Shown here: piece after piece, positions 1 through 64,000 of the stretch
Layout: the number at the start of each line of letters is the position of its first letter
Position numbering within the stretch: the first letter of the stretch is position 1
Assembly (NCBI RefSeq): GCF_014697025.1
Contig: NZ_JACJRC010000010.1
Location: forward strand, 62,001 to 126,000
Reading direction: 5' to 3'
Length of the DNA stretch: 64,000 nucleotides
DNA from: Alkalinema sp. FACHB-956
Lineage (GTDB): Bacteria > Cyanobacteriota > Cyanobacteriia > Leptolyngbyales > Leptolyngbyaceae
Position numbers and translations under genes: made by a program
The notes under the pieces: generated by a model
What the model was told of the DNA's origin: nothing
Databases searched by the model: none
Seen by the model: only the letters and a program-made list of their open reading frames with translations

Positions 1-765
1 TTGGTCACCGTAGATCACGGCATTAATGGGATCAACTTTGCCTGCGACTCGCACCAAGCCCGATCGATAGGCGTCGGAGGTGTTGAGCTTGAGGGAGAGA
101 TCTTCGACGGTGGGGCGGGGTGGGGTGGGTGGTTCGCCGGGATAAATCAGGGAAGAATAGCCCGCTTCCACCATGACGCTTTGGCCTTGGGCTTCGGCGG
201 CAACGCTACCTTCGTTGGTCATAATGGCGGTACGACCTTGGGGACTGACGGCTACCCCAAATTCAGTGCCGCGCACACCTGCAATGCCGGAGGGGGTTTT
301 GACTTCTAGGCGAGACCCTTTGTTGGTGAAGGGACGGACTTGGAGGGCAACTTGACCCCGGTGAACGTTAAGCAGAGTGACTCGGCCCCCATCGGCGGCA
401 ATGGTGAGGTTCCGCACGGTGAAGTCAGTCTTTTCGGCGACTTTGACAATGCCAATATTGGAGTCGATGCCGATGACAGCACTCGATCTCGCGGCGGTGG
501 TGAGTCCTTGGCCTGCGCTGAGGCGATCGCCGGATTGGGCCGGTCGAGGTCGGGATCCTTTATAGGTGACTTTCCCTTGGGTTTGTCTGACTTCTAAGCT
601 GCGTTGGCCTTTGGGGAGTTGTACGTCGTTGGCGTAGACAGCCTGGGCTCCCAGCAGTAGAGTCGTGGTTGTTGCTAATAATACTCCCGTGAATCGCCCG
701 AGGGAGACGGTTGCGTGAGGAGTAACGCGGAAAAAGTGCAAGAGGGATACCGGGAAATCAACCAT
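1..765 (-). CDS. FecR-domain secreted protein, C-terminus beyond window edge
   Basis: The minus strand is open from an ATG at 765-763 to base 1, giving 255 residues with no stop, so the gene continues past the left edge. The first ~45 residues hold a basic start, a hydrophobic stretch rich in Leu/Thr and an AQAVYAND-like cleavage region, which indicates export. The mature part (LEVRQTQGKVTYKG, then SRLEVKTPSGIAGVRGTEFGV) matches the FecR domain, with its conserved T-P-x-G-x-x-x-V-R-G-T-E-F motif. FecR domains in cyanobacteria occur in periplasmic or surface proteins, often ahead of other modules. The missing C-terminus prevents a functional call. Overlapping open frames on both strands here are shadows. 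Confidence 0.8.
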   Translation of the reverse strand, partial: MVDFPVSLLHFFRVTPHATVSLGRFTGVLLATTTTLLLGAQAVYANDVQLPKGQRSLEVRQTQGKVTYKGSRPRPAQSGDRLSAGQGLTTAARSSAVIGIDSNIGIVKVAEKTDFTVRNLTIAADGGRVTLLNVHRGQVALQVRPFTNKGSRLEVKTPSGIAGVRGTEFGVAVSPQGRTAIMTNEGSVAAEAQGQSVMVEAGYSSLIYPGEPPTPPRPTVEDLSLKLNTSDAYRSGLVRVAGKVDPINAVIYGDQ

Positions 766-908
766 AGCAAGTTCCGTTTGTATAGGAAATATCTCAATCC
801 ATGTGTAAATATATCGAGTCTATTGCGTATAGAAAAGCACCAGGATCCTTTTCTCCTTGGCATCCGTGTTTTCCGGATAATTTGGGTTTTAACCATCTAA
901 AGCTATGA

Positions 909-1259
909 TCAGGAATCCCAAAATTCACTGATGAGTAACTGCTGAATTTGCTCCTGCAAAGGTTTTACCTTGGTTTGCACAATGTCCCAGAGCACTTCAT
1001 CTTCAACCTGGAAATAGGCATGGGCGAGGATATCTCGCAGTCCTGCAATTTTTCGCCATTCAATTCCAGGAGCCAGATCGCGGATATTCTGTGGAATCTG
1101 CTTGACGGATTCACCAATGATTTGCAAATTGCGGGCGACAGCATCGATCGTTTTTTCATCGGCCACAAATTGTTCAAAGGTTAGCCCTTGGCTATAGCGT
1201 TGAACTTTGGCACAGGCGTCCAGGATATCTTCCAAATACAGTCGAAGATTACGCGACAT
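909..1259 (-). CDS. hepT: HepT-like ribonuclease toxin (DUF86)
   Basis: This 116-residue protein has the HepT/DUF86 fold pattern and the catalytic R-x4-H-x-Y motif in RDILAHAYF near residues 74-82. HepT is the toxin of the HepT/MntA type VII toxin-antitoxin system: an RNase (HEPN domain) that MntA silences by AMPylating the motif tyrosine. The ATG at 1259 overlaps the 3' end of the upstream mntA by 11 bp, so the two are almost certainly translationally coupled with the antitoxin first. It lies at the left end of a defence-rich stretch. Confidence is high for the family; toxicity is inferred. Confidence 0.9.
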   Translation of the reverse strand: MSRNLRLYLEDILDACAKVQRYSQGLTFEQFVADEKTIDAVARNLQIIGESVKQIPQNIRDLAPGIEWRKIAGLRDILAHAYFQVEDEVLWDIVQTKVKPLQEQIQQLLISEFWDS

Positions 1260-1539
1260 GAATGGCTTCCTGTTCGACGGTGTGGCGAATTTGGGGGTTT
1301 AGGGATTTCCAGCTAACCAAATCAACCTGGGTACCTAGTTGGTCTTCTAGATACAATTTGACATCCATGTAGCGATCGAAGGTGAGGGGAGCGTCCCAAT
1401 CCACCAGAATATCGACATCACTGTCTGCATGGGCGCGATCGCGGGCGACGGAACCGAAGATCGATAACGATCGCACACCTAGCCCTCTGAGTACTTCTCG
1501 GTGCTGTCGTAAAATGGCTAGGGCTGTCTCTCGTTGCAT
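1249..1539 (-). CDS. mntA: MntA-like nucleotidyltransferase antitoxin
   Basis: This 96-residue minimal nucleotidyltransferase has the signature G-S-x10-D-x-D, seen as GSVARDRAHADSDVDILV near residues 29-46. In the HepT/MntA system this enzyme transfers AMP to the tyrosine of HepT and blocks its RNase activity. The catalytic aspartates are intact. It is the first gene of a two-gene minus-strand operon and overlaps hepT by 11 bp. Start is the ATG at 1539. A free-standing MNT with other substrates is possible but unlikely given the adjacent HepT. Confidence 0.9.
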   Translation of the reverse strand: MQRETALAILRQHREVLRGLGVRSLSIFGSVARDRAHADSDVDILVDWDAPLTFDRYMDVKLYLEDQLGTQVDLVSWKSLNPQIRHTVEQEAIHVA

Positions 1540-1715
1540 ACGGATTGCTTAACTTGTGGCTGAATTTAAAATGCCTAAATCGCTGCTTTTCTTCTGAGAT
1601 TGACAGGTCTCTTATAGCTCTATTGTAAGTCCAAACTGTAAGTCCAAGTCTCATGGGATCGCGGTTTCGGGTAGCATGGAAGCGCTAGTTTCGTGTGATA
1701 GGTTGCAGATTTGCC

Positions 1716-2939
1716 ATGACGATTCCCAGGACGATCGCGCCTCTTTCTTGGTCTGAATTGGAAGCATTGACGGATTTTCAACTGGATTATGTCAATGGCC
1801 CGACGAATGCGCAGTCGCGGTTGCGGTTGTTTGGGCAGCCGGAGTCGGCGGTGCGGGTGACGTTGTACCGCGATCACCATGCTTGGTGTCCCTATTGCCA
1901 AAAGGTGTGGCTGTGGTTGGAGGAAAAGCAAATTCCCTACCGCATTGAAAAGGTGACGATGTTTTGTTACGGGGAGAAGGAGCGCTGGTATAAGCAGAAG
2001 GTGCCTTCGGGAATGCTACCGGCGATCGAATTGGATGGACGGGTGATCACGGAAAGTGATGATATTTTGTGGGCGTTGGAACGGGTGTATGGACCGCTGG
2101 GTCTGGGGATGGAAGATCCACAGGTGGTGCCGTTGCGGCGGTTGGAGCGCTTGTTGTTTCGGGCGTGGTGTGGTTGGTTATGCTATCCGGCTCGATCTCG
2201 CCAGGAGGACGATCGCAGTCGATCGCAGTTTGTGGCGGTGGTGCAGGAGGTAGAGGCGGCATTGGCGAGGACACCGGGGCCGTATTTTCTGGCGGAGTTT
2301 GGCACGGCGGATGTGATTTTTACGCCCTATGTGGAGCGGATGAATGCCAGTTTGTACTACTACAAGGGGTATTCGTTGCGGGAGGAGAATCCTCGGTTGT
2401 CGGCTTGGTTTGATGCTATGGAGACGAGATCGACCTATCGGGGGACGCAGAGTGATTTCCATACCCATGCCCATGATTTGCCGCCGCAGATGGGGGGCTG
2501 TTATGGCAATGGTTCGGCGGAGATGCAGGCGGCGCAGCAGCGGGTGAATGGTGGGCCGTGGTTGGGGCTGCCGGATGTAGCTTATCCAGAGCCAGAAAGT
2601 TCACGATCGGAGGCGTTGTTTCGGGTGTTGAAGCATCGATCGAAGATTATTCGGGTGAATCCGGCGGAGGATGGCGCGTTTGAGGTGGCGTTGCGCTGTG
2701 CGTTGACGTATTTGATGACGGGGGAGCGTTGTGTGCCGCCGGAGGGGATGGATTCGGCGTTGCGGTATTTGCGCGATCGCATTTGTGTACCGAGGGATAT
2801 GTCGATCTATGCGGCGAAGCGGTTACGGGAAGCGCTGGAGACAACTGCAGCGCTAGTGGGCGATCGACCGGGGGTGCCGATTCCGGTGAAACATCGTCGC
2901 GATCAGGATCCGATTAATTTTGTCAATGCTGGGGGTTAG
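1716..2939 (+). CDS. Glutathione S-transferase family protein with long C-terminal extension
   Basis: From the ATG at 1716 this gives 407 residues; a GTG at 1695 in the same frame would add seven poorly conserved residues. A thioredoxin-fold N-terminal domain with [16 protein letters not shown] (CPYC motif, around residue 60) and the following [20 protein letters not shown] is typical of GSTs, the latter including the cis-Pro and E-S glutathione-binding turn. The helical GST domain follows to about residue 250. A further ~150 residues ([24 protein letters not shown]) resemble the extension of plant and cyanobacterial GST-like proteins that I cannot name. It converges on the TIR gene with a 20-bp gap and shows G-rich third positions. 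Confidence 0.82.
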
Positions 2940-2959
2940 GATTGGATGATTGCTGGGGG

Positions 2960-4303
2960 TTATTCCTGGCTGGTGGGTTGGGTGGCTCGCAAAATCAGCC
3001 AACTGGAAATGATGAGCCAGAGAAAGGCGAGGATGTAGGCGATCGTCATCATGCCTTTAATTTTGTCGGTGAGGTTTGTCCAATAGGTGGAGTCGTAGGT
3101 TAGACAGAGAGCCCCGACGACTTGGCCGGATTGGTTTTTGATGGGGCCGTAGATGGAAACCCAGGTACCGAATTCGTTTTTGTAGGGGGTGAGGTTGATG
3201 ACGACATCGGTCAAGCCCTTTTCCATTTCGCTGAGGTTGTCGGTGATCAGGCTGTGGTAAGGGGAGGCTTGGCTGGGGTCGGTGATGCGGTTGAGGTCGC
3301 CGACCAGGATCAGTTTGCGATCGGCGTTGCGGGTATAGGTGGCGGGAAAGGCTTTGGGGGCGATTTGGTGGACGGTTTGTAACCAGTCTTGATGCGCTTG
3401 GTAGAGGGGGTGGGTGCTGGGTTCGGTTTGACCGGGGGCGAGGTTGAGTCGGCTGAGTTGGGCAAATTCGTCGCCGTCGATGCCTGCGAGGGCTCCGTCG
3501 AGGGTTTCCTCCATGGTTTGCTCGACCTGTTGTTCGGCGATCGTGCTGATGCGCCAGTAGATGAGGGTGAGTCCGGCGGCGACGAAGAGGAGGTTAGCGA
3601 TGACGGTGGTGAGGACGACGATCCATTTCGCTTTTTGGCGGGCTTTGAGGGCAGCGGTTTTGGCGTTGAGGCTGGCGGTGATGTAGGCGCTGTGGTTGGC
3701 GGTGGGGCGGGGTTGTTTGCTGATGCCTTGGCTGAGCCAGGTTTGGGCGTCGGCGAGGTCGGTGCCGCGCAGGAGGTAGCTGGGGTCTTGGTTGCGGTGT
3801 TGCCATTCGATCGATCGCAGGAGGAAGCGGGTGTGGGCGCGAACGTAGTCGAGGTCGGTGTCGAGGGCGGTGATCAGGTCTTGGAAGGCTTGCTGAAAGT
3901 TGTCGGTTGCGCGGGCGAAGATCCAGTTGTGTTGGGAGATGCAGCGGTGGACGCTGGCCATGTCGAAGCCTTCGCGCCAGAGCAGGGGAAGGAAGCGTTT
4001 GTTGTGTTTGGCGGCGTGGTCGATTTCGTCGCGGCAGACGCTGGAGAGGACGGAGTCGGGGCTGATGATGAAGACGAAGCTGTCAGCGGCTTCGATGCCC
4101 CGTTGGATGGATTTCCACCAGTCTTCGCCTTTGTTGATGTCGTCCCAGTCGATCCAGGGGTCGCGGCCTAGGGCTTGGAATTGGGCGACGAGTTGTTCGA
4201 CGAAGGCTTTGTCGCGACGGGAGTAGGAGATGAAAACGTCGTTTTTGCTGACCCATTGGGTGGGTGGGATGGGGTCTGGAGTGGAGGGGCTGGGCTGTCC
4301 CAT
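2960..4303 (-). CDS. TIR-domain membrane protein with extracytoplasmic Cache-like sensor
   Basis: I take the ATG at 4303 (447 residues); an in-frame TTG at 4321 is weaker. Residues ~22-145 form a TIR domain: DVFISYSRRD at 22-31, DPWIDWDDI at 48-56, and S-x-x-C-x-x-E (about 87-93), where the glutamate is the expected NAD-hydrolase catalytic residue. A linker (DYVRAHTRFLLRSIEWQHR, ~152-170) is the type that joins TIR to WD40 domains in cyanobacterial TIR proteins. Here it leads to a transmembrane helix (~227-249), a ~165-residue extracytoplasmic segment ending GTWVSIYGPIKNQSGQVVGAL (Cache-like), and a second helix (~417-437). No WD40 repeats are present. NADase signalling or abortive-infection activity is inferred. 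Confidence 0.82.
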   Translation of the reverse strand: MGQPSPSTPDPIPPTQWVSKNDVFISYSRRDKAFVEQLVAQFQALGRDPWIDWDDINKGEDWWKSIQRGIEAADSFVFIISPDSVLSSVCRDEIDHAAKHNKRFLPLLWREGFDMASVHRCISQHNWIFARATDNFQQAFQDLITALDTDLDYVRAHTRFLLRSIEWQHRNQDPSYLLRGTDLADAQTWLSQGISKQPRPTANHSAYITASLNAKTAALKARQKAKWIVVLTTVIANLLFVAAGLTLIYWRISTIAEQQVEQTMEETLDGALAGIDGDEFAQLSRLNLAPGQTEPSTHPLYQAHQDWLQTVHQIAPKAFPATYTRNADRKLILVGDLNRITDPSQASPYHSLITDNLSEMEKGLTDVVINLTPYKNEFGTWVSIYGPIKNQSGQVVGALCLTYDSTYWTNLTDKIKGMMTIAYILAFLWLIISSWLILRATQPTSQE

Positions 4304-4306
4304 GGT

Positions 4307-4397
4307 GCGATCGCGGATCAAGTTCAGGAATTTCCGCAGTATAGCAAGGGGTAATTGGGGGGTTGGAAATCTTTGATAAATCTACAGGGCAGGGGGG
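4307..4397. repeat. Direct repeat copy A flanking the Rpn locus
   Basis: A 91-bp stretch beginning GCGATCGCGGATCAAG is repeated at 5880-5970 in the same orientation with three mismatches that I can see. This copy covers the upstream region of the TIR gene, including the sequence around the alternative TTG start. The two copies bracket the Rpn nuclease and its orphan tails. Confidence 0.9.
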
Positions 4398-4506
4398 GCA
4401 AAAATGGTAATGGATCGAGCGTCCAGACCTAGGGATTTTAGTGGGATTTTAGTTGATTAACACCACTAGTACAATAGAACAAATCCTCTTGTAAATTAGC
4501 GAAAGT

Positions 4507-5361
4507 ATGCGTCGTGATGCAATTTTTTATAAATTGTTCCAGCAATCTCCCAGTCTGCTGTTTGAGCTATTGGACGCGGTGCCGGAAACTGCCAATTCTG
4601 TCATGCAGATACGACGTGAACGCTATCGATTTGAATCAGTGGCGGTGAAAGAGCCGACGTTTATGATCGATGGGGTGTTTTTGCCCCCAGAAGATGAACC
4701 TGAAGGGGTAGTCTTTTTTTCTGAGGTTCAGATGCAGCCCGATCGCAGGCTCTATGAGCGAATGTTTACAGAGTCGATGGCCTATTTTTATCGCAATCGA
4801 GATGCATTTTTTGATTGGCAGATGGTAGTGATTTACCCGTCACGATCGATGGAACAGTCTGAAACCTACCCCTATCGGGCATTACTAAACAGTGATCAGG
4901 TGCATCGGATTTATCTGAATGAGTTGGGCGCGCTCGAACTTTTGCCGTTGGGGGTGGCGACTATGGTGCTGACGATCGAAGAGGATGCAACTGCACCAGA
5001 GAAGGCGAGGATGCTGATTGGGCGGGCGAGCCAGGAGATTACGGACTTGCCTATGAAACAAGGCATAATAGAGATGATCAGTACAATCATCGTGTATAAG
5101 TTTACGAATTTATCGCGGGAGGAAATTGATACGATGCTAGGCACTAAATTGGAAGAAACCAGAGTCTTTCGGGAAGCGAAGGAAGAGGAGGCACGATCGC
5201 TGATTACTCGACAACTGACTCGCAAATTTGGATCTATTCCTGATCTTTCCTTCGATCGGATTAACTCCCTTTCGATCGAGCAATTGGAATCCCTCAGTGA
5301 AGAGCTACTCGATTTTGGAGCCATTGATGACCTCATAGGTTGGCTCAAAAATCAGGGGTAG
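4507..5361 (+). CDS. Rpn/DUF2887-type PD-(D/E)XK nuclease with DUF4351-like tail
   Basis: This 284-residue protein starts with the family opening DAIFYKLFQQSPSLLFELL. A nuclease-like core follows, with FMIDGVFLPP (D) and VVFFSEVQMQPD (E-x-Q), consistent with the degenerate PD-(D/E)XK active site of Rpn (recombination-promoting nuclease) proteins. The C-terminal ~65 residues (LTRKFGSIPDLSFDRINSL to IDDLIGWLKNQG) resemble DUF4351, a common Rpn tail. Rpn proteins act as nucleases, and variable C-terminal regions are thought to tune their recognition. Two orphan copies of its tail region follow at 5406 and 5630, so this locus may diversify by tail exchange. The ATG follows GCGAAAGT, a weak ribosome-binding site. 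Confidence 0.85.
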   Translation: MRRDAIFYKLFQQSPSLLFELLDAVPETANSVMQIRRERYRFESVAVKEPTFMIDGVFLPPEDEPEGVVFFSEVQMQPDRRLYERMFTESMAYFYRNRDAFFDWQMVVIYPSRSMEQSETYPYRALLNSDQVHRIYLNELGALELLPLGVATMVLTIEEDATAPEKARMLIGRASQEITDLPMKQGIIEMISTIIVYKFTNLSREEIDTMLGTKLEETRVFREAKEEEARSLITRQLTRKFGSIPDLSFDRINSLSIEQLESLSEELLDFGAIDDLIGWLKNQG

Positions 5362-5405
5362 AGCGATCGATGACTTGAAATGGCGATCGTGCTGCTCAAG
5401 TTTGA

Positions 5406-5594
5406 ATGGATACTATGCTAGAGATTAATTTGGAAGAAACCAGGGTATTTCGGGAAGCGCAAGAAGAGAAAGCGAAGACGATCGCACTTAATTTTCTAAA
5501 GCTAGGAATGCTCTCGATCGAAGTGATCGCTCAAGCTACAGGATTATCGATTGAACAAGTCCAAGCTCTGCAAGCGCAGGTAGAACAAAATTAA
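5406..5594 (+). pseudogene. Orphan Rpn tail cassette 1 (alternative C-terminus)
   Basis: The 62-codon frame repeats the hinge of the preceding Rpn protein (LEETRVFREA-x-E-E) and then diverges into a different ending, SIEVIAQATGLSIEQVQAL. That ending is the other common C-terminus of cyanobacterial and firmicute Rpn proteins. There is no nuclease core and no good ribosome-binding site, so it reads as a displaced 3' end rather than an independent gene. The DNA before it (gatactatgctag) matches the hinge DNA of the full gene around 5129-5141. It could be a silent cassette or a decayed duplicate. Confidence 0.65.
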
Positions 5595-5629
5595 GGGACG
5601 ATCGCGCTGCTCTAGTTTGTATCGACATT

Positions 5630-5857
5630 ATGCTAGGTACTAAACTTGAAGAAACACGGGTCTTTCGGGAAGCGAAGGAAGAGGAGGCACGATCGCTGGT
5701 TTATCTTCAGTTAGAACAAAAATTTGATGCGTTATCTGATGCCCTTAAAGATCGAATCAATGCCTTGTCGCTCGACCAATTGCAGGCTCTAGCGATCGCG
5801 CCGCTCCGGTTTGCCTCGATCGATGACCTGACAAATTGGCTAGATCATCAGGGGTAG
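5630..5857 (+). pseudogene. Orphan Rpn tail cassette 2 (DUF4351-like)
   Basis: The 75-codon frame starts MLGTKLEETRVFREAKEEEA, identical to the hinge of the full Rpn protein at about residues 210-229. It continues with a diverged version of the same tail (LEQKFDALSDALKDRINAL to SIDDLTNWLDHQG). It lacks the nuclease core. The bases after its stop match the bases after the stop of the full gene (agcgatcgatgacttgaaatgg in both, split here by position: 5360-5381 and 5853-5880 regions). The unit is therefore a tandem duplication of the gene's 3' end that has since diverged. Confidence 0.65.
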
Positions 5858-5879
5858 TAGCGATCGATGACTTGAAATG

Positions 5880-5970
5880 GCGATCGCGGATCAAGTTCAG
5901 GAATTTTCGCAGTCTAGCAAGGGGAAATTGGGGGGTTGGAAATCTTTGATAAATCTACAGGGCAGGGGGG
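5880..5970. repeat. Direct repeat copy B flanking the Rpn locus
   Basis: Second copy of the 91-bp repeat at 4307-4397, same orientation, three mismatches seen. It sits immediately after the second orphan tail and before the Uma2 gene. The arrangement repeat-Rpn-tails-repeat could come from unequal recombination or from insertion of the Rpn segment upstream of the TIR gene. Confidence 0.9.
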
Positions 5971-6084
5971 CCAGTGCCAGTGCGATCGGATCAGTAGGGT
6001 TAAAATGGGTTATGGTTCGCTTGATGAATGGGCCATGACCTTTTTGCTCTGCTGGATTGGTTTTGGGCGAAGGAGAGGTTGCTG

Positions 6085-6648
6085 ATGGTACAGGTTCCAG
6101 ACAAAACAATTACGCTGGAGACGTTTCTGAAGTTGCCAGAGACCAAACCCGCGAGTGAGTATATTGATGGGCGAATCGTTCAAAAACCTATGCCGCAGGG
6201 AAAGCACAGCAAACTACAGGGTAAGCTGGTTACCGCAATTAATCAGCTTGTTGAAGATCAGAAGATTGCTCTGGCTTTTCCAGAATTGCGTTGTACTTTT
6301 GGTGAGCGATCGATTGTTCCGGATGTTGCTGTGTTCGCTTGGGATCGAATTCCTGTTGATGATAACGGTGATATTGCCAATGTCTTTCCGCGATGTCCAG
6401 ATTGGGCGATCGAGATTCTTTCCCCGGATCAAAGCCCAACTAAAGTTACTGGAAATATCCTGCACTGCTTAAACCATGGGTGTCAGATGGGATGGCTGAT
6501 TGATCCAGCAGAAAAGTCTGTCCTCATTTATCCATCGGGACAACAACCCGAGTTTTTACAAGAAGCACAGGATGTTTTACCCGTTCCCCGTTTAGTGGCT
6601 GACTTGCAGCTCACGATCGCTGATGTGTTTGGTTGGTTGAAGCTGTAA
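6085..6648 (+). CDS. Uma2 family endonuclease (DUF820)
   Basis: The chosen ATG at 6085 has AGGAG nine bases upstream and gives 187 residues, the usual Uma2 length. The core carries YIDGRIVQKPMPQGKHSKLQ (E/D-G then H-x-x-L), SIVPDVAVF (D) and CPDWAIEILSP (E-x-L-S-P). This is the PD-(D/E)XK-type active-site pattern of the family, in which the last position is usually I-E-V/I-L-S rather than E-x-K. Uma2 proteins are extremely numerous in cyanobacteria and their cellular role is not established. The motif residues appear intact. Confidence 0.88.
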   Translation: MVQVPDKTITLETFLKLPETKPASEYIDGRIVQKPMPQGKHSKLQGKLVTAINQLVEDQKIALAFPELRCTFGERSIVPDVAVFAWDRIPVDDNGDIANVFPRCPDWAIEILSPDQSPTKVTGNILHCLNHGCQMGWLIDPAEKSVLIYPSGQQPEFLQEAQDVLPVPRLVADLQLTIADVFGWLKL

Positions 6649-6702
6649 TCTTTCGTTTTTAGGCAACCAATAGGACAATCTGATCTTCACTCGCCAGCCC
6701 TC

Positions 6703-6850
6703 CGATCCCCCTAAATCCCCCTTAAAAAGGGGGACTTTGAGTCAATAAAAAGGGGGACTTTGAGTTAATCAAGCAAAAAATAGAAATTCTATGAGATTTT
6801 CTCCTATTTCTTTCTATTCCCCCCTTATTAAGGGGGGCTAGGGGGGATCG
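6703..6850. mobile_element. MITE-like element with terminal inverted repeats
   Basis: This 148-bp segment has inverted ends CGATCCCCCTAAATCCCCC and its near complement ending TAGGGGGGATCG, AT-rich internal sequence and no ORF. A shorter relative occurs at 45513-45596 and both are followed by GATCTGTAGC and a tcaattt-ggta/gata motif. Such C-run/G-run hairpin elements are common non-autonomous repeats in cyanobacterial genomes. It lies between the Uma2 gene and the 3' end of mazF and could form a strong hairpin in RNA from either side. Confidence 0.7.
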
Positions 6851-6943
6851 GATCTGTAGCGTGGATGAATCAATTTGATACCACTGTCCCAAATTCATGG
6901 GCCATGGCTATAAAACAAGGCACGATCGCACTGGTTAGGTAAG

Positions 6944-7318
6944 CTACGAAGACTTAAACGCTAAACTGAAACCAAGCTCAATACAGACTGCTTTCTCGAT
7001 TTCTTCCCAATAAACTTCTTCTAAAACACCCTGTTTATTCTTAATCCTCTGAGCATCTACAGCCCTCAATTGACTTAAATTGATGTGCCGATCTCCATCG
7101 AGTCCATTCTGCGTAGTTGGTTTAACATTCACAACGAACGGGTACGTCCTTGTTCCAGGCAACAATGGAGCAACTATTGTTGTTGTCCCATTTTGGTTGC
7201 CAATATCATTTTGCAGAATTAGACAGGGGCGTTCTTTATCGGTTTCATGACCAATAACGGGTTTCAAATCGACCCACCAGATCTCTCCTCGCCTGTAGGT
7301 TAAGTTTCCGTTAGGCAT
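6944..7318 (-). CDS. mazF: MazF/PemK-family mRNA interferase toxin
   Basis: A 124-residue protein with the MazF/PemK opening RGEIWWVDLKPVIGHETDKE, then RPCLILQNDIGN and an INLSQLRAVD segment near residue 80. The conserved arginine of the R-P motif and the S/T of the second motif are present. The family cuts single-stranded RNA at short sequence motifs, halting translation until the partner antitoxin returns. The ATG at 7318 overlaps the antitoxin gene by 8 bp, so the pair is coupled with the antitoxin first. Family assignment is firm; target sequence is unknown. Confidence 0.9.
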   Translation of the reverse strand: MPNGNLTYRRGEIWWVDLKPVIGHETDKERPCLILQNDIGNQNGTTTIVAPLLPGTRTYPFVVNVKPTTQNGLDGDRHINLSQLRAVDAQRIKNKQGVLEEVYWEEIEKAVCIELGFSLAFKSS

Positions 7319-7535
7319 TTAAACCATCACCTGCTGCAATATCCCAGACAGAGATTTCTGCCTGGAATTCTGGGTCATTAGCCTGAGCTTTATAAGCATC
7401 TTCTAGCTCTCGCATGAAAATCCTTTTCTTCTCTTGCAAGAGAACATTATTGATAAAGCTGCTACGATTGCTTGCCAGCTGATCTACAAAATCTAGAACT
7501 TCGTCATCCAAGGTGATACTAACTTTCTTACTCAT
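7311..7535 (-). CDS. Ribbon-helix-helix antitoxin of the MazF pair
   Basis: A 74-residue protein beginning KKVSITLDDEVLDFVDQLA-S-NRSSFINNVL, the beta strand plus two helices of a ribbon-helix-helix DNA-binding domain. The acidic/aromatic C-terminus (DPEFQAEISVWDIAAGDGL) is the usual toxin-neutralising tail. It overlaps mazF by 8 bp. A perfect 10-bp inverted repeat overlaps its probable promoter at 7561-7595, fitting the autoregulation by antitoxin or complex that is known for this family. Start is the ATG at 7535. Confidence 0.88.
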   Translation of the reverse strand: MSKKVSITLDDEVLDFVDQLASNRSSFINNVLLQEKKRIFMRELEDAYKAQANDPEFQAEISVWDIAAGDGLNA

Positions 7536-7560
7536 GGCTGTAAGCCGACTGCGACAGCTT

Positions 7561-7606
7561 GGTAGGATTATATTGTCATACTAGTTAATCCTACCTTGAT
7601 TGTCAA
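7561..7606 (-). promoter_or_regulatory. Promoter and operator of the antitoxin-mazF operon
   Basis: On the minus strand TTGACA (7606-7601) and TAGTAT (7583-7578) are separated by exactly 17 bases, a near-consensus sigma-70 promoter. A perfect inverted repeat, GGTAGGATTA (7561-7570) with TAATCCTACC (7586-7595), lies across the -10 and the spacer. It is placed so that bound antitoxin would block RNA polymerase. The antitoxin ATG is 26 bases downstream of the palindrome. Confidence 0.7.
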
Positions 7607-7709
7607 CGATGCCGCATTCAAACTAACTGGTGAGTAGCCTGAGATGCCTAACGAAGCGATCGCCCCGTAGCTTGCGCGATCGCTTTCCGAGGTGGAGGGC
7701 TTTGCCAAC

Positions 7710-7749
7710 GAACCAGTCCAAGCTCTGCAAGTACAGGTAGAACAAAATT
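7710..7749 (+). repeat. Remnant of an Rpn tail cassette
   Basis: These 40 bases match 5553-5592 (the EQVQALQAQVEQN-coding end of orphan tail 1) with three mismatches. The reading frame before and after is lost, and the last 12 bases are partly repeated (aggtagaacaaa). This is a third displaced copy of an Rpn 3' end, about 1.9 kb beyond the main cluster, showing that these tail sequences have spread locally. Confidence 0.75.
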
Positions 7750-7876
7750 CAGGTAGAACAAATTTGCTGACCCAGGGGGTGGGTGGGGCTAGGGCGTTTC
7801 AAAAATGGTAATGGCTGGGGGTGGCTGGGGTGGCTGGGGCCATGATAGAAGGGTCTTTCTCTATCCCCCGGTAATT

Positions 7877-9568
7877 ATGCGGTACTTCATGGCTTCTCGG
7901 ATGGTGCGGCGGTCTGGTGTTTGGGCGGGCTTGGTGCTGGGAATGTTGGCCTGTGCTACGTCTAGCGCGTCTTCCAATGGGACTTCCAATGGGATTGGCA
8001 ATAGAACTTCCAATGAGATTGGCAATGGGAGCGTTGATGGAAAGGCACCGATCGACCGATCGACCGTCACAAGTTCGATCGTCACAAGTTCGCCAGTCGA
8101 GAATGCTGCGATCGCGGGGCAGGTTCCGGTGGGGGTGTTGGAGCAGTTGCGGCAGGATGCGATCGGGCGGTGGGGGTTTCCGGCGTCGGGGAAGGTGGTG
8201 CGGACGGCGGCGGCGAGTTTGCGGGATATGGAGGGGGTGCCGTGGATTTCGGCGCGGGTGCCTCGCTGGAAGGTGACGCTGGAGGGGGCAGGGCAGCGGG
8301 TGGTGTATGTGGCGAGTGAGGGGGCGTTTGTGCTGGTGCGGCGGGAGGGGTTGGAGTTGCCGCAGGGGTTGTCGGGGCAGGTGCGGGAGGCGGTGCAACG
8401 ATCGGCGGCGCAGTATTGGGCGTTGCCGGAGGGGGGGCCGATGGTGGGGGCGTTTGGGGCGAAGTTGCATCCGAGTCAGGTGATGGTGTGGTCGGCGGAG
8501 GCGGTGACGTGGAAGGATGGGTGTTTGGAGTTGGGGGTGCTCGATCGAAATTGTGGGAAGGGGGCGGTGGCGGGCTGGCGGGTGACGGTGGCGGGGGTCA
8601 GGGAACTGCCGGGGCCAGCGGAGATTTCGGGGTCGCAGGTGGGGCCGCAGCCGGTGCCGATGTTGACGTTCCGGGTGGATGGGACGGGGCGGCGGGTGCA
8701 GCCGGATTTGCCGGAGTGGGCGGGGCAGTTGGTGGTGAAGACGGCGACGGAGTGGGGGTTTGGTCAGGGGAAGGGGCGGTTTTTGGGGGCGGCGGCGGTG
8801 AATTGGCCGAAGGGTTGTGAGCAGGTGCGGGGGTTGCCCTATGCCTGTGATCCGATTCCGGGGAGTGGCTGGCTGGTGAAGCTGGAGCAGGGGCTAAGGC
8901 GTTGGACGGTGCGGGTCGATCGGGAGGAGCGATCGGCGGTGTTGTTGCAACGGGAGAATCCGGTGTTGGAGCAGACTTTGGGGGCGCGGTTGGCGATGCA
9001 GGTGAAGGGGTTGGCGGGGAGTCATTTGGAGTTGCAGCCGGAGCAGGTGTGGATTACGCGGTTGGAGGCGCGGCGGTTTGGGGGGTGTTTGGGGTTGCCG
9101 TTGCCGATCGAGGATTGTGGAATGGGTGAGCAGGGCTATCGGGTAACGGTGGAGGGACGATCGGGGCAACGGCAGGTGTATCGGGTGGGGGAACGGTTTG
9201 GGATTCGGACGGAGGCGATCGGGGGATTGCCGGTGAGAACGGATCGGTTACCGTCTCGGTTAGCGCGGGTGGTGTTGCAGGATGCAAGTGCGCGATTGAA
9301 GTTGCGAATGGATGGGTTACATATTCGGAGTTTTGAGGAGGTGACGGAGTGTTTTCGATCGCCGACGGCTGCGCCGAATGAGCCTTGTTTGACGTGGGTG
9401 ACGACGGATCGGTTGCGGGTGGTGGTGACGAATTTTCAGGAGGATTGGGTGTATGAGGTGAACCGCGCGGGGAAGGTGTTGTCGGTTCAGCGGTTGATGG
9501 GGAAGTTGAATGATCGGTTGGACGATCGGTTGATTGCGGGGGTTAGGCTTCGCGGTGCAGGATGCTGA
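7877..9568 (+). CDS. Secreted protein with repeated cysteine-paired modules, unknown function
   Basis: From the ATG at 7877 (563 residues) the protein starts with Arg-rich residues and a hydrophobic segment (GVWAGLVLGMLACATSS), a signal or lipoprotein leader. A low-complexity S/N/G/T stretch of about 35 residues follows. The rest contains four spaced modules, each with a hydrophobic strand, a Gly/Cys turn and a second Cys, then a V-x-V strand: TWKDGCLELG...C...GWRVTV, NWPKGCEQV...C...GWLVKL, RRFGGCLGL...C...GYRVTV and a diverged VTECFRS...C...LRVVVT. I do not recognise the family. The coding strand is exceptionally G-rich. Its 3' end overlaps the convergent small gene at 9543 by 26 bp. Alternative starts at 7805 and 7889 exist. 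Confidence 0.72.
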   Translation: MRYFMASRMVRRSGVWAGLVLGMLACATSSASSNGTSNGIGNRTSNEIGNGSVDGKAPIDRSTVTSSIVTSSPVENAAIAGQVPVGVLEQLRQDAIGRWGFPASGKVVRTAAASLRDMEGVPWISARVPRWKVTLEGAGQRVVYVASEGAFVLVRREGLELPQGLSGQVREAVQRSAAQYWALPEGGPMVGAFGAKLHPSQVMVWSAEAVTWKDGCLELGVLDRNCGKGAVAGWRVTVAGVRELPGPAEISGSQVGPQPVPMLTFRVDGTGRRVQPDLPEWAGQLVVKTATEWGFGQGKGRFLGAAAVNWPKGCEQVRGLPYACDPIPGSGWLVKLEQGLRRWTVRVDREERSAVLLQRENPVLEQTLGARLAMQVKGLAGSHLELQPEQVWITRLEARRFGGCLGLPLPIEDCGMGEQGYRVTVEGRSGQRQVYRVGERFGIRTEAIGGLPVRTDRLPSRLARVVLQDASARLKLRMDGLHIRSFEEVTECFRSPTAAPNEPCLTWVTTDRLRVVVTNFQEDWVYEVNRAGKVLSVQRLMGKLNDRLDDRLIAGVRLRGAGC

Positions 9569-9755
9569 TGTATTTTCCGTTGGAGTTGGGGATGGGGGTG
9601 GGGATGCTCCAGCGGATGCGATCGCTGAAGCGGAGGGCGTGGAGTTGGTTGATGGTGCTTTCGACGAGTTCGCGGTGGCCGATGAGGTGGATGTCGAGTT
9701 CTTTTGGGGTAGGGGAATCGAGGCGACGATCGTCGCTGGAGCCGGTGAAACACAT
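9543..9755 (-). CDS. Small conserved cyanobacterial hypothetical protein
   Basis: The ATG at 9755 is preceded by AGGAGA seven bases upstream and gives 70 residues (MCFTGSSDD..., ending SILHREA). The middle reads ELDIHLIGHRELVESTINQL, followed by a W-S-x-P-x-P segment and GKYISIL. I recall similar small cyanobacterial proteins of unknown role with an IHLIGH motif, but cannot name a family. It overlaps the 3' end of the opposite-strand secreted-protein gene by 26 bp. The frame extends upstream to 9800 but that start lacks a ribosome-binding site. Confidence 0.65.
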   Translation of the reverse strand: MCFTGSSDDRRLDSPTPKELDIHLIGHRELVESTINQLHALRFSDRIRWSIPTPIPNSNGKYISILHREA

Positions 9756-9849
9756 GGGAGCTTCTCCTGGTTTGTGGGGTGGGGATGGGAGGAAGCCCAA
9801 AAAGTTAGAGCCACCCCGGACGCATTACGAAACAGGGTGGCTCGATCGA

Positions 9850-10011
9850 ATGTTAAAATTCTCAGCAAGCCGCCGAGCTGGTATGCACAGCTTGGGGGTT
9901 AGCTACTCAGGGTTGTTCGCTGCAACTCTGGGTGGCGCTCTATTTTTTTGGGTTTTGGCGCTTTCTGCGGGTTGGAACCGGATGCAGAAAGAACTTAAGT
10001 TAACAGCCTAG
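9850..10011 (+). CDS. Possible small single-TM protein
   Basis: A 53-codon frame from ATG 9850 (or 42 codons from ATG 9883) encodes one clear hydrophobic helix, SGLFAATLGGALFFWVLAL, followed by a basic amphipathic end (NRMQKELKLT). This is a typical layout for a small membrane protein. No strong ribosome-binding site precedes either start and I recognise no family. It fills most of the gap between 9755 and 10084, in which I see nothing else. Confidence 0.35.
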   Translation: MLKFSASRRAGMHSLGVSYSGLFAATLGGALFFWVLALSAGWNRMQKELKLTA

Positions 10012-10083
10012 AGATAAGGATTCGGTTTTGTCAATCCCTGTTTCAAAACTTTGCATTTGGCTGATCTACCTGGTTTCCTCGCG

Positions 10084-11565
10084 CTAGGCGATCGACAGTT
10101 CTCGCAAAAAGTAGAAGCGATCGGTTCCCGGTACGCGGCCTAAATATCCTGACAACGGCGACGCTAATTCAATCAAAATTTCTTTGAGTTGCTCAGGGGT
10201 CAGTGCAATAGGAGGATTGGAACCGAGGTATAAACCATAGACCAAGGTGCTATCAACCTGTTTGGCTTGTGTATTGATTGCAATGTCACTATCAAGGTAG
10301 TTCTTGATAACTTGGATGATGTGCGCTCTGATTTTTAAGGTTTGGTAGATGCTGTCAATGAATTGATTAACTTTATCGTCAGAGTCTTGTCCAAAGGGTT
10401 GCGTTTCTAGGCAGACTTTTAATTGCTGAAGGTCAATGCTACCGGGGTGTTTGATCTTCAGCGTGACAAGTCTTTGGAGGGTTTCTGGGCGCATAACATT
10501 CATCTGATTTTCGGCTGCGGCTTGTTTAGCGTGACTAGTTAATTCTCCGGCGGCGAAAATTATTTTAACAGATCGATCGAAGGTTGGTTTACCAAGATGG
10601 GTATGTCCTAGGTGAATGAGTTGTGCTGAAACGCTATTAGGAACTGTTTCATGCTTAGTAGCTTTGCATTCTCCAACGAGGCTAAAGGGTGCATCACAAT
10701 AAACATCGATGCCACCTGCTCCGCCAGAGGAGTCTGGGTCTAGGCTGGCTCTTGAGTTATTGAGTGAGTTGCTAAAGCCTAACTGAATTAGACTTTTCCG
10801 CACCATTTTTTCAAAGGAATTACCATCGCTGGAGTTGCCAACTGTGGCGATGCGGTCAATCCACTCTAATTCGGGGGTGTTTGGGGTTGTATCGTGAGTT
10901 GATGCCCAACCTAGGAAGTCTGTGAGATCCTTTTCTAATAGTTTTGCAGCGGGGTTAGTTACGAGGATTTCACTAATTTGGCTGTGTAGAGTTTCTAATT
11001 CTGGGTTTTCTGGAGCACGAAGTTCTTCAAGCTGTTTTTTGCGTTTCTCGAAAATACGATCTTGTAAAATTGGTTGATTAATTTCTATGTGGTAAGAAGT
11101 AGAAAGACTAACATATTTCCCCACCCGATCTTGATAAATAATTTCAGGCGGCAAAGTAAAAGGAGATGTTAGTTTATACAACCTTAAAATTGCTAGAAAG
11201 AGGCTTTGCTGCTTATTTAATTTGGAAGTCAGCCAATTTCGTGTCCAGATAGATAAGGCTGATAGGGCCTCTATCTTATCTATACTATTAAAAATGGAAC
11301 ACTTTTCACACTTTGCCCAGTACTCAATCTCTGGACAGTCCAATTCTAAGGCAGACAAAGAATTTCTTGCTGACTGATGAAAATCAGGTTTATAGCAATA
11401 TTCGATTGAATCACTGTCACATAAAACTTCTGAAGGACATAGTAAAAAACTTTGGCCAGTGCGGATAAATATTGATGGAAATGCAAAAATTAACTGACCT
11501 GTTGCTAGCCCTTTTACATCAGGTGCAGGTAGACATAACATTGTAAATGTCTGCTCAGTTTTCAC
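10084..11565 (-). CDS. PD-(D/E)XK nuclease of a three-gene operon
   Basis: This 493-residue protein ends the operon. Its start GTG (11565) shares GTGA with the stop of the upstream ATPase, a coupled junction. The N-terminal ~180 residues are unfamiliar and contain cysteine pairs (CPSEVLC, CPEIEYWAKCEKC) that could bind metal. Residues ~245-345 form a restriction-endonuclease-like core: F-E-K-M-V helix (E252), GGIDVYC (D287), LVGECKATK (E299, K301), then SVKIIFAAGELT. This D-x11-E-x-K arrangement is a complete catalytic set, similar to Mrr-type enzymes. The C-terminal ~130 residues are not recognised. A role as the effector nuclease of a defence system is inferred from this core and the neighbours. 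Confidence 0.75.
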   Translation of the reverse strand: MKTEQTFTMLCLPAPDVKGLATGQLIFAFPSIFIRTGQSFLLCPSEVLCDSDSIEYCYKPDFHQSARNSLSALELDCPEIEYWAKCEKCSIFNSIDKIEALSALSIWTRNWLTSKLNKQQSLFLAILRLYKLTSPFTLPPEIIYQDRVGKYVSLSTSYHIEINQPILQDRIFEKRKKQLEELRAPENPELETLHSQISEILVTNPAAKLLEKDLTDFLGWASTHDTTPNTPELEWIDRIATVGNSSDGNSFEKMVRKSLIQLGFSNSLNNSRASLDPDSSGGAGGIDVYCDAPFSLVGECKATKHETVPNSVSAQLIHLGHTHLGKPTFDRSVKIIFAAGELTSHAKQAAAENQMNVMRPETLQRLVTLKIKHPGSIDLQQLKVCLETQPFGQDSDDKVNQFIDSIYQTLKIRAHIIQVIKNYLDSDIAINTQAKQVDSTLVYGLYLGSNPPIALTPEQLKEILIELASPLSGYLGRVPGTDRFYFLRELSIA

Positions 11566-13442
11566 GCAGCATCACCAAAATTCAAGCTATCCGTCAACTC
11601 ATCCACGTCAGAACTCAAAATATCTAGAGTTTCTATATCAGCATCCTCATCTATGAGGTTGGTAGGTTTTGAGCCTGATGGATCACTTAAAATTTCTAAC
11701 AGCAATGGATTATTTTCAGCAATTTTGTTTTGACTAATAAAATTCCTGATTTCTTGCTCAGTGAAATCATAATCTTCTCTCGCATCAAAAACTGCACGAA
11801 TAGCAAGAAGAGGTATCAAATCATCAACTTCAAAACGTGGCCACTCTCCTCCCAGTTGTTGAAGTAACTGTTCAAGAAGTTGTTGCGCCTTTTTCGCAGC
11901 AGGAGAAATATCTTTTGTACGAATTAAGCAACCTCGTGTTAGGTCGAACTTTTGATAATCAATCAATCGGCTTAATCCTGCTTGCACGCCAATCCCAACA
12001 GGATATTGAATGACAGCGACTCCAATTTTCACAGTTTGGGAGTTTTCTGTCCCTAAAATCCTAAAATCTATGAAACCTTTATTGGCAGCCTTTGGAGCTA
12101 CATTAGTATCTACAGCTTCAATATGTACACCTTCTAAAGTTTTACCAATCAAATTCTCAAAACCAAAGCTAAGTGCCCTAGCTAGCTTGGCTTTGTCGTC
12201 AATGAAGTCATCAGGATTTAGAATGGCCAGCTCTTTTCGATAAGCAAGCTCTACCAAATTGTCTTGTTTCTCGGTAGGCGGAACCTTATCTAATTCGACC
12301 TTCCAGTTTTTATAGCACCATTGAAGAACATCTCGGGCAGTTGCTTTTTGCTTTCCTTTTTCCCGCAGAGTTAATTCATCCAAAGGATATAGTGCATGTG
12401 GAGGAATGAGTTGATGCTCACTATAGAAAACATCCAATCTCCGTTTAACTAAAGAAATAACATCATCGGCATTCAGATATTTCAAATCAATTGTAAGCTC
12501 TCCAATTCTATCTATTACTGCTTCGGCAGAAGGAAGTGCTCGGATTTGGTGTACCCAAATATCAGGGTATACTGCCGTTAATAAAACTCCTCTCTGAATA
12601 TTGTTGTATAAATCCATTCCTAAGTTGGCAACAACTTGAGCTTTAGTGTAGCCAGCATCATTGATAGCAGTGCCTTCAAGTTGGTCAAAGCAAATTACAA
12701 TTGATTTGTAGTTGCTAATCAAGTCAAGAATTTGACAAGTAATATCAAAAGCTTCAGAAGCACGGTCTTCTGTATTGGAATTTGGGAGGCCAAGACTATC
12801 TGATTTACTCTGAGGTAGATTTTTCCCAGAAAGCCAATTGATTGCATGTGGCGCATGAACTGGTGAGAGAGTCCATAAAATTGCCTGAACCAAATCTGGA
12901 TTACTAATATCGGGTTTGGCAACACAAACTTGGCTTGTTATATTGTCTATCCATTGAGGATTTTCCTTGATTTTGCGGGGGATTGCTTTTTGCAAGTCAT
13001 AGGGATGAAAGTTTTTCTTGAAAACGTCATTGAGTAAATCTGTAGCAAGCTCTTGCCACTGCATTACGTTCTTGCTGCCTACTTGTTTCAAGCTAAGAGC
13101 TAGGCTTTTTAAAAACTCTGCACGAATTTGATTGAAATCTCCATAGTCGCCCGTGTAGATAAAGAGTGCATTCCCTCTCTCTTGAATTCGATGCCGAATT
13201 CGACTAATGATGTGGCTTTTTCCTAAACCTTTTTCAGCTTTTAGTGTGATTCCTGCTACTTTGCGTTGCCGATTGTCTAGTTCTTCAATCGCCTTGAATA
13301 CCGCATCTGATGCATGGGCATTTAAAGATGGCTCATCAGGAAATCCCTTGCCCCATACATCTTGTGTACGAACTATAAACTCTACGAAAGGATTGTTTGC
13401 ACAAATGACTTGATGCAACGAATCCATCGAACTTGTGGACAT
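11562..13442 (-). CDS. P-loop ATPase of a three-gene operon
   Basis: 626 residues. A P-loop AEKGLGKSHI lies at ~69-78 and a Walker-B-like strand SIVICFDQLEGT at ~243-255. A segment at 60-110 (ALFIYTGDYGDFNQIRAEF) follows the P-loop as in AAA+/ORC-like or STAND-type ATPases. The second half includes ADDVISLVKRRL, an AAA lid-like helix bundle, and a later beta-rich part (TVKIGVAVIQYPVGIGVQAGL) that may be an inactive nuclease-like fold. The acidic C-terminus (DADIETLDILSSDVDELTD) is probably disordered. The protein probably links the winged-helix partner to the nuclease. I do not recognise a named family. Gap to the upstream gene is 61 bp; the downstream gene overlaps by 4 bp. Confidence 0.72.
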   Translation of the reverse strand: MSTSSMDSLHQVICANNPFVEFIVRTQDVWGKGFPDEPSLNAHASDAVFKAIEELDNRQRKVAGITLKAEKGLGKSHIISRIRHRIQERGNALFIYTGDYGDFNQIRAEFLKSLALSLKQVGSKNVMQWQELATDLLNDVFKKNFHPYDLQKAIPRKIKENPQWIDNITSQVCVAKPDISNPDLVQAILWTLSPVHAPHAINWLSGKNLPQSKSDSLGLPNSNTEDRASEAFDITCQILDLISNYKSIVICFDQLEGTAINDAGYTKAQVVANLGMDLYNNIQRGVLLTAVYPDIWVHQIRALPSAEAVIDRIGELTIDLKYLNADDVISLVKRRLDVFYSEHQLIPPHALYPLDELTLREKGKQKATARDVLQWCYKNWKVELDKVPPTEKQDNLVELAYRKELAILNPDDFIDDKAKLARALSFGFENLIGKTLEGVHIEAVDTNVAPKAANKGFIDFRILGTENSQTVKIGVAVIQYPVGIGVQAGLSRLIDYQKFDLTRGCLIRTKDISPAAKKAQQLLEQLLQQLGGEWPRFEVDDLIPLLAIRAVFDAREDYDFTEQEIRNFISQNKIAENNPLLLEILSDPSGSKPTNLIDEDADIETLDILSSDVDELTDSLNFGDAA

Positions 13443-13503
13443 ATAGAACCTGCTAGATGAATGAAGGGTGGGAACAGGAGTGTTGAAAAATGATGCTTTT
13501 AAT

Positions 13504-14154
13504 CTACTGACTCAGAATTGTTGCATAGCAACGTAAGCCACTCAATTCGGTGGTAATCGAATCTTCTAGCTTGGAGGTATCACCATCCGGCAGGCTACCT
13601 CCTTGAAGCTGAACAATATCTTCAGCCTGCATTTCTAGCAACCATTCATCAAAGTTGTCTCGCGATACCTTCTCACCAATCTCTCTTCTAATTCGATAGA
13701 TTGGCACTAAATTATCGAGGTTAAAGCTTCGATTCAGGGTGTCAAATGTTTCTAAAGCAACGGTCTTAAATTCTTCATAGGATTCGATCGTAGAATGCCC
13801 ATTATGACCATTAGATGCAACAACCACTGGCGCATTTCCGATCGCCGATCGCATCACACCCAGCAGCAAATTCGCGAATCGCTTCCCAATTTGACTAGTA
13901 AACTCAAACTCTTTATTTAGCAAATCTTGCTGTAACTGCGATCTGCCCGCATCCAGCAAACTTGCCATCGGAAAACGCTCAGCCGAAACCGCTATCAATC
14001 CATCCTTCACCAACTGATCCAACGCAGCCTGATGGGACTTCGCAGTCTCACCCTTCTTCCGTAAACCTTTCAGCAACTCGCTCCGGCGCAAGTCACCATC
14101 CGACAACAACAGCAGGATTCGCACCCGCAGCCCCACATCATGCTTCGTCGCCAT
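13504..14154 (-). CDS. Winged-helix protein, first gene of the three-gene operon
   Basis: 216 residues. Residues ~8-60 (RVRILLLLSDGDLRRSELLKGLRKKG then ALDQLVKDGLIAVS) form a winged helix-turn-helix with a replaceable recognition helix, as in MarR/ArsR or PadR-like domains. The middle is helical (GKRFANLLLGVMRSAIGN). The C-terminal part (FDEWLLEMQAEDIVQLQGGSLPD) looks like a second winged-helix-like element. It could regulate the operon or be a DNA-binding subunit of the complex. It is upstream of, and co-directional with, the ATPase. Start is the ATG at 14154, reading MATKHDVGLRVRIL. Confidence 0.7.
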   Translation of the reverse strand: MATKHDVGLRVRILLLLSDGDLRRSELLKGLRKKGETAKSHQAALDQLVKDGLIAVSAERFPMASLLDAGRSQLQQDLLNKEFEFTSQIGKRFANLLLGVMRSAIGNAPVVVASNGHNGHSTIESYEEFKTVALETFDTLNRSFNLDNLVPIYRIRREIGEKVSRDNFDEWLLEMQAEDIVQLQGGSLPDGDTSKLEDSITTELSGLRCYATILSQ

Positions 14155-14526
14155 AACAAATCCGTTCGATCGTCGCTAAATGTCTAACACAGAGCAGTCA
14201 AAAACAAAAAACAAAAAACAAATTAAACAACGGGTAGAAACACACATCCATCGATCGAACCGGCTTCGTTGAGAACCACACTCGATCGACCATCCTGACT
14301 AAACGTACCCAAAACGGCACACTACTTATTCTAAATAAAAAATACCTTGACGGAAAGCAACTTTAGAAAATTATCCAAAAATTACGCAAAATTCCCCTAC
14401 CCACCACAATCTCTTCACGATCTCCCCAAAAACTCCCCAAAAACCTTACCCTTTCCTTACTTTTTTCTTCTATGCATCACCTCCCTCCCCCCTTCCCCAA
14501 ATCCCCCAAAATGGTACGATCGAACC
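14155..14526. other. Divergent intergenic region between the three-gene operon and an Rpn gene
   Basis: About 370 bp hold an A-rich run on the + strand at 14198-14225 (aaaacaaaaaacaaaaaaca) and several CGATCG sites. It should contain promoters for both directions. On the minus strand a TTGACT lies near 14190 with a 17-base spacer to TAGCGA, a poor -10, so I do not call a promoter. An open frame from 14347 would extend the Rpn protein upstream but its sequence is low-complexity and unlike the family. Confidence 0.4.
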
Positions 14527-15366
14527 ATGTTTGATCTCACCTGCAAATTCCTCGTCGAACAATTCTCCGCCGACTTTGCCACCTGGCTTCTCGGCACCCC
14601 CACCCCATTCCAAGAACTCAGCCCCTCCGAACTCTCCCTAGAACCCATCCGCGCCGACGCCCTCATCCTCATGCAAAACGAGGACACCGTCCTCCAAATC
14701 GAATTCCAAACCCGCCCCGACGAAGCCATGGGATTCCGCATGGCCGACTACTGCCTCCGCATCTACCGCCGCTACCCCAACAAACACCTCCACCAATACG
14801 TCATCTACCTCAAACCCAGCACCTCCCCCCTCGTCCACAACAACCAATTCATCCTCCCCAACCTCACTGCCCAATACAACATCCTCCGCCTCTGGGAACA
14901 TCCCCCCGATCGCTTCCTCAACACCCCCGGCCTCCTTCCCTTCGCCGTCCTCAGCCAAACCTCAGACCCCATTGCCACCCTCCGCCAAGTCGCCCAAAAA
15001 ATCGACCAACTCCCCGATCGACGCCAACAAAGCAACCTCACCGGCACCGCCTACATCCTCGCCGGATTAGTATTAAATCAAGACATCACCAGCCGGATCT
15101 TAAGGAGAGACATCATGCGAGAATCCGTCACCTACCAAGAAATCCTCCAAGAAGGCCGCCAAGCCGGACTGCAATCAGGTCGCCAAGAAGGAGAACTCCT
15201 CATCCTCCTGCGCCTCCTCGATCGGCACCTCGGCCCCCTCAGCGAACCCCTCACCCAACAAATCCGCCAACTCAGCCCCCCATCCCGCCAAGCCCTCACC
15301 GACGCCTTCCTCGACCTCAAAACCCCCCAAGACCTCCAACACTGGCTCACCACCCAACAACCCTAA
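14527..15366 (+). CDS. Rpn-type PD-(D/E)XK nuclease with DUF4351-like tail
   Basis: From the ATG at 14527 (279 residues) the protein begins MFDLTCKFLVEQFSADFATWL, the opening of the second common cyanobacterial Rpn subfamily. The core reads EPIRADALILMQ (D) and VLQIEFQTRPDE (E-x-Q), then MADYCLRIYRRYP. A hinge EILQEGRQAGLQSGRQEGE (repeated Gly-Arg/Glu heptads) leads to the tail LLRLLDRHLGPLSEPL to FLDLKTPQDLQHWL. The active-site layout matches the Rpn at 4507 but the sequences are otherwise distant. The coding strand is strikingly C-rich. It stands alone, convergent with the nuclease/ATPase pair to its right. Confidence 0.85.
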   Translation: MFDLTCKFLVEQFSADFATWLLGTPTPFQELSPSELSLEPIRADALILMQNEDTVLQIEFQTRPDEAMGFRMADYCLRIYRRYPNKHLHQYVIYLKPSTSPLVHNNQFILPNLTAQYNILRLWEHPPDRFLNTPGLLPFAVLSQTSDPIATLRQVAQKIDQLPDRRQQSNLTGTAYILAGLVLNQDITSRILRRDIMRESVTYQEILQEGRQAGLQSGRQEGELLILLRLLDRHLGPLSEPLTQQIRQLSPPSRQALTDAFLDLKTPQDLQHWLTTQQP

Positions 15367-15495
15367 CCCTCAGTCCCCTGCTCCACCCCCACCCCACCAC
15401 CCTTCCATAGCAAATCCCTCCTACTTGCGCCCATCACAGGCAGAACAAATAGGATTACGTCCGCGATCGAACCTTGGATTGCTAGGCGACCATGC

Positions 15496-15933
15496 TTATC
15501 CCACCACCTGCCCCAAATCAACCTCCGCCTGCCCACTCCTCACCTGAAGCTTGGCATTAAACAGCTTCTTAAACGCCACCTGCCAATTCTGAAGATCCGT
15601 CCCCTGCCGAGGCACCCGCGTCGAAATCACAAAACAGAGCTTCCTGAAACGCTTCGGATCCTCCGAAATCAGCCCGATCGTGCTTTTCAACTGCTCCACC
15701 GCATGGGCCACATCACTCCCCTTCAGTTCCACATAAATTTCCACATCCCGATCGGGCACCAACGCGAAATCACAGCGCAGCGTCTCCCCATCACACACCA
15801 CACACCCATCCACCTTGATTTTCAGAACCTCAACCTGCGCCGCATTGACAAACGTAATCTGGCTGCGCTTTTCCCTAAAAACAATGCGCCGATCCTGAGT
15901 CAATTCCTGACACCGCGCTGGAATATTTTTCAT
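15496..15933 (-). CDS. Small PD-(D/E)XK nuclease paired with OLD-like ATPase
   Basis: The ATG at 15933 gives 145 residues and lies 7 bp after the stop of the upstream ATPase, with a GAG-type ribosome-binding site overlapping that stop. The frame is open up to 15999, but that part overlaps the ATPase. The core TLRCDFALVPDRDVEIYVELKG contains D55, E69 and K71, a complete D-x13-E-x-K nuclease motif, followed by a helix HAVEQLKSTIGL as in Mrr/RecB-like folds. Two cysteines (CVVCDGETLRC) precede it. I infer a nuclease effector controlled by the ATPase, as in other two-gene ATPase-nuclease defence systems. Confidence 0.75.
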   Translation of the reverse strand: MKNIPARCQELTQDRRIVFREKRSQITFVNAAQVEVLKIKVDGCVVCDGETLRCDFALVPDRDVEIYVELKGSDVAHAVEQLKSTIGLISEDPKRFRKLCFVISTRVPRQGTDLQNWQVAFKKLFNAKLQVRSGQAEVDLGQVVG

Positions 15934-15940
15934 ACCGCAC

Positions 15941-17245
15941 TCAAACCAGATCCAACAACCGATCGAACTCGATCGCCAACTCATTCGACACAGAATCAAT
16001 CACCTCCGCATCGATCAACCCCGTCTCCGCAGAAACAATACTCCTCGCCGTCCCATTCTCCACCACATAGGCCGCCAAATCCCCCTTCCCCAACGCTTTA
16101 TAAATCGGCACCACCTGCGCCAACTGCCGCCCCATCTCCCCCTCCACCTCACCGTAGAGCATCCCCGCTTGCAGCAAATTATTCAGCGCCGTCAGCACAT
16201 AGGGACTATGGGTCGTAATAAAAAATTGCAGATGATGTTTTCGATAATTAAACACCGTCGCAATCAACTCAACAATGCTGCGCTGCGCCCTCGGAAACAA
16301 ATGCGCTTCCGGCTCCTCAATGTAAACCGTCTGCCCCGACTGCGATTTTGCCAGAGAAGGCAACGCCGCCAACACGATCGTCAGCGGCAACGTTTCCTGC
16401 TGCCCAGAAGACGAATTCGCTACATTAATCCGCCGCCCATCCTCACTCTCAAAAAAATCCCTTCCCTTTTCCCGCACATGCTTCCCACACAGCGACGCCT
16501 CAATCAACCGCCGAATCTCAGCTTCAATCTCAGCTTCAATCTCAGCATTGTCTCCTTCCGCTGCGCCCGTATCCCCCTGGCGAGAATCCTTGAGATTTTC
16601 ATAAACTGCCCCAAACTCCCGCAAAAAAGGATCGAGAGAGTTATTACTTGACAAAAAAGAAAAAATATTAGCCTGCAAAACCGCAAAAAACGATCGCCCC
16701 GCCGGAATAAACAGCTGAGAAAACCCAACTTCTTGCCCAATGACTTCAGACAAAGAGCCTATCCAAGACCGTTTTAAAAGAGAACGAGTTAGGGCCTGTT
16801 TTGCCCAAACCTTCAACATATCTGAAGACAATTTCTGATTTGCACTTTCTGCAACTTGATCCACAGTCTTCCTTAGAGCCGTAAACCCAGCTGAAAAAGC
16901 ATCTGAATACTTCAGGGAAAAAGTCTCTTCCCCGAACTGACAACCATTAATTTCGATAAAAATAGGCGAGATTTCATACCGAATATAAAACGCATCTTTT
17001 CCCCAAGCCTCCGGCGGAAAATACTCCTCAAATACAGCCCGGTAGTGAGCATCTACCGCTTCTTGAGTCTGACTACTTTCAACCACCAAGAAATACTGCT
17101 CAATCAACCGCTTGAAGTAAAACAGTAATTTTGCACAAATGCTCTTACCACTTGCCTGGGGGCCAATCAGAACATTGATTCGCTTCACCTCAATTTCCAG
17201 GTTCTGAATACCCGCAAAATTTCTAACGACTACTGTTTCAGTCAT
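15941..17245 (-). CDS. OLD/AAA15-like ATPase, possible defence ATPase
   Basis: 434 residues with the layout of SMC/OLD-type ABC ATPases: Walker A GPQASGKS at 28-35, a long helical insert, the signature SSSGQQE at 278-284, Walker B TVYIEEPE at 306-313 and the switch histidine in TTHSPYVL at 344-351. It lacks the Toprim domain of full OLD nucleases; the nuclease activity is supplied by the next gene, 7 bp downstream. Related ATPases serve in Septu, Gabija-like and retron-associated systems. The unusual feature is an acidic repeat (EIEAEIEAEIRR) at 235-246. Start is the ATG at 17245. Confidence 0.82.
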   Translation of the reverse strand: MTETVVVRNFAGIQNLEIEVKRINVLIGPQASGKSICAKLLFYFKRLIEQYFLVVESSQTQEAVDAHYRAVFEEYFPPEAWGKDAFYIRYEISPIFIEINGCQFGEETFSLKYSDAFSAGFTALRKTVDQVAESANQKLSSDMLKVWAKQALTRSLLKRSWIGSLSEVIGQEVGFSQLFIPAGRSFFAVLQANIFSFLSSNNSLDPFLREFGAVYENLKDSRQGDTGAAEGDNAEIEAEIEAEIRRLIEASLCGKHVREKGRDFFESEDGRRINVANSSSGQQETLPLTIVLAALPSLAKSQSGQTVYIEEPEAHLFPRAQRSIVELIATVFNYRKHHLQFFITTHSPYVLTALNNLLQAGMLYGEVEGEMGRQLAQVVPIYKALGKGDLAAYVVENGTARSIVSAETGLIDAEVIDSVSNELAIEFDRLLDLV

Positions 17246-17341
17246 ACCCTCAACCCAGCCACGGCAAGGAATCCATCCAAAAAGGCTAGTATCCTCACCG
17301 ATCCTAGCATTCCGACGGAAACCTCAGCCTCAGCCCCAACC

Positions 17342-19615
17342 TCAGCTCGCGATCGACGAACCCAGCGGCGAACTTAACTCCGGCACAATCTGCACCTGCG
17401 CCACCATCAACGCCGCCACCGTCCCACACAACAACAACCGATCGTTCGCCTGCACATCCACACTGCCCTCCGGCCCCTGGAAAAACTTGCCTTCCCGCCG
17501 AATTGCCTGAATCTGCACCCCCTCCAACGCCAACTCCTGAATCCGTAACCCCACGATCGGACTGCCCTCCGGCACCCGCAACCACTGGCAAGAATTCCCC
17601 TGAGCCGGAACCGCCGCCTCTCCCTTCACCAGCGCCTCAAACGCCTTCATCTCCGCCACATCGCCCACCAGCAACACCCGATCGCCCTGCTCCAGCGTCA
17701 CCTCCCCTGTGGGGTAATCCACCTCCAAACCCCCCGCCCGACGGATCGCCATCAGCGTCACCCCCGTCAGCCGCCACACATCCGTCTCCTGCAACGTCAT
17801 CCCCAGCAGCGGCGAATCATCCGGCATACTGTACCACTTGTTATTCAAATCACTCGTCGCCGCCTTCAACTCCCGCGACACCTCATCCGACGACAACGCA
17901 GGCCGAAACTCCAAATACCGTGCATTGCGAATCGTCTGAATCCGACTCTGCACCAAACTCTCCGTCAACCCCATGCCCATCCACAGGTGCGCTGAAATCT
18001 CCAAACTCGCCTCAAACTCCGGTTGCACCACCTCCCGTGCCCCCAGCTGGTACAGCATCTCGATATCCTTCGGCTGATTGGCCCGCACCACCACATCCAA
18101 ATCCGGCGCAATCTCCAACGTCCGCTTTAATGCCAACCGCGTACTCATCGGATCCGGCAGCGCGATCGCCATGCTGCGCGCCTCCGCCACCCCCGCCTTC
18201 TCCAGCACATGCAAACTCGCCGCATTGCCATAGATGTAGGGAATCCCCCCATCTCGCAACTGCTGAATCCGGCTTTCCGACTGCTCCACCACCACCACCG
18301 GGCAATTCTGCTGCTGCAACAGCTTGACCAAATTACGCCCCGTCCAGCCATAGCCACAGATCACCACATGGCTCTTCTGCGGCAACTCGTCCGAACTGTC
18401 CATCAGTCCATCGGCCTTCAGCAAATACTTCGCCAACCAGGGCACCGCCTCCGCCCAAGCCAGCAACTGCGGCACCGCCCGCAAAATAAACGGCGTCACC
18501 ACCAACGTCACCGCCGTCGTCCCCAAAATCAGCAAATACACCCGCCGCGATACCAGCCCCAGTGCCTGTCCCTCACTCGCCAACACAAAGGAAAACTCCC
18601 CAATCTGCGCCAGCCCCAAACCACTGATCAGCGCCGTCTTCAAGTCATAGCCAAACCCCTTGACCAACGGCGTCACAATCAGGAACTTACCCACCAGTAC
18701 CAGCGCCACCAGCCCCAGAATCAGCTCCAGGTTATTCCACAAAAACACCGGGTCGATCAACATCCCGATCGACGCAAAAAACAACGACGCAAAAATATCT
18801 CGAATCGGCTCCACATAGGTCAGGGTCTGATCCGCATACTCCACCTCCGAGATCATCAACCCCGCCACAAAGGCCCCCATCTCGATCGACAGGCCCAACT
18901 GTTCCGTCAGCAGCGCAATCCCCAAACACAGCGCCACCACGCCTAACAAAAACAGTTCTCGGCTCTCCGTCTTAGCCAGGAGCCGCAACAGCCGTGGAAT
19001 CACCCAAATTCCCGCCGCCACCGCCCCCAGCGCAAACAACCCCGTCTGCACCAAAGCCCAGCCTATCGCTAGCCCAATTTCCTCCGCAGGTTTATCCAGC
19101 GCTGGCAGCACCGCCAGCATCAACCCCAAGGCCAAATCCTGCACCACCAGAATGCCCAGCATCACCTGCCCGTGGGCTGTCCCGGTCTCATTGCGCTCCA
19201 TCAACGACTTCAGCACCACTGCCGTGGAAGACAGCGACAAAATCGCCCCGAGAAACACCCCCTGGGGCGGCGAAGTCACCCAGCCCATCAGCAACGAAGC
19301 CCCCGTGGTGACCAAAATCGTCAGGGCAATCTGCAAACCGCCCCCACCTAAACTGATCCACTTCACCTTCTGCAATTCTGAGAAGGAAAACTCTACTCCC
19401 AGGGCAAACAGCAAAAAGGCTGCGCCAAACTGCGCCAAGGTTTCTACCTGCACCAGTTCCTTAATCAGCCCCAGCCCCGTCGGCCCCACAATGATGCCCG
19501 CCAACAGATAGCCCAGCAACACGGGTTGGCGCAGCAACGCTGCCAGCAAACCACCCGCCGCCGCCGCCGCCAGGACGGTCACCAAATCCACAATCAGTCG
19601 AAAGTCTTCCTGCAC
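17342..19615 (-). CDS. KefB/CPA2-type cation:proton antiporter with RCK domains
   Basis: 757 residues. Residues 1-385 form about 12 transmembrane helices of the CPA2 family, with the ion-binding VVQDLALG motif (Q159-D160). A TrkA-N nucleotide-binding domain follows at ~415-535 (HVVICGYGWTGRNLV, a Rossmann G-x-G-x-x-G). Two TrkA-C domains lie at ~575-655 and ~665-745 (DSPLLGMTLQE, GSPIVGLRIQE, each ending D-R-V/L-L-L-V/C-G). The protein exchanges K+ or Na+ for H+ across the membrane under nucleotide or ligand control. Full length with no break; divergent from comFB. A specific cation cannot be read from sequence. Confidence 0.9.
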   Translation of the reverse strand: MQEDFRLIVDLVTVLAAAAAGGLLAALLRQPVLLGYLLAGIIVGPTGLGLIKELVQVETLAQFGAAFLLFALGVEFSFSELQKVKWISLGGGGLQIALTILVTTGASLLMGWVTSPPQGVFLGAILSLSSTAVVLKSLMERNETGTAHGQVMLGILVVQDLALGLMLAVLPALDKPAEEIGLAIGWALVQTGLFALGAVAAGIWVIPRLLRLLAKTESRELFLLGVVALCLGIALLTEQLGLSIEMGAFVAGLMISEVEYADQTLTYVEPIRDIFASLFFASIGMLIDPVFLWNNLELILGLVALVLVGKFLIVTPLVKGFGYDLKTALISGLGLAQIGEFSFVLASEGQALGLVSRRVYLLILGTTAVTLVVTPFILRAVPQLLAWAEAVPWLAKYLLKADGLMDSSDELPQKSHVVICGYGWTGRNLVKLLQQQNCPVVVVEQSESRIQQLRDGGIPYIYGNAASLHVLEKAGVAEARSMAIALPDPMSTRLALKRTLEIAPDLDVVVRANQPKDIEMLYQLGAREVVQPEFEASLEISAHLWMGMGLTESLVQSRIQTIRNARYLEFRPALSSDEVSRELKAATSDLNNKWYSMPDDSPLLGMTLQETDVWRLTGVTLMAIRRAGGLEVDYPTGEVTLEQGDRVLLVGDVAEMKAFEALVKGEAAVPAQGNSCQWLRVPEGSPIVGLRIQELALEGVQIQAIRREGKFFQGPEGSVDVQANDRLLLCGTVAALMVAQVQIVPELSSPLGSSIAS

Positions 19616-20098
19616 AGGCCGCTCTCAGATGAGAAGAAATATTACAGTTGATTAACTTTCAGGATACTACAGGCCCACAGGTTCCCACGGGGTCGATCGC
19701 GGGGATAATCTCGATCGACCTTGCCAAATCGGCATTCTGGCCTTTCAACCTCGATCGGGCGATGCCCCGGCCTGCCAACCTCCCACCCCGTCTCCTGAAC
19801 GGGTTTTGGTATCAAACCATCCCCCTTTTCTCCCCTTTGAATTGAGCCTTGATTCGGAGCTAGGTCGTAATTCCCGACCTAGCTCCTATTTCCGGGTCTC
19901 AGCCCAAAACAGTCCCCAATCAAGCCACGGGAAAAAAAATGAGGAATTCCTTGGAGAATCCTTGATTTCCCTGATACAACTGAGGGGAAAACGTATATAA
20001 ATTGTGTGGTGCATAATGGGTGTTGCTAGACCTCGATTCTGGGGCATGATGGATAAAACCCATCTCAACACGCCACGATCAAGCCAGTGGAAAGCGCT
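19616..20098. other. Divergent intergenic region with an unexplained strong hairpin
   Basis: A perfect 12-bp inverted repeat, GGAGCTAGGTCG (19856-19867) and CGACCTAGCTCC (19875-19886), has a 7-base loop and is followed by tattt on the + strand. Both flanking genes point away from it, so it terminates neither. It may end an unannotated small RNA transcribed rightward, or regulate comFB. Nothing else stands out beyond CGATCG sites and an open frame at 19648-19845 that looks non-coding. Confidence 0.5.
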
Positions 20099-20644
20099 AT
20101 GAGTATTGAGAAGATCGTCGAACAAGCCTTGCAGGATGGTTATCTGACTCCCGCCATGGAAGCGGAAGTGGGACGGATCTGTGATACGGCCTCAGAACTT
20201 TCGATCGAAGAATATATGTCCCTCGATCGTCTGATGGGTGCCCTGCTGACTGGAGAAGTGGTGGCCGTACCCCGGAAGCAGTTCATCAACGTCATGGAAG
20301 AGTTGGTGCTGACGGAAGCGATCGCGCGGGTGGCCGAAATTGAAGCCACGAGCGAACGTACCCTAGATCTGGGGGATATTGCCGCCTATGCTCTTAACCG
20401 TCTCCCCCCGCTCTACGCTACGACGGAAGAAGGGGCCACCTACCAAAGATCGAAAGCGAAGGAAGATTTATCTCCCCTAATCGCCCAGTGTGTCAACGAA
20501 GCGATCGCGAAGAACCTCGATCGTCCAGAGTTCTACCCCGAACGGCAAGCGATCGGCAAGAACAACAACAAAGACGAAATCCTGACCCAGGTCAGTTCGT
20601 TGCTACAAGCCTATGCACCCACCTTTGAAGCGGGCGCTAGATAG
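20099..20644 (+). CDS. ComFB-family protein
   Basis: 181 residues from the ATG at 20099 (MSIEKIVEQAL). The central part, NVMEELVLTEAIARVAEI then DIAAYALNRLPPLYATTEEG, carries the ComFB motif in which a short helical domain ends with A-L-N-x-L-P-P-x-Y. Cyanobacterial ComFB-domain proteins have been described as cyclic-di-GMP receptors controlling motility, competence or cell size. This copy has a ~75-residue N-terminal extension and a C-terminal helix. It is monocistronic and ends in tandem repeats and a terminator. dprA at 28.5 kb is the only other competence-linked gene seen. Confidence 0.82.
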   Translation: MSIEKIVEQALQDGYLTPAMEAEVGRICDTASELSIEEYMSLDRLMGALLTGEVVAVPRKQFINVMEELVLTEAIARVAEIEATSERTLDLGDIAAYALNRLPPLYATTEEGATYQRSKAKEDLSPLIAQCVNEAIAKNLDRPEFYPERQAIGKNNNKDEILTQVSSLLQAYAPTFEAGAR

Positions 20645-20842
20645 GGTATCCCAAGTTCCCAAGGCCGCTGCGGTGAATTCAAGATCGGCTAGATAAATAA
20701 ATAGATTAAATTTATGGACTAATTGCCAATTCTATAGATTGCAATCTACTGGTCAGCCTCGATCGCAGGATGGAGCAGTTATTCTTCGATCGTCGTTCTT
20801 CTTAGGATCTAGGCAAACCCTACTTAGCGCAACTTGTTCCCC

Positions 20843-20930
20843 GCAAGTGATTGACTGCAAAGTGATTGACTGCAAAGTAATTAATTGCAACGTGATTGAT
20901 TACAAAGTGATTGATTGAAAGTTGCTTGCT
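20843..20930. repeat. 15-bp tandem repeat, six units
   Basis: Units close to gcaaagtgattgact are arranged head to tail; the first lacks one base and the last is diverged (gaaagttgcttgct). Period is 15 bp. The array lies 200 bp after comFB and just before the terminator. Confidence 0.85.
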
Positions 20931-20952
20931 GCTATCCAGTCTTCTAAACGAT

Positions 20953-20989
20953 AACCCCCAGGAGCCATTCTAGAATCTTCCTGGGGGTT
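20953..20989. terminator. Bidirectional terminator hairpin
   Basis: A perfect 11-bp inverted repeat, AACCCCCAGGA with TCCTGGGGGTT, has a 15-base loop and lies between two convergent genes. The T-rich run on the + side (catttgttta) is imperfect, so it may act partly by hairpin strength alone. Confidence 0.65.
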
Positions 20990-21033
20990 CATTTGTTTAC
21001 GCCGATATTGCTCAATCGTTGCCGTGCTTCGGG

Positions 21034-21936
21034 CTACACCTGCAAGACCTGTTTTGCGACGATCAGGAAGTCCCGGCGCTCCTCGTAGCCGTTATACCCC
21101 CCGTTAATCGTCAAGGTAACGTTATCGAGATCATCCTCATCTGCCAGACTATTCAGGTGTTCCCGATTCCAGAACCACCCTGCGCTTAAACAAGCCAAAT
21201 CGGGATCGGCTAGGCGGGTGGGATTGGCCAGCAAATCGATCCCCAAGTCTGTGCCACAATGACGGTAATTGTGGCGACCCGTAACTTGAATCAATCCCCG
21301 TCCCTTAAAGCGAACCCCATCCCCTTCCTGGACATTGCCTAGATCTTCCCGCCCTTCATAGTCCTCCCCAGACGCCAGTTCTTCCAAATAGTTAAAAGAA
21401 CCCGATTCATGGGCCACCTGAGCCAGGAAATGGGCTTGGCGCAGGGGGGTGTTGATCTTATAGGTGGCCATGGTGACCAAGAGGTGGGGATAGAGTAACC
21501 TGACCTGCGCCGGTTCGGCATAGGGGGCAATATCCAGCAAATTATCGACCGACACCGGTGGAATTTTTTCTTCTGGGAAAAATTCGGCATAGGGAGATTT
21601 CCCGTCTGGCCGATCGTTGGCCCGCAGCAACACCCGCAGCGTGTCATCCACCAGCCCATCCTGGGTCTGCAACGTTTCCCCAGTAATGGCCCGAATGCGT
21701 TGTTTCAAGAGATCAGCCGCTTTGCGGCGGGCCTCAGGGATTGCAAGATTAGGAAAGGTGCCTGCATAGGGAGGGCGGTTGGCCGGACGCTTGGGCAGGT
21801 TATTCAGAATCCGCAGGAGTTCATCTACTTTGAAATCGCCCGTCACCAGTTCGGTGCCGTCGTTCTCGGTGAGCAACCTGGAAATTTTATCCGCAGCTTG
21901 TTGACGCCAAAGTTTGAGCTGAGTTGCAGAGGGCAT
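21034..21936 (-). CDS. GH19 chitinase/lysozyme-like protein
   Basis: 300 residues. The C-terminal ~170 residues are a GH19/lysozyme-like catalytic domain: QAHFLAQVAHESGSFNYLEE carries the catalytic glutamate after H, and RFKGRGLIQVTGRHNYRHCG is the family's G-R-G-x-x-Q-x-T-G-x-x-N-Y motif. ACLSAGWFWNREHLNSLA and LTINGGYNG follow. The N-terminal ~125 residues are two similar helical modules (ADKISRLLTEND...VDELLRILNNL and ADLLKQRIRAIT...VDDTLRVLLRA), likely a peptidoglycan- or chitin-binding repeat. There is no signal peptide, as in phage endolysins and pyocin-type lysozymes. The target could be peptidoglycan or chitin. Confidence 0.82.
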   Translation of the reverse strand: MPSATQLKLWRQQAADKISRLLTENDGTELVTGDFKVDELLRILNNLPKRPANRPPYAGTFPNLAIPEARRKAADLLKQRIRAITGETLQTQDGLVDDTLRVLLRANDRPDGKSPYAEFFPEEKIPPVSVDNLLDIAPYAEPAQVRLLYPHLLVTMATYKINTPLRQAHFLAQVAHESGSFNYLEELASGEDYEGREDLGNVQEGDGVRFKGRGLIQVTGRHNYRHCGTDLGIDLLANPTRLADPDLACLSAGWFWNREHLNSLADEDDLDNVTLTINGGYNGYEERRDFLIVAKQVLQV

Positions 21937-22066
21937 AGTTCCGTTCGATCGATCAAGTTTAATAGAGCTTTCTTCCCATGTTGTCGAAAAAATAAAAGGT
22001 CTTCGACATCCGTAGCATTACTTCACTTGACTAGAGAGAACTTCCGCAATTCTGTTCCCACTTTAA

Positions 22067-22114
22067 CTTGAACACCTTCCCAGCTTGAACACCTTCCCAG
22101 CTTGAACACCTTCC
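22067..22114. repeat. 17-bp tandem repeat upstream of the lysozyme gene
   Basis: The unit cttgaacaccttcccag occurs about three times with a 17-bp period, 10 bp before a second 17-bp array of unrelated sequence. Confidence 0.85.
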
Positions 22115-22126
22115 CGCTGAGCGTTC

Positions 22127-22177
22127 AGGTTGTCCTAGGTTTAAGGTTGTCCTAGGTTTAAGGTTGTCCTAGGTTTA
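22127..22177. repeat. 17-bp tandem repeat overlapping the ftsE stop
   Basis: The unit aggttgtcctaggttta is present three times, exactly, plus a partial fourth copy. The array runs into the last codon of the ftsE-like gene on the opposite strand. Confidence 0.9.
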
Positions 22178-23008
22178 AGGTTGTAGCAGGGAAAGCTGAC
22201 CATTGCGCACCTGGAGGATCGGTAAATCCGCCGATCGAATCAGGCTTTCATCGTGGGTCGTGACCAGAATCGTAATGCCAATCTGGTTGAGCCGCTTCAG
22301 GATATTTAAAATTTGGCGAGAGTTATCGGGGTCCAGGTTTCCCGTGGGTTCATCCGCTAGCAAAATTGGGGGCGTTCCCACGATCGCGCGGGCAATGCTG
22401 ACCCGTTGCTGTTCTCCCCCAGACAACTCCTCCGGAAACGCTTGAGCCTTGTGCTGAAGCCCCACCATTTTCAGCGCTGGTTGCAACCGCCGTTCCACTT
22501 CCGCCCGCCCATAGCCCTGGGCCCACAGGACAAAGGCTACGTTTTCCGCGACGGTACGCCGGGAAATCAACTTGTAGTCCTGGAATACCACCCCAATCCG
22601 CCGCCGCAACCGGGCCAAGCGATCGCCCCGCAGGGTATTCAAATCGCAGCCGTCTACCTTCACTTCACCGCTACTGGCCCGTTCTTCCCCATACAGCAGC
22701 TTCAGCAGTGTGGACTTCCCCGAGCCCGACGGCCCCGTCACCAAATAGAAATCTCCTTTTTTGAGATCCAAATTCACCCCCGTCAGGGCTTGGCTGCCAT
22801 TGCGATAGGTTTTGCCCACGTTGCGCAATTGAATAATCGTTTCCCTGGCCGCCTGGGGGGAGACTCGTTCCTCCGTGGGGGACTGGCGCGATTCCCCAGC
22901 TGGTGGATGCGTGGGTGGGTGGGTCGATAGGTGTGGTGAATGGCCCCGCTCTGCCTCAGCAACCGGGTCGGCAGGACTGCCCTGGGGATTCACCAAACTC
23001 TGCGCCAT
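22175..23008 (-). CDS. ftsE: FtsE-like cell-division ABC ATPase
   Basis: 277 residues. After a ~55-residue low-complexity N-terminus, the ABC domain reads [14 protein letters not shown], Walker [10 protein letters not shown]-loop [17 protein letters not shown] (the L-I-S/L-R-T-V-x-E-N-V phrase typical of FtsE), signature LSGGEQQR, Walker B ILLADEP and H-loop TTHD. FtsE with FtsX couples the division ring to peptidoglycan hydrolases at midcell. No ftsX is adjacent here. The N-terminal extension (Ser/Pro/His-rich) is unusual for FtsE and may mean a later start. The downstream end abuts a tandem array. Confidence 0.85.
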
Positions 23009-23038
23009 ACGTGACCAACTCCTTTCTAATACGGGTTC

Positions 23039-23812
23039 CTATCGCAATTCACGGCTGACGGGGTTGCGTCCGGTCATTCGGTACACCAGCGATCGCCAAG
23101 CAAACTGCGGTAATGCTAACATCCGCTTCCAACGCCAGGGTTCCTGATACAGGCGATACACCCACTCTAGGTGATTGTCCCGGAGCCAAGCGGGGGCGCG
23201 ATCCTTGGTGCCTGCCCAAATGTCAAAACTGCCACCCACCCCAATCCAAATGGCCTCTGGACAGAGGTGACGGTGTTCAGCAATCCACAGTTCCTGACGC
23301 GGTACGCCCAGCCCGACGTAGATGATGCGCGGTTGTAGCGATCGTAATTGTTCCCGGAACGCAGCCATTTCTTCACCCTGGAGGTAGCCATGCTGGCTGC
23401 CAGCGATCTGTAATCCGGGCAGTTGGTGTTGCCAATTGATTGCGGCCTGTTCCGCCACCGCAGGCGCACCGCCATAGAAAAAGACTGAATCGCCAGACGA
23501 GGCTACATGGCGCAGGAGGGTGGCTGCGAGTTCAATGCCGGGGCAGCGTTGGGTGGTTTTGCCATAGAGCTTGAGGTAAAGCACAATGCCCGCCCCATCG
23601 GGAATCACCAAATCCGCTTGATGAATGATGTTCGCCAAGGTCGGATTCTGCTCGGCCTGCATGGTCATTTCCGCATTCAGCGTGACGACATGGCAACCTT
23701 GGCGATGGCGTAGGCGATCGGCCAACCAGTTGGCGTAGTTGGGGAGGAGATGCACGGGCAACCCGAGCACAGAAAAGCGATCGGGGTGCTTTTGTTGGGG
23801 GGAGTTGGACAT
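23039..23812 (-). CDS. WecG/TagA/CpsF family glycosyltransferase
   Basis: I take the ATG at 23812 (258 residues); the frame is open to 23938 but those residues are unlike the family. The sequence FSVLGLPVHLLPNYANWL, then VVTLNAEMTMQAEQNP (T-x-N-x-E/D), LVIPDGAGIVLYLKLYG (P-D-G-x-G), FFYGGAP and IIYVGLGVPRQELWI is the full GT26 motif set. GDSFDIWAG is represented by GGSFDIWAG. These enzymes transfer N-acetylmannosamine or related sugars to undecaprenyl-linked intermediates in cell-surface polymers. It lies 30 bp downstream of the ftsE start, head-to-tail on the same strand and upstream of ftsE. Confidence 0.9.
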   Translation of the reverse strand: MSNSPQQKHPDRFSVLGLPVHLLPNYANWLADRLRHRQGCHVVTLNAEMTMQAEQNPTLANIIHQADLVIPDGAGIVLYLKLYGKTTQRCPGIELAATLLRHVASSGDSVFFYGGAPAVAEQAAINWQHQLPGLQIAGSQHGYLQGEEMAAFREQLRSLQPRIIYVGLGVPRQELWIAEHRHLCPEAIWIGVGGSFDIWAGTKDRAPAWLRDNHLEWVYRLYQEPWRWKRMLALPQFAWRSLVYRMTGRNPVSRELR

Positions 23813-24504
23813 ATGCGGATCAGCTGCAACCATTGCCACACCTCTACAATGATCCTGGTGTTCGAGTTTGTAATCAAGCATTTGACAGACATTTGACAGA
23901 CACTTGATCAGAGTCTGGAGGAGTGATCTGCTAGGCATGATTGCCTAGGAAATAGATTGCCCATCCAGGCAATGCATTGTAACCCAGGCTGTCCCTAAAA
24001 AACGCTTAATCATTGGATTTTCATGGATCTCTTTCTGGCAAAGTGTCTGGCAATGGTGCTGGAAAACCGTGAGACTGGAAAACCGTGAGACTGGATCAGG
24101 TCTACGGACGATTGGTCAAACCATATTGACCTGCATTGATCCTGTATGGGCTGAGAACCTGATTGTCAATTGAATACTGATTTGTAGAATTCTATTGCTC
24201 CAATGGTTGCTTCTTGTTGCTGCTAGTAATTCCAAATTGATTTATGCAAACCTGGTTTTAAAGCCGTTTTTAAGTCGGTCTAGCCTTCAAATCGGGTCTA
24301 TTAATTCCGTCGATCGCTTTTGCCTATTCCTGGGATAGTAGTCCACGGTATCCTTGCGCTAGATACCATAGCGCGTTAATCGTTCCTTAATGTCTTTTAA
24401 TCAATCGTTGTACTACAGTGTACAGATCTTCGATCGGCACATCCTCTTGCCAAGAAATTTGCAAACTTTGTCACACTAGAGTCCATGATGTTGGGTGAAG
24501 ACTC
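23813..24504. other. Intergenic region with 16-bp tandem repeat
   Basis: About 690 bp without a convincing ORF. It contains two and a third copies of ctggaaaaccgtgaga at 24059-24095 and is AT-richer than its flanks. No tRNA or hairpin terminator was seen. Confidence 0.5.
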
Positions 24505-24834
24505 ATGTTTGTGTATCCGGAGTTGTTACAACTCGACGAACAACGGTTAATCCAACGATGGGAACAGCCATCCCCCGCTGGAGAAGATCCCTTTACCTAC
24601 TACACCGAAATTGCCCAGGCACTCCTCGATCGCATGGTGGCTGCGTTACCCGCCCTCACTGAGGACTTGGAAGAAGATGAATCCTGGCGAACAACAGCGT
24701 TGTTGCTCCTGATTCACTCCTACTACGTTCCCCGGTCTGACCTTAAATCTGACCCCGAATCCGCCCCTCACTCTGACCCCAAGGAAGTGCCGTCTGGGGG
24801 CAATTGTGGACAGGATTCATCTCCTTCTGCATAG
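24505..24834 (+). CDS. Small acidic protein of unknown function upstream of pcrA
   Basis: 109 residues starting MFVYPELLQLDEQRLIQRWE. Residues 1-80 are predicted helical and acidic (AQALLDRMVAALPALTEDLEEDE), followed by a low-complexity tail with repeated SDP elements (LKSDPESAPHSDPKE) that is probably disordered. It precedes the helicase by 105 bp on the same strand. I recognise no family. Confidence rests on the coding-like composition and placement. Confidence 0.5.
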   Translation: MFVYPELLQLDEQRLIQRWEQPSPAGEDPFTYYTEIAQALLDRMVAALPALTEDLEEDESWRTTALLLLIHSYYVPRSDLKSDPESAPHSDPKEVPSGGNCGQDSSPSA

Positions 24835-24939
24835 GCGATAATTTCTGAACCGATCCGACTTGCCAGACGATCGCCCAAAACTCCCAGAAAACGCTATTGT
24901 GAGTATTTGGTCTGTCTCTCATTTTCTCTGCGCAAACCC

Positions 24940-27324
24940 ATGGCTCAGTTTCAGGACTTTTTGGCACACCTCAACCCGTCCCAACGGCAAGCGGTCGAAC
25001 ACTTTTGTGGGCCATTGTTGGTTGTGGCGGGGGCTGGATCTGGCAAAACGCGAGCCTTGACCTATCGTATCGCGAATCTTGTTCTGACCCATCGTGTGGA
25101 TCCAGAAAATATTCTTGCGGTCACCTTCACCAACAAAGCCGCCAAGGAGATGAAGGATCGGATTGAGCGGTTGTTTGCCGATCAGCAGGCTCAGGCAAGC
25201 CATGGCAAACCCTTGAATGCTTTGCCGGAATATGAACAGACCAAGCTGCGATCGCAGGTCTACAAAACCATTACCAAAGACCTGTGGATTGGCACGTTCC
25301 ATGCCCTCTGCTGCCGAATTCTGCGCTTTGATATTGAGAAGTACACTGACGAAAAAGGTCGGACATGGACGAAAACCTTTTCGATCTTTGATGAATCCGA
25401 TGTCCAAAGTGTGATTAAAGATATCATTGTTAATAAGCTGAACTTAGACGATAAGAAGTTTGAGCCGCGTAATGTTCGCTACGCCATCAGCAATGCTAAA
25501 AACAAAGGACTGTCTCCAGCAGAGGTAGAACGGGAACAGCCGAATTTCCGAGGTCGGGTTATTGCTGATGTGTATAACCATTACCTCGATCGACTGGCGG
25601 AAAATAACGCTCTGGACTTTGATGATTTAATTTGGCTTCCGGTAAAGCTATTTCAACAAAATGAACAGGTGCGGGATTACTGGCATCGACGCTTCCGTCA
25701 CATTTTGGTTGATGAATACCAGGATACGAATCGCACGCAATACGATCTGCTGCAACAATTGACGACCAACGGCCAATCTCCGCGCAAGTTCAACGATTGG
25801 AACCACCGATCGATCTTTGTGGTGGGCGATGCAGATCAGTCGATTTACTCCTTTAGATCGGCGGATTTCACCATCCTGATGGGCTTCCAAGAAGACTTCG
25901 GCGATCGTAAAGCCGATACGGAAACGCAGACGATGGTGAAGCTGGAGGAAAACTATCGATCGACGGCGAATATCCTGGAAATGGCGAATGCGTTGATTGA
26001 GAACAATACCGAACGCATTGATAAAGTCCTCAAGGCTACTCGCGGGGAAGGGGAAGCCGTCTATTGCCATCGCTGTGAGGATGAAGTGGATGAGGCCGAA
26101 TTTGTGGTGCGGCAAATTCAGAGCTTGGAGCGCACCAATCCAGAGTTGACCTGGGGCAAATTCGCGCTCCTTTATCGCACCAATGCCCAATCCCGCGCCT
26201 TGGAAGAATCCCTCCGCCGTGCCGCCGTGCCCTACAAAATCATTGGGGGCCTACGCTTCTACGATCGTAAAGAAATTAAGGATGTGCTGGCCTATTTGCG
26301 TGCGGTTGCCAATCCTGCCGATACAGTCAGTTTGCTGCGGGTGATTAATACCCCCAAACGTGGGGTCGGCAAATCCACGATCGAATCGTTAGTCAGAGCC
26401 GCCACGGAATTAGAGACATCTTTGTGGCAGATTCTCAGCGATGAAACTTCTGTTAAAACCCTGGCAGGCCGTTCTGCTAAAGGGGTTTTAGCGTTTTCCA
26501 GCTTGATTCACAAGTATCGTCAACGGCTTGATCAGATGTCTGCTTCAGAATTGGTGCAAAACTTGTTGGAGGAATCGGGTTACTTAGATGATCTGAAAAT
26601 GCAGGGCACCGATGAAGCGATCGATCGCATGGAAAACGTGCAGGAGTTATACAACGCAGTCTTGCAATTTGAGGAAGACAGCGAAGACGATCGTAGCTTA
26701 ACGGGATTTTTGGCCAGTGCGGCCCTCGCATCCGATCTTGACGATAAAAATAACGAAGATGAGGTCGTTTCCCTCATGACGTTGCATTCGTCGAAGGGGT
26801 TGGAATTTCCGGTGGTCTTTCTGGTGGGATTGGAACAGGGGCTATTCCCCAGTTATCGATCGCTGGATGATCCCGCCGCGATCGAAGAAGAACGGCGGCT
26901 GTGTTATGTGGGCATTACCCGTGCTCAGGAACGACTGTTTATCTCCTATGCGCGGGAACGGCGGCTCTATGGCAACCGGGAACCAGCAATGCCATCACTC
27001 TTTCTTGCGGAATTACCTAAGGAATTACTGGAAAGCAATACGCTGTCAGCGATCCCGTCCCGGCTGAGTCAGGGAATGGCATCGGGGCGGGTTGCTAGCA
27101 GTAAAACCGCTGGCAAGGCTGCAACTAGCTCAACCTTCAAAGCTCGGAACAATCCCCCCCAGGAATGGAAGGTGGGCGATAAGTTAGTCCATGAGGCGTT
27201 TGGGACAGGTCAGGTGAGCCATGTGTTTGGCAATGGTAGCAAGGTGAATTTAGGGGTGAAGTTTCCTAAAGCTGGACACAAGATTATTGATCCGAAGATT
27301 GCGCCAATTCGCAAGGTGCAGTAA
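24940..27324 (+). CDS. pcrA: PcrA/UvrD-type DNA helicase
   Basis: 794 residues from the ATG at 24940. Superfamily 1 motifs are complete: LNPSQRQAVEHF (Q motif), AGAGSGKTRAL (Walker A, 30-40), AVTFTNKAAKEMKDR (Ia), ILVDEYQDTNRTQY (II), VVGDADQSIYSFR (III), LEENYRST (IV), VVSLMTLHSSKGLEFPVVFL (V) and YVGITRAQERL (VI). The C-terminal Tudor-like domain of PcrA is present (WKVGDKLVHEAFGTGQV). It unwinds DNA 3'-5' in nucleotide excision repair, transcription-coupled repair and replication restart. A frame from 24907 starts at an implausible upstream ATG. Confidence 0.95.
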   Translation: MAQFQDFLAHLNPSQRQAVEHFCGPLLVVAGAGSGKTRALTYRIANLVLTHRVDPENILAVTFTNKAAKEMKDRIERLFADQQAQASHGKPLNALPEYEQTKLRSQVYKTITKDLWIGTFHALCCRILRFDIEKYTDEKGRTWTKTFSIFDESDVQSVIKDIIVNKLNLDDKKFEPRNVRYAISNAKNKGLSPAEVEREQPNFRGRVIADVYNHYLDRLAENNALDFDDLIWLPVKLFQQNEQVRDYWHRRFRHILVDEYQDTNRTQYDLLQQLTTNGQSPRKFNDWNHRSIFVVGDADQSIYSFRSADFTILMGFQEDFGDRKADTETQTMVKLEENYRSTANILEMANALIENNTERIDKVLKATRGEGEAVYCHRCEDEVDEAEFVVRQIQSLERTNPELTWGKFALLYRTNAQSRALEESLRRAAVPYKIIGGLRFYDRKEIKDVLAYLRAVANPADTVSLLRVINTPKRGVGKSTIESLVRAATELETSLWQILSDETSVKTLAGRSAKGVLAFSSLIHKYRQRLDQMSASELVQNLLEESGYLDDLKMQGTDEAIDRMENVQELYNAVLQFEEDSEDDRSLTGFLASAALASDLDDKNNEDEVVSLMTLHSSKGLEFPVVFLVGLEQGLFPSYRSLDDPAAIEEERRLCYVGITRAQERLFISYARERRLYGNREPAMPSLFLAELPKELLESNTLSAIPSRLSQGMASGRVASSKTAGKAATSSTFKARNNPPQEWKVGDKLVHEAFGTGQVSHVFGNGSKVNLGVKFPKAGHKIIDPKIAPIRKVQ

Positions 27325-27330
27325 GTTGCC

Positions 27331-27415
27331 TCTTGACACTCCCCCATCTGAAGCACGGGGGGATTCTTGGCTCTAGGAAGTCACTTGTCCTGACAGGATT
27401 GCTCCAGTGACGAGG
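27331..27415. mobile_element. Possible IS200/IS605-family end remnant
   Basis: Just after pcrA the sequence cttgacactcccc, a short spacer, then gggggattcttgg, forms a hairpin (TCCCCC at 27340 with GGGGGGA at 27357). This is followed by a tgctccagtgac segment. It resembles the subterminal ends of IS605/TnpB elements that recur in cyanobacterial genomes. No transposase or tnpB lies nearby, so this is at most a solo end. It could also serve as the pcrA terminator. Identification is from memory of such ends, not from alignment. Confidence 0.45.
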
Positions 27416-27418
27416 GTT

Positions 27419-28039
27419 TTACGCATTTACCTGATAACTGGAGTAAGACGACAAAGACGCTGGGTCAGGATAGGCATGGGTCGCCACGGTTGGAGATTGC
27501 GGATGGCTGCTCGTCGCAGTCTCAGCCTCCGGCCAATCAACCGTCTGCACCATTTCATGCACCACCAACACCGAACAAGATGCATGTTGCAGAATATATT
27601 GACTGACACTATTCATACCCACCTGACGCACCCCTTGGTTTTCGCGATGGCCAATCACAATTAAGTCCGCTTTCCATTGATCGGCAAGCTGACAAATTTT
27701 CAACTCTGGATTCCCCATTTGGCAAGCCACCTGCGTGGCAACCCCTTTGGCGATCGCCTGCTGAAGATAGAGATCGATCCATTGTCGCGCTTTTTTCAAT
27801 TCATGTTCTAGGCGATGTTGTTGCACCCGTCGCAGCGTATCGTACATCGACTGCGCATCCTGGGCATTGCGAATATCGAGAGACGTGGGCATCGTCGCCT
27901 GCACATCGCGATCGGTTTTGACCGTATGGGTAATTAACAAATGACTAGCCTGGGGATGCACCTGATCGATCGCGCGACCAAACACCCAATCATCCTTACT
28001 GGAGTGATCCAAAGCAACTAAAACGCGGCGAAAGCTCAT
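27419..28039 (-). CDS. Universal stress protein (UspA family)
   Basis: 206 residues from the ATG at 28039 (MSFRRVLVALDHSSKDD). The Usp fold ends with the nucleotide-binding motif G-x2-G-x9-G-S/T in degenerate form: VIGHRENQGVRQVGMNSVSQYILQHASCSVLVVH. The first Gly is followed by H-R-E-N rather than a simple G-x2-G, so ATP binding is uncertain. A ~45-residue C-terminal extension rich in Ser/Ala/Tyr is not part of the fold and ends four bases from the IS-like remnant. Universal stress proteins support survival in starvation and redox stress. Monocistronic, convergent with pcrA. Confidence 0.85.
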   Translation of the reverse strand: MSFRRVLVALDHSSKDDWVFGRAIDQVHPQASHLLITHTVKTDRDVQATMPTSLDIRNAQDAQSMYDTLRRVQQHRLEHELKKARQWIDLYLQQAIAKGVATQVACQMGNPELKICQLADQWKADLIVIGHRENQGVRQVGMNSVSQYILQHASCSVLVVHEMVQTVDWPEAETATSSHPQSPTVATHAYPDPASLSSYSSYQVNA

Positions 28040-28522
28040 AATTGAATCCCCTCGCATACAGCATGGTATCAAATCAAGCTGGACAACAGATAAACCGTAG
28101 TTAACCGTAGTTAAACCATAGTCACGGTCATGGAAGGAACTGAGTTAGCAAGTAGGCGAGAGAGATGCAACCCAGATAAGCGGATGACATAACATAATTG
28201 CCCCCAGAACGTAACGCAAAAGTTGATTTATTCAACTCTGGGACTATCATTGCAATTAAAGTTCGCGATCGATCCTAATCAGAAACAAAGTTAACTAACA
28301 ATAGATTAGCAGATGGAAATCAGTAGATCGAAACCCATGAAACGTCAATGTCGCAGCGCCAACAGTCTAATTCAAGCCTACTGAGAAGTATGATATAAAT
28401 CCAGGAAGTTTCCAAGATTGACAAAAAACAATACAAAAGTTAATAAACACCATCGACGGACAACACGATCGCATCTCAATTTGTGACTCTGCCGCAGGCA
28501 GAAAGCTAGGGAGTCTGCCCCT
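28040..28522. other. Intergenic region between usp and dprA
   Basis: About 480 AT-rich bases. Near-repeats taaccgtagttaaaccgtag-like occur at 28090-28115. An open frame at 28378-28593 overlaps the 3' end of dprA in another frame and looks spurious. I see no RNA gene or clear terminator. Confidence 0.45.
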
Positions 28523-29680
28523 TCACACCACGCGATAGCGCATTCCAGGATCTTGATGCACCACACCCATGAGTTCCAACTGTAAAAGAGCACTACTCAC
28601 ATCTCCCGTCGGCAATTGCGTTTGCTGAACCAAGCAATCGATCGGCACTGAGCCATCCATCTCAATCAGCATTTCCAGAATCGTTCTCAGCATCGGTTCT
28701 AAAGTCGTTAAATCAACAGAAGCCATCACTGACGCTGAAGATGAACTTGGTGCTGATGCACTTTGCACTGTCGCTAATGTTGTGTAATCAATTCCCGGTA
28801 ACGCCCCCAGTAGGGTTAACAACTTCTCCGGTTTCGGGATAATTTGCGCCCCTTGGGAGATCAAGTTAATGCAACCTTCAGCTTGGGGATTATCCAGATT
28901 GCCTGCCAGGGCATAGACTTCCCGTCCACACTCATTCCCCAAGCGAGCAGTAATCAGGGCACCGGACTTTTCACCAGCTTCCATGACTAAAATCGCTCGG
29001 CTAAGACCCGCGACAATGCGGTTGCGGCGGGGAAAATGGGCTTTATCCGGCTTGGTTCCGTGGGGATATTCACTCAGCAGCAGTCCCCGATCGAGGATTT
29101 GCCGATACAACTGGCGGTTACTCGCAGGATAAATTTGATCAACCCCCGTTCCGAGCACTGCAATCGTCGATCCCTGCGCCTCTAAGCAAGCCTGATGGGC
29201 GATCGCGTCAATGCCATCCGCCAACCCCGACAAAATCGTAAAGTTGTTCTGGCTGAGCAGTTTACTAATGCGGTGAGTCCAGCGTTTACCGTAATCCGAT
29301 GGGTTGCGCGTGCCCACAATGGCAATTCCAGGCGCAGTTGCGAGGTTAGCCAGCAGGTGGGGATTGCCTAAATAATGCAACACCGCAGGCTTATCTGGAA
29401 TTTCCTGTAACAGCGGAGGATAGTCTGGATCGCTAGGCGTCCAGAACTGGGGATTGCTTTGCTCATAGGCCCGGAGAAGTTCGATCGGGTGCAGATCGCG
29501 GCGATCCTGCACAATGCGATCGGCGGTCAGGAGGCCAATGCCCTCCACGTTTAACAATTCCGCTGCCGTTGCCTCCCAAGCCGTCTGCAAATCCCCAAAA
29601 TACTCGCGCAGCCGGTTGAGCAACACATCCCCCACCCCTGCAACTTCCCGCCAAGCCAACCAGTACGCCCGCTCCTGCAC
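28523..29680 (-). CDS. dprA: DNA-processing protein DprA/Smf
   Basis: 385 residues beginning at a GTG (29680; QERAYWLAWREVAGVG). An N-terminal helix-hairpin-helix (ELLNVEGIGLLTADRIV) precedes the Rossmann-like DprA core: GIAIVGTRNPSDYGKRW, ILSGLADGIDAIAHQACL, TIAVLGTGVDQIYPASNRQLY, AHFPRRNRIVAGLS, KSGALITARLGNECGREVYALAGNL. A winged-helix domain lies at the C-terminus (LVQQTQLPTGDVSSALLQLELMG, preceded by a Ser/Ala linker). DprA loads RecA onto incoming single-stranded DNA during natural transformation. All core motifs are intact, so uptake or recombination competence is plausible in this organism. Confidence 0.94.
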   Translation of the reverse strand: MQERAYWLAWREVAGVGDVLLNRLREYFGDLQTAWEATAAELLNVEGIGLLTADRIVQDRRDLHPIELLRAYEQSNPQFWTPSDPDYPPLLQEIPDKPAVLHYLGNPHLLANLATAPGIAIVGTRNPSDYGKRWTHRISKLLSQNNFTILSGLADGIDAIAHQACLEAQGSTIAVLGTGVDQIYPASNRQLYRQILDRGLLLSEYPHGTKPDKAHFPRRNRIVAGLSRAILVMEAGEKSGALITARLGNECGREVYALAGNLDNPQAEGCINLISQGAQIIPKPEKLLTLLGALPGIDYTTLATVQSASAPSSSSASVMASVDLTTLEPMLRTILEMLIEMDGSVPIDCLVQQTQLPTGDVSSALLQLELMGVVHQDPGMRYRVV

Positions 29681-29874
29681 CGTTTATTTCCCTACATGCT
29701 CAATTGTGCTTAATTCGATCATTTGAGTTATTATGCCCAGATTGGGTTAGGGCTTGATACCGGTCTTGATCCCGTAGGGATTCTTGATCCTGTTTTGATC
29801 CATGTGCTTTGCGCTGTAGCGTTTGACCTATCACGATCGTGTCTTTTGACGTTCATTAACCTGCCACTGCCACC

Positions 29875-31086
29875 ATGCCCGATCGTCCGATCTACCTTGA
29901 CTGCCACGCCACAACACCCGTAGACGATCGTGTCTTTGAGGCGATGAAACCCTTTTTTACAGAGTTTTTTGGCAATCCCGCCAGCGTGACCCATCAGTAT
30001 GGCTGGGAGGCCGAAGCCGCCGTCAACCAGTCAAGGACAACCCTCGCAGATGCGATCGGCGCAACCCCCGAGGAAATTATTTTCACCAGCGGTGCAACGG
30101 AAGCGAATAACCTGGCAATTAAGGGCATTGCCGAAGCGTATTACAGCCAAGGCAAACACATTGTCACCGTTGCCACGGAACACAATGCTGTGCTTGATCC
30201 CTGTCGGTATTTGCAAACCTTAGGCTTTGAAATCACCATTCTGCCAGTGCAATCCGATGGCTTGCTAGATTTAGCGCAATTGGAAGCCGCCTTGCGATCG
30301 GACACCATTCTCGTGTCGGTCATGGTAGCGAATAACGAAATTGGGGTTGTGCAACCGATCGCTGACATCGGCCAAATCTGCCACGATCGCCAAATCATCT
30401 TCCACACTGACGCCGCCCAAGCGATCGGGAAAATCCCCCTCAACGTACAAAGTCTGCAAGTGGATTTGATGTCCCTGACAGCCCATAAGGTCTACGGCCC
30501 CAAGGGCATCGGAGCCTTGTACGTGCGGCGACGCCATCCACGAGTCACCCTAGCCCCCCAACTCCACGGCGGGGGCCACGAACGGGGCCTCAGATCGGGC
30601 ACACTTTACCCGCCCCAAATTGTTGGGTTTGCCAAGGCCGTGGACCTTGCCCTAGCCACCTTACCGGAGGAAGCCCAACGCCTCCGCCAACTCCGCGATC
30701 GCCTGTGGGCCCAATTACAATCCTTGGCAGGTGTGCACCTCAACGGTCATCCTGAGCAACGCCTACCGGGAAATTTAAATCTCAGCATTGCTGGAGTGGA
30801 CAGCGCAGCATTACTCGTAGCATTGCAATCCACGATCGCCATTTCCTCCGGTTCCGCTTGCACCTCCGCTAAAATTGCCCCCTCCCACGTCCTCACAGCC
30901 TTAGGTCTGACGGATGACCTCGCCTTTGCATCCCTGCGCTTTGGCATTGGTCGATTTAACACCGAAGCTGAGATCGATCGGGCAGCCCAAGCAGTGATCA
31001 CAGCAGTCAACACACTGCGTAATAATGCAATCAACACACCGCACAGTGATGCAATCAACACCGCAATCAACAGCCCCCCTGACTGA
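29875..31086 (+). CDS. iscS: Cysteine desulfurase, IscS/NifS type
   Basis: 403 residues. The PLP-binding lysine is in LTAHKVYGPKG (K205), and the substrate-activating cysteine is in AISSGSACTSA (C329), with the short loop of group I IscS/NifS enzymes. IYLDCHATTPVD and TSGATEANNLAI are the other family motifs. It removes sulfur from cysteine for iron-sulfur clusters and thiolated tRNA. The last ~20 residues (NNAINTPHSDAINTAINS) are a recent-looking tandem repeat of the gene's 3' end and are unlikely to matter for activity. No isc/suf partners lie nearby. The ATG at 29875 is the family-typical start. Confidence 0.92.
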   Translation: MPDRPIYLDCHATTPVDDRVFEAMKPFFTEFFGNPASVTHQYGWEAEAAVNQSRTTLADAIGATPEEIIFTSGATEANNLAIKGIAEAYYSQGKHIVTVATEHNAVLDPCRYLQTLGFEITILPVQSDGLLDLAQLEAALRSDTILVSVMVANNEIGVVQPIADIGQICHDRQIIFHTDAAQAIGKIPLNVQSLQVDLMSLTAHKVYGPKGIGALYVRRRHPRVTLAPQLHGGGHERGLRSGTLYPPQIVGFAKAVDLALATLPEEAQRLRQLRDRLWAQLQSLAGVHLNGHPEQRLPGNLNLSIAGVDSAALLVALQSTIAISSGSACTSAKIAPSHVLTALGLTDDLAFASLRFGIGRFNTEAEIDRAAQAVITAVNTLRNNAINTPHSDAINTAINSPPD

Positions 31087-31104
31087 CCGATAGCGCCAAC
31101 CCGT

Positions 31105-34100
31105 CTAACTCAGGGCCGTCACGATCGCGGAAGCCTCTTCACCATTGATCCGCCACAAGGCCCGACTGGCCTCCTGCCGCACGAGGGATAGCTCCCCTTT
31201 GCACGCTGCAATCAGTGCCGGAACTGCCTCCTTAGCCTCCGACCCGATCGCGCCTAAGGCATAGGCCGCCACCCAGCGCACCTGCCAATCTTCATCCTGC
31301 AAACAGCGGGTCAGCGCAGGCACCGCAATTCTGGCATTGGATTCGAAACTCGCTAGCACCCAAGCTGCACTACTGCGAACGTGGGGCACCTTGGATTCCA
31401 ACGCACTAATTAAGGCAGGAATCGCCACCGTTCCAATTTTTCCAAGGGCCGCGATCGCCTCTCCCGAAATGCGGCGATCGGGATCCCGAATCCGCTCCAC
31501 CAAGGCCGGAATCGCACTGCGAGCCTCCGCCCCAATCTGACCCACGGCACGAATGGACTCCTGGCGCACCTGCCAGTGATCATCCTGGAACGCTTTCACC
31601 AATGCGGGTAACACCGGTTTCGCCGAACTCCCCAAATCACTCAGCTCACGAATTGCCCGCAGGCGACTGTCCAGTAACTCATCCTGCAACTTCGGTGCCA
31701 GCCGCGCCAGCCGCTGCTCCACCTGGGCCCGCCGCAGCAATTCCGCACTCAACCCCACACGCCGCCCTAGCTCATCCAGAATAAATTCCGGAATATCCAT
31801 ATCGACGCCACGGGAAAGACAACAATCCCGCAACGCTAGCAGAAATCCTTGGATGCTTTCTGGTGCACCGGGCATGGCATCCGCTTGCAGCAAAAAGTCA
31901 GCCCACAAATAAGCCTCATTCCCATACAACTCGACTAAATGGAGGGCGGCTAAACATTCTGCCAATGGATCAAGGGCGAAGCAGATTTGATCCTGGGCAG
32001 GGCCAACGGTATGCAGAATGCGTAAGCGTTTTTCTAAATGTTTTAAGTGATTTTTTGCCGTTTCACTATCCACTCCCAACTGCGTTTCCAATTCCATCAA
32101 AATCGTTTCTCGCCGCGCAGGAGTCGGACGGAAAGATTGCTTTAAGCATTCCCAAGCAATAATTTTGCTGTCTTGGTGAATGGTGGGATTATCCGGTTCA
32201 TCTTCGTTATGATTCCGGTTGAGTTCGTTTAAGTAACTCAGCATTAAATCAGGAATATTATCCGGTAGATTGTCCTCCCGATCGTGATCCTTGGTGGAAA
32301 TCATTTGCTCAGCATAGAGTTTCGCTAGCAAGACGGTAATATTGCGCTGCCCCACCATTTTGGACAACTGGCTACAGGCGTCAAAGTATTCCGAATCCTT
32401 AAACAATTCCCGTTTATTGCATTGGGTCAAATAGGCTTCTAGGAAAGATGAAAGACGATTGCCTTCAATTCGCATTGGACGCACGATCGTCTTCGGCACG
32501 CCATCCAAGGTTTCCTCCACCCGCGACGTCACAATTAACGCATTGGCCGGAAAATCGGGATGGCCAGGACGAATCTCCTGCCGCGTCGCATCACTCAGTT
32601 CCGAAAGGCGATCGACGATGACTAAAATGCGGCGTTGGCGCAGCAGTTTTTCAATGAATTCATCGGACAGCGGTTCCGCCGAATCCACCAGCGCCTGTAA
32701 CTGCCCCCGAATCGCTTCCCGGAAGGGATCCTTGTCCTCCGGCACTTTAAAATCCAATTCCTGCTCCAGCAACACCGGAATCATGCGATGGCGGCAGAGG
32801 CGTTGGTCTTTGTGATCGGCCATAGCCCACTTCGCCATATTGCAGGCCAAACTGGTTTTGCCAATGCCCCCTTCCCCCCAAATCAGCAAACATTGCCGCC
32901 CATCCCAGAAGGTGGAATGCATATCCTGGCTGCTCAGTTCCGCGATCGTATTGCCCTGCATCACCACCGGAATGGGAATATAAACGGCCCGATCGCTCAC
33001 CGTACTCTTGTGGGCAAAGGCATCCCGCGCGATCGGCACTTGTTGTTCCACCCAGGCATCCAGCACCCGAGGATGGTAATGGAACCAGCCCAAAAACATG
33101 ACAAACCGCAGAGGCACCTTAATTGTGTTGCCTAGGGGGGTCGGCAATTCAAAATCCGTATAGGGTTTGAGCAAATCGTTGAGTTTCAACAACCACAGCG
33201 GACGCAGCAACAAAATTAAGAGCCAAAACGCAGGCGTGGCCACAATGTATAACCCCACCAGGGCGATCGCAGGATTCTCCTTGGCCCAATCTAAGGTGCG
33301 CTCAAACAGTTGGGAATCCTTTGTAGATTTCAACACCGTGAGCGATCGCTTGACCGCTACTACCACTTCATCACTGAAACCATTCTCAGGATCCTCTAAA
33401 ACGGGCAACATTTTTTCCAGATGTTCGATCGCATCCATCAGCTCCTCACGGGACAGCTTCGTCGCTTCATCCTGGAGTCCGCCTGCAATGCGACTCAGGG
33501 CATTGGCCGCACTCAGCCGCACACCCATATTGGTATCTTTCAAGGTTTCAGTCAGGGCTGGCAGCGCTGCTTGGGACTGGGAGCCGATGCGGCCTAAAGC
33601 CGCCGCCGCATTTAACCGCACATCCTTATCCGCATCCGCCAACACCTTCATCAGATCGGGAATCGCGGGGGCAGCAGCTTCTCCCATGCGCCCCAGGGAG
33701 AGCGCCGCAAAGGACCGTAATTCCCGATCGCTGCCTTGCAATAGCTTAACCAACTCTTCCACCGACCCCCCGGCCTCTCCCCCAATCCGACCCAGGGCTG
33801 TAATGGCACTGAGGCGAATATCCTTATCGGGATCATGCAACGCTTGGCTCAGGGCAGGGACTGCCGCTTTGGCATCCGCGCCCAACCTTCCCAAGGCCGT
33901 AATTGCACTTTGCCGCACTCCTTCATCGTTATCCGCCAGCGCCTCAACCAATTTAGGCACCGCACTTTTGGCATCACTTCCCAGTCCAGACAACGCCGCA
34001 ATCGCATTGGACTTGACCCCCTGACTGGAATCTTCCAACGCCTCAATCAACGCAGGTACGGCAGGTTTGGCCGCATTTCCCATACGGCTGAGGGCATTGG

Positions 34101-34554
34101 CCGCGCTAATCCGCACCCCTTCATTGGGATCCTTCAGCACCACAATCAGTTCAGGAACGGCGGCCTTGGCCTTAGGCCCGATCGCCCCTAGGCTGCGCGC
34201 GGCTTGACTCCGAATTTCTGCATTGCGATCGCTGAGGGCTTCACTGAGGGCGGGCACCGCTAATTCTGCATCGGAGCCAAGTTCCGACAGGGCCTCGATC
34301 GCAGCAAGACGATTTTTCAGGGGAGCCTTACGATTTTCGATCACTTCTAGCAAAGGCTCGATCGCGGCAGAACCGGCTTGTTGCAATTTTTGGACAGCTT
34401 TATCTCGCTTAGCTTCATTGGTCAGTTTCTGCACTTCGGCCACCAGTCGCTCACTGGCCCAGACCGGGGGAGCCGTCATCAGCGTAATAGGCATCACGCA
34501 CCAAGCACTGAGCTGCATGACCCAGAATAGCGATCGTAGATTGGAAGTAGCCAT
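31105..34554 (-). CDS. Signal peptide-HEAT-TM-NACHT-HEAT protein
   Basis: 1149 residues. A cleavable-looking signal peptide (1-34, ending PPVWASE) precedes roughly ten HEAT/PBS-lyase-type repeats (~60-360), each carrying V-R/K-x-x-A-x-x-A-L-x-x-x-G. A transmembrane segment lies at ~430-455 (AIALVGLYIVATPAFWLLILLL). Then comes a NACHT-type NTPase with Walker A WGEGGIGKTSLA at ~559-570 and Walker-B-like RRILVIVDRLSEL at ~640-655, and about five more HEAT repeats at ~965-1145 (DDHWQVRQESIRAVGQIG). The topology implies external HEAT repeats sensing something and a cytoplasmic NTPase with its own HEAT scaffold. Homologues by parts are common; this whole architecture is unusual to me. Adjacent, convergent iscS seems unrelated. 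Confidence 0.82.
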   Translation of the reverse strand: MATSNLRSLFWVMQLSAWCVMPITLMTAPPVWASERLVAEVQKLTNEAKRDKAVQKLQQAGSAAIEPLLEVIENRKAPLKNRLAAIEALSELGSDAELAVPALSEALSDRNAEIRSQAARSLGAIGPKAKAAVPELIVVLKDPNEGVRISAANALSRMGNAAKPAVPALIEALEDSSQGVKSNAIAALSGLGSDAKSAVPKLVEALADNDEGVRQSAITALGRLGADAKAAVPALSQALHDPDKDIRLSAITALGRIGGEAGGSVEELVKLLQGSDRELRSFAALSLGRMGEAAAPAIPDLMKVLADADKDVRLNAAAALGRIGSQSQAALPALTETLKDTNMGVRLSAANALSRIAGGLQDEATKLSREELMDAIEHLEKMLPVLEDPENGFSDEVVVAVKRSLTVLKSTKDSQLFERTLDWAKENPAIALVGLYIVATPAFWLLILLLRPLWLLKLNDLLKPYTDFELPTPLGNTIKVPLRFVMFLGWFHYHPRVLDAWVEQQVPIARDAFAHKSTVSDRAVYIPIPVVMQGNTIAELSSQDMHSTFWDGRQCLLIWGEGGIGKTSLACNMAKWAMADHKDQRLCRHRMIPVLLEQELDFKVPEDKDPFREAIRGQLQALVDSAEPLSDEFIEKLLRQRRILVIVDRLSELSDATRQEIRPGHPDFPANALIVTSRVEETLDGVPKTIVRPMRIEGNRLSSFLEAYLTQCNKRELFKDSEYFDACSQLSKMVGQRNITVLLAKLYAEQMISTKDHDREDNLPDNIPDLMLSYLNELNRNHNEDEPDNPTIHQDSKIIAWECLKQSFRPTPARRETILMELETQLGVDSETAKNHLKHLEKRLRILHTVGPAQDQICFALDPLAECLAALHLVELYGNEAYLWADFLLQADAMPGAPESIQGFLLALRDCCLSRGVDMDIPEFILDELGRRVGLSAELLRRAQVEQRLARLAPKLQDELLDSRLRAIRELSDLGSSAKPVLPALVKAFQDDHWQVRQESIRAVGQIGAEARSAIPALVERIRDPDRRISGEAIAALGKIGTVAIPALISALESKVPHVRSSAAWVLASFESNARIAVPALTRCLQDEDWQVRWVAAYALGAIGSEAKEAVPALIAACKGELSLVRQEASRALWRINGEEASAIVTALS

Positions 34555-34897
34555 AGCACCCGCCAGAAAATCAACGTTGTGAGGACGAAACGCTTAGCAG
34601 GGTGCCATCTAAAAACTCGCGTCCATCCTAATTTGCTATTCACAACCCATCTGCCAGCATCCCCGGACAGAGCAGCTCTTAACCAGTGGATCCAAATACA
34701 GCATGATTGCAATCGAAAAATCAGGAAGGAATGACGATGCTCGGAACGAAAGGACGGTGATGAGAAGTAGATGACGATGCCTAAAAATAGGCAACCCTGC
34801 TGCGCCTAGGATGCCCAATGAGGGAAACCACCGAACAGGCGATCGCAAAATTTTCCAATCCTCGCAAAATTACGGGAGCCAGGGGCAGTAATTTTCG
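34555..34897. other. Intergenic region between HEAT-NACHT and histidine kinase genes
   Basis: About 340 bp with no convincing ORF. Both flanking genes are on the minus strand, so it should contain the promoter of the HEAT-NACHT gene. No clear -35/-10 pair or terminator was identified. Confidence 0.4.
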
Positions 34898-37180
34898 TCA
34901 AGCCTGCTGCTGCCAATCTTCACTTGGATCGGCATTGGCCGCTTGCATCGGAATGTGAATCACAAACTCAGTCCCCACTCCGGGGGTTGAGCAAAATTTT
35001 AGGTGCCCTTTGTGCTTTTCTGTCACGATTTGATAACTAATGGACATGCCCATCCCTGTCCCTTGGCCCACGGGTTTGGTGGTGAAGAAGGGATCAAAAA
35101 TGCGCTGTTGGACGTCCGGGGGAATGCCGCTTCCCGTATCCGAGATCGCGATTTCCACCCAGTTCGATCGAATCACGGATGTACGGATCCCAATGCGCCC
35201 CATAATTTCAGCATTCTGAAGCGGTTTTTCTTGGATCGCGTCGATCGCATTGGCGATCACATTCATAAACACTTGATTCAGTTGTCCTGCATAGCATTCC
35301 ACAGGGGGTACATTCCCATAGTCACGCACAATATCAATGGGTTTACACTGGCCTTGGGCCTTAAGGCGATGCCCCAGAATCATCAGCGTACTGTCAATCC
35401 CTTCATGAATATCTACGGTTTTGATATCCGCTTCATCAAGGCGCGAAAAATTTCTGAGGGATTTAACAATATCACGAATGCGTTCGGTTCCCGTTTGCAT
35501 GGAAGTTAATAACTTCGGCAAATCATCCTTCAGAAAATTCAAGTCATAGTTAATCCTAGCCTCCACGATCGATGCCGTGGGATAAGGATATTCCGTTTCA
35601 TAAACAGCCAACACCTCGAACAGATCCTGCGCATATTGGTGGGCATGGAGAAGATTGCCGTGAATAAAATTAACCGGATTATTAATCTCATGGGCAATGC
35701 CTGCAACTAACTGTCCCAAACTGGACATTTTTTCTGCCTGCACCATTTGGGCTTGCGTACTTTGCAATTTTTGCAGCGTTTGTTCCAGATGCAGGGTCTT
35801 TTCCCGCAAGGCTTGGGTGCGTTCCTCAACTTTTTGTTCTAGCGTTTGACTATATTTTTCCAGTTGCTGTGTTCGTCTTTGAACTTTTTGTTCTAATGTT
35901 TGGTTATAGCTCTCAAGCACATACTGAGCTTCCTGTTGTTCTTGCAATAACTGTTGTACCCGTTGAAGTAATTGATTAAAAGATTGGGATAATACACCTA
36001 CTTCATGGGTACTATTCGTAGCAGCCGCTTGGAGGGTGAAATCGGCTTTTTCCGTAGCCTGTTGCACCACGGAAGCTAAGTGATTTAAGGGAGCTGAGAT
36101 TGTGCGCGCAAAGCTCACAATTCCAACGGTCACCACAATACTCAGGCCCAGGAAAAACCAGCTAAACATGGAAGCCACTTGGTAACCTGCGGCTTGAATT
36201 TGCGTTAGTTTCACTGAGGTCACCGTCACCCAATTGGTCTCCGGAATGGTCATCAGTGCATATTGCCGATCGCCCGCGACCCAATACACCAAATGATGAT
36301 CTTCAAAGGATAACCGATCGGATAGAACAGCCCCATTTACTAAATGACGCAGTTGTTTAAGAAGTTCTGCTTGGTCAGGAATCTCTTGGGAACTACTAAT
36401 CCCCTTGGGCTGCACCGTCGCAATTACCGTAGGCTGCGTTCCCACCGCAATCAGTTGAAGCTGCTCAGAACCCACCAATTGCAGATTTTGCACATCCTTT
36501 TTTAAATATTCCAATTGGTCGGCATCATAGCCCCCCTTCAGGACACCCGAAAAAATCCTGGTTTGTGAATCATAGATAGCCGCCACCATTTCGATCGTCA
36601 CTCTTTGAGTAGACTGATCAAATTTAGGAGTCCCTATCCAATGTTCTTTGTGCTTTCCGTGCTGCCACCAAGCTTCATCACTCTGCACAAAGTCACTGGT
36701 CGGTTGGCTATAGGCGACATTGAAACCATAACGCTCTGTAATAAAAATTTCAGCAAATTGACTACTCTCACCAGCACTTTTTAAGTACTGGTTCAGGGAT
36801 AGATTCGGTTGGATTAGCTTTGTCTGGCGAAATTGGGCTTCAACCTGCTCAATGGGCAACTTGGGCAGATCCATCGCGTCCGCCTGCAAAGTCCCCATTT
36901 TCACACTATCTAGTACCAAGGGAGTCGCAGCGATCGTCTTGAGCAAGGCAAGTTTACTTTCTAAATCTCGATGGGTTAATTCTGCGGTTGTACCAGCTAG
37001 GGATTTCAGTCTCGTCTCAGCTTGTTGGGCGGCCCGTTGGTAGGTCAATCCCCAAACGATCGTACCTGCGATTCCGATCGGCAGGAGGCTCATGGGTAAA
37101 AAGGTGACCAGCAGCTTCTGCTGGAGAGACATGGCCGACTTCTTCTCTGATCCCCAAAAGTTCAAATGCCGCAATTTCAT
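34898..37180 (-). CDS. Membrane sensor histidine kinase with Cache domain
   Basis: 760 residues: a first TM helix at ~24-45, a ~290-residue extracytoplasmic dCache-like sensor (SDEAWWQHGKHKEHWIG and VTIEMVAAIYDSQTRIFSGVLKGG), a second TM helix at ~345-365, HAMP (PLNHLASVVQQATEKADFTL), a long coiled coil with repeated SYNQTLEQKVQRRTQQLEK units at ~425-500, and HisKA with phospho-acceptor AGIAHEINNPVNFI. The HATPase_c domain has N-box FMNVIANAIDAI, G1 DTGSGIPPD and G2 GTGMGMSI. Such kinases respond to small-molecule or amino-acid ligands. No response regulator is adjacent. An alternative start at M17 (AMSLQQKLL) would be more typical. Confidence 0.93.
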   Translation of the reverse strand: MKLRHLNFWGSEKKSAMSLQQKLLVTFLPMSLLPIGIAGTIVWGLTYQRAAQQAETRLKSLAGTTAELTHRDLESKLALLKTIAATPLVLDSVKMGTLQADAMDLPKLPIEQVEAQFRQTKLIQPNLSLNQYLKSAGESSQFAEIFITERYGFNVAYSQPTSDFVQSDEAWWQHGKHKEHWIGTPKFDQSTQRVTIEMVAAIYDSQTRIFSGVLKGGYDADQLEYLKKDVQNLQLVGSEQLQLIAVGTQPTVIATVQPKGISSSQEIPDQAELLKQLRHLVNGAVLSDRLSFEDHHLVYWVAGDRQYALMTIPETNWVTVTSVKLTQIQAAGYQVASMFSWFFLGLSIVVTVGIVSFARTISAPLNHLASVVQQATEKADFTLQAAATNSTHEVGVLSQSFNQLLQRVQQLLQEQQEAQYVLESYNQTLEQKVQRRTQQLEKYSQTLEQKVEERTQALREKTLHLEQTLQKLQSTQAQMVQAEKMSSLGQLVAGIAHEINNPVNFIHGNLLHAHQYAQDLFEVLAVYETEYPYPTASIVEARINYDLNFLKDDLPKLLTSMQTGTERIRDIVKSLRNFSRLDEADIKTVDIHEGIDSTLMILGHRLKAQGQCKPIDIVRDYGNVPPVECYAGQLNQVFMNVIANAIDAIQEKPLQNAEIMGRIGIRTSVIRSNWVEIAISDTGSGIPPDVQQRIFDPFFTTKPVGQGTGMGMSISYQIVTEKHKGHLKFCSTPGVGTEFVIHIPMQAANADPSEDWQQQA

Positions 37181-37680
37181 AAATTGATAACGCCACTGTT
37201 TCAGGCAAAAGATTTGTTAGTCAAACACTGTTGAAGTAGAACGCTTAAAGTAGAACGGTCTTGGCTTTAGTTCAGCTCTGCCTAGTGTTTCCCTTAGCGC
37301 AGAATTTGATTGTTCGAGGGGCTAGAAAAAACGATGGAACGACTAGACAGGAAAAGTAGATTAAGCAACACCATACATTGGCAGAATGCCCTGATACACG
37401 GCAAAACTACCTAGATGTTGATGAATCTCAATATCAACTCACCCTGTCGGTGGGAGATCTTCCGACCCAATATTGCAGTAACCAGTCGCAGTTACTTTTC
37501 TATCAATTCCCGGTATTATTCTCCAGTGCAATAGATTACTAAAAACAACAAGTTTGGATTGAGACATTAGATTGAGACAAATAACCTAACCCCAACCTGG
37601 GAACTGTTTAGACTGATTTAGCAACCGAAACAGTTCTGGCAGCCCCTGCATGAGGCGGATTCTGGAGGCATCACAGAACA
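37181..37680. other. Intergenic region, nothing identified
   Basis: 500 bp between two minus-strand genes. Short near-repeats (gaagtagaacgc / aaagtagaacgg at 37230-37258; ggattgagacat / agattgagacaa at 37556-37580) are the only structure seen. No ORF with coding features, no tRNA. Confidence 0.4.
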
Positions 37681-38361
37681 CTAGTAGGCTGTAATCGACG
37701 AAAGCACTAACTGAAACTGTCCTGGAGTGAATTTTGGATTCAGTTGGCCATCGTACTCAAATTTGCTAAGCATCAATTGCAACGATCGAATTTGGCTGGG
37801 GTTGATCGGCGCTGTATTTTGTAACGTCTTAGCCCGAAACACCGGAATCATTTCTGCAAAGGGAATGCGGATCGTCATCCACTCATTGGCCTGGGTATCA
37901 AAGGCGTAGGCATAGGCGATCGTGTCCCAGCCCATATCACTGCGCGCCAGGAATTTGTAACGATTGCCATCCCCCTTTAACCGCAGTTCCAGCCCTTGAT
38001 AAGTAGCCAAATTGAGCGGAGCCTCAAAATTACGGGTCCGCACCGAAGCAAAGCCACCGGAATTCGCCGTGGAAACATTTCCCGTAAACAGCGCTCCCTC
38101 GATCGTCCGGATCAACGAACTCGCACTCACCCCACCCATCACCACATCATCCACGGCTCCCCAGGTTTGGGGCAGGTTGTCGATCGTCGTAAAGTCAAAC
38201 ACCACCGCCTGTCCAGAGTTTGCCTGGATCACTTGGGGTTGGGGAACGGGGACATTCGGTTGAAACATTTTTTGCATCCAACTGACGATCGGAATCGCTT
38301 CAAAGTAATCCAGCGTCTTCACCAAGCGACCTAAATTTTCCAAGGGATTGGGTTGAGCCAT
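37681..38361 (-). CDS. CIA30 family protein
   Basis: 226 residues. After a ~50-residue N-terminus with an amphipathic helix, the CIA30 (complex I intermediate-associated protein 30) domain runs from VVFDFTTIDNLPQTWGAVDDVVMGG to the end, with SGGFASVRTRNFEAPLNL and GLELRLKGDGNRYKFLARS as family signatures. In cyanobacteria these galactose-binding-like proteins are small and stand-alone; a role in assembly of NDH-1 or another complex is suggested but unproven. The gene is monocistronic and divergent from cruF. Confidence 0.88.
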   Translation of the reverse strand: MAQPNPLENLGRLVKTLDYFEAIPIVSWMQKMFQPNVPVPQPQVIQANSGQAVVFDFTTIDNLPQTWGAVDDVVMGGVSASSLIRTIEGALFTGNVSTANSGGFASVRTRNFEAPLNLATYQGLELRLKGDGNRYKFLARSDMGWDTIAYAYAFDTQANEWMTIRIPFAEMIPVFRAKTLQNTAPINPSQIRSLQLMLSKFEYDGQLNPKFTPGQFQLVLSSITAY

Positions 38362-38687
38362 CGGGATTACTCACCAAACTGAGCGCAATGAACGGTTACA
38401 CGGAGCCAGTACTTCTATTCTAAGGATTTATCGGTTCCCCTGCCGCGAGTGGTTAGCTGGATCACGCCTATGGATCATCTGGATCATCCCGCAATTTTCC
38501 ACGATCGACCCGATCGGTTCAGGGGAGAATTTCAGGAACCGTCGTCAGGCTTGTTACTTTTTTTCATAAAGATTCGTAAACTAAGAAGCAGTCTATAAAT
38601 TTATACTTTTTTATCTGATTATCTTTGTCTGACTACCTCAGTCCATTTATCTCAGTCCATCCGTTGAGTACATCCATGGAGAAAGCT
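38362..38687. other. Divergent intergenic region upstream of cruF
   Basis: About 325 bp holding the promoters of the CIA30 gene (leftward) and cruF (rightward). A short duplicated tctcagtccat lies near 38650-38665. No hairpin was identified. Confidence 0.4.
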
Positions 38688-39593
38688 ATGGGACGAATTG
38701 CGATCGCAGAGCGGGCTTGTCTAGTGGGTCACTGTTTGTCCCTCGCCTTTGGATTAGCGGGCTTGCTGTTGGTGCTGCCTAATCCAGAGTTCATCACTGC
38801 TTTACCCGCCTTTGGGCAGCGGGCCTTTGCCTACAGCATGGCGGGCGGGGGTGTGGTTTACATCGTACTAGGGGCGATCGCCGTTTCCCTCTATGCCTAC
38901 CGGGTTTTGGGATATCAGCGCTGGCTTACCTTTATGATTCCTGCCGTTGGCCTATCCCTCTGTAGCGAACTCTTGGGCACCAGCACAGGCTTCCCCTTCG
39001 GAGCCTACGGTTATCTGGATGGCCTGGGCTACAAAATTGCAGGCTTAGTGCCCTTCACCATTCCCCTGTCCTGGTTCTACGTCGGGCTGTCCTGCTATGT
39101 CATCGCCCGATCGGGATTGGAACAACTGAAACTCCCCACCTGGACCAGACTGATCGGCAGCATTGTCGTGGGTGCAGGCTTGCTCACCGCCTGGGACTTC
39201 GTCCTGGATCCCGCTATGAGCCAAACGCCCTATCCCTTCTGGCAGTTCCAAGATGTCGGCGAATTTTTCGGCATGCCCTATCGCAACATTACTGGGTGGT
39301 TGGGAACCGGGATGGTCTTCATGACCGCGGCCTCTCTGTTTTGGGGTAAGGGCACGATCGGTCTACGCCGCGAGCAGTTGAATACCCCCCTCGCGATTTA
39401 CCTGATCAACTTTGCATTTGGAGCGCTGATCACCCTAGCGCAATTGGATCACCGTTTTTGGGTCATGATGGCCATTTCCGTCGGGTTTGGGGTCGTGCCT
39501 GCGATCGCCCTCTGGCGCAAGGTACCCGTTGAGACGCCCGATGTTGCGCCCGTTGCCAGCGAAACCGTGGCGGAATCGATCGTCGCCAGCTAA
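38688..39593 (+). CDS. cruF: Gamma-carotene 1'-hydroxylase CruF
   Basis: I choose the ATG at 38688, preceded by GGAGA five to six bases upstream (301 residues); another ATG at 38676 is possible. The protein has about eight transmembrane helices and the DUF422 motifs SELLGTSTGFPFGAYGYLDGLGYKI and WDFVLDPAM. CruF hydrates the psi end of gamma-carotene in the myxol glycoside (myxoxanthophyll) pathway. The next gene, 197 bp downstream on the same strand, is the glycosyltransferase CruG, a pairing conserved in cyanobacteria. Assignment is by motif and context. Confidence 0.88.
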   Translation: MGRIAIAERACLVGHCLSLAFGLAGLLLVLPNPEFITALPAFGQRAFAYSMAGGGVVYIVLGAIAVSLYAYRVLGYQRWLTFMIPAVGLSLCSELLGTSTGFPFGAYGYLDGLGYKIAGLVPFTIPLSWFYVGLSCYVIARSGLEQLKLPTWTRLIGSIVVGAGLLTAWDFVLDPAMSQTPYPFWQFQDVGEFFGMPYRNITGWLGTGMVFMTAASLFWGKGTIGLRREQLNTPLAIYLINFAFGALITLAQLDHRFWVMMAISVGFGVVPAIALWRKVPVETPDVAPVASETVAESIVAS

Positions 39594-39790
39594 ATGTTCG
39601 TCGGTCCTTTCTATTCAAGTGAATTCGACAAGCAAAATTGTCCCTCACTAAGCCCCTGTACTGGGACGGAGAATTCACTTTCGGGGGGTGTCGGGGGAGT
39701 AGAGTCCCCTGACATCGCAGGGGGGCGGGGAGAAGTTCCCCGATCTTCGCTGCGTAGCAGCCCCGACGATCGCGCCGCACCACGAATTCA

Positions 39791-40996
39791 TTGAACTCAT
39801 GTTCTGTTACGGTTTTGCCTGTGTTAGATGCCACCTTTGCCCTGATTCTGCTCCTGCAACTACCCGCGATCGCCATTTTGCTGTCCCGGTTACTGCGCGG
39901 CCCCTTTCGCCATCCGCCCCTGCAAGCTCGATCGGCCCAACCCAGCCAGTTTGGCAGAGTTAGCGTCGTGGTTCCCACCTTGAACGAAGCGGCGCGGCTG
40001 CAACCCTGTTTGGATGGATTGGCAACCCAAGGGCCGGAAGTGCGGGAAGTCTTGGTCGTGGATAGCCGATCGACGGACGGCACCCCCGATCTGGTCAAAA
40101 CTGCCGCCATGGCCGATCCTCGCTTTCAGTTAATGCAGGATGATCCCCTGCCTCGGGGCTGGGTGGGACGACCCTGGGCCTTGCACAATGGCTTCCTCGC
40201 CAGTTCCGAGCAAAGTGAATGGATTTTGGGGATCGATGCCGATACCCAGCCCCAACCCGGATTGGTCGCTAGCCTGCTCACCACGGCAGAAGCGGAAGGC
40301 TATGACCTGATTTCCCTATCGCCTCGATTTATCTTGAAATCCGCAGGGGAACTGTGGCTGCAACCCGCCCTGCTGATGACCTTGGTCTACCGCTTTGGCG
40401 CAGCGGGGGAAACGGGTAACCAGGCCGATCGGGTCATGGCCAACGGTCAATGTTTTCTCTGTCGCCGATCGCTCCTGGCCGATCTAGGTGGTTACAGCAG
40501 CGCTCGCCAATCCTTTTGTGATGACGTGACCCTGGCGAGAAATGCCGCCGCGCTGGGGGCCAAGGTGGGCTTCTTAGACGGAGCTAACGTACTGAAAGTG
40601 CGGATGTATGAAGGCTGGCGAGAGACCTGGGAGGAATGGGGCCGATCGTTGGATCTCAAAGATGCCGCCACCCCGGAGCAGGTCTGGGGCGATCTGTGGT
40701 TTCTCGCCATGACCCAAGGGTTTCCGATCGCCCTCCTGCTATTCAGTGCGATTTGCTATTTCACAGGCAATACTTCATTACCCATCCTCGGCACCTTAGC
40801 TGGCAATAGCATCTTAGTCATCATGCGATTTGCCCTGGGATTCGCGATCGCGCCGTCCTACGATTTCAGTCAAGCCCAAGGAAAACTGTGGTTTTGGTTG
40901 TCGCCCCTAGCGGATCCCTTCGCAGTCTGGCGAATTTGGCTATCCTCTAGCCGCACACCCACCCAGTGGCGGGGCAGAATTTACCAAGCTCAATGA
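39791..40996 (+). CDS. cruG: Carotenoid 2'-O-glycosyltransferase CruG
   Basis: 401 residues from a TTG at 39791; GTG at 39821 (codon 11) is an alternative because no ribosome-binding site is evident. A family 2 glycosyltransferase core: VSVVVPTLNEAARL, VLVVDSRSTDGT, ILGIDADTQPQP (D-x-D) and DDVTLARNAA, flanked by an N-terminal TM helix and C-terminal TM helices (PIALLLFSAICYF). CruG adds the sugar to 2'-hydroxymyxol, completing myxoxanthophyll, a thylakoid and outer membrane stabilising carotenoid. It follows cruF. The 197-bp spacer contains a G-rich palindromic stretch (cgggggagtagagtcccctg). Confidence 0.86.
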   Translation: MNSCSVTVLPVLDATFALILLLQLPAIAILLSRLLRGPFRHPPLQARSAQPSQFGRVSVVVPTLNEAARLQPCLDGLATQGPEVREVLVVDSRSTDGTPDLVKTAAMADPRFQLMQDDPLPRGWVGRPWALHNGFLASSEQSEWILGIDADTQPQPGLVASLLTTAEAEGYDLISLSPRFILKSAGELWLQPALLMTLVYRFGAAGETGNQADRVMANGQCFLCRRSLLADLGGYSSARQSFCDDVTLARNAAALGAKVGFLDGANVLKVRMYEGWRETWEEWGRSLDLKDAATPEQVWGDLWFLAMTQGFPIALLLFSAICYFTGNTSLPILGTLAGNSILVIMRFALGFAIAPSYDFSQAQGKLWFWLSPLADPFAVWRIWLSSSRTPTQWRGRIYQAQ

Positions 40997-41223
40997 TTCT
41001 TCAACTCTAAATGGATACCCCGATCGGGCAATTGCTTGATTCTCGATCGATTTTCTATGGATTTCATGGGGCTAGTAATATTAATTCATGCCAAAAGTTG
41101 CGGTTATGTTTCAGTTTGTTGCAACCCTGGATGAGTTCCGTAGCAACCTTTCCCTCCCATAGTAAAGTGGGAATCAATAAAGCTGTATGAGTTTAGCTTT
41201 GATAAAAAGAGGGAAAAACACTC

Positions 41224-41457
41224 ATGGTTCAGCGTGGTTCAAAAGTTCGCATCCTGCGTCCCGAATCCTATTGGTACAATGATATTGGTACCGTGGCATC
41301 CATTGACCAAAGCGGCATTAAGTACAACGTAGTGGTGCGCTTTGACAAAGTAAATTACAGCGGTTTTAGCGGTAGCGCTAGTGGCGTCAACACCAACAAC
41401 TTTGCAGTGAGCGAATTGGTGGAAGTTGAAGCTCCTCCCGCTAAAGCTAAGAAATAA
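41224..41457 (+). CDS. psaE: Photosystem I subunit IV, PsaE
   Basis: 77 residues: [28 protein letters not shown]... then [13 protein letters not shown] and [12 protein letters not shown], the complete PsaE SH3-like fold with an Ala/Lys-rich end. PsaE sits on the stromal face of photosystem I and helps dock ferredoxin, flavodoxin and cyclic electron flow components. The start has an AG-rich leader (aagagggaaaaac) as a weak ribosome-binding site. No HLR1 repeat (TTACA pairs) is obvious upstream. A strong terminator follows at 41540. Full length and monocistronic. Confidence 0.97.
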
Positions 41458-41539
41458 GGCTAGGTGGATTCTCTCAGAGAGTATGTTTGAGGTTAGCCCA
41501 GGCATCTCTTAGAAGATAATTCAGCAGTCACAAGCCGTC

Positions 41540-41570
41540 TGGAGTAGGTCGATCGATCTACTCCATTTTT
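41540..41570 (+). terminator. Rho-independent terminator of psaE
   Basis: TGGAGTAG (41540-41547) pairs with CTACTCCA (41558-41565); the loop is itself a GATCGATC-type palindrome and the stem is followed by TTTTTATA. It lies 83 bp after the psaE stop. Confidence 0.85.
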
Positions 41571-41623
41571 ATATTGATGACATCACCTAGACTGGATCAG
41601 GACTGTTTGTGAGGACGACGATC

Positions 41624-42559
41624 GTGCCTGAGTTACCTGAAGTGGAAACCGTGCGCCGAGGTTTGAACGCAACAACCCTGCACCAGCCCATGACTGGCGC
41701 TGAAGTGTTGTTGCCCCGCACGATCGCCTATCCGGATCCCCTGGATTTTCCCAGCAATCTCGTGAATTGCACGATCACCCAGTGGCAACGGCGGGGCAAA
41801 TATTTACTGGCAGAGTTAGGAGAGGCTGGCTGCCAAGGCTATTTAGGGGTGCATTTGCGCATGACCGGGCAATTGCTCTGGGTCCCATCCGATCGCCCCG
41901 TGGAGAAACATACCCGAGTGCGCTTCTTTTTCCAGAACGATCGGGAATTGCGCTTTGTCGATACGCGCACCTTTGGGCAAATTTGGTGGGTACCGCCCGA
42001 TCGCCTGCCTCAAGATATCGTGCACGGCCTGCAAAATCTGGGGCCAGAACCCTTTGATGCCGCCTTTTCCGAAGAATATTTAGCCGCTTGGTGTCGCGAT
42101 CGCAAACGTCCGATAAAAAATGCCTTGCTAGATCAAACGTTAGTCGCCGGAGTCGGCAACATTTACGCCGATGAATCGTTATTTTTGAGCAATCTGCATC
42201 CGACCACCCACTGCGCCGACCTCCAGCCGCAACAACTCGCGACCCTGCGCCGTCATGTCATTCAAGTCTTAGAAGACAGCATTGCCGCCAAAGGGACGAC
42301 ATTGCGGGACTATCGCACCGTGGAAGGGGTGAATGGCAACTACGGCGGACAGGCGTGGGTCTATGGGCGAGATGGAGAAGCTTGTCGGGTCTGCGGAACC
42401 CCGATCGAACGCATCAAACTAGCGGGGCGATCGGCCCACTATTGCCCCCAGTGCCAGTGCCCCCAGTGCCAGCCGATCGCAGAACCATCGATCGGGCGTT
42501 CTCCGCGGCGCAACACCGATCGTAAAACCGCGAGTTCTCTAAAACAAAAACTGGACTAA
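41624..42559 (+). CDS. mutM: Formamidopyrimidine-DNA glycosylase MutM
   Basis: The start is the GTG at 41624 because it places the catalytic Pro directly after the initiator (PELPEVETVRRGL). 311 residues. LGVHLRMTGQL, the helix-two-turn-helix NALLDQTLVAGVGNIYADE and the zinc finger C-R-V-C...C-P-Q-C are intact. MutM excises 8-oxoguanine and other oxidised purines. The finger is followed by an extra C-P-Q-C-Q made by a short tandem duplication in the DNA (tgcccccagtgccag repeated), then a basic tail. The last 21 bp overlap the convergent SH3 gene. Confidence 0.95.
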   Translation: MPELPEVETVRRGLNATTLHQPMTGAEVLLPRTIAYPDPLDFPSNLVNCTITQWQRRGKYLLAELGEAGCQGYLGVHLRMTGQLLWVPSDRPVEKHTRVRFFFQNDRELRFVDTRTFGQIWWVPPDRLPQDIVHGLQNLGPEPFDAAFSEEYLAAWCRDRKRPIKNALLDQTLVAGVGNIYADESLFLSNLHPTTHCADLQPQQLATLRRHVIQVLEDSIAAKGTTLRDYRTVEGVNGNYGGQAWVYGRDGEACRVCGTPIERIKLAGRSAHYCPQCQCPQCQPIAEPSIGRSPRRNTDRKTASSLKQKLD

Positions 42560-43093
42560 ATCTCCTCTCACCCACCCCTGCCGATGGGAGTCGTTCAAAT
42601 ATTTCACGTAATACCAGGTAGCGTTATCCGCCGGATCTGCCGCCATTTCCTTAATCAAAACCTTATCGCCATGGTGTGCAGCAAACAGCGCATTGTAGTG
42701 GGTCGATGGCCCCGATCGCACATTTAACCTTCCACGAGGCACACCTGCATCCAAAATCGCCTGGGATGGAAAAAATTCGCCCCCGATCGCTGGAAATTGC
42801 AGAAAGTCCTCCCGAATCCACCCGCGATCGTCGGGATTGATCCGCACCATGTACCAGATGTATCCCTGTTGGCCGCGTTGCCCATCCATTATTTCCAACT
42901 TTTGCCCGCTGGTTGCATAGGTCAACGCTTCCGAATGAGTTGTTGGCTGCGATCGCACATTCACCACATTTCCTGGCTGCACATTCACCACATAGGCCGG
43001 TCTGGCCACCGCTGCCATTGCTGCCAGTAGAAGCAGACTAACCGCCGTCAGACTCGCTCGTATTCCCGTTTGCAGTAAGGTGAGAAGTTTCAT
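42539..43093 (-). CDS. Secreted bacterial SH3-domain protein
   Basis: 184 residues from the ATG at 43093; upstream in-frame codons to 43114 are Cys-rich and unlikely. A signal peptide (residues 1-32; SLLLLAAMAAVARPA) is followed by two SH3b repeats: VNVRSQPTTHSEALTYATSGQKLEI and LNVRSGPSTHYNALFAAHHGDKVLI, each with a W-Y-x-V/K strand and G-W-V/I-R-x-D. Such repeats bind peptidoglycan or periplasmic ligands. Its 3' end overlaps mutM by 21 bp on the opposite strand. Function beyond periplasmic binding is unknown. Confidence 0.88.
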   Translation of the reverse strand: MKLLTLLQTGIRASLTAVSLLLLAAMAAVARPAYVVNVQPGNVVNVRSQPTTHSEALTYATSGQKLEIMDGQRGQQGYIWYMVRINPDDRGWIREDFLQFPAIGGEFFPSQAILDAGVPRGRLNVRSGPSTHYNALFAAHHGDKVLIKEMAADPADNATWYYVKYLNDSHRQGWVRGDLVQFLF

Positions 43094-43357
43094 AGGGCAT
43101 TCCTCACAACGCACGATCGCAGGCCGCGATCGGCTATCAATTGATCGGCATCCTTCGGATAGGGATTACTTAATTTTACGCATAGAAATAATTAGCTATC
43201 CTTATCCTCTTACCTTCGATCGTGACGTAGATTTTAGGGAAATGGGGGCGATGTTTTACATTTCTTTCCATTCAGGCTGACCGACACCCAGTCAAGTGCT
43301 CCTCAGGGATACAGTTCATCGTCTATCCTAGAAAACTGTTGAACTAGCACCGAACCT

Positions 43358-43389
43358 ATGGCAGGACATAGTAATGGCAGGACATAGTA
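43358..43389 (+). repeat. 16-bp duplication covering the yebC start codon
   Basis: atggcaggacatagta occurs twice, head to tail, at 43358-43373 and 43374-43389. The upstream copy has an ATG that is out of frame with yebC. It opens a nine-codon reading frame that stops at 43385-43387, overlapping the true start. Confidence 0.9.
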
Positions 43390-44198
43390 AGTGGGCCAAT
43401 ATTAAACGGCAAAAAGCCCGCGTTGATGCAAAACGTGCCAATGTCTTTACTAAAATCTCGCGGGAAATTATTGTAGCGGCCCGCGCCGGAGCCGATCCAG
43501 CGGGGAATTTTCAACTGCGCACCGCGATCGACAAAGCCAAGGCCGCAGGCATTCCCAATGACAATATTGATCGGGCGATCGCGAAGGGCTCCGGCACCTT
43601 AGAAGCCGATGGGAATGCATTGGAATCCATTCGCTACGAAGGCTATGGCCCCGGAGGAGTGGCAATTTTGATTGAAGCCCTGACCGACAACCGCAACCGC
43701 ACCGCCGCCGATTTGCGCGCCGCCTTCAGCAAAAATGGCGGAAACCTGGGGGAAACGGGCTGTGTGGGCTGGATGTTTGCACAAAAAGGCGTGGTTTCTT
43801 TGACCTTCGATCTCACCCCCACTGGGCGAGGCCGCAACCGCATTCCCGCCACCCTGGACGAAGAAGCTTTATTGGAAGCTTGCCTAGAAGCGGGGGCAGA
43901 CACCTACGAGTTAAGCGACCTGTCGGAAGACGATGGCATCGCGATCGGGAAATTGGCGGAAGTCTTCACCGATATCACCAATCTGGAAAATCTGAGTCAG
44001 TGCTTACAAAAACAGGGCTATACCGTCTCCCAGGCGGAGTTCCGGTGGATTCCAACCACCACCATGGAATTGGAGGATGCCGATCAAACCCGATCGTTGT
44101 TAAAACTCATTGATGCTTTGGAAGATTTGGACGATGTGCAAACGGTCACCGCTAACTTTGAAATCAGTGATGAGTTAATGGCAATGAGTTTCGCGTAA
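43374..44198 (+). CDS. yebC: YebC/PmpR family protein
   Basis: 274 residues: [31 protein letters not shown], then [34 protein letters not shown] and a long YebC C-terminal domain with a 20-residue insertion ([20 protein letters not shown]). YebC proteins were described as transcription regulators and more recently as factors that help ribosomes through polyproline stretches. The start codon is the second of two ATGs created by a 16-bp tandem duplication; the first would encode a nine-codon leader. Complete and monocistronic. Confidence 0.94.
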
Positions 44199-44691
44199 TT
44201 TTTTTTGCGCGTAATCTTCCCATTGCTATCACCTATTGCTATCCCCTGATATCACCGTGATATCCCCCGTTTTTGGTATCCCCGTTCGAGACAGATGCGC
44301 TTTGGGTGCCAACGGGGGGCATCACGGGAAAAACTTCGGATTAACTGGAAAGCCCCTTCCCGTCAACCCGAAGCCTTGTGCTCTATACCCCTTTAGATTA
44401 GCCTTGACCCAGGCTCAATAACTTCATCCAATACGGTGATTCGCCATCACCCGATCGGTTCATTCCTATGGATGATTTGTGATGAGGATCACATGCTTTC
44501 TAGCAATAATAACCGATTTGTCGGACAATCGCACATCAATCCCGAAAAGATTGAGGGGAACGTTAGGTTTTCCGTAGTTCTAGCATTGATATTTCCGATT
44601 TCAGAACTCCCGATGGCAGAAGCTAGCCGATCGCGGAGACTCGTCGATCGCAAAGATTAGACGCAAAGACGTTAACCGAGAGCAATTGCCT
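44199..44691. other. Convergent intergenic region, nothing identified
   Basis: About 490 bp between yebC and devA, which face each other. An early near-repeat (ttgctatcacct / ttgctatcccct at 44223-44250) is present. Open frames at 44236 and 44436 have no coding features. No tRNA consensus was seen. Confidence 0.4.
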
Positions 44692-45417
44692 TTAACCGAG
44701 GGCGATCGCTTTTTCGGGCGCGGGTTCCTGATCCAAATCGTAGGATTCCAAGCGTCCATCTTCCATGTGGATCAAGCGATCGGCCACATCCAAAATCCGG
44801 TTATCGTGGGTCACCAACACCACAGCGGATCCCCGTTCCTTGGCCAAGTTACGCATAATCTCCACCACATCCCGTCCCGATTTCTTATCCAGCGCGGCGG
44901 TGGGTTCGTCGGCCAGAACCAACTTTGGATTGGAGACCAAGGCCCGGGCGATCGCCACCCGTTGCTTTTGTCCCCCGGATAATTCATCGGGATAGTAATT
45001 CATGCGATCCTGCAATCCCACAGCCTCCAACATGCCCTCCGCCATATCCCGCGCCTCGTTGGGCGTAATCTGGTCATGCAGTTCCAAGGACATCATGACA
45101 TTCTGTTTGGCTGTCAGGGAATTGAGCAAATTATGGGCCTGGAAGATATACCCCACATTCCGCCGCAGTCCCACCAATTGCCCTTCCGCCGCGTTGCGTA
45201 ACTCCTGCCCCAAGACTTTCATACTGCCTTCCTGGGTCGATCGTAGGGCCCCAATGAGCGTCAAAAGCGTCGTTTTCCCGGAACCCGATGGCCCGGTCAT
45301 AATCACCACTTCCCCTGGATCAACCGTGGTCGTCACCTCAAAGAGAATCTGCTTGCGGAGGTTCCCTTTTCCAAAGTAATGATTCACCTTGTCGATCGCG
45401 ATAATAGGCTCAGTCAT
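44692..45417 (-). CDS. devA: DevA-family ABC exporter ATPase
   Basis: 241 residues with all ABC motifs: Walker A GPSGSGKT, Q-loop YIFQAHNLLNSLTA (the F-Q-x-H-N-L-L phrase of DevA), signature LSGGQKQR, Walker B LVLADEP and H-loop VTHD. DevA energises the DevBC exporter, which in heterocyst-forming species exports glycolipids and in others acts as a lipid or peptide exporter. It lies 247 bp beyond bioA, which separates it from devC and devB. A MITE-like element fills that gap, so a separate promoter is likely. Confidence 0.88.
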   Translation of the reverse strand: MTEPIIAIDKVNHYFGKGNLRKQILFEVTTTVDPGEVVIMTGPSGSGKTTLLTLIGALRSTQEGSMKVLGQELRNAAEGQLVGLRRNVGYIFQAHNLLNSLTAKQNVMMSLELHDQITPNEARDMAEGMLEAVGLQDRMNYYPDELSGGQKQRVAIARALVSNPKLVLADEPTAALDKKSGRDVVEIMRNLAKERGSAVVLVTHDNRILDVADRLIHMEDGRLESYDLDQEPAPEKAIALG

Positions 45418-45512
45418 GGAATTCGATCCGGTTGAGGAAACAGTAAGAAGACATTACAAGCCAATATCCAGAGGGGCTAAGGTCTAAATCAACTTGTAAT
45501 TGCCACACATAA

Positions 45513-45596
45513 CGATCCCCCTACATCCCCCTTGATAAGGGGGACTTTGCAAGGATTTAGCTGAATTCCCCCTTTATTAAGGAGGGCTAGGGATCG
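45513..45596. mobile_element. MITE-like element, second copy
   Basis: An 84-bp element with ends CGATCCCCCTA and CTAGGGATCG and the same C-run/G-run hairpin design as the element at 6703-6850. It is followed by GATCTGTAGC as in the other copy. The bases aggtctaaatc occur at 45480-45490 and again at 45629-45639, a possible 11-bp target-site duplication around a slightly larger insertion. It sits in the bioA-devA gap. Confidence 0.68.
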
Positions 45597-45664
45597 GATC
45601 TGTAGCATTGATCAATCAATTTGGTATGAGGTCTAAATCCAGAAGAACAAGGATATGTTCAATT

Positions 45665-46945
45665 TTAAGCAAGTTTCTCTAAAATCGCCCGGATCCCCCC
45701 ATAGATAAACGCCAATTCCTCATCGGTGATGCAGTAGGGCGGTAGGAGATACAGCACATTCCCCAAGGGTCGCAGGAGGAGATTATGCTCGATCGCCAAC
45801 TGCCGCACCTGCACCGAAACTGAGTTGAGATAGCCCTCGGGAACGGTGGTAATGTCCATCGCCGCGATCGTTCCTGTGACCCGCAACCGTTCTACCTGGG
45901 GATAGTCTTTCAGGGCTTGGAGGTGCTCTAAATGTTGGTTTTCTAAGGCGGCAAACCTGGGTTCGTACTGCGGCAACAGATCCAACCCCGCGATCGCAGC
46001 AGCACAGCCCAAGGGATTTCCAGCGTAGCTATGGCCATGGTACAGCGTCTTACTCAAATCCTCGCTGTAAAAGGCTTCGTAAATCGCCTCTGTGCAGACC
46101 GTGGCGGAAAACGGTAAAAATCCCCCTGTAATCCCCTTGGATAAACAAATCATATCGGGACAGATTCCCACCCGATCGCAGGCGAATGTTGTCCCCAACC
46201 GCCCAAAGCCTGTCATTACCTCATCAAAGATCAGCAGCACTCCCCATTCCTGCAAACATTGCTGGACCTGCTGCAAAAACTGGGGCCGCCCCATGCGCAT
46301 TCCGTAGGCTCCCTGCACCAGCGGCTCGACAATCACCCCAGCATAGCGATCGGGGTTCTGCTGGAGTTTCTCTTGCAGAATCGCTAAGGCTGCGGCTTCC
46401 TTGGCTTCAACCTCCGGATCCCCCAAAAACGTATCGGGAAAGGGAATAAACTCCACCTCAAACAACATCGGCGCAAAGGCATCGGAATAGGTAGATCGGG
46501 CGCAAACCGACATCGCGCCAAAGGTATCACCGTGGTAAGCCCCTTCAAAGGCGATAAACGTGCGGCGTTGTTGCTTTTGATTCAGCCAGTACTGATAGGC
46601 CATTTTCAGCGCCACTTCCACCGCCGTGGAGCCATTATCGGAATAAAACACCCGCGTCAATGGTGGCGGCAATAGGGCAGTCAACCGCTCCGCCAAGGTT
46701 TCCGCTGGCTGATGGGTAAAACCCGAGAAAATTACTTGTTCCAGGGTACGGGCTTGGGTGTAGATCGCTTCCGCAATGTGGGGATGGGCGTGGCCGTACA
46801 GGTTAACCCACCAACTGGAAATACAATCTAAAATCCGTTGACCATTTTCTAGCTCTAGCCAAGCGCCTTGAGCTGCAATCACTTTAATCGGATCAGGAGC
46901 CGTTTTTGCTTGGGTGTAGGGATACCAAAGATTCGGGTGAGCCAT
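45665..46945 (-). CDS. bioA: Adenosylmethionine-8-amino-7-oxononanoate aminotransferase BioA
   Basis: 426 residues of the class III aminotransferase family. WYPYTQAKTAPDPIKV, SSWWVNLYGHAHP, FYSDNGSTAVEVALKMA, the PLP aspartate LIFDEVMTGFGRLG, the Schiff-base lysine in CLSKGITGGFLPFSATV and YHGHSYAGNPLGCAAA identify BioA. It makes 7,8-diaminopelargonate in biotin synthesis, with S-adenosylmethionine as donor. It follows devC by only 26 bp on the same strand, so it probably shares the devBC transcript, while no other bio gene is in view. Confidence 0.94.
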   Translation of the reverse strand: MAHPNLWYPYTQAKTAPDPIKVIAAQGAWLELENGQRILDCISSWWVNLYGHAHPHIAEAIYTQARTLEQVIFSGFTHQPAETLAERLTALLPPPLTRVFYSDNGSTAVEVALKMAYQYWLNQKQQRRTFIAFEGAYHGDTFGAMSVCARSTYSDAFAPMLFEVEFIPFPDTFLGDPEVEAKEAAALAILQEKLQQNPDRYAGVIVEPLVQGAYGMRMGRPQFLQQVQQCLQEWGVLLIFDEVMTGFGRLGTTFACDRVGICPDMICLSKGITGGFLPFSATVCTEAIYEAFYSEDLSKTLYHGHSYAGNPLGCAAAIAGLDLLPQYEPRFAALENQHLEHLQALKDYPQVERLRVTGTIAAMDITTVPEGYLNSVSVQVRQLAIEHNLLLRPLGNVLYLLPPYCITDEELAFIYGGIRAILEKLA

Positions 46946-46971
46946 GGGTTACCAAAAAGGATTAAGATTCG

Positions 46972-48216
46972 CTAGAAAATATCCGCTGGATCAGCATCCT
47001 GGACTTTGCGCACTGCAATTGTGCCGGAAATTAAGCACATGACTACCGCAAGGCAGAATACAAAAATACCGCGACTGGTCGTCATACCTACGGGAAGTGC
47101 CGTCGCATTTCTGGTCAACACATACATCCCGCTGCTGAGCACGTAACCAGGAATGAAACCCATGACGGCTAGAATCATTGCTTCTTGAAACACCACTTTC
47201 AGCAAATAGCGATTTTTATAACCCATTGCCTTCAGAGTTGCATATTCTGCTAGGTGATCAGTGACATCCGTGTAGAGGATCTGATACACAATTACGATGC
47301 CTACAATGAAGCCGATCGCGACTCCTAGGCCAAAAATAAATCCGATCGCGGTTCCTTCTTGCCAATACTTCAGTTCGACGTTAATAAATCCTTTTTTTGA
47401 CAGAATCCGTACATCCCCAATGATGAAGTCTTCCCGCGCTTGCTCTGGGGTTAATTGAGGATTCACCCTGAGAGCCCCCGGCATCGTCGCTTTCAGCGTA
47501 TCTAACGTTTTGAGAACATCCGTTCCCGGTTCTAATTGAATAATGCCAACGTTGATATCGCCTTTCTGTCGTTGATCAAAAATTCGACGGAAATTATCGT
47601 CACTGGTAATCACGTTACCATCGGCACCAAAGGACGCACCGAGTTCAACCAAGCCCGCAATCTTCACCTGCTTATTGGAAATCTCAGTACGAATCAGTTC
47701 ACCTTTCGCTTGATATTCGGGAAATTTTTGGGCGATCGGGCCAAACTCTTCCCGTGACTTACTATCAAACAGGAACCGATCTTCTAAGCGAATTTCATTG
47801 CGCGCCTGTACCGTAAATCCTGGAATCTCAATGACATCATCACTAGGATTAACCCCAGTGACCATGAGCTGACGAGTTTGGGATTTCGGCAAGCCTTCCC
47901 AAAATGGATTCTTCCAAGTCCCAAAGCCAATATACATGGGACTCACATTTTTGATTCCAGGCACCCCATAGGTTTGATACAGTCGGCGTTCTGGAAAATT
48001 TTCCATTGCAATCAATGCAGTGGATTGGGAACTGATGATAAAAATGTCCCCTTTCAAATTTTTGTGAAAGGTAATAGCACTCTCAAACAATGCATCCTGG
48101 AAACCCAGTTGCAAAAACATCAAGATAACCGCAAAGCTAATACCCGCGATCGCAACCAGCAACCGGATTGTCTCACGCTTCAATTGAAGCCAAGCTAGGG
48201 GAATTGCAAATATCAT
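46972..48216 (-). CDS. devC: DevC-family ABC transporter permease
   Basis: 414 residues with the MacB/DevC permease layout: an N-terminal TM helix (LVAIAGISFAVILMFLQLGFQDALF), a ~240-residue periplasmic domain, then three TM helices (GFIFGLGVAIGFIVGIVIVYQIL, VFQEAMILAVMGFIPGYVL, GIFVFCLAVVMCLISG) and AEYATLKAMGYKN between the first two. It forms the membrane part of the DevBCA tripartite efflux pump. It follows devB by 59 bp and precedes bioA by 26 bp. Confidence 0.9.
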   Translation of the reverse strand: MIFAIPLAWLQLKRETIRLLVAIAGISFAVILMFLQLGFQDALFESAITFHKNLKGDIFIISSQSTALIAMENFPERRLYQTYGVPGIKNVSPMYIGFGTWKNPFWEGLPKSQTRQLMVTGVNPSDDVIEIPGFTVQARNEIRLEDRFLFDSKSREEFGPIAQKFPEYQAKGELIRTEISNKQVKIAGLVELGASFGADGNVITSDDNFRRIFDQRQKGDINVGIIQLEPGTDVLKTLDTLKATMPGALRVNPQLTPEQAREDFIIGDVRILSKKGFINVELKYWQEGTAIGFIFGLGVAIGFIVGIVIVYQILYTDVTDHLAEYATLKAMGYKNRYLLKVVFQEAMILAVMGFIPGYVLSSGMYVLTRNATALPVGMTTSRGIFVFCLAVVMCLISGTIAVRKVQDADPADIF

Positions 48217-48275
48217 TGTGAAACCATGGAAAATTTCAGCAAACAGCTAGGAGATTACTAGCAACCCGTAAACAG

Positions 48276-49514
48276 CTAGGGGTTAATTGCCACTTTCACT
48301 TGGAGATTAGTTAAACCCGCTACAGGTTTGCTGTCATCCAATCGAATTTTGACCTCCACAATACGGGCATCCTGTTTATCCGCCGGATCGGCGCTGGTCA
48401 CATCATTGTTGCGGACCTGTCGGCCAATTTCCGTCACAGTGCCGGTAATCTCACCCTGGAAAGCATCGCTCTTAATTTTGGCTTTATTCCCTAAGGAAAC
48501 TTTGCCAATGTAGTTTTCATCGACTTCCGCCACCACAAACATTTGATCCGTGCGTCCCACTTCCATGATGCCGTTGGTGCCCACCGTTTCTCCATCTTTT
48601 GCATGGATCACCAGCACCTGGCCATCAATCCGCGACTTGACTACTGCCGTTTCCAGTTCCACCTTGGCTTTTTCAAAATTGGTTCTTGCCACCAAAACTT
48701 GGGCTTCTGCTTGCTTGAGATCCGTTGGCCGAACCTCCGCCACACTGCTCAGCCGCTGATCTTCCTTGGCGATCGCGAGATTGGCACGAGCAATTGCCTG
48801 CTGCCGTTGCTGCACGGTTTGTTCCGCTTGGCCCACCGCCTTTTGCGCCTGGTCAAACTGTCGCTTCGTCGTGATGTAATTCAGTTCCCGACTTTTTAAT
48901 TCCGCTTCGGAGATGGCTTCTTCCTTGCGCAGTTGACTGTAGCGTTGGTAGTCCCACTCTGCTTTTTTAAACTCAGCTTCCCATTTGTTCGCTTCAAAGA
49001 TCGCCTTTTGCCGCTCGAGTTCTGCCGTGCTCAAATCTGCCCGCGATCGCTCCAAATCCGTCCCCGCCTGCAAGACTTCCGCCCGTTGCGCCCTGATATC
49101 CCCCTGTTTTGCCCCAGCCCGCACCTGATCCAGCCGAGTTTGTGCTTCAATCAACTGAGCTTCCGCTTGCCGAGCCGCCGCTACGAGAGAAGGATAGTTA
49201 TCCATCACCGCCAAGGGCTGACCAGCCTTGACCTTATCCCCTTCCTTCACCAACAACTTCTCAATCCGTGAGCTAAAGCCCGTGGCAGGCGCAGCCACCT
49301 TATAAATTTCTCCGGCGGGCTCTAGACGCCCCAACGCGCCGATCGCATCCTTATTCTCTTCTGCCTTGGCTACATTGGTCGTTTCCGTAGGGGTGGGTTG
49401 ACTGGGTCGCATCAACACCACCGAGGTACCAATCCCCGCGATCGCGACTGCGACCACCGAAACAATCAAAACGAGCCTTGCACCAGACGGGTTCATCAGT
49501 GGATTAGGATTCAA
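48276..49514 (-). CDS. devB: DevB-like membrane fusion protein (HlyD family)
   Basis: 412 residues. A TM helix at ~12-32 anchors a periplasmic adaptor with the lipoyl halves VAAPATGFSSRIEKLLVKEGDKVKAGQPLAVMD and VVKSRIDGQVLVIHAKDGETV around a ~160-residue coiled coil (TRLDQVRAGAKQGDIRAQRAE and QAVQQRQQAIARANLAIAKE-like heptads), then beta-barrel strands to the end. DevB links the DevC permease to a TolC-type outer membrane channel. It is first in the set devB-devC-bioA, with devA further along. Confidence 0.9.
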   Translation of the reverse strand: MNPNPLMNPSGARLVLIVSVVAVAIAGIGTSVVLMRPSQPTPTETTNVAKAEENKDAIGALGRLEPAGEIYKVAAPATGFSSRIEKLLVKEGDKVKAGQPLAVMDNYPSLVAAARQAEAQLIEAQTRLDQVRAGAKQGDIRAQRAEVLQAGTDLERSRADLSTAELERQKAIFEANKWEAEFKKAEWDYQRYSQLRKEEAISEAELKSRELNYITTKRQFDQAQKAVGQAEQTVQQRQQAIARANLAIAKEDQRLSSVAEVRPTDLKQAEAQVLVARTNFEKAKVELETAVVKSRIDGQVLVIHAKDGETVGTNGIMEVGRTDQMFVVAEVDENYIGKVSLGNKAKIKSDAFQGEITGTVTEIGRQVRNNDVTSADPADKQDARIVEVKIRLDDSKPVAGLTNLQVKVAINP

Positions 49515-50040
49515 AGCTTAAACTCCTTAGAAAAACACAGCAGATGCATAGGCAGAGGAGAGAAGCAGTCAGTCAGACCTGATCCTAGCCTCAATGCAGG
49601 AAGAAATCCTGACCCTGGATGAGGCAACGAGCCGATTGATGAGCCGATAGATCAATAGACCAGGTGATCGGGTGGTTAAGCTTCAATCCTAAAGATAATA
49701 ACGAATTATGAAGGGTTCTAGGCAGGCAATTAAACCCAGACCCTGGCCTGCGATCGCTCCCAAACTCCCTCCTGTTCTACGATCCATTCTAGATGGCTCA
49801 TCACAGGTTGCTCAGGTGGCTAAAGTTTGCCCCCTTACAGCCGAATCTGGGATGTATCTGCTACCATGCAGACAGTTCACCTAAGTTGAACTGGATATGG
49901 CTACGTTCTGTAATATATCCTCACCTTGGTGAGACAATAGAGAGCGTGTGACTTGATCAGCGCCCAACCAGAACAAACCGAACATTCAATTTGGGCCCTG
50001 GTGTCCTAGTCCTACCGTCCTGACTGGAGAGAGAACAAAC
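49515..50040. other. Divergent intergenic region upstream of devB and sodB
   Basis: About 525 bp should carry promoters for devB (leftward) and sodB (rightward). The sodB ATG is preceded by ctggagagagaaca, a GGAG-type ribosome-binding site. No recognisable operator, hairpin or RNA gene was seen. Confidence 0.45.
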
Positions 50041-50643
50041 ATGGCATTTGAACAACCCCCTCTGCCCTTTGCTGCCGATGCCCTCGAAGCATCTGGGATG
50101 AAGGCTGAAACCTTTGAGTATCACTATGGGAAACACCACAAAGCCTATGTGGACAATCTGAACAAGTTGATCGAAGGTAAGGCGGAATACGAAGGGAAAT
50201 CCCTCGAAGATATCATTCGCTTAACGGCTGGTGATGCGGATAAAGCAGGCATCTTTAACAACGCAGCTCAAGTCTGGAACCACACCTTCTTCTGGAATAG
50301 CCTTAAAGCAGGTGGCGGTGGTGCACCCACCGGTGACCTGGCAGCAAAAATTGATGCAGCGTTTGGCAGCTACGATAACTTCAAAACCGAATTTGCCAAT
50401 GCCGCAGCAACCCAATTCGGCAGTGGCTGGGCGTGGCTGGTGGAAGACGCAGGCACCCTCAAAATTACCAAAACAGCGAATGCAGATAATCCCCTCACCA
50501 AAGGTCAAAAGCCTCTGCTGACCTTGGATGTGTGGGAGCATGCTTATTACATTGACTTCCGGAATGCACGTCCTGGCTATATTGCGAATTTCTTGGACAA
50601 GCTGGTGAATTGGGATTTTGTGGCTGCGAACCTAGCAGCTTAG
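50041..50643 (+). CDS. sodB: Iron superoxide dismutase
   Basis: 200 residues. Metal ligands H28 (EYHYGKHH), H81 (VWNHTFFW), D163 and H167 (DVWEHAYY) are in place, and AATQFGSGWAWLV with Fe-type residues around the second coordination sphere (AAQVWNHTFFWNSLK) supports iron rather than manganese use. It detoxifies superoxide in the cytosol, protecting photosystem I iron-sulfur clusters. The start is ATG with GGAG upstream. Downstream lies a tandem array that probably follows the transcript end. Confidence 0.96.
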   Translation: MAFEQPPLPFAADALEASGMKAETFEYHYGKHHKAYVDNLNKLIEGKAEYEGKSLEDIIRLTAGDADKAGIFNNAAQVWNHTFFWNSLKAGGGGAPTGDLAAKIDAAFGSYDNFKTEFANAAATQFGSGWAWLVEDAGTLKITKTANADNPLTKGQKPLLTLDVWEHAYYIDFRNARPGYIANFLDKLVNWDFVAANLAA

Positions 50644-50752
50644 TTCAGTCCTAGGCGCTGTTTAGTCCTAGGCGCTGTTTAGTCCTAGGCGCTGTTCAAG
50701 CCTCAGGGCTCTGTTCAAGCCTCAGGGCTTCGTTCAGTCCAGGGGATACGCC
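50644..50752. repeat. 17-19 bp tandem repeats after sodB
   Basis: Three copies of ttagtcctaggcgctgt (the first diverged by two bases) are followed by two copies of tcaagcctcagggctctgt-like units (18-19 bp) and a partial copy. The second unit looks derived from the first. Confidence 0.85.
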
Positions 50753-50909
50753 TCCCATTTCCTTGCCCTCTACCATCTTCGAACTGGTAGATCGGAGCTC
50801 AATTAACCTTTCCTAGCAGTTGCGATCGCAGGAGCTTTCCAAACAGGAGCCTTCCAACGTCGATCGCAACTGTTTTGTATATCACTCACCTTTTGTTATC
50901 CAGTGCGCT

Positions 50910-51128
50910 ATGAATAGTCATGACTTCGCGAAGTATCTAGAATCCACCAACGGAATCACTAAGCCTTGGTTATTGGTGCAATTGCGCCTCGCCAAACTTC
51001 AGGAACAACGGGCCGAAATGACACCGGAAGAGTATGAAGAGACCTTAGCCGACATTCACCAAGATTTGATGAATCTGGGAGAATGGTGGGTTGGACGGGA
51101 GCACGAAGTCTTTGGCCAAGGACTGTAG
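50910..51128 (+). CDS. Small conserved protein upstream of ppk1
   Basis: 72 residues from the ATG at 50910 (MNSHDFAKYLESTNGITKPW). Helical and charged, with QLRLAKLQEQRAEMTPEEYEE and a Trp-containing end (GEWWVGREHEVFGQ). It is separated from ppk1 by four bases, so it is translated as part of the same operon. I recognise it only as a cyanobacterial hypothetical; a role in polyphosphate metabolism is inferred from position. An open frame to 50820 has an unlikely leader. Confidence 0.7.
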   Translation: MNSHDFAKYLESTNGITKPWLLVQLRLAKLQEQRAEMTPEEYEETLADIHQDLMNLGEWWVGREHEVFGQGL

Positions 51129-51132
51129 GTTT

Positions 51133-53295
51133 ATGATGCGACGGCGGCGAAAAACACCCATTGAAATTGATCTCACGGATCCACAGTACTACTTCAATCG
51201 TGAGTTGAGTTGGATTGAGTTCAATAGTCGAGTACTCCATGAAGCGTTTGACCCGAGAACGCCTTTGATCGAGCGACTCAAGTTTCTCGCCATTTTTAGC
51301 TCCAACCTGGACGAATATTTCATGGTGCGCGTCGCGGCTCTCAAGCAGCAGGTAGAAGCGGAGGTGCGCAAACTGAGTGCCGACGGGAAAACCCCCCAGG
51401 AGCAATTGGCGATGATTCGGCAACGGCTCCACCCGTTAGTCACGAAGCAACATCGCCATTTTGAGCAAGCCCTGCGGCCCCAACTGGCAGGCCATGGCAT
51501 TTTCCTGTTGGATTACATGGATCTGAACCAGGAACAGCGGGCCTACCTCAAAAACTATTTTGAAGAACAGGTCTTTCCCGTTCTGACGCCCCTAGCGATC
51601 GACCCGAGCCATCCCTTTCCCTATATTTCCAACCTCAGTTTGAATCTGGCTGTGGTGATTAAGGATAGCGAAACCGGAGAAGAACTCTACGCTCGGGTGA
51701 AAGCACCGAAGGTGTTACCCCGCTTCATTCAACTGCCGATCGAGACAAACGTTCCCACGGGCACCAAATCCAAGCCAACACTCTGGGCCGGGGTTCCCCT
51801 AGAACAGGTGATTGCCCACAATTTGGAAAGTCTCTTTCCGGGCATGCAAATCCAGGAATACTATCCCTTCCGCGTCACCCGCAACGCCGATTTGGAAGTG
51901 GAGGAAGACGAAGCCGATGACCTGATGCTGGCGATCGAACAGGAATTGCGCAAGCGACGGGTAGGCGGTTCAGTGGTGCGGCTGGAAACCCCATCCGCCA
52001 TGCCCACCGCCCTGCGATCGCTGCTCATGGAAGAAATGGATGTCGTACCGGAGGATGTCTATGAAATCGATGGGTTGTTGAGTCTGCGGGATTTGATGAA
52101 TTTTCTGGCGCTGCCCGTCCCAGATTTAAAAGACGCTGCCTGGAAATCTGTTGTTCATCCTCGGTTGCGCCGCGTAGTGGACAGCGATGTCACCGATCCG
52201 CCGAGTAGCAAAGAGGAAGACTTTTTCGCAGTCGTCCGCAAACAGGATTTACTCGTCCACCATCCCTATCATTCCTTTACCTCCAGTGTGCAGCGCTTTA
52301 TTGAAGAAGCTGCCCACGATCCGGATGTCTTAGCGATTAAGATGACGCTCTACCGAACTTCGGGGGATTCGCCCATCATCCAAGCGTTGATTACAGCAGC
52401 GGAAAATGGCAAACAGGTGGCCGTGCTGGTGGAACTAAAAGCGCGCTTTGACGAAGAGAACAACATCCTCTGGGCCAAGAAGCTGGAAAGTTCTGGAGTC
52501 CACGTTGTCTACGGCCTAGTTGGCCTGAAAACCCATACCAAATTAGTGCTCGTTGTCCGGCGGGAAGCTGGCAGAATTCGTCGTTATGCCCATGTTGGTA
52601 CGGGGAATTACAATCCCAAGACGGCTAGCTTATACACGGATTTAGGCTTGTTCAGTTGCCGCGAAGACATCGGAGCCGATTTGACGGATTTGTTCAATTA
52701 CCTAACTGGTTATTCTCGCCAAAGGGATTACCGCAAGCTCGTGGTCGCTCCGGTGAATTTGCGCGATCGCATTTTGACCCTGATTCAGCGAGAAATTGAC
52801 CATCAACGGGCGGGCAATCAGGGGCGCATCGTCGCCAAAATGAATGCCCTCGTTGATCCCCAAATCATTCGGGCACTGTACGAAGCCTCCCAGGCAGGCG
52901 TTAGCATTGATTTGATTATTCGCGGCATTTGCTGCTTGAAACCAGGACTGGCGGGGGTCAGCGAAAACATAAGGGTCATCAGCATCATTGGGCGGTTCCT
53001 AGAGCATTCCCGGATTTTCTATTTTCGTAACAACGGCGAAGAAGAAATTTTAATCGGCAGCGCGGATTGGATGCCTCGCAACCTCGATCGGCGGGTGGAG
53101 GCGGTCGTTCCTGTGGAAGATCCGGAGTTAATCCTGGATTTGCAGGAAATGCTGGGGGTGATGCTGGCGGACAATCGGCAAGCTTGGGAGTTACAAGCGG
53201 ATGGTCGCTATGTCCAGCGGCGGCCTAGTCATGGCAGCCATGAGCAACCCTCCCAAAAGTTATTCTGCGAAATGGCACAACAGGCAAATTCCTAG
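51133..53295 (+). CDS. ppk1: Polyphosphate kinase PPK1
   Basis: 720 residues from ATG 51133 (or 51136). N-terminal YYFNRELSWIEFNSRVLHEA and SSNLDEYFMVRVAALKQQ, the head domain, then two phospholipase-D-like catalytic domains with IKMTLYRTSGDSPIIQAL, the phospho-accepting histidine in RRYAHVGTGNYNPKTA, and EHSRIFYFRN near the end. The enzyme reversibly makes polyphosphate from ATP, the main phosphate store of cyanobacteria. It follows the small gene by four bases. Full length (~700 typical). Confidence 0.96.
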   Translation: MMRRRRKTPIEIDLTDPQYYFNRELSWIEFNSRVLHEAFDPRTPLIERLKFLAIFSSNLDEYFMVRVAALKQQVEAEVRKLSADGKTPQEQLAMIRQRLHPLVTKQHRHFEQALRPQLAGHGIFLLDYMDLNQEQRAYLKNYFEEQVFPVLTPLAIDPSHPFPYISNLSLNLAVVIKDSETGEELYARVKAPKVLPRFIQLPIETNVPTGTKSKPTLWAGVPLEQVIAHNLESLFPGMQIQEYYPFRVTRNADLEVEEDEADDLMLAIEQELRKRRVGGSVVRLETPSAMPTALRSLLMEEMDVVPEDVYEIDGLLSLRDLMNFLALPVPDLKDAAWKSVVHPRLRRVVDSDVTDPPSSKEEDFFAVVRKQDLLVHHPYHSFTSSVQRFIEEAAHDPDVLAIKMTLYRTSGDSPIIQALITAAENGKQVAVLVELKARFDEENNILWAKKLESSGVHVVYGLVGLKTHTKLVLVVRREAGRIRRYAHVGTGNYNPKTASLYTDLGLFSCREDIGADLTDLFNYLTGYSRQRDYRKLVVAPVNLRDRILTLIQREIDHQRAGNQGRIVAKMNALVDPQIIRALYEASQAGVSIDLIIRGICCLKPGLAGVSENIRVISIIGRFLEHSRIFYFRNNGEEEILIGSADWMPRNLDRRVEAVVPVEDPELILDLQEMLGVMLADNRQAWELQADGRYVQRRPSHGSHEQPSQKLFCEMAQQANS

Positions 53296-53858
53296 TCGAT
53301 CGAAACACGTTGGACATGGGCAACTAAGTCAGGGCAACTAAGTCAGGGCAACTAGGTCAGGGCAACTGCCGCTTAATCCTTGCCCAGTCTGGCTTGTAGT
53401 CGATTCTGCGCCCCCTGGAACAGCCCTGGTGGCAGGCAGTGAACTTGAAGTTTTCTGAATTCTGGTGTTGACAAATCCAGAAAAACGCTATATCTAGTGT
53501 CGTAGTTCCTTTGTGGTGCGGCTACGGGTTTCTAAGCACACAGATCGTTGCTGGAGGAGCAGAATGATCCATCATTTGCTGCTCGGCGGCACTGGCTAGA
53601 AGACGCCACTTTACAGATCCACTTTGCAGACAAGGGGTCACGTCCAAACGTTGGCATCCCTTGGCATACCCCTGCCAGACATCCTGGTTCAGAGCTGGTT
53701 TCTTCCGTGATGCTCAATAGCGAATACTAGACTCCCGAAAAGATCAACTGTAAGAAGAGTGAAATTTTTCCAACATTGGTGTCATTTTTTTCACAACTTG
53801 CGCTAAAGTTGGAGGCAAAATTTTCTAAAAACGCTGAAACCATTGTGTAACTTGAGTT
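53296..53858. other. Intergenic region upstream of the sigma factor gene
   Basis: 563 bp. A 14-bp tandem array lies at 53318-53370, followed by a cluster of unrecognised sequence. A T-rich leader (gaaatttttccaacattgg, ggtgtcatttttttcaca) precedes the sigma factor start. Open frames on both strands at 53532-53730 overlap one another and look non-coding. Confidence 0.5.
53318..53370. repeat. 14-bp tandem repeat after ppk1
   Basis: gggcaactaagtca occurs twice exactly, then once as gggcaactaggtca and once partially (gggcaactgcc). Period 14 bp. Confidence 0.9.
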
Positions 53859-54851
53859 ATGGCATCTAAGTATTCCAAAAAGAAAGATCCAGTGCCCGAT
53901 GTGATCCCTCAGGACTTTCCCATCGACGAAAACGAAATTGAAGTTCTGAGCGACGAAGAGCTGACCCCAGAAGCGATCGCCAAGGCACTCCCCAAAAACT
54001 CAAGTGACTATTTGGGGTTGTCTGATGACTCCGTGGGCATGTTTTTGCGGGAAATGGCCCGCTACCCCCTGCTGAATCAGGCGGAAGAAATTGAACTGGC
54101 TCGGGAGATTGCCAAGGGCGGTATCGCAGGGGAACGGGCCAAGCGGAAGTTGGTACGAGCCAATCTCCGGTTAGTCGTCTCGATCGCGAAGAAGTATCTC
54201 AATCGGGGCGTGCCCTTCCTGGATTTGATTCAAGAAGGCTCCATGGGGTTGATGCGCGCCGCAGAAAAGTTCGACTACGAACGCGGCTATAAGTTTTCAA
54301 CCTATGCCTACTGGTGGATCCGGCAGGGGATTACACGGGCGATCGCGTCCCAGTCCCGTACGGTGCGCCTGCCTGTCCACATGGTCGAGAAGCTCAACCA
54401 GGTGCGCAAGGTACGCCAAACCCTCTCCCAGGAGCTGGGTCGTCGTCCCACGAAGCAAGAACTGGCTGGGGCCTTGGATATGGAAGAGGATAAGCTGGAT
54501 CAGGTGCTGGATGTCAGCCAACGCACCCTGTCCCTCCATGCATGGGTGGGCAAGGACGAAGACACTGAGCTGATGCAGTTGATCGAAGATGCGGACAACA
54601 TCGCCCCCAATGAAAACCTCGATCGCAAGCTTCTCAGCGATCGCTTGAATTCCGTCTTGGAACATCTGAGCGATCGGGAGCGGGAAATCATTCGTCTCCG
54701 CTATGGCTTGGAAGATGGGCAACACTATACCCTGACCGAAATTGGCAAAATCTATGACCTCTCCCGGGAGCGGGTGCGCCAAATCCAGGCCAAGGCCATG
54801 CGCAAGTTACGGCACCCTCGGCGTCAAGCCCTGCTCAAGGATTGGGTATAG
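53859..54851 (+). CDS. Group 2 RNA polymerase sigma factor (RpoD-like)
   Basis: 330 residues. Region 1.2 begins [16 protein letters not shown]; region 2 reads [61 protein letters not shown]; region 3 [26 protein letters not shown]; region 4.2 [30 protein letters not shown]. There is no long region 1.1 insert, and the N-terminus ([23 protein letters not shown]) is short and acidic, fitting a non-essential group 2 factor used in stress, dark or nutrient response rather than SigA. Which paralogue it is cannot be assigned here. Confidence 0.92.
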
Positions 54852-55339
54852 GCGGGTTCTTAATTTAGGGGAAATTCGTTCATCTTCTCCTGCTTCCAGC
54901 ATCTACCAACCCCAACATTCCACCATCTAACCTTCCATCAACAATCTGTCGTTACACAATCTGTCGTTACACAATCTGTCGTTACACAATCCCTCATTAC
55001 ATCCCCCCTGAAAACCCACCCTTAAAACATGTAACTCAGCGTTTTTGCCATCTCTGTGATCATACAGAGGTGGTTTTTCGCAATTTCAGGGAATCTGCTG
55101 AAACCTGGCAGACTGAAGGACAGCCCCCCATCCAAATGGGAGCCAGACTTCCGTAAATCTGCGCTAGCTCTCTCCTGGGATTCCTGCCACTATGGCACCA
55201 ACCCATAACCCCAACCGTGTAATCCCCCGATCGAGAAAAGCGAAATCTTAAAGACTGCTTAAGTCTCTGGGTAGACGACCAATTTCAGATCTGCGGCCTA
55301 CACTCGACGTAGGTGTTCCATTGAATCGACTAGGTTGAA
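54852..55339. other. Intergenic region with 15-bp tandem array
   Basis: 488 bp. Four units at 54941-55000 are the only clear structure. Around 55048-55078 a hairpin-like stretch (tctctgtgatcatacagaggtggttttt) resembles a terminator for the sigma factor gene but is imperfect. Confidence 0.45.
54941..55000. repeat. 15-bp tandem repeat, four units
   Basis: acaatctgtcgttac is repeated three times exactly and a fourth time as acaatccctcattac. Confidence 0.9.
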
Positions 55340-55759
55340 ATGCGTGTTGAAATGCGTTCTTGTGAGCGATCAGTGTTGCGAATTCTTATTGCAGACGACC
55401 ATGAACTGACTCGGTTCACCCTCAAGCTTGCGCTTAAGGGCCAACCGGGGATAGAGCTTGTTGATGTGGCTGAAAATGGGGTTCAGGCGGTCGAGATGGT
55501 CAAACGGTACCATCCCGATGTTGTGATTTTGGATATGCAAATGCCGGTTCTAGACGGCCCAGGGGCAGCGGCACAAATCAAAACGATCGCCCCTTCCGTT
55601 CAAATCATGGCTTATTCTTCCCTGGAGGAACCCCGCATTGAGCGATTGCTCCAGGAAGGCACGATCGACATCTTCTGTCGCAAAGACACTGCGATGACAG
55701 AAATTCTGTCCAAGGCCAAACTCTTGAGCCAGCCTCTGGTAGAGTATCCTGTTTTTTAA
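55340..55759 (+). CDS. Single-domain response regulator (REC only)
   Basis: 139 residues; the chosen ATG 55340 has AGGTTGAA upstream, and ATG 55352 is an in-frame alternative. One receiver domain: acidic pair LIADDHE, phospho-acceptor VVILDMQMP, switch AYSSLEEP and lysine FCRKDTA. There is no output domain, so it acts by protein contact, perhaps in phosphorelay or phototaxis-like signalling. The nearest histidine kinase is 18 kb away, so pairing cannot be inferred. A perfect inverted repeat follows. Confidence 0.9.
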   Translation: MRVEMRSCERSVLRILIADDHELTRFTLKLALKGQPGIELVDVAENGVQAVEMVKRYHPDVVILDMQMPVLDGPGAAAQIKTIAPSVQIMAYSSLEEPRIERLLQEGTIDIFCRKDTAMTEILSKAKLLSQPLVEYPVF

Positions 55760-55792
55760 GCTTTAATCGATAGAAAAGTCTGTAAAGGTTGG

Positions 55793-55851
55793 AGCAGTGC
55801 AGTCAGATAGGCCCAGTTAGGACAGTTCTGACTGCACTGCTCTTAAAGTCT
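55793..55851. terminator. Bidirectional terminator-like inverted repeat
   Basis: AGCAGTGCAGTCAG (55793-55806) pairs perfectly with CTGACTGCACTGCT (55838-55851); the 31-base loop is long. It lies between the convergent response regulator gene and the secreted-protein gene. A T-run (cagtttttgg) lies 20 bases beyond. Confidence 0.65.
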
Positions 55852-55879
55852 CAGTTTTTGGAATTCCAGGTTGAATCGA

Positions 55880-56314
55880 TTAGTTGACGGGTTCGATCGT
55901 CAACTTATACGGGTTTTGTCCCTGTGTTCTCGCCCCAATAAAGACTCGGTAGATATCCTTAGCCCAGCGACCAGGAATCTCTGCCTTGCCATTAGAGGTA
56001 CTATCTGCTTGCACACAGAACTTTTTGCCTTTGCTGTTGATGACCAGCAAGGTGGTGTTCGGATTGCCTTGCACGATAAAGCGGCGATCTAGGTCTTCTG
56101 TCAACGTCACCTCATAATTAGGCTGGGCAGGAATAAACCCAGCACAACTAGAGTCTTTCTGAGCACTGGCAGAAGTCCCAGTTCGAGTTTCTACTGAACT
56201 ATTTGATGTAATCCGAATCGCTTGATCTTGATTCTGAGCTAGCCCTGGGCCAGCCAGACCAACGAGAGACGTGAGCGCTAATGTCCAAACTAGAGTCTTG
56301 TTCACCAAAACCAC
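55880..56314 (-). CDS. Small secreted protein of unknown function
   Basis: 144 residues with a signal peptide (LVWTLALTSLVGLAGPGLAQ) and a Ser/Thr-rich stretch before a compact domain with two cysteines (DSSCAGFIPAQP and KKFCVQAD) and the closing phrase RVFIGARTQGQNPYKLTIEP. The last part is reminiscent of pre-peptidase C-terminal beta-sandwich domains, which end in Y-x-L-T-I/V. No partner gene is adjacent. Function unknown; secretion and a disulfide-stabilised beta-sandwich are inferred. Confidence 0.75.
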   Translation of the reverse strand: MVLVNKTLVWTLALTSLVGLAGPGLAQNQDQAIRITSNSSVETRTGTSASAQKDSSCAGFIPAQPNYEVTLTEDLDRRFIVQGNPNTTLLVINSKGKKFCVQADSTSNGKAEIPGRWAKDIYRVFIGARTQGQNPYKLTIEPVN

Positions 56315-56579
56315 CCCCGGGGCAGTCTTTACTAAGTGGAAGCGTGTAAGCGGAATACGGCTTGAGACTGCGCGAATCTTGACTCTACCAATCCAGAATC
56401 TGGAGATCTGCGAATGTGTGAATCTTGAATGTGCAAATCTTGTGGGCTGATGATTTTAGTATCAAAGAATTAATTCGAAAATTCAGCCCCTGATGTTCCT
56501 GTTCCTGAACTGTCACGCAGATCCATAGGGGATAACCAGGGGCTGCCATAGATTTTTCTGCGGAGCCTAGATTTTCTGC

Positions 56580-59018
<2,439 letters not shown>

Positions 59019-59057
59019 CTAGAGGGGCAGCCTTACCTTAAACCGCAAGTCCATACC

Positions 59058-61931
59058 CTAGTCCACAGCCTCCATGGGTACTTTCTTCCGACCCATCCGT
59101 AACAATCCATAGCCTCCAGCCACCAACGTTGCGGTCGTAATCCCGACCCCGATCTTGAAACTCAAAGGGTGAAATTCAAACCGGACAACATGTTCGCCTG
59201 CAGGGACTTTGACCCCTCGCTGAATATAGTTGGTTGGAAAAATACGAGTCGGCTTGCCATCGATCGTGGCTTGCCAGCCCGGATAATACGCATCACTCAA
59301 GACCAGAAATGCCTCTGATGGGGCCTTAGTTTGCACTTCAATCATGGCTTCAGCCCGTTGAACCACCCTTACTTGACCTGCCGTTCCGAGGTCTGAACCT
59401 TGAAAGACAGCTGCTGCATTCTCCACTAAGGCAACTTTCTCTGGCTCATAAACTCCCCCCTCAGGCAGGCGGGAAGTCTGAATCGCAGTCACAATCTCCG
59501 GGGGCTCTAGCCGGACTGTCTTGGATACAAGCCATGCCCGGGGTAAGACTTGTTGATTTTCGTAGATCGTTCCCGCGTCGCTCTGTTCAACTTGCTTCCA
59601 CTTCGGCGACACCCCTACCGACGTTAAGGGAAAAGAGGTGTTGCGCTGTCGATTCATCAGACTCATGCGCTGGAGAAGGAGCACCCCTGGAAGTTTACTA
59701 TCACTCCATTTCAGTTCAATCTGTTTGACTTGTCGTGGCTGACTCAGAACAAGGCTACTCACATACTCATGGGCCTGACATGCCCCCGGTTTAGCTGCGG
59801 GAAGATCGCGAAAGACGGTCGCTCGCTGGTGCCGCACCAAAGGCTTGACCTCCGGGCAATCATAGGAATTTTCCGCCGTATCCCGCCCCGCCCGTAATGC
59901 ATGGGTTTCTACCCGACCCTGGGTATCCGTGACTTGAACCTGCACAACGGCTGCATTCTGTGGAACCGTCACCGAACATCCCAACATCGTCACAAGACTT
60001 ATCTCGCTCACCTCAATCGGTTTTGTGGATAGATAGACGTTCATGGAAGGACTCAGCAATGATGGACCACAGGCCGTAGATCCTAAGGCAATCCCCAGAT
60101 CTTGGCCCGCCCATACAAATCCTGGCTGCTCAGACATGCCCGAAGACTGATCAAGAAAATACCGCACTCCCATGAAATCCAGACGCCGATCATTCACATT
60201 CACCGGAACACTGGACAGCACACCGTTAGTACTCATCCGCATCACTTCACTAAAGCGAGACAGGATCAGCGGAGAATATCCACTGATATTCGGCAGATCC
60301 CACAGACGAGTCAGATTTGGGAAAACGTCAGACTCGAAATCTTGGAGCGAAGCGATAGACTCGACGGTTCCTAGAAACCGCTGATGATTCGCCTCCAACA
60401 ACGATCGATATTTCTGTACGATCGGCTTTGCTTCTAGCGCAGTTGCGAGGGGAGAGTTAATTTGCCACTCCCAAAACCAGCCGAATGTGGAAAGATCAGC
60501 AATCAAAATCGGGATGAGGATGAACCCAACCCAGCGACGATCGCGCCAGCGCAGCAATAGTCCAAAACCCACCAGACTTGCCACGCACATCACTATTGGC
60601 ACTCCGACCGCTGGATTTGACCAAGGCCAAAAGTTGAGGGACACAGTCACTCCCGCCTGAATCGCTTTCTCTTGCAACGCGGGGTACAAAATCCCCATAC
60701 TGACTAGGCTCAGGAGCAACACCGCGATCGTAACCGCAATTGTTCTAACAATAACCCTCCGAGACACAAGTCGATGCTGGATAGCCGCCACTCCAAAGCC
60801 TGCCAAAACACTAACCGCAAGGGTTGCTTCAATGACATGACGCCCCTGGGCACGAAATTTGTTGTAAACCGGAACGTTATAGAAAAGATGACCTAAAAAT
60901 GTATCTCCCCCAAAGGTGAGGAGGAACGCAATCCCCCCAACCCATAGCCAAAAACGAACGATAGAACGCTTGGGATGGGCGATCGCTCCCACCATGGCTA
61001 GCATCAAGGGTAGCCAGCCTAAATATCCAGCCACTTCTGTGAGACTGGTCTTGCCCCAATACGGAAAATTAAAGGGAGGAAGAAGCCCACCAAAGAAGTA
61101 GGGAAACAGAGTCTGTAACGTCTGCCACCTTGGCAAAGAATAGCTCGCAAATTCTCCAAAGGTCATCGCAGAACGGGGACTCAAGCGGCTAAATTCAGCC
61201 GTCGGAATGATCTGGATGGCACACAAAGCTAATCCAACCGCCAATACCCCGATCGCATAGGCATAATATTTTTTCCGGCCCAAAGGAACACGCCATCCTA
61301 AAAATAGCGCGTAAAAGAAGCCCATCCCCAAACTATAAACCGCTATCTGAGGATGTCCGCCTAGGAAACAGCAGCTAACCGCCAGCACGCCTAGCCCAAA
61401 CCAAAGCCGCGAAAACCCGTAACGCAGCCGCTCCATCGCACACAACAACAACGGCATCCAAGCCGCTGCATGAATAATTGTGGCATGACCGAGATGGGCC
61501 ATCATGAAACCACACATGCTGTATACAATCCCGCTGACACTGGCTGCCAGACGCGACCCCGTTAGCATGTACCCGTAACAGTAGGCAAAACTGCCAGCTA
61601 GGACATATGCCGAAACGACAAAGGCATTCCAGGAATTCGGAATCCAATGAAATAGCAGTGCCAGGGGATACCAAGTCATATTCTGCGGATCGCCCACTAC
61701 GGGATATCCCCCAAAAATCAGGTCAGTCCACAGCGTTTTTGCCGAATACAGAGCAGGGAGATAGTAGATAATGCCATCTCCGGGAGCCAATAGCCGCCCT
61801 GAGAACAACACCGGAGCAAAGAAAAGCGTAAACAGCAATGAGAAACTCAGAAACACCACTACACTGTGAATCAGAGGATTTTCCCAATTAAATTTTCGAG
61901 GAGCCTGAGCATACTCATTCGCCATCTGCAT
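59058..61931 (-). CDS. YfhO-like large membrane protein
   Basis: 957 residues: about 12 transmembrane helices in the first 480 residues (VVFLSFSLLFTLFFAPVLF onward), the YfhO-type loop PGDGIIYYLPALYSAKTLWTDLIFGGYPVVGDPQ and GGHPQIAVYS, a large extracytoplasmic region, and a C-terminal beta domain (AFLVLSDAYYPGWQATIDG and VVRFEFHPLSFKIG) with one last TM helix. YfhO proteins and their GT-C relatives are implicated in glycosylation of lipoteichoic acid or exported glycans. It leads the right-hand glycan genes but is 280 bp from them. ATG at 61925 is an equally good start. Confidence 0.85.
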   Translation of the reverse strand: MQMANEYAQAPRKFNWENPLIHSVVVFLSFSLLFTLFFAPVLFSGRLLAPGDGIIYYLPALYSAKTLWTDLIFGGYPVVGDPQNMTWYPLALLFHWIPNSWNAFVVSAYVLAGSFAYCYGYMLTGSRLAASVSGIVYSMCGFMMAHLGHATIIHAAAWMPLLLCAMERLRYGFSRLWFGLGVLAVSCCFLGGHPQIAVYSLGMGFFYALFLGWRVPLGRKKYYAYAIGVLAVGLALCAIQIIPTAEFSRLSPRSAMTFGEFASYSLPRWQTLQTLFPYFFGGLLPPFNFPYWGKTSLTEVAGYLGWLPLMLAMVGAIAHPKRSIVRFWLWVGGIAFLLTFGGDTFLGHLFYNVPVYNKFRAQGRHVIEATLAVSVLAGFGVAAIQHRLVSRRVIVRTIAVTIAVLLLSLVSMGILYPALQEKAIQAGVTVSLNFWPWSNPAVGVPIVMCVASLVGFGLLLRWRDRRWVGFILIPILIADLSTFGWFWEWQINSPLATALEAKPIVQKYRSLLEANHQRFLGTVESIASLQDFESDVFPNLTRLWDLPNISGYSPLILSRFSEVMRMSTNGVLSSVPVNVNDRRLDFMGVRYFLDQSSGMSEQPGFVWAGQDLGIALGSTACGPSLLSPSMNVYLSTKPIEVSEISLVTMLGCSVTVPQNAAVVQVQVTDTQGRVETHALRAGRDTAENSYDCPEVKPLVRHQRATVFRDLPAAKPGACQAHEYVSSLVLSQPRQVKQIELKWSDSKLPGVLLLQRMSLMNRQRNTSFPLTSVGVSPKWKQVEQSDAGTIYENQQVLPRAWLVSKTVRLEPPEIVTAIQTSRLPEGGVYEPEKVALVENAAAVFQGSDLGTAGQVRVVQRAEAMIEVQTKAPSEAFLVLSDAYYPGWQATIDGKPTRIFPTNYIQRGVKVPAGEHVVRFEFHPLSFKIGVGITTATLVAGGYGLLRMGRKKVPMEAVD

Positions 61932-61939
61932 AGCTTTTT

Positions 61940-61990
61940 CTCAGCAACAATTCAATCTCAGTAACAATCTAATCTCAGCAACACTCCAAA
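61940..61990. repeat. 17-bp tandem repeat upstream of the YfhO-like gene
   Basis: tctcagcaacaattcaa, tctcagtaacaatctaa and tctcagcaacactccaa follow one another with a 17-bp period, immediately upstream of the YfhO-like start. Confidence 0.88.
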
Positions 61991-62211
61991 CCGTATCCTG
62001 AGACAGCCCCGATCAACGATCGATTACCTCAGCAGTCCCGATCGAATCAACCTTCCCAACGAAGCACAGCCAGCTCGTCTTACAATGCTCGACTCCGCTA
62101 ACCTTAACAGTTCCACCATCATCCAAAGGATGATCCTGCGATCGCAGTTAACCCTGCTTATGCTCCTAGGATCTCATCACTATAGAACTTAGGGCGATCT
62201 GCACAGTTGAT

Positions 62212-63057
62212 TTAGTAACGTTTGCGAGCAATGACATACATGATGTCGTAAAGATTGAGGTAAAAATCCAGTTCCGTTAGCCGGAGTTTTTTCAAAAAGT
62301 GATACAGCTTAGGTTGCTTCCAGCGAAGTACAAGAATGTTATAAGCAACATTATCGAGACTCCGATAAAAACCACAATGGCGGCTGTAAACCACATCAAA
62401 GCCGTAATTATTCAGCATGTGAGCTAGGCTTTTCTGGGAGAAGTAATGAATGTGGGTAGGCGGATGGATCAAGCGCCAATTTTCTTTCCGCATCCGGGCG
62501 TTGAAACTGTCGATATCCCCTGTCGTAATCGCAATCAGTGAGCCCTTTTCCATATGCCGACTCAACTTTTCGACGTAGAGATGGGGATTGGGTAAGTGCT
62601 CGATCGTGTCCCACATACAGGCGACATCAAAGGTACGATCGCCCAGATCATGACTCAAAAAATCGGCTTGCACCACATCTAGGTTCAGTTCATTCAGGGC
62701 ATAGCGAATTCCATCTTCGGTAATGTCAATGCCCTGGGCTTTCTCAAACAATGCCTGGGCTTTCTCCAAAAAGAACCCGTAGGCACAGCCAATTTCAAAC
62801 AGCGTCCGGTGTCGTTCCGGTCGCAAAAATTGCTTTAGGGTTTTGAGGCGCAGGGCAAAATTTTTCTGAGCAATCCGCTTATCTGCCACGTAATCGCTGT
62901 ATTCTTCCCCAAAAAAGTAGTCTTTCTGGTAAAGCTTGAACAGTTCTTCGCTGGAAATCGACAAATCCGCCGCCACATGACCACAGCTCAGACATCGATC
63001 GATCCCGCGATACAGCGGAGTTTTCTCATCGTGGTTACAAACAATACAGTTACTCAT
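62212..63057 (-). CDS. Class I SAM methyltransferase with Cys-rich N-terminus
   Basis: 281 residues from the ATG at 63057, overlapping the upstream glycosyltransferase by 8 bp; an open frame to 63138 is inside that gene. MSNCIVCNHDE...CLSCGHV (C-x2-C ... C-x2-C) is a zinc-ribbon-like element common in sugar methyltransferases of polysaccharide clusters. The SAM-binding fold follows: FEIGCAYGFFLEKA, GIDITEDGIRYA, FDVACMWDTIEHLPNP and THIHYFSQKSLAHML. It probably methylates a sugar or lipid-linked glycan. Coupled to the glycosyltransferase. Confidence 0.88.
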   Translation of the reverse strand: MSNCIVCNHDEKTPLYRGIDRCLSCGHVAADLSISSEELFKLYQKDYFFGEEYSDYVADKRIAQKNFALRLKTLKQFLRPERHRTLFEIGCAYGFFLEKAQALFEKAQGIDITEDGIRYALNELNLDVVQADFLSHDLGDRTFDVACMWDTIEHLPNPHLYVEKLSRHMEKGSLIAITTGDIDSFNARMRKENWRLIHPPTHIHYFSQKSLAHMLNNYGFDVVYSRHCGFYRSLDNVAYNILVLRWKQPKLYHFLKKLRLTELDFYLNLYDIMYVIARKRY

Positions 63058-63991
63058 GGTTAAAATTAATCTTCTCCGACACAAGGTAGTGAGGTCTACC
63101 CTTGACTTCGTCAAAGATAGCGCCAATGTATTCGCCAATAAACCCTAGACAAATCAGCTGAATCCCAGTAGATAGGGCAATCATAATCACCAGGGTTGTC
63201 CATCCCGAGGGCAACGAAGCATAAAAAAAGTATTGAACAAACGCAATGACCGCGTAGATCAAACTAAAAAATGCAAATATCGTACCTGCCAAAATTGAAA
63301 GCTGCAATGGGCGTTTGCTAAAAGCAACAATTCCGTGCAAACCAAAGCGTACCATTCTCCGCAGAGAATATTTGGTGGTGCCTGCAAAGCGATCGCGAGC
63401 CCGAAATCGTACGCCCACACTATTGAACCCAACCCAGCTAAACAGCCCTCGCATAAACTGGTTGCGTTCTCGAATTTGCGTCTGAAAGGTTTCAATTACC
63501 GATCGAGACACCAGCCGGAAATCTGCCGCACTTTCTGAAATGGGAATCTCAGAAATCCAATTAATAAACCGATAAAATAATCGCGAGGTCCAGCGCTTAA
63601 AGAGACTACTTTGCCTTGCATCTTCCCGCAAAGTGTAAACAATTTCGTAGCCCTGTTCATATTTTTCTAGCATTGCTGGAATGAGTTCCGGCGGGTGTTG
63701 CAAATCCCCATCCATCATCACCACCACATCCGCATCACAGTGGTCAATCCCAGCCAGCAAAGACATTTGATGACCAAACCGATTGGATAATGCCAAAACC
63801 TGGACAGTGGGATCTTTTTGGGCAATTCGCCTCAGAATGGGGAGGGTTTGATCCGTACAGCGATCGACCACAAAGAGTATCGTTGAGTGATACCCTACCA
63901 GCCGAGACAGCACCGCCGAAAGCTCTGTGTAAAAAGCCTCAATGACACTTTCTTCGTTATAAATGGGGCTAATTACCGTTAGAGTTTTCAT
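63050..63991 (-). CDS. GtrB/ArnC-like membrane glycosyltransferase (family 2)
   Basis: 313 residues. VISPIYNEESVIEAFY, LFVVDRCTDQTL, MMDGDLQHPPELI (D-x-D), SAADFRLVSRSV and QFMRGLFSWVG are the motifs of GtrB-type polyprenyl-phosphate glycosyltransferases. Two TM helices end the protein (ILAGTIFAFFSLIYAVIAF and LVIMIALSTGIQLICLGFIGEYIG). It transfers a sugar to undecaprenyl phosphate for later use outside the cytoplasm. The stop overlaps the start of the methyltransferase by 8 bp. It is complete 9 bp before the window edge. Confidence 0.92.
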   Translation of the reverse strand: MKTLTVISPIYNEESVIEAFYTELSAVLSRLVGYHSTILFVVDRCTDQTLPILRRIAQKDPTVQVLALSNRFGHQMSLLAGIDHCDADVVVMMDGDLQHPPELIPAMLEKYEQGYEIVYTLREDARQSSLFKRWTSRLFYRFINWISEIPISESAADFRLVSRSVIETFQTQIRERNQFMRGLFSWVGFNSVGVRFRARDRFAGTTKYSLRRMVRFGLHGIVAFSKRPLQLSILAGTIFAFFSLIYAVIAFVQYFFYASLPSGWTTLVIMIALSTGIQLICLGFIGEYIGAIFDEVKGRPHYLVSEKINFNHE

Positions 63992-64000
63992 AGCGCAAAG

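Follow-up and report, generated by a model that had tools for sequence, protein, structure and literature searches.

To our knowledge, the characterised prokaryotic TIR effectors (Thoeris, SPARTA, and the CBASS-linked and CRISPR-linked ones) answer intracellular cues. The TIR domains of SARM1 and SPARTA have the same TIR fold as the protein studied here (hereafter TIR-Cache); cytoplasmic NMN/NAD controls the former, and guide-target nucleic acid the latter. Animal Toll-like receptors, with a sensor outside, a membrane helix and a TIR domain inside, are comparable to TIR-Cache only in the way they work: in TIR-Cache the N-to-C order is reversed, the sensor is unrelated, there are two transmembrane (TM) helices and the catalytic-type glutamate of the TIR domain is kept, and no descent is claimed. 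Cyanobacterial TIR-WD40, TIR-TPR, TIR-ARC6 IMS and TIR-CHASE2 proteins share with TIR-Cache the TIR domain, the linker, the position of the TM helix and the SxxCxxE motif, whereas the Cache sensor followed by a second TM helix sets TIR-Cache apart as a separate clade. The TM-Cache-TM module is homologous in sequence to that of Cache histidine kinases (L054, L059, L064, L069), and its sensor resembles WalK, DcuS and CitA in fold; unlike the kinases, TIR-Cache lacks HAMP and kinase domains, and its output is a TIR domain on the TM1 side.

A metacaspase-CHASE2 protein has been described from Trichodesmium erythraeum whose receptor lies outside the cell and whose protease lies within (PMC3501461). 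As portrayed there, it resembles TIR-Cache in uniting a death-type effector inside and a receptor outside in one cyanobacterial protein, but its effector is a protease rather than a TIR domain, and its receptor CHASE2 rather than Cache. Excerpts of other papers deal with conflict-system proteins whose variable C-terminal domains, CHASE2 among them, are maybe outside (PMC8195603), and with the diverse architectures of bacterial TIR groups (PMC7075850); the portions available of PMC7159879 and PMC7517822 mention TIR domains and do not contain the TIR-Cache layout. TIR-Cache is a real, conserved variant for which, as for TIR-CHASE2, no description was found in a limited literature search based on partial texts, a result that does not imply absence from print.

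Domain layout, membrane helices and sensor fold

The window is the whole stretch of DNA analysed, 64,000 nucleotides long (bases 62001-126000 of contig 10, in an assembly of 6.16 Mb). A minus-strand ORF (4303..2960) with an ATG start encodes a protein of 447 aa, whose parts are listed in Table 1. The initial annotation had read it as a TIR domain fused to a TM helix, a Cache-like domain and a second TM helix, a layout borne out by the ORF, by a Pfam TIR_2 match at residues 23-144 (E 2.1e-25, 90 bits against a cut-off of 28), by two hydrophobic segments and by a model of the sensor.

Table 1. Positions of the TIR-Cache gene and its parts in the window.
Feature	Position	Strand	Basis
TIR-TM-Cache-TM receptor-like protein, whole gene	2960..4303	-	ORF and translation, 12-member family
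TIR domain, residues ~20-150, predicted cytoplasmic	3854..4246	-	Pfam TIR_2, fold match to SPARTA TIR-APAZ and SARM1 TIR (Z 15-18)
E93, catalytic-type glutamate of SxxCxxE	4025..4027	-	Alignment with PdTIR (3h16), Cat1 (9mud), 7uxr
Linker, residues 151-225, conserved among related TIR proteins	3629..3853	-	Family alignment
TM helix 1, residues ~226-248	3560..3628	-	Hydropathy, charge, model
Cache/PDC sensor, residues ~249-418, predicted extracytoplasmic	3050..3559	-	Model, fold matches, kinase-sensor homology
TM helix 2, residues ~419-441	2981..3049	-	Hydropathy, model helix 406-441
Short tail, six residues after TM2	2963..2980	-	Aligned C-termini; HAMP starts there in kinase homologues

The hydrophobic segments (residues 228-246 and 420-438) lie 173 residues apart, and five K/R residues before TM1 against one after it give a positive-inside bias. 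Hydropathy detects two strong hydrophobic segments in all 12 members of the family described below, and K/R residues before TM1 outnumber those after it in 11 of them, the exception being L045 with equal numbers (3 and 2 in another segment placement). Hydropathy, K/R counts and homology thus place the sensor, computationally, between two TM helices with the N terminus inside. The full-length model has a mean pLDDT of 70, with most of the TIR domain at 72-84 (weaker near residues 51-60 and after 120) and low confidence in the linker (under 50 at residues 151-212); in it, TM1 runs on into the first Cache helix, the two making up a single helix that spans residues 202-273. Kinases of this type pass their signal out via TM2 into HAMP. 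Since almost nothing follows TM2 in TIR-Cache, the signal would have to pass via TM1.

Fold comparison of the full-length model reached the TIR part only, so the sensor (residues 248-420) was modelled separately from a seven-sequence alignment. The resulting model (pLDDT 87.4, pTM 0.83) shows a long N-terminal helix and five strands in the order H2-26 ... E71-78 E84-89 ... E121-129 E132-142 E148-157. The top Foldseek rows were extracytoplasmic sensor domains of chemoreceptors and kinases, and structural alignment ranked WalK first (4ywz, Z 13.6, 138 aligned, rmsd 2.7), with DcuS (3by8, Z 13.4, 131 aligned, rmsd 2.4), CitA (2j80, Z 12.9, 126 aligned, rmsd 2.3) and another WalK/YycG also among the top matches. 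As modelled, the sensor is a single Cache domain of the Cache/PDC fold and not a cytoplasmic domain, in line with the initial annotation. The Pfam profiles Cache_3-Cache_2 (E 0.0076, 16.0 bits against 27.7) and sCache_3_3 (E 0.047, 14.5 bits against 28.8) stayed below their cut-offs, and the kinase homologues likewise miss or barely touch the Pfam Cache models; given the fold result, we regard these sub-threshold scores as a matter of model sensitivity. The sole solved structure matching the sensor by sequence was a PsaJ helix (E 0.12), which was rejected.

The TIR-Cache family, the origin of its sensor and the wider TIR group

Two overlapping draws from the same class, one of 144 genomes and one of 388, were searched and yielded the full TIR-TM-Cache-TM layout in 12 proteins including the query, the other 11 being 41-54% identical to it. 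Conservation of the full architecture at this distance makes a chance ORF implausible. Hosts include Leptolyngbya sp. RL_3_1, the Leptolyngbyaceae MAGs SM1_4_3 and RM1_406_9, Stenomitos frigidus ULC18, Cyanobacteria bacterium FACHB-471 and the cyanobacterial MAG casp40-mb.69. A draw of 386 genomes from the phylum (E <= 1e-60) gave a full-length match in the own genome only, with at most four candidates scored per genome, so that misses are possible; over the three overlapping draws of 144, 388 and 386 genomes, the distribution of the 12 full-length cases is patchy. A single-protein search of genome contigs returned no relative, and an alignment-based search of the same kind of record returned six, letter-identical to six of the 12. 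None of five matched plasmid records held a full-length copy. Incomplete sensor pieces were left out of the family (L065, G296:C58, and G296:C90 near a contig edge).

Residues 224-447 match other proteins in 55 of 388 genomes (E <= 0.001, TIR family included). Seventeen carriers without a TIR domain entered a sensor tree; ten were scanned with Pfam, and the rest (L058, L060, L062, L067, L071, L072, L073) were labelled by reading their sequences. Among the scanned ones, four are histidine kinases (L054, L059, L064, L069) with HAMP and HATPase over the cut-off and HisKA just under it in two; one is a PAS-GGDEF-EAL protein without a HAMP match, one a HAMP-PAS protein broken by an in-frame stop, and the remaining four carry HAMP at most, over the cut-off in one. 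No Pfam match to HAMP or kinase domains was obtained in the query, which is therefore not classed as a sensor histidine kinase. The TIR proteins stop at the position where HAMP starts in their homologues or no more than about 30 residues past it, and ten of the 12 keep an RP or QP at that position.

The 12 TIR-borne sensors form one clade in the sensor tree (support 100/99), the same 12 group together in a 40-row tree of the TIR-linker part (100/98), and a 60-row quick TIR tree unites them as well (SH-aLRT 98). That the TIR-linker and the sensor each recover this clade suggests a single fusion event. The simplest history would be that a TM-sensor-TM module was captured once from a HAMP-containing receptor and joined behind the TIR-linker, while HAMP and the former output domain were lost; the output would thereby have shifted from the side of TM2 to that of TM1.

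Sixteen of the 19 residues invariant in the TIR-family sensors occur in at least six of the seven nearest non-TIR sensors. Against a simple story of an unchanged sensor count several residues typical of the other sensors and mostly lost from the TIR family: W378 (16/17 versus 0/12), G400 (17/17 versus 1/12), E351 (17/17 versus 2/12) and Y321 (15/17 versus 1/12), losses suggesting that the ligand or its mode of binding may have changed. The window protein itself departs from a common D at two sites, carrying N376 (D in 28 of 29 rows) and T402 (D in 25 of 29), which may reflect a change of ligand.

Six TM residues (V229, T233, N237, W429, S434, L438) are invariant in the 12 and found in none of the 17 other sensors, against 0/19 family-only residues in the sensor domain (Fisher 5.6e-6, a value that is not a probability, as the rows share ancestry). 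The TM1 alignment contains a two-residue gap, and a one-residue shift puts T opposite T233 in 10 of 17 sensors; under some shifts L438 faces L in 8-11 of them, and under one shift V229 faces V in four. N237, W429 and S434 alone are absent from the 17 at every shift tried (-2 to +2). A stronger claim of family-specific TM residues was cut back in view of these register shifts and of the shared ancestry. At the alignment register, F241 (14/17), F423 (16/17) and Y427 (17/17) of the other sensors occur in 0/12 members of the TIR family. Taken with the three shift-proof residues, this hints that TM packing may have been rebuilt in the family.

Two further groups of sensor carriers deserve mention. 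Six proteins of about 340-400 aa (L061, L062, L063, L066, L070, L071) combine TM-sensor-TM with a HAMP-like part and a similar C-terminal motif (DFF...KA); Pfam scans of L061, L063, L066 and L070 placed HAMP over the cut-off in L061 only, no output domain was found in the six, and we read the group as a receptor family without obvious output. A Deinococcus protein annotated as HAMP domain-containing, encoded on plasmid NZ_CP092194.1 (196220-196813), is 31.8% identical to the sensor, which extends the reach of the latter beyond cyanobacteria.

The initial annotation had also likened the TIR domain and linker to those of cyanobacterial TIR-WD40 proteins, and sequence search, the TIR-linker tree and Pfam on the relatives agree. 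The wider group comprises 61 TIR proteins matching the query TIR-linker at E <= 1e-40, with duplicates dropped and the 12 included. A TM helix, scored as a hydrophobic 19-mer of at least 1.6 within 85 residues around the linker end, directly follows the linker in 58 of the 61, and in 46 of the 49 outside the family. Same-length controls scored in 1/61 cases inside the TIR domain, in 0/60 further downstream and in 64/1220 shuffles. In 50 of the 58, K/R residues are more numerous before than after the helix; they are equal in seven, among them the TIR-CHASE2 protein of the source genome, and fewer in one. The contrast drawn by the initial annotation between an outside sensor and the usual intracellular triggers is consequently doubtful within this group.

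Pfam applied to 34 of the 49 relatives (thresholds 1e-3 to 1e-8) found 15 with WD40, seven with CHASE2, four with TPR, two with ARC6-like IMS, two with NACHT and four with nothing more, counts that are not frequencies, many of the proteins having been picked by ORF length. Three proteins lack the TM helix, namely the two with NACHT (L027, L034) and a single one with WD40 (L106). The NACHT switch requires cytoplasmic ATP, which fits with the missing helix in the NACHT proteins. TIR-CHASE2 was found seven times in the sample, and one case comes from the source genome, which has 18 CHASE2 matches. That protein is encoded at G000:C44 16245-19607 (L002 31-2043, minus strand; CHASE2 E 1.7e-52), the other six belonging to relatives. 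On the quick tree TIR-CHASE2 proteins occupy two places away from the Cache clade, and the starred branches force one origin only; outside sensors thus joined the TIR chassis at least twice, Cache once and CHASE2 at least once.

In the WD40, TPR and IMS relatives, too, the C-terminal domain may lie outside, and the sensing of outside cues may be common among the TIR proteins of this group. What is special to the TIR-Cache family is an identifiable ligand-binding domain together with the second TM helix of a kinase-type receptor, TM1 being common to the group. We tentatively propose, as an idea with a somewhat less than even chance of holding, a cyanobacterial class of cell-surface-type TIR receptors, in which a TIR-linker-TM chassis would set an NADase under interchangeable outside domains (Cache, CHASE2, WD40, TPR, IMS) and the TM helix would be dropped with NACHT; the Cache members would be kinase-type receptors with TIR output, in which outside small molecules command NAD+ breakdown. 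If a TM helix after the linker does prove to be the rule, the C-terminal domain of many TIR-WD40 and TIR-TPR proteins of cyanobacteria may be situated outside the membrane. TIR-Cache is of interest mainly as a testable case and as a pointer to this larger class.

Proposed mechanism and alternative readings

We consider it fairly probable that TIR-Cache is a single-protein membrane receptor with an NADase inside under the control of a ligand outside. Domain identity, sensor fold, the two TM helices with their N-in charge bias, the glutamate, the single origin and the kinase-type source have computational backing, while enzyme activity, dimerisation, the ligand, the direction of gating and the role in the cell are inferred. 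The N-terminal TIR domain, in the cytoplasm, would be an NAD+-hydrolysing or NAD-cyclising enzyme, active when at least two TIRs meet. The Cache domain, outside the inner membrane (in the periplasm or thylakoid lumen), would bind a small ligand, whose state would rearrange a Cache dimer; this change would be relayed back down the continuous helix formed by Cache helix 1, TM1 and the juxtamembrane helix, so that the TIRs would adopt or leave their active arrangement. NAD+ depletion or an NAD-derived signal would then follow upon an outside cue, for which damage, infection of neighbours, a released metabolite or stress are candidates. If true, a TIR gated by an outside ligand would tie NAD-based suicide or signalling in bacteria to their surroundings or to adjacent cells, a link that would matter for filamentous organisms. 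The system is tractable, as the soluble Cache domain could be screened for ligands and the TIR output reduces to a simple NAD assay.

Such a receptor could also serve ordinary physiology rather than defence or cell death, sensing nutrients, redox state or osmotic conditions via an NAD-derived messenger. We think this possible, if somewhat unlikely. The sensor family is common to two-component and GGDEF-EAL receptors, the TIR-Cache protein had no match in phage records, and ten neighbour genes from family loci scanned with Pfam were metabolic, regulatory, transport or DUF genes, with no known defence partner among them. Against this reading stand the patchy distribution noted above and the fusion of TIR kin to WD40, TPR or NACHT, the usual company in conflict systems. 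The two genes flanking TIR-Cache, one glutathione S-transferase-like (1695-2939, plus) and one with DUF2887/DUF4351 (4507-5361, plus), lie on the opposite strand, so TIR-Cache is not part of an operon. Among the neighbours at the 12 loci, of which L074 and L075 have little flank on one side, no partner gene was common to distant members. Shared neighbours are mostly confined to three close relatives (L076, L079, L086), the others being a gene for a chromate transporter (L074, L075, L080), DUF4351 genes (L076, L079, L087) and two unidentified genes that L084 and L087 have in common.

Nor does the protein fall into a catalogued defence system, none of those in PADLOC or NCBIfam fitting it over a cut-off. 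The Thoeris ThsB models NCBIfam ThcB4 (30.9 bits against 220) and Pfam ThsB_TIR (16.6 bits against 21.2) remained under their cut-offs, and PADLOC ThsB models, which carry no cut-off there, match the TIR part (best E 6.7e-07). As regards a ThsA partner, no neighbour is common to all or most members, with Pfam covering only ten neighbour genes.

A less likely alternative, to which we assign a small share of our expectation, is that the TIR domain of the membrane receptor acts as a scaffold, recruiting other TIR proteins by TIR-TIR contact and without NAD turnover of its own. The TIR domains of Toll-like receptors work in this way and are among both the profile and the fold matches, and the source genome has 13 TIR_2 matches, three of them within one ORF. 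The best fold match of the TIR part is the SPARTA TIR-APAZ protein (8i87, Z 18.0, rmsd 2.4, 129 aligned), followed by SARM1 (9mw2, Z 17.6, rmsd 2.2, 126 aligned) and, with an equal Z of 17.6, by the TIR of TRR-2, a Hydra receptor (4w8g); because of this tie, fold cannot separate an enzyme from a scaffold. The motif S87-x-x-C90-x-x-E93, by contrast, is invariant in 12/12 family members and SxxCxxE is present in 60/60 related TIR rows examined. E93, the glutamate after S-x-x-C to which the initial annotation had drawn attention, aligns with that of the solved bacterial TIR enzymes PdTIR, Cat1 and 7uxr, where we take it to be the catalytic residue, whereas Toll-related 4w8h has T at this position in the same alignment. 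E93 thus speaks for an enzyme over a scaffold.

It is hardly credible that the C-terminal half is a cytoplasmic PAS-like domain with hydrophobic segments that do not span the membrane, as a weak PAS_6 match at residues 340-411 might suggest (E 0.0027, 18 bits against a cut-off of 27), given the two strong hydrophobic segments in every member, homologues holding the same TM-sensor-TM module ahead of HAMP, and top fold rows that are, by title, extracytoplasmic sensors of kinases and chemoreceptors.

Several minor features were observed around the family loci. In L080 (6957-11256, minus), the TIR-Cache gene adjoins a 938-aa ORF with a related TIR domain (43.7% identity over the TIR), possibly as a tandem pair. 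In the window, the DUF2887/DUF4351 gene is followed by two short ORFs (4507-5857 overall, plus) that repeat parts of its C-terminal region (LEETRVFREA) and are apparently decayed duplicates. Two overlapping small ORFs at 909-1539 (minus) resemble a HepT-MntA toxin-antitoxin pair, and two adjacent small ORFs at 6944-7535 (minus) resemble a MazF-type toxin and its antitoxin.
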